Assembly (NCBI GenBank): GCA_946887065.1 | Contig: CAMPKL010000033.1 | Location: 1 to 13,665, forward strand | DNA length: 13,665 nt | Source: an uncultured Bryobacterales bacterium | GTDB lineage: Bacteria; Acidobacteriota; Terriglobia; Bryobacterales; UBA6623 | Direction: 5' to 3' | Shown here: positions 1 to 13,665 of the stretch, one piece after another | How the letters are laid out: each line of letters opens with the position of its first letter | Position numbering within the stretch: position 1 is the first letter of the stretch | Notes under the pieces: model-generated | Told to the model about the DNA's origin: nothing | Database searches by the model: none | Seen by the model: only the letters and a program-made list of their open reading frames with translations | Translations under genes and position numbers: made by a program

Positions 1-204
1 GATGCAGATAGACTCCGCAGACAGTACCAAAGAATCGGCGCGGCGCAGGGGCACGTCTTCGGCGAGGGATTGCCCGGTTCGCGGCCGCCTAACTTCAACC
101 TAACAATCGAACCGGCAGTAGCGCCGCCGGTGCAATCGCCGTCGTCGGCAGAGGATCTAGCGGCGGAGGAGACGGAAGATACGGGCGGACCGGCGCAACC
201 ATGA
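1..204 (+). CDS. mreC: MreC C-terminal tail (partial, 5' end outside window)
   Basis: The first reading frame is open from base 1 to a TGA at 202-204 and gives 67 residues. It begins with a basic, helix-like stretch (DADRLRRQYQR) and continues as a Pro/Ala/Glu-rich tail that looks disordered. No conserved MreC core domain falls inside the window, so the identification rests on position: the frame ends on a 4-base ATGA overlap with mreD, in the standard mreC-mreD-mrdA-rodA order. MreC is a bitopic inner-membrane protein with a periplasmic beta-domain that activates PBP2/RodA, and variable low-complexity C-terminal tails are usual in the family. That it is the end of a coding frame is well supported. 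The name is contextual. Confidence 0.7.
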   Translation, partial: DADRLRRQYQRIGAAQGHVFGEGLPGSRPPNFNLTIEPAVAPPVQSPSSAEDLAAEETEDTGGPAQP

Positions 205-743
205 TGCCCGTAACGCGCCGTCTTCCGCCTAGCGCCTTCGGTCCCCTGCGCCGTACCAAGGCGGTTCGGCTCAATCCTTTACCCGTCGCGGCGATCTGTC
301 TCGGGACCCTGTTGGTGCAAACCGCATTGCCGCTGTACTTGCCTCAGGCCGGCGTGTTGGATTTTCCCTTGCTGGCGGTTGTCTATCTTGCCTTGAGCCG
401 CCGCGCGCCGTTGGCCGGCATGGCGATCGGAATGGCTGTCGGGCTGGCCCAGGACGGGCTGACCTCCGGACCCATCGGACTGTTCGGAATCCTGAAGACT
501 TCAGCCGGCTACGCAGCCGGGGCGATGGGATCCTATATCGAGATCAAGTTTCCCGGCGCGCGCAGCGTCCTGACGGCGCTATTCTTTCTCGCGCACCAGG
601 TCATCTTCTGGTTCCTAGCCGGTACGCTGATGGGCGGAGCCTTAAATGCCGACTTACCGCGTACTTTGATACTCGCCGTCGTTCATGCCGGCTTGGCTCT
701 GCCTCTTTACCAAATGTTCGATAGGATGACACCGGTAGCCTGA
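201..743 (+). CDS. mreD: Rod shape-determining protein MreD
   Basis: This 180-residue, very hydrophobic protein has the usual MreD length. A basic N-terminus of about 28 residues is followed by roughly five to six membrane segments (about 29-48, 53-67, 70-84, 92-110, 120-142 and 154-172). The stretch GLAQDGLTSGPIGLFG at about 80-95 matches the conserved MreD loop, which usually reads G-x-x-x-D-x-x-x-x-G-P-x-G. MreD is an inner-membrane partner of MreC in the elongasome. The start overlaps the mreC stop as ATGATG, so the ATG at 204 is an equally possible start that would make the protein one residue shorter. A GGAGGAG sequence lies about 30 nt upstream, too far to be a normal ribosome site, so translation is probably coupled to mreC. 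The stop TGA shares one base with the mrdA start. Confidence 0.88.
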   Translation: MMPVTRRLPPSAFGPLRRTKAVRLNPLPVAAICLGTLLVQTALPLYLPQAGVLDFPLLAVVYLALSRRAPLAGMAIGMAVGLAQDGLTSGPIGLFGILKTSAGYAAGAMGSYIEIKFPGARSVLTALFFLAHQVIFWFLAGTLMGGALNADLPRTLILAVVHAGLALPLYQMFDRMTPVA

Positions 744-2617
744 TGCCCTTTGAACATCATCGCCCAGCCTCACGAGAGGTCGAGACTGCCGTATTCCAGT
801 ATGTCGCCGCTGCTATTTTCCTCTGGCTGCTGACCGGCTTTTGGCAATTGCAAATCCAGAATCCGGAGATCTACGAGGAACGGGCCGAACTGAACAGCGT
901 GAAGGCGCTTCCCATCCCGGCTCCCCGCGGACGAATCCTTGACCGCGACGGACGCGTCCTAGTCGACAACGCGCAAACCTTTCAAGTCAGGCTATCTCGT
1001 GAGTCCGCAAGCGTGGGCAACGTCCCGCTAATCGCCGAGGGCCTAGAGATTCCGTTTGAGAGCATGGAACAACGGTTTCTTAATCTCAAGTCGCAGTCCG
1101 GTCCCGAATACCAGCAGATCGTTCTCAAGGACAATCTGCCGATTTCCGACGTCGCCTTTTTGGAGGCCCACCGTGAGCAGTTACCGGAATTGGAGCTGAT
1201 TCGCACCCCTCGCCGGCGGTATCCGCTGAACGGCATGGCCGCGCATGTTCTCGGCTACGTGGGCGAAATCAGCAAGTCCGAACTGAATCTCGAAGAGTTC
1301 GTCCTCCACGATGCGGGGGCGGAAGTGGGCAAGGCCGGAATCGAGCGCCGCTACAACGACTTCCTGGTCGGACGCGACGGTCGCCGCCTCGTGCTGGTGG
1401 ATAGCCGGTCAAGAAGGGTTCGCGATCTGAACCGCGAGGAGGCCGAAGCAGGCCAAACGCTGCGACTTACCATCGACCTCGATCTGCAAGTCGTGGCGGA
1501 CCTGGCGATGGGCAGCCGGCGCGGAGCGGTAGTCGCCCTGGACCCAAGGAATGGCGAGATTCTGGCCATGACCTCCAAGCCGGAGTTCGACGCAAACAAG
1601 TTTGTCGGCGGAGTGAGCGCCGAGGACTGGCGCGAGGTGACCCGCGATCTCGACAAGCCAATGTTGAATCGAGCGACTCAAGCACAGTTGGCGCCCGGCT
1701 CCATCTTCAAGCCGTTCGTGGCTCTGGCGGGCTTAATGGAAGAGGTCGTCGACAAAGACTTCAAGGTTTTTTGCAGCGGCGGCGGGACCTTTTACGGCCG
1801 CTACTTCCGCTGTCACAAGCCGGGCGGACATGGCTGGGTCGCAATGGAGCAAGCGCTCCGGGATTCGTGCGACGTCTATTGTTACAATCTCGGAAAAGAA
1901 TTAGTAATTGACCGCATCGCCAAGTACGCGCAGCTTGCCGGTTTTGGCCGAACCACCGGCATCGATCTCCCCGGTGAGGCCGAGGGAATCGTGCCTTCCA
2001 GCGGATGGAAATTGAGGTTCTTCCGCGACAAGTGGTACGCGGGCGAAACGATCTCCGTCTCTATCGGGCAGGGGGCTCTCACGGTTACGCCCCTCCAGGC
2101 GGCCCATGCCATCGGCGGCCTGGCGATGGGCGGAGTCTGGCATCGGCCTCACTTGATACCGGATGATGAAGCCGCCAGGCTGCTCCCGAACTACACTCCC
2201 TCCGCCCCCGACAAAATCGATGTGCAACCGCATGAACTGGATCCAATCATCCGCGGCTTGTGGCGAGTCGTGAATGACGGCGGAACCGGAGGCAGAGCAA
2301 AGATTCCTGGCCGCTCGATTTGCGGCAAGACCGGCTCCGCCCAAAGAATCTCTCGCTCACTCGCCTTCGAGAACAACGACCCCAGGCTCCTGGACGACGG
2401 CTGGTTCGTGGCCTTCGCCCCCTGTGAGGCTCCGGAGATCGCGGTTTCGGTTCTGTTCGAAAATGGCGAACACGGCGCCTGGGCGGCGCCGATTGCACGA
2501 GACGTGATTAAGGCTTACTTCGACAAGCAGGACCGCCTCGCGCCGCCCCAACCCGAGAACCCGCCCCTGATTGTTCCCGACAAGCCGCGGACGGAAACCG
2601 CTGAGAGGCGGCCGTGA
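743..2617 (+). CDS. mrdA: Penicillin-binding protein 2 (elongation-specific transpeptidase)
   Basis: This 624-residue protein is close in length to E. coli PBP2 (633). It crosslinks peptidoglycan during cell elongation and works with RodA. A single N-terminal anchor spans about 18-36. The class B pedestal motif follows (PRGRILDRDG at 61-70). The transpeptidase domain starts near 260 and carries the catalytic S320-I-F-K323, then S375-C-D377 in place of the SxN box (SxD is common in PBP2), and K529-T-G531. The C-terminal tail is Pro-rich. Four residues (C344, C357, H363, C376) are spaced so as to form a possible metal site beside the active-site SCD box. The start is fixed by a one-base overlap with mreD (TGATG). 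No good Shine-Dalgarno sequence is visible, which suggests coupling. The end overlaps rodA by 4 bases. Confidence 0.95.
   Translation: MPFEHHRPASREVETAVFQYVAAAIFLWLLTGFWQLQIQNPEIYEERAELNSVKALPIPAPRGRILDRDGRVLVDNAQTFQVRLSRESASVGNVPLIAEGLEIPFESMEQRFLNLKSQSGPEYQQIVLKDNLPISDVAFLEAHREQLPELELIRTPRRRYPLNGMAAHVLGYVGEISKSELNLEEFVLHDAGAEVGKAGIERRYNDFLVGRDGRRLVLVDSRSRRVRDLNREEAEAGQTLRLTIDLDLQVVADLAMGSRRGAVVALDPRNGEILAMTSKPEFDANKFVGGVSAEDWREVTRDLDKPMLNRATQAQLAPGSIFKPFVALAGLMEEVVDKDFKVFCSGGGTFYGRYFRCHKPGGHGWVAMEQALRDSCDVYCYNLGKELVIDRIAKYAQLAGFGRTTGIDLPGEAEGIVPSSGWKLRFFRDKWYAGETISVSIGQGALTVTPLQAAHAIGGLAMGGVWHRPHLIPDDEAARLLPNYTPSAPDKIDVQPHELDPIIRGLWRVVNDGGTGGRAKIPGRSICGKTGSAQRISRSLAFENNDPRLLDDGWFVAFAPCEAPEIAVSVLFENGEHGAWAAPIARDVIKAYFDKQDRLAPPQPENPPLIVPDKPRTETAERRP
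2603..2608 (+). promoter_or_regulatory. Ribosome binding site of rodA
   Basis: GAGAGG lies 5 nt before the GTG at 2614, inside the last codons of mrdA. It supports GTG as the rodA start within the GTGA stop/start overlap. Confidence 0.6.
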
Positions 2618-3705
2618 ACGAACGGTTCTCCTGGCGCGATTTCGATTGGCTGCTGTTGATCGCCGCGATGGTGATCGCTGGTCTCGGCGTGCTGGAGGTT
2701 TACAGCGCCACCCGCAGCAGTCCCTTGGAAGACGTTTACCTACGCCAGATCCTTTGGATCGGCGTGGGCCTTATCCTGCTTTGGATCGCCTCCTCGATTG
2801 ATTACCACTGGCTCGTCCAACAAACGCCGACGCTCTATGTGTTCACCTTAGCTGGTCTGGTAGCCGTCCTGATGTTTGCGCCCGTCATCAACGGGGCGCG
2901 CCGCTGGTTGGTCATACCCGGCTTTCCCAACCTGCAGATTTCGGAGTTCGCCAAGGTCATGCTGGTGCTCTTGGTGGCTAGATTATTCGCCGACCTTCCC
3001 CGAGGGCGGCTCGACTTTCGATCGCTGACGAAAGCCTGTGTGATTTTCTGCATTCCCCTGGTTCTAGTCCTGCAACAGCCGGCTCTATCGACGTCCTTGA
3101 GCTACCTCGCGATACTCGGCGCGGGCATCTTTCTGGCGGGGTTGCCGAGAAAGTACATTGTCATCGGGCTGATCAGCGCTGCTTTGGCGGCTCCGGTTGG
3201 CTGGTTCATGCTGTCCGATTATCAGAAAGATCGCGTCACTTCCTTCATGGATCCGGAAGCGGACCCGCGCGGCAAGGGCTATCAGGCGATGCAATCGAAA
3301 ATCGCGGTCGGTTCGGGCGGTATCTGGGGACAGGGATTCGCGCACGGGACACAGACCCAACTGCGCTTCTTGCCGGAGGCCCATACCGATTTTGTGTTCG
3401 CTTCCTACGCGGAAGAGAGCGGATTCGTGGGCGTATTGATCGCGCTGGCGCTATACTTTGGCTTGTTGATGAGAATCGTCAACAATGCGCAGACTGCCGC
3501 GGATCCTGCTGGTATGCAGATTTGTATGGCGGTGGCGGCGTTGTTGCTTTTCCAGATAACGGTGAACGTCGGGATGGTTGTAAATAAGATGCCGGTCACA
3601 GGCATGCCGCTTCCTCTTATGAGTTACGGCGGCTCGAATACGCTAACCGTATTCATCCTGCTAGGACTGGTTAACAACGTCCGGATTCGGCGGTTCACCA
3701 ACTGA
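2614..3705 (+). CDS. rodA: RodA, SEDS-family peptidoglycan glycosyltransferase
   Basis: This 363-residue polytopic protein matches E. coli RodA in length (370) and has about ten hydrophobic segments. RodA polymerises lipid II into glycan strands in complex with PBP2, encoded just upstream. The presumed catalytic aspartate is D259 in HTDFVFASYAEESGFVG, aligning with D262 of E. coli RodA. Other family landmarks are NGARRWL (93-99), SEFAK (110-114) and the C-terminal MPLPLMSYGGS. Two conserved blocks are altered: the usual QPSE reads QISE (108-111), and QPDLGT reads QPALST (155-160). The start is GTG, with a Shine-Dalgarno sequence at 2603-2608 and a 4-base overlap with mrdA. A likely terminator follows immediately, so rodA looks like the last gene of the operon. 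Confidence 0.94.
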   Translation: MNERFSWRDFDWLLLIAAMVIAGLGVLEVYSATRSSPLEDVYLRQILWIGVGLILLWIASSIDYHWLVQQTPTLYVFTLAGLVAVLMFAPVINGARRWLVIPGFPNLQISEFAKVMLVLLVARLFADLPRGRLDFRSLTKACVIFCIPLVLVLQQPALSTSLSYLAILGAGIFLAGLPRKYIVIGLISAALAAPVGWFMLSDYQKDRVTSFMDPEADPRGKGYQAMQSKIAVGSGGIWGQGFAHGTQTQLRFLPEAHTDFVFASYAEESGFVGVLIALALYFGLLMRIVNNAQTAADPAGMQICMAVAALLLFQITVNVGMVVNKMPVTGMPLPLMSYGGSNTLTVFILLGLVNNVRIRRFTN

Positions 3706-3714
3706 GAGTTTTTC

Positions 3715-3757
3715 GCGCCCGCCCCTCGGGAACGGCGCAAGTCTTTTGTTTTGTTTG
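3715..3757 (+). terminator. Probable rho-independent terminator of the mreCD-mrdA-rodA operon
   Basis: Ten bases after the rodA stop, GCGCC (3715-3719) can pair with GGCGC (3734-3738). A smaller CCC/GGG stem (3722-3724 with 3728-3730) sits inside it. A T-rich run broken by G residues follows at 3743-3757 (TCTTTTGTTTTGTTT). The position and tail are right for a terminator, but the stem is imperfect because of an internal loop. Confidence 0.5.
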
Positions 3758-3817
3758 ACAGGCGCCCGGTTTGAGCAGGCGCGCTTGCGGATCTAGAGAG
3801 AGTTGGTCGGCGTCGAG

Positions 3818-3838
3818 CCCGTGGTCGTTTTGACCGGG
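3818..3838 (+). other. Hairpin in the putative rng leader
   Basis: GGTC (3823-3826) pairs with GACC (3832-3835) around a GTTTT loop. The stem is extended by CCC/GGG on the outside, with a 2-nt bulge on the 5' side. It has no T tract, so it is not an obvious terminator. Its function is unknown. Confidence 0.35.
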
Positions 3839-3917
3839 AGGGTTCCGCTTAGCTACCGATTATTGAACTGACTTCGATGCCGCGGGGTGATCGTCGCAGC
3901 GCAGGAGAGGACGCCGG

Positions 3918-3941
3918 CCGTCGGCAAAGTAGCCGAGACGG
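3918..3941 (+). other. Second hairpin in the putative rng leader
   Basis: CCG (3918-3920) plus TCGGC (3921-3925) pair with GCCGA (3932-3936) and CGG (3939-3941). The loop is AAAGTA, and there is a 2-nt GA bulge on the 3' side. The 8-bp GC-rich stem lies about 60 nt before the rng ribosome site. E. coli rne is autoregulated through its leader. Whether this hairpin does anything similar is not known. Confidence 0.35.
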
Positions 3942-4002
3942 AGTAGCCCTTTCGTAGCTTTAGAACTGCCCGCAAATCTGCTCGCCGGGACTCTGTGACC
4001 AC

Positions 4003-4008
4003 GGAGGT
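4003..4008 (+). promoter_or_regulatory. Ribosome binding site of rng
   Basis: GGAGGT is a strong Shine-Dalgarno sequence 5 nt before the GTG at 4014. It decides that start for a gene that otherwise lacks a nearby ATG. Confidence 0.8.
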
Positions 4009-4013
4009 CCCTG

Positions 4014-6260
4014 GTGTCGAAAGAACTTGTAGTCTCTTCAACGCCTCACGAAACCCGCGTTGCCATCGTCGAAGACGACCGGCTCAGCGAAATCTATGTC
4101 GAGCGGGCGACTGAGCACGCTATCGCCGGCGGTATCTATAAAGGCCGCGTCAACCGGGTGCTGCCCGGTATGCAGTCCGCTTTCGTCAAGATCGGATTGG
4201 AGCGCGACGCTTTCCTTTACGTCACTGACATCGTCGACGAAACCGAGCAGTTAGAGAGCGGCGAACGCGATGACGTCGACGAGATCCTTCTCGATCCAAA
4301 GGTGCCGCCCGCCGAGAAAGCCGCTTCGGAGCCGCCCAGCGCCGACGACCAGGAGCCGGAGGCAGACTCAGCGGACGGCGATGGACGCAGCCGTCGCGGA
4401 CGGCGCTCCAGGCGCCGCAAAGGTCGGAGCGCCTCAGGCCTTCCCGATGCCAAGTTCGCCGAGTTGGATAAGGAACCTGCCGACGAATCGACGGATGAGG
4501 CGAAGAACGGCGACTCTTTTCTGGAGGGCTTTGAGCTGCTGCCCGGCGAATCCCTCGCTAAGTACGAGTCCGCCCGAATCCAAGGGGTTGAGGAAGAAGA
4601 CGAAGAAGCCGTCGGCTGGCTGCAAGAGCGGCTGGAAGAAGCCGATTCGGACGACGCGACTCCCGGCGCCGCATCAGAAGAAGAGGACGAGGAAGACGAA
4701 GCAGACGCCCTGGAATCGTCCGACGACGACGAAACCGAGGATCCATTCGGAGCGGATTCCGCTTCTGTGAATAGGGCGGAGCCGAGTGAGGATGACGACT
4801 CGGAAGCCAAGGAAAGCGACCAATCGGAGTCAGAAGATTCCGCGGCACAAGACGTGGCCATGCCGCCCTCGACAGAAGCGGCCGTGCGCGATCGAGGCGA
4901 CGCCCAGCCCTTGCGCAGGGGCCGCAGAGGCCGCCGTCGTCGGGGCAAGGGCGGACGACCACGCGAGGAAGAGACCGAGCAAGCGGCCGTTGAATCGGCT
5001 CCCAAGCCGGCGCCCGCCCCAAGGGAGGAACCGAAGCCGGAAGTCGAAGACTCGGGCATCCGCATCTCCGACCTGTTGAAGCCAGGTCAAGAAATCATCG
5101 TCCAGGTCGCCAAAGAACCGCTCGGCAAGAAGGGCGCCCGCATCACATCGCACGTGGCGCTGCCGGGGCGCTTCGTTGTTTACATGCCCACGGTGGCGCA
5201 CACCGGAATCTCCCGCAAAATTGGGTCCGAAGCCGAGCGCAATCGACTGCGGCGAATCATCAAGGAGAATAGCGAAGGCTTTCCCGGCGGCTTTATCGTC
5301 CGCACCGCGGGTCAGGGCGCCGAGGAAGCGGATCTGATCGCGGATGTGACCTTCCTGGCGAATCTGTGGAAGGGCATCAAGGAAAAGGCCGAGAAGCGTC
5401 CCGCTCCGGCTCTGCTTCACGCCGATCTCGATATCGTCGAACGCATCCTGCGTGACCACCTCGGCCAAGGCTACAAGACGATCTGGGTGGACTCCGAGGA
5501 CGAGTACGAACGCGTCGTCCGCTTCGTCGAACGCTTCCAACCCGACCTACTGGATCGCGTTAAGCTCTACACTCGCGACACGCCGATTTTCGACAAGTTC
5601 AACATTACGCAAGAGTTGGAGAAGGCGCTCAAGCCGAAAGTCTGGCTCAAGTCAGGCGGATATCTGGTCATCAACCAGACCGAAGCGCTGGTCGCCATCG
5701 ACGTCAATACCGGGAAATACGTCGGCAAGTCGGACAGGCTAGAAGATACGATCGTCAAAACTAATTTGGAGGCCGCCGACGAGGTCGTCCGCCAGATGCG
5801 TCTTCGCGACCTCGGCGGAATTATCGTCGTCGATTTCATCGACATGGACGACCGGGCAAACCGCAAGAAGGTCGCCCTGGCCCTGGAATCGGCGATGCGA
5901 ATGGACCGCGCTCCCTCGAAGACGCTTGCCTTCAACGACTTTGGCCTCGTCGCGATCACCCGTAAGCGCGTGAAGCAGTCGCTGGAGCGGGCGCTATGTT
6001 CCCCCTGCCCTGCCTGCCAGGGCTCGGGTCACGTTCAGAGCGTCCCCACGGTGATCTATAACTTGCTCGGCGAGGCGCGCCGCATCGGCAAGAGAAAGAA
6101 TCCGGAACGGGGCGTCGTCTTACGCTGCAACCCGGATGTCGCCAAGGAACTGAAGTCGCGCTCCAACTCCTATCTACAAGAATTGGAGGAGTTCATGGGC
6201 GCGAGCGTCATCGTCAAGAGCGACGTCACGCTGGCTCGCGAAAACTTCGATATCGACTAG
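4014..6260 (+). CDS. rng: Ribonuclease E/G with an S1 domain split by a long disordered insert
   Basis: This 748-residue endoribonuclease processes rRNA and mRNA. The N-terminal S1 strands lie at about 35-75 (IYKGRVNRVLPGMQSAFVKIG), and the S1 domain resumes at about 350-385 (LLKPGQEIIVQV, GKKGARITS). Between them, at about 76-345, is an insert of Glu/Asp/Ser runs with two Arg-rich tracts (125-138 and 301-317). The catalytic core is standard: the metal-binding aspartates are D563 in AIDVNTG and D607 in VVDFIDMDD, aligning with D303 and D346 of E. coli RNase E. The zinc-link cysteines are C665-P-A-C668, with an extra C662. The protein ends soon after the core and lacks an RNase E-type C-terminal scaffold, so it is G-like in layout. 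The GTG start is fixed by the GGAGGT at 4003. It ends on a CTAG shared with ftcD. Confidence 0.93.
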   Translation: MSKELVVSSTPHETRVAIVEDDRLSEIYVERATEHAIAGGIYKGRVNRVLPGMQSAFVKIGLERDAFLYVTDIVDETEQLESGERDDVDEILLDPKVPPAEKAASEPPSADDQEPEADSADGDGRSRRGRRSRRRKGRSASGLPDAKFAELDKEPADESTDEAKNGDSFLEGFELLPGESLAKYESARIQGVEEEDEEAVGWLQERLEEADSDDATPGAASEEEDEEDEADALESSDDDETEDPFGADSASVNRAEPSEDDDSEAKESDQSESEDSAAQDVAMPPSTEAAVRDRGDAQPLRRGRRGRRRRGKGGRPREEETEQAAVESAPKPAPAPREEPKPEVEDSGIRISDLLKPGQEIIVQVAKEPLGKKGARITSHVALPGRFVVYMPTVAHTGISRKIGSEAERNRLRRIIKENSEGFPGGFIVRTAGQGAEEADLIADVTFLANLWKGIKEKAEKRPAPALLHADLDIVERILRDHLGQGYKTIWVDSEDEYERVVRFVERFQPDLLDRVKLYTRDTPIFDKFNITQELEKALKPKVWLKSGGYLVINQTEALVAIDVNTGKYVGKSDRLEDTIVKTNLEAADEVVRQMRLRDLGGIIVVDFIDMDDRANRKKVALALESAMRMDRAPSKTLAFNDFGLVAITRKRVKQSLERALCSPCPACQGSGHVQSVPTVIYNLLGEARRIGKRKNPERGVVLRCNPDVAKELKSRSNSYLQELEEFMGASVIVKSDVTLARENFDID

Positions 6261-7168
6261 CTCAGCACGACGCCGAGTTCTTCCTCGATTCGATTCTCAA
6301 GAATCATCGAGGAATTGAATCCGCGTATCCTGAGGCCCTCGCCGCCGTCTTGGCCGAGGGCTTTGCGCGGGATGAGGCCAATCAACTCCGAGTCGACCAC
6401 GGTCACGCCCTCGGCCGCGGCAAGCTCATCAATCCAGTCGAGAACGGTCCGCAGCCCGGTCCGTTCATAGTCGACCAGATTCATCGAGACCTGGGTCGTG
6501 CCGCGGGTCGGCAATGCCAGTCCAAGCGCCTTTACGGCGGGCAATCCGCCTGAAGACTCGCGAATCATTCTCGCTATGCGCCTGGCCGGTTGAACATCCG
6601 CGGTGGCTAGTTCAACGTTCCAAGCAATCAGCGGCTTGCGAACGCCCACCGCTGTGGCGCCTGCCGTGGGGTGAACCCGGGGGCCTCCCACGTCCGGCAG
6701 CCGTGAACCGTCGCCCTGCACTAATGCCTCAAACTCGCCCAGCCTGACGTCCTCCAGTCGCTCCCGCCCGGGTGTCATTGCCGCTAGGCCGTAGAAAAAC
6801 GACGGAACTCCAAGCTCTGCCCACAGCCGCTGTGCAAATTGCCGAGCTGCTTGGATGGCTTGCTCGGCAGTCATATCGCCCATCGGCACAAAAGGGGCCA
6901 CATCGAGCGCGCCCATGCGCGGATGTTTGCCCTTATGCGCACGGAGATCGACGCGCGCCACGGCCAGCTTAGCGATCTCAAACAGCGCCTCGGGAACCGC
7001 GTCCGGCGCGCCGGCAATCGTGAACACCGAACGATGATGATCCGGGTCCGCACTGGAGTCCAAAAGTGCAACTCCTTGTACACAGCTCACCGCTTCTTGG
7101 ACATCTCTTAGAAAGGCGGGGTCGCGTCCCTCGGAGCAATTCGGCACGCATTCTAGGATCGAAGCCAT
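6257..7168 (-). CDS. ftcD: Glutamate formimidoyltransferase (formiminotransferase domain only)
   Basis: This enzyme moves the formimino group from N-formiminoglutamate, the histidine-degradation intermediate, to tetrahydrofolate and releases glutamate. The 303 residues begin with the family's typical N-terminus (ILECVPNCSEGRD). They continue with DPDHHRSVFTIAG (41-53) and KGKHPRMGALDV (79-90), where H82 matches the catalytic histidine of the mammalian enzyme. HPTAGATAVGVR and the C-terminal lobe (about 180-300) follow. No cyclodeaminase domain is fused, unlike the mammalian bifunctional protein, so that step must be encoded elsewhere. I chose ATG at 7168 rather than the longer frame from 7258, because the family homology starts exactly there and the extra 30 residues overlap the upstream gene. 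The gene starts 2 nt after the HutI-like stop, indicating one transcript. The family usually has Phe where C11 is. Confidence 0.93.
   Translation of the reverse strand: MASILECVPNCSEGRDPAFLRDVQEAVSCVQGVALLDSSADPDHHRSVFTIAGAPDAVPEALFEIAKLAVARVDLRAHKGKHPRMGALDVAPFVPMGDMTAEQAIQAARQFAQRLWAELGVPSFFYGLAAMTPGRERLEDVRLGEFEALVQGDGSRLPDVGGPRVHPTAGATAVGVRKPLIAWNVELATADVQPARRIARMIRESSGGLPAVKALGLALPTRGTTQVSMNLVDYERTGLRTVLDWIDELAAAEGVTVVDSELIGLIPRKALGQDGGEGLRIRGFNSSMILENRIEEELGVVLS
6281..6314. repeat. Inverted repeat (stem-loop) just beyond the rng stop
   Basis: TTCCTCGAT (6281-6289) pairs with ATCGAGGAA (6306-6314). Inside it GATTC (6292-6296) pairs with GAATC (6301-6305) around a TCAA loop. This gives 14 bp with a single 2-nt bulge (TC, 6290-6291). 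It begins 20 nt after the rng stop and lies within the last codons of ftcD. It could end or protect the 3' end of rng mRNA. No strong T tract follows. Confidence 0.55.
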
Positions 7169-7170
7169 TT

Positions 7171-8394
7171 CTAAGCTTGTCTCGAGGCGGTCGGAGCCGC
7201 GGGCGGCGCGGTGGCGCCGCGATAGATGATCTTCCCCTGCCGAATTGTCATGGCGCAAAGGTTGAAGCCGAAATAGTAAGGTATCAGGCGATAGTCGGGC
7301 ACGCTAAAAACCGCCAAGTCGGCGCGTTTCCCCGGTTCGATGGAGCCGATCGTTTGCTGGCGGGCCATCGCCGCCGCCGCATTGAGCGTACACGCCGTGA
7401 TCGCCTCTTCCGCCGTAAGCGCCATATTGCGGCACGCCAGCGTCATCATCATTGGGAGGCTCAACGACGAACACGAATCCGGGCCAAACGCCGTCGCCAA
7501 GCAAACTGCGCCGTCGTGGTCGATCAGCCCCCGGCCCGGCGCATACTCTGCCCGCATGCTGTAAGACAGACCCGGCAGCAAGGTTGCAATGGTCTCCAAG
7601 GACCCGAGGAGCGCAACGCTCTCACGGTCCACGCGTCCGGCGATATCCACGCTAAGAGCCGCAACTTCCTTTGCTAGCGCGCCGATCGACCGTGGCGGCG
7701 CGGCGCCCGTCAGCAACTTGACCCGCAGACCGGCCGATCGCGCGGTTGTTGCCAGTTGCTTGGCCTTTTGGCTCCGCAAGCCTCCTGCGCCGCAAGGAAG
7801 CTCACACGCGTAGACGGCGGCGACGCGGGCCGCCCAGCCCACAACGCCGCGAAAAACCTCCGCTTCGCCGCCGCCGTCACACAGCCCAGCCGAGACGGCG
7901 CCTCCCGCGTCGATCGGATTGCCCGTCAGGAGCGAGACCGTTCGTAGTTCCCGCTGGGCGCATTCGGGCCGGCCTTCGGCACGAATCTCCACTGTGGTTG
8001 TCCCACAGGAGGCCATTTCGTAGGTCCACTGGCGCGCGGCCGCCAGCAGCGAGCGCGGGGATCGAGACGGCGCTGCCGGGCGTTTCCCTTGGAGCCTCCG
8101 TCCACTGTGCCCGCCAAGAAACGCCGTCCAGTCTTCGGTGAGTTCGAAGAATGGCCTGCTGTGCGAGTCAATCAGGCCAGGCAAAACTACTTTGCCGGTT
8201 GCGTCGATGACCCGTGCGTGACGAGCGATTCCCAGATTCTCCAGTCGCCTGGACGGCCCGACTTCCACGATGAGTTCCCCGTCGATCAGCACCGCTCCAT
8301 CGGCGATCACCGCCAGGTCGGACATCCCTGGGCCACGCCTCGGGCACGCCCCGCGCATCGTTACAACTTGCTGAGCGCCGCGAATCAACAGCAT
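7171..8394 (-). CDS. Imidazolonepropionase (HutI)-family amidohydrolase, probably catalytically inactive
   Basis: This 407-residue protein is about the length of HutI, which hydrolyses imidazolone-5-propionate to formiminoglutamate. Family features include the N-terminal PRRGPGMSDLAVIADGAVLI (19-38), VLPGLIDSH (70-78), GTTTVEI (131-137), GLRVKL (222-227), the YAP..LIDHDG region (284-295), LTAEEAITACTLNAAAA (326-342), and SIEPGKRADLAVF and PDYR..PYYFGFN near the C-terminus. The expected metal and catalytic positions are changed. HxH is H78-S-R80, HADE is L228-T-G-A231, the ADH histidine is I251, and the TDFNPGS aspartate is A302. Some substrate loops are also missing. There is no frameshift or internal stop. 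ATG at 8394 is the most upstream possible start, with an in-frame TGA 30 nt earlier and no clear Shine-Dalgarno. It is followed 2 nt later by ftcD. It could be a pseudoenzyme partner or have a new metal-free role. Confidence 0.82.
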   Translation of the reverse strand: MLLIRGAQQVVTMRGACPRRGPGMSDLAVIADGAVLIDGELIVEVGPSRRLENLGIARHARVIDATGKVVLPGLIDSHSRPFFELTEDWTAFLGGHSGRRLQGKRPAAPSRSPRSLLAAARQWTYEMASCGTTTVEIRAEGRPECAQRELRTVSLLTGNPIDAGGAVSAGLCDGGGEAEVFRGVVGWAARVAAVYACELPCGAGGLRSQKAKQLATTARSAGLRVKLLTGAAPPRSIGALAKEVAALSVDIAGRVDRESVALLGSLETIATLLPGLSYSMRAEYAPGRGLIDHDGAVCLATAFGPDSCSSLSLPMMMTLACRNMALTAEEAITACTLNAAAAMARQQTIGSIEPGKRADLAVFSVPDYRLIPYYFGFNLCAMTIRQGKIIYRGATAPPAAPTASRQA

Positions 8395-8580
8395 CGGTTG
8401 GCTACAACTAGCCTGCTCGAATCAACACGGACTCTTCACAACCTCCACCGGCACGACTCTAGCACCTAGTACTAGGGCAAACACGAAAGCGGTCTAGGGC
8501 GATTAGCGGATCGGGAGACACGGAGCGCAGCTGGGCATTGAATCGAGCCGTGAGGCGAATGTCCAGCTCGACTGAGGGGT
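8395..8580. promoter_or_regulatory. Divergent intergenic region between the HutI-like gene and the membrane-protein gene
   Basis: These 186 bases must hold the promoters of the leftward HutI-like/ftcD unit and probably of the rightward membrane-protein gene. I could not find a convincing sigma-70 -35/-10 pair on either strand. The main visible structure is the 12-bp palindrome at 8465-8476. No ORF of interest lies here. Confidence 0.45.
8465..8476. promoter_or_regulatory. Perfect 12-bp palindrome, possible operator
   Basis: CCTAGTACTAGG is identical to its reverse complement. It lies 70 nt upstream of the HutI-like start and about 105 nt upstream of the membrane-protein start. The centre of a divergent spacer is a usual place for a dimeric repressor or activator site. 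No regulator is encoded nearby. Confidence 0.35.
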
Positions 8581-10194
8581 TTGACTCAAGACTGGTCACC
8601 GCCGCCCGGTTTTAACCTAATGAAGCGGCGCCGCCAGGCGCCCGTTAAAAGTTTCATGAGAATCCCGTCTTCGGCACGGTCGGCTGGGATCACCATTGTT
8701 GCGTACGGCTATGCCGCCTACGCCGCGTATCTCGCATTCTCGCCGGGCAGCCTGCCTATCGGCTACCGCTACCTCGTGCTGTTGGTAGCCTGTTTGGTCT
8801 TGCTGGCGGCCCACGGACTGCGGCTGATCCGGCGCAGCCAGATTCAGCGTCTGTTCAAGAATCGCCAAACGCTGGAGAGCCCGCCGGCGGAAGCAGTCAT
8901 GGCAGCCTGGGAGATCCTTTTCGGTTGGCTCGGCGTCACCTGCGCACTCGTGTTCCTTTATTACGCCGCTCCGGCCGAACAGTTGGAGGTTTGGTATCCG
9001 CGGCTCTTCCTGTGTCTGTCGGTTCTCTTCGTCGCCGCGTTTCGGCGGGCGCTCATCTTCCTGGCGACGTTGCTGCCATTCGTTTTCACGATTACCCTAC
9101 TCGCGCTCTGGCAAGACTTGCAGGCTGGGGCTCCTGGCGAGGCCGTCGTCAAAGTAGCCTTCCTGCTGCTCGACGGGGCGCTGCTTGGATGGGCGGCTAA
9201 GATTGCCCGGGCCGGGGGCGTTTTCTCCAACAGCGAGTTTGAGATGCCCGTTGGCCCCGGCCGTCTAGGGGAATTCCTCTCCGGCTTTGTTCGAACCCAA
9301 TGCACGCACTTCCCGTCCAACGGCTACTCGTTGGATCTCACCTGCGTGCGGCACAGCAAGGGCGATTCGCGACGCTCGACGGGGGAAGTCCTGCATCACT
9401 ACCGCAAGGTCGTCCGCGGAGACATGCCCGGCGCGCGCTACAACGGTTGTTCGGTACCCATCGAGTTCGCCATCCCGGCTGATGCCGCTCCAACCTCCGC
9501 CTCGGAGAACGCTCGGATCACCTGGACTCTCCGCGCTTCGGCGGACCTCTCCGATTCCGCCTTTTCCGCAAGCTTCGAAGTCCCCATCGAAGAAGCGCCG
9601 CCCTACGCCCTGCGTTCGGCCCGGGAGCGGATCGAAGGCGGCCTGGGGGCTGATCCGCCCGACGCGGTGCCCATAGGCGACTTCCGCGATGGTGCGGTGA
9701 TTTTCACGAGCGGCAGCGACTGGAACGCATCCGGAGAACTGCTGACCGCCTCCTACTTCTGTATGTGGTGCCAGCTCGTCTGGTTGGCCACGGTCCAAGC
9801 TCTCGGCTGGCCATCGATCCTGATGTTCGTCGTCGGACTCGTTTTCTTGGCAGGGCTTCTGTGGCCGTTAGGAATTAGCGTGATAACAGAACTCCGCGAC
9901 GGCGTGCTCCGCGCAAGTCGCCGGGAACTCTGGGCATCCCGCGTCGATACCGTTGCCGGTCCGCTCATGCAAGGCGTCACGGTTCGTTCCGCGGGTCTGC
10001 GTCCCGGATTGATCGATGCTCAGCCCTATTACGACGTCGTCATTGAGACTGAGGCGGGCCGACGGCTGATCGCCGGGACGCAGTTCCGGGAGCGGCGCGG
10101 CGCCCAAGCCGTGGCCATGGAACTGCAGTGCATCACCGAAGAGCAGACCCAAACCGCCGGCGAACGACTCGCGTACGAGTTCCAGGGCATCTAG
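8581..10194 (+). CDS. Multi-pass membrane protein with a beta-rich central domain, function unknown
   Basis: I cannot assign this 537-residue protein a function. Six hydrophobic segments lie at about 35-54, 62-83, 108-130, 139-155, 156-177 and 187-208. A soluble domain (about 210-390) follows, rich in alternating beta-like strands. Its block SVPIEFAIPADAAPTS...ITWTLRASADLSDSAFSASFEVPI (291-336) resembles an arrestin-like beta-sandwich, though this is my impression and not a proven match. Two more segments come at about 393-408 and 411-435. A C-terminal region (436-515) has strand-rich, PH-domain-like periodicity (VITELRDGVLRASRRELWA, YYDVVIETEAGRRL). The start is uncertain. TTG at 8581 has GAGGGG only 1 nt upstream, which is too close, and ATG at 8620 (residue 14) or 8656 (residue 26) are alternatives. 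It is a single gene, divergent from the HutI-like unit, and ends on a CTAG shared with the molybdopterin-subunit gene. Confidence 0.8.
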   Translation: MTQDWSPPPGFNLMKRRRQAPVKSFMRIPSSARSAGITIVAYGYAAYAAYLAFSPGSLPIGYRYLVLLVACLVLLAAHGLRLIRRSQIQRLFKNRQTLESPPAEAVMAAWEILFGWLGVTCALVFLYYAAPAEQLEVWYPRLFLCLSVLFVAAFRRALIFLATLLPFVFTITLLALWQDLQAGAPGEAVVKVAFLLLDGALLGWAAKIARAGGVFSNSEFEMPVGPGRLGEFLSGFVRTQCTHFPSNGYSLDLTCVRHSKGDSRRSTGEVLHHYRKVVRGDMPGARYNGCSVPIEFAIPADAAPTSASENARITWTLRASADLSDSAFSASFEVPIEEAPPYALRSARERIEGGLGADPPDAVPIGDFRDGAVIFTSGSDWNASGELLTASYFCMWCQLVWLATVQALGWPSILMFVVGLVFLAGLLWPLGISVITELRDGVLRASRRELWASRVDTVAGPLMQGVTVRSAGLRPGLIDAQPYYDVVIETEAGRRLIAGTQFRERRGAQAVAMELQCITEEQTQTAGERLAYEFQGI

Positions 10195-12539
10195 CTGGAG
10201 CTTTGCGCCCAGCGCGCTTCCATGATTCGCACCGGATTCATGGGCAGCCGCCGCAGCCGGACTCCCGCCGCGTGATAGATCGCGTCCGCAAGTGCAGGGG
10301 TGGGCGGCGCGATGCTGGCCTCGCCGACTCCGCGCACGCCAAACGGGTGACCAGGGTTGGGCACTTCGATGATGCAGGTATCAATCATCGGCAAATCCAA
10401 ACAGGTAGGGATGCGGTAATCCAACAAACTGGAATTACGCATGACGCCGGCGGAGTCCATGAAGTACTCCTCGTTCAGACCCCAACCGATGCCTTGAGCG
10501 CTGCCGCCCTGCATCTGTCCTTCGACATAACTCGGGTGGATGGCCTTACCCGCATCCTGAAAGACCGTGAAGCGCAACACGTCGGTCTTACCGGTTTCGG
10601 GGTCAACGCGTAGATCCACAATGTCGCCGGCGAACGAACCGCCCACGCCTTTCGGATTCACGGTCGCGCGTCCGACGACCGGCCCGCCCGTCTCGCTCAA
10701 TTCGCTGGCCAACTCGCGGAACGTCATCGATTGGTTGCCGCTGCTGAATTGACCGTCCGAGAACGTCACCGTCTCCGCTTCAACTCCCCAGAGCAAGGCC
10801 GCGCGCTCCTTCATTTGACGCACGACGTCCTGCGCGGCGTCATGCGCCGCCATGCCCGTGGCGTAAGTCACGCGGCTTCCGCCGGTAACCGCGGTGAAGC
10901 CCACCGAATCGGTATCCGCGACCGTGGGATGCACATCCTCGGCAGCGATTCCCAAGACCTCTGCCGCTTGCATAGCGATCGATGTCCGGGTTCCGCCGAT
11001 ATCGGTCGACCCCTCCACTAAGTTGACGGTGCCGTCGTCGTTGACGCTGATCGAGACGCTCGATTCCAGGCCGACGTTGAACCAAAAGCCGACCGCGACG
11101 CCGCGCCCAACGTTCTCGCCCTCAATCGGCGCATTGTAGTGCGGGTGCGCCTTCATCGCCTCCAGCACTTCGACCAGCCCGACGCGCGGATACTTCGGAC
11201 CGTCGACGCGGCGCACGCCTTCCTTAGCCGCGTTCTTCAGACGGAAGTCGAGAGGATCCATTCCGAGCTTCTCGGCCAACTCGTTCACGACGCTTTCAGA
11301 CGCGAAGGCGGCATTGGGGGAACCCGGCGCCCGATACGCGGCCGTGGCGGGCTTATTGACCACCACGTCATACCCGTCGACGCGCACGTTGGCGATGTCA
11401 TAGCACGAGAACACGCACATGGCACCTGGTTTCACGAACGACGGCGGATAGGCGCCCGCCTCGTACGCAATCCAAGCTTCCCCAGCCACCATGCGGCCGT
11501 CCCTGGTCGCGCCCATCTTCACCCGCAAGTGCGAACCCGGCGTCGGACCGGTGGCCTCGAACACGTCTTGGCGCGACATCACGGCCTGCACCGGCCTGCC
11601 CGTCTTTTTCGAAAGCAGCGCCGTTACCGGCTCCAGGTAAACAGGAATCTTGCCGCCGAAGCCGCCGCCAATCTCCATCGGAGTCACTTTGATACGCGAC
11701 ACAGGCATGCCTAATAGAGTCGCCGTCGCCTGGCGGACATTGAACGAACCTTGCGTCGAGGTCCAGATCTGCAAACGTCCGTCGTTGTTCCACAGCGCTG
11801 TCGCGTTCTGCGGCTCGATATAGCCTTGGTGAACGGTCGCGGTATCGTACTCGCGCTCAACGATCACATCCGCTTTCGCGAACCCGGCATCGACATCACC
11901 CATCTCCCACCGGAAATGTTCCGTGACGTTCGACGGTTTCTTAGACCGTTTGCCCATGTCGTCGGTAAACATGTCTTCGTGCAGGATCGGAGCGCCCTCG
12001 GCCATCGCCTCCTGCGTCGTCGCCACCGACGGCAACGGTTCGTATTCCACGCGGATCTTCTTAGCCGCCTCAGCCGCATCGGCCGAAGTCAGCGCCGCGA
12101 CAGCGGCTACGGCGTGGCCCTTGTACAGCACCTTGCCTTGGGCCAGGATGTTGCCCCGCGCATAAGCCAGCGGAACCGGTCCCTCGCCCATATTCACTAG
12201 CCGAGCCGGATCGTCTTTGGGAAAATCCGCCGCCGTGACGATCGCCAGCACGCCCGGGGCCTTCTCGGCTTCGCTCGTATCGATCGAAACGATTCGCGCA
12301 TGGGCGTGGGGGCTGCGGACCACCGCGCCGTAAACCATGCCCGCCAGTCGAATATCCGCGCCGTAGAGCGCCCGCCCGGTGACCTTGTCCGCTCCGTCGT
12401 GGCGGATCGGCCGCGTACCGAGCACGCGATACTTCTCGCCTTCCAAAATCCTGTTCCGCTCAGAATCGTGGCCACCTGTTCCGTTGCCGCCGTTCGACGG
12501 CTGCGTGGCGACTGTTTTGGGATCCAGCGTCGTGCTCAT
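10191..12539 (-). CDS. Molybdenum hydroxylase large subunit, molybdopterin-binding (xanthine dehydrogenase/CoxL family)
   Basis: This 782-residue subunit holds the molybdenum cofactor, where substrates of this family are hydroxylated using water. The N-terminal a/b-hammerhead domain (about 38-170) shows GTRPIRHDGADKVTGRALYGADI and VVRSPHAHARI. The cofactor domain has EIGGGFGGK (289-297), QGGSAQGIG (677-685), and the C-terminal GVRGVGEAS, where E740 is the expected catalytic glutamate. The active-site loop reads AYRAPGSP (401-408). It is neither AYxCSFR (form I CO dehydrogenase) nor AYRGAGR (form II), so a CO substrate is unlikely and the true substrate is unknown. It is probably an aromatic, purine or aldehyde-type compound. 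The start overlaps the 2Fe-2S stop by one base, and a very strong Shine-Dalgarno sequence lies at 12547-12554. Confidence 0.92.
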   Translation of the reverse strand: MSTTLDPKTVATQPSNGGNGTGGHDSERNRILEGEKYRVLGTRPIRHDGADKVTGRALYGADIRLAGMVYGAVVRSPHAHARIVSIDTSEAEKAPGVLAIVTAADFPKDDPARLVNMGEGPVPLAYARGNILAQGKVLYKGHAVAAVAALTSADAAEAAKKIRVEYEPLPSVATTQEAMAEGAPILHEDMFTDDMGKRSKKPSNVTEHFRWEMGDVDAGFAKADVIVEREYDTATVHQGYIEPQNATALWNNDGRLQIWTSTQGSFNVRQATATLLGMPVSRIKVTPMEIGGGFGGKIPVYLEPVTALLSKKTGRPVQAVMSRQDVFEATGPTPGSHLRVKMGATRDGRMVAGEAWIAYEAGAYPPSFVKPGAMCVFSCYDIANVRVDGYDVVVNKPATAAYRAPGSPNAAFASESVVNELAEKLGMDPLDFRLKNAAKEGVRRVDGPKYPRVGLVEVLEAMKAHPHYNAPIEGENVGRGVAVGFWFNVGLESSVSISVNDDGTVNLVEGSTDIGGTRTSIAMQAAEVLGIAAEDVHPTVADTDSVGFTAVTGGSRVTYATGMAAHDAAQDVVRQMKERAALLWGVEAETVTFSDGQFSSGNQSMTFRELASELSETGGPVVGRATVNPKGVGGSFAGDIVDLRVDPETGKTDVLRFTVFQDAGKAIHPSYVEGQMQGGSAQGIGWGLNEEYFMDSAGVMRNSSLLDYRIPTCLDLPMIDTCIIEVPNPGHPFGVRGVGEASIAPPTPALADAIYHAAGVRLRRLPMNPVRIMEARWAQSSS
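10220..10243. repeat. Inverted repeat just beyond the membrane-protein stop
   Basis: CCATGA (10220-10225) pairs with TCATGG (10238-10243). After one T-T mismatch, TC pairs with GA around a GCACCG loop. It starts 25 nt after the + strand stop and lies within the last codons of the molybdopterin subunit. It is weaker than the counterpart at 6281-6314, and no T tract follows. Confidence 0.35.
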
Positions 12540-13039
12540 CAGGCGGTCACCTCCGCGGCGCGTTCGCGTATTCTCTTGGCCGAGTCTTGGACGGCGCGAA
12601 CGATCTTATCGTAGCCCGTGCAGCGGCATAGATTATTCGCCAGCCAGAACCGTATCTCTTGCTCGCTCGGGTCCGGATTCTTGTCAAGCAACGCCTTCGT
12701 CGCCACAATGAAGCCGGGCGTGCAGATACCGCACTGCAAAGCGGCATCCTCTAGAAAACATTGCTGGATCGGATGTAGATCGTGCCCTCCGGCGATCCCC
12801 TCGATCGTCGTAATCTCAGCGCCGGCCGCCTCAGCGCCCAACGTCAGGCACGACAACACCAGCCGGCCGTCCATCATCACCGTGCACGCTCCGCAGTTGC
12901 CGTCTCCGCAGCCTTCCTTCGTGCCGGTCATATCCAGAACGTCGCGCAACACCTCAAGCAAGGTCTGGCGCGGCTCGCAGAGGAACTCGGTCCGCTCCGA
13001 ATTAATCGTGGCGACAACGTGAGTCTTAGGATTTGCCAT
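12539..13039 (-). CDS. Molybdenum hydroxylase small subunit, [2Fe-2S]-binding (CoxS/CutS type)
   Basis: This 166-residue subunit passes electrons from the molybdenum site to FAD through two [2Fe-2S] clusters, and its length is typical. The N-terminal plant-ferredoxin-like domain binds one cluster with C44, C49, C52 and C64 (EGCGDGNCGACTV...SCL). The C-terminal helical domain binds the second with C103-G-I-C106 and C138-R-C140 (QCGICTPG and NNLCRCTGY). All eight ligands are present, so the protein should be functional. The ATG at 13039 lies inside the FAD-subunit gene with a 14-base overlap. The Shine-Dalgarno sequence is weak, so coupling is likely. The stop TGA shares one base with the ATG of the molybdopterin subunit. 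Confidence 0.95.
   Translation of the reverse strand: MANPKTHVVATINSERTEFLCEPRQTLLEVLRDVLDMTGTKEGCGDGNCGACTVMMDGRLVLSCLTLGAEAAGAEITTIEGIAGGHDLHPIQQCFLEDAALQCGICTPGFIVATKALLDKNPDPSEQEIRFWLANNLCRCTGYDKIVRAVQDSAKRIRERAAEVTA
12547..12554 (-). promoter_or_regulatory. Strong ribosome binding site of the molybdopterin subunit
   Basis: On the - strand GGAGGTGA lies 7 nt before the ATG at 12539, inside the final codons of the 2Fe-2S subunit (its Glu-Val-Thr). It matches the anti-Shine-Dalgarno over 8 bases and is the best ribosome site I found in the window. It fixes the start and suggests efficient translation of the large subunit. Confidence 0.8.
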
Positions 13040-13665
13040 GTCTTGTGTCTCGCTGTTGGCCGAGCGCTCGATTCAGAGCCGCCTGCAACGTGCGTCGCGT
13101 CATCACTTCGCACAAGTGACGCCGGTACTCCGCCGTCCCGCGCATGTCGCTGATCGGCTTTGCCGCCGCTTTCGCCAGCTCAGCCGCGACCTGTATGGAT
13201 TCTGCGTTCGCCGGCTTTCCTTCCAGCGCTTCGCCCGCTTCTTTGACGAATACCGGAGTCGGGGCGACCGACGCCAAGGCGACCCTTACCGAGCGGAACC
13301 TTCCGTCGGCCACTTCGACCGAGGCCCCGACTCCCACGACCGCGATATCCATTTCGTTGCGTGGGATGAATCGCAGATATGCCGCTCCCGAGTGAGGCGC
13401 CGGCGGCGGCAAATGCAACGCCACCAAGATCTCGTTGGCGGCCAGGACGTTCTTGCCGGGCGCCGTGCAGAACTCCTCTACCGGTACGTGCCGCACGCCC
13501 TGCGGCCCCGCGATGTGGCAGATGGCGCTATAGGCGATCAGCGGCGGGATCGCGTCGGCGCTCGGCGATGCGTTGCAAAGATTCCCGCCCACCGTCGCCC
13601 GCCCCTGGATCGGAGTGCCTCCAAGGATCTCGACCGCGTCGATCAGGGCCGGATAGTGCGCCCGC
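13026..13665 (-). CDS. Molybdenum hydroxylase FAD-binding subunit (CoxM/CutM type), 5' end outside window
   Basis: The reading frame stays open to the window edge, so the GTG at 13592 is an internal valine and not a start. Upstream of it the frame encodes RAHYPALIDAVEILGGTPIQ, which is part of the FAD domain. About 212 C-terminal residues are visible. The motif TVGGNLCNASPSADAIPPL is the family's second FAD-binding signature (usually TIGGNLANASPAAD), and the CO-dehydrogenase flavoprotein C-terminal domain follows (AAYLRFIPRNEMDIAVVGVGA, then DMRGTAEYRRHLCEVMTRRTL). This subunit takes electrons from the Fe-S subunit and hands them to an acceptor. It is first in the visible operon (FAD, Fe-S, Mo), the coxMSL order, and overlaps the Fe-S gene by 14 bases. 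Confidence 0.93.
   Translation of the reverse strand, partial: RAHYPALIDAVEILGGTPIQGRATVGGNLCNASPSADAIPPLIAYSAICHIAGPQGVRHVPVEEFCTAPGKNVLAANEILVALHLPPPAPHSGAAYLRFIPRNEMDIAVVGVGASVEVADGRFRSVRVALASVAPTPVFVKEAGEALEGKPANAESIQVAAELAKAAAKPISDMRGTAEYRRHLCEVMTRRTLQAALNRALGQQRDTRHGKS

Follow-up and report, generated by a model that had tools for sequence, protein, structure and literature searches.

The window (the whole 13,665-nucleotide stretch analysed here, from an uncultured Bryobacterales bacterium) encodes on its reverse strand a 407-aa protein with the fold of imidazolonepropionase (HutI), complement(7171-8394), in which four of the five metal-binding or catalytic positions have been lost. A gap of two bases (7169..7170) separates its stop codon from the ATG of ftcD (6257..7168, reverse strand), whose product of 303 aa from that ATG comprises formiminotransferase domains only (293.8 bits against a cut-off of 221.25 for TIGR02024); a cyclodeaminase domain was looked for in this FtcD and none was found. 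In an alignment to 1qd1, the FtcD retains the HPRMGALD stretch, which we take to hold the catalytic His. An earlier note on this DNA had proposed both the HutI fold and the tight coupling to ftcD, and both are confirmed. A homologue with a putatively dead active site, encoded together with its transferase, is the arrangement of a pseudoenzyme-transferase pair, as far as inactivity can be read from sequence. The pair is adjoined, here and in the genomes G476 and G256, by a 537-aa ORF (8581..10194, forward strand) of unassigned family, with no match in NCBIfam and none above cut-off in Pfam, which looks membrane-anchored and has a dN/dS of about 0.08; its position does not imply that it belongs to the system. 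On the other side lies a gene for an Rne/Rng ribonuclease (4014-6260, forward strand) in which an extended acidic, serine-rich segment separates the N-terminus from the catalytic part, whose best match starts at about residue 340.

The HutI-like protein belongs to the amidohydrolase superfamily according to PF01979 (56.5 bits, gathering threshold 25) and PF07969 (59.7 bits, threshold 29.7). It comprises an N-terminal sandwich part (residues 1-76; 8167..8394), which is the best conserved region of degenerate copies, a TIM-barrel part (residues 77-312; 7459..8166), which formerly carried the metal site and is now drifting, and a C-terminal part (residues 313-392; 7219..7458) with the stretches GSIEPGKRADL and DYRxIPYYFGFN, retained in degenerate copies; all three are on the reverse strand. 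It differs from genuine HutI (TIGR01224; Bacillus subtilis structures 2bb0/2g3f) by its score of 168.2 bits, below the curated cut-off of 298.15, and by the loss of four of the five positions: H78 is kept, while H80R, H228L, H251I and D302A have been substituted, exactly as the earlier note had it. The protein is devoid of the catalytic metal site and of several conserved active-site residues, and would be inactive as a hydrolase. A repurposed enzyme, relying on metal-free catalysis or on another metal site, might be suggested by the predicted model, in which the barrel is full, and by Cys201 and Cys308, present in 15/15 rows of the close clade; however, Cys308 recurs in only 1/4 and 0/13 rows of the next two groups (Cys201 is more widely retained), only four histidines are left (at 59, 78, 96 and 293), and barrel conservation drops across the order, and we regard this reading as very unlikely. 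An alternative metal site was considered in its own right, from the sequence, and set aside as improbable, given the few histidines and a candidate cysteine confined to the close clade. The metal-free reaction in the barrel that had been suggested before is likewise unlikely, because the barrel drifts and is partly deleted in relatives.

A homologue search in which 7999 candidates were scored returned 1441 sequences, and the following concerns the best 120 of these 1441. In all 14 near-full-length homologues (P0003-P0016, 379-407 aa, 72-78% identity) the four altered positions read R, L, I/V/L and A, other groups, at about 36-55% identity, lack ligands in overlapping combinations, and P0031, a Bryobacterales-named record, falls inside the same 20-row all-degenerate clade. 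Four of these proteins (P0003, P0013, P0014 and P0015) bear the public name imidazolonepropionase, which is contradicted by the loss of the metal site. The nearest of the order's 257 genomes is G476, where synteny extends from xdh to mreD. Comparison with G476 by YN00 (dS about 0.4-1.0 across the compared genes) gave dN/dS of 0.172 for residues 1-170 and 0.245 for residues 197-407 of the HutI-like protein, with residues 171-196 omitted, and 0.174 for ftcD, 0.138 for rng, 0.126 for rodA, 0.084 for PBP2, 0.079 for the 537-aa ORF and 0.027 for xdhA. In 25 pairs of degenerate copies from other genomes (60-97% identity, dS 0.05-2, with the same sequences in several pairs) dN/dS ranged from 0.016 to 0.278 with a median of 0.162, as compared to 0.061-0.187 with a median of 0.087 in seven intact pairs. 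Degenerate copies are thus under strong purifying selection, somewhat looser than that on intact ones, and since their dN/dS is about twice as high, the constraint has been relaxed as well as moved. The earlier note had called for orthologues with the same altered positions and for a dN/dS estimate; the former exist and the latter is far below 1.

The same note had kept open slow decay of a gene whose frame is still unbroken. This would agree with the elevated dN/dS, with the shrinkage of the barrel in some lineages, with the lack of the gene at some ftcD loci, and with G476, where the HutI-like frame is broken by an 11-base gap and ftcD stays open. The gap lies in a stretch of length variation among the relatives, and the break may be real or an assembly error. 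Decay should be uniform along the protein, whereas the N-terminal part is no more variable than in intact copies, even though the degenerate set is the more diverged overall (see below). We reject decay because of the low dN/dS and this uneven regional constraint, to which the shared substitutions may be added, and consider it extremely unlikely.

The distribution of the family was studied in the order to which the window's kin (and G256) belong, represented by 257 genomes. The 149 loci considered are the matches listed, at about E 2e-36 or better, together with one weaker copy (L140), so that more diverged copies are under-represented; the match in G006 was taken from L007, and the split gene of G476 (L093/L119) stands outside these counts. 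A contig scan with general amidohydrolase patterns yielded, among the matches listed, outgroups and not close kin. The 149 loci occur in 128 genomes and include 63 intact copies and 86 without at least one metal ligand (63 loci keep five ligands, 33 four, 13 three, 7 two, 19 one and 14 none). Among the degenerate loci, 60 of 86 have ftcD just downstream, with a median distance of -4 between the two genes in the 59 pairs measured, and in some species mini forms that lack the middle of the barrel still adjoin ftcD. The other 26 have no ftcD seen alongside, and 20 of them are of the HHHHN type, in which (e.g. in L139, L173 and L191) only the metal Asp is changed, to Asn. At three orphan loci that were read, the HutI-like gene adjoins an ORF that by its sequence resembles S4/pseudouridine-synthase proteins. 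To probe the under-representation of diverged copies, 40 further ftcD loci were examined, of which 19 showed neither a HutI-like gene nor a remnant of one. Outside the order, all five positions are intact at 8/8 ftcD-linked loci (L082-L084, L086, L087, L089, L091 and L092), a sample biased by its origin from best matches. One locus, L231:710-3175, presents FtcD and HutI in a single 822-aa frame; it was dismissed as a proof of partnership, since its middle looks out of frame and is probably a broken cyclodeaminase region.

Loss of the site tends to accompany loss of urocanase. Urocanase is present with 62 and absent with one of the intact loci, and present with 32 and absent with 54 of the degenerate ones; counted by genome, it is found in 60 of the 61 that have an intact copy and in 14 of the 67 for which none is listed (Fisher p 2e-21). 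Here a weak match in G426 and a fragment in G463 were called absent and partial matches in G448 and G458 present, absences may reflect assembly gaps as genome completeness is not given, and some of the 14 may hold an intact, unlisted HutI. A FastTree phylogeny of 178 rows, in which some long branches meet, requires at least eight changes, five of them on well supported branches, and five supported independent pairs are about 3.3 concordant and 0 discordant (sign-test median p 0.25). The link is strong in raw counts, which are non-independent between loci or genomes, and is based on few independent events. Intact and degenerate copies are carried together by 19 genomes, e.g. G157, where the intact copy is close to hutU and the degenerate one is beside a short ftcD.

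The size of FtcD follows the same division. At the 87 loci where it is encoded beside a HutI-like protein, 25 of the 27 intact copies accompany a long FtcD of bifunctional size (at least 400 aa), the exceptions being one FtcD truncated where its contig stops and another whose frame is broken, and 57 of the 60 degenerate copies accompany a short one (exceptions: L106, L143 and L194). Among 40 hand-picked genomes, 30 lacking urocanase (G476 plus 29 of the 54 genomes counted above as urocanase-free) and 10 chosen from the 74 that have it, the cyclodeaminase PF04961 was found in 0/30 and 10/10, respectively, and HutH over cut-off in 1/30 (5 at any score) and 10/10. G476 was searched for urocanase, HutH and cyclodeaminase, and none was detected, subject to possible assembly gaps. 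The absence of cyclodeaminase leaves the formimino route incomplete and so points to another task for FtcD in these organisms. 5-FCL (PF01812) scores over cut-off in only 1/257 genomes of the order (2 at any score) versus 11/14 controls, and FtcD in 235/257 (242 at any score), which looks like an order-wide replacement of 5-FCL by FtcD. Such a replacement has a precedent, as 5-FCL has been reported to be substituted by formiminotransferases, with an Acidobacterium gene complementing an E. coli mutant (PMC3223725, in the part available), and the COG3643 glutamate formiminotransferase described there resembles our case in that FtcD occurs without 5-FCL. Because 5-FCL is missing and FtcD is present, the FtcD of these bacteria probably disposes of 5-formyl-tetrahydrofolate. 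An N-formylglutamate amidohydrolase (PF05013), present among the 40 hand-picked genomes only in G476, G256, G479 and G368, could dispose of the compound formed when the formyl group is passed to glutamate.

Comparison of residues 1-76, 77-312 and 313-392 reveals that the constraint has shifted to the two ends of the protein. Pairwise identity among 27 intact copies beside ftcD averages 0.593, 0.604 and 0.611, respectively, whereas among 48 degenerate copies that adjoin ftcD and keep no more than three ligands the averages are 0.625, 0.294 and 0.52. Barrel identity decreases with the number of ligands, from 0.604 with five to 0.394 with four, 0.394 with two to three and 0.26 where a single ligand or none remains (orphan copies that retain four: 0.501), although misalignment of the drifting barrel may lower these values somewhat. 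The most degenerate group is also the more diverged one, as its FtcD proteins show a mean identity of 0.535 versus 0.705 in the intact group, yet conservation of its N-terminal part is not reduced (0.617 versus 0.593). Conserved N-terminal positions include R5, A7, R20, G33, G46, R49, R50, E52 and L54, and R20, G33, G46 and N338 are near-invariant. These observations, together with the recurrence across the order, strengthen the earlier claim of a selected role, and we are highly confident that the HutI-like protein is a selected non-hydrolase. It is extremely improbable that the frame persists solely to bring ribosomes to ftcD by translational coupling: the short distances between the genes, both in the window and at the other degenerate loci, would fit, but low dN/dS and the near-invariant residues would be left unexplained.

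What the protein is selected for is less certain. R5, A7, R20 and R50 are shared by copies linked to ftcD, whether intact or degenerate, and seldom occur in intact copies that have no ftcD seen alongside; this pattern may reflect phylogeny, because the latter copies largely form one clade, and since orphan degenerate copies also retain most of these residues, the motif is no proof of FtcD binding. A non-catalytic protein with a partner other than FtcD, i.e. a ligand sensor or a scaffold whose adjacency to ftcD was inherited from a hut operon, would account for these orphans, for the persistence of HHHHN copies away from ftcD, and for the further ftcD loci that lack the gene. On the other hand, most degenerate copies and even the mini forms remain coupled to ftcD, and the drift of the barrel speaks against a conserved ligand pocket there; this possibility is rather unlikely, if clearly less so than those considered above. 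We slightly favour FtcD itself as the partner. As ftcD manages without a HutI-like gene at 19 of the 40 further loci, and as orphan copies exist, the evidence is against an obligate role.

We propose that histidine degradation was lost in the lineage of the window and FtcD was retained because, in the absence of 5-FCL, it is probably the enzyme that clears 5-formyl-tetrahydrofolate, passing the formyl group to glutamate, a role it would also have in the source organism. The HutI-like protein would owe its persistence to its two ends (the beta-sandwich and the C-terminal face) and, translated just ahead of FtcD, would most likely bind it as a stoichiometric subunit, assembly factor or allosteric partner, aiding its assembly, stability or regulation. 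Taken as a whole, this combination of a HutI-derived pseudoenzyme, a partnership with FtcD and a role in 5-formyl-tetrahydrofolate metabolism appears to us the fairly probable explanation. More tentatively, and with slightly less than even confidence, we suggest that HutI, across the order, has become a structural or allosteric subunit of a housekeeping FtcD which stands in for 5-FCL. After catalysis had ceased to be needed, the barrel would have been dismantled in stages, first the metal ligands, next the substrate residues and last the middle barrel units, with present-day species representing every stage and the sandwich interface frozen.

Pseudoenzymes beside a transferase are already known. 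According to the accessible part of PMC7053772, the pseudo-dihydroorotase chain of Pseudomonas aeruginosa ATCase is inactive yet necessary for activity, and fungal pseudo-dihydroorotases lack zinc ligands and substrate residues. This inactive amidohydrolase relative that serves its transferase is the best precedent for our pair, which differs from it, as there described, in the enzyme family and the transferase, in that a complex was demonstrated there and is only proposed here, and in that the mini forms of the HutI-like protein have also lost a part of the barrel. We did not find the HutI-like family, its graded series or its barrel-reduced forms described: a literature search, with most subscription papers outside its scope, yielded no recognisable report of a HutI-like pseudoenzyme, and the main text of PMC3223725 lacks the term imidazolonepropionase, with no HutI-like partner mentioned in the part available.

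The family presents a graded natural series from an enzyme to a barrel-reduced scaffold within one bacterial order and with a known transferase neighbour, flags proteins now called imidazolonepropionase as unlikely to be such, and leads to the directly testable prediction of a HutI-FtcD complex. If the dismantling in stages of an FtcD subunit is true, the intact HutI and FtcD encoded together in hut operons would be expected to form complexes too. Beside pseudo-dihydroorotase and ATCase, the pair would be an additional case of an amidohydrolase relative that aids a transferase without catalysis, and in this group of soil bacteria the HutI-like protein probably works as a non-catalytic partner of its folate-handling neighbour.
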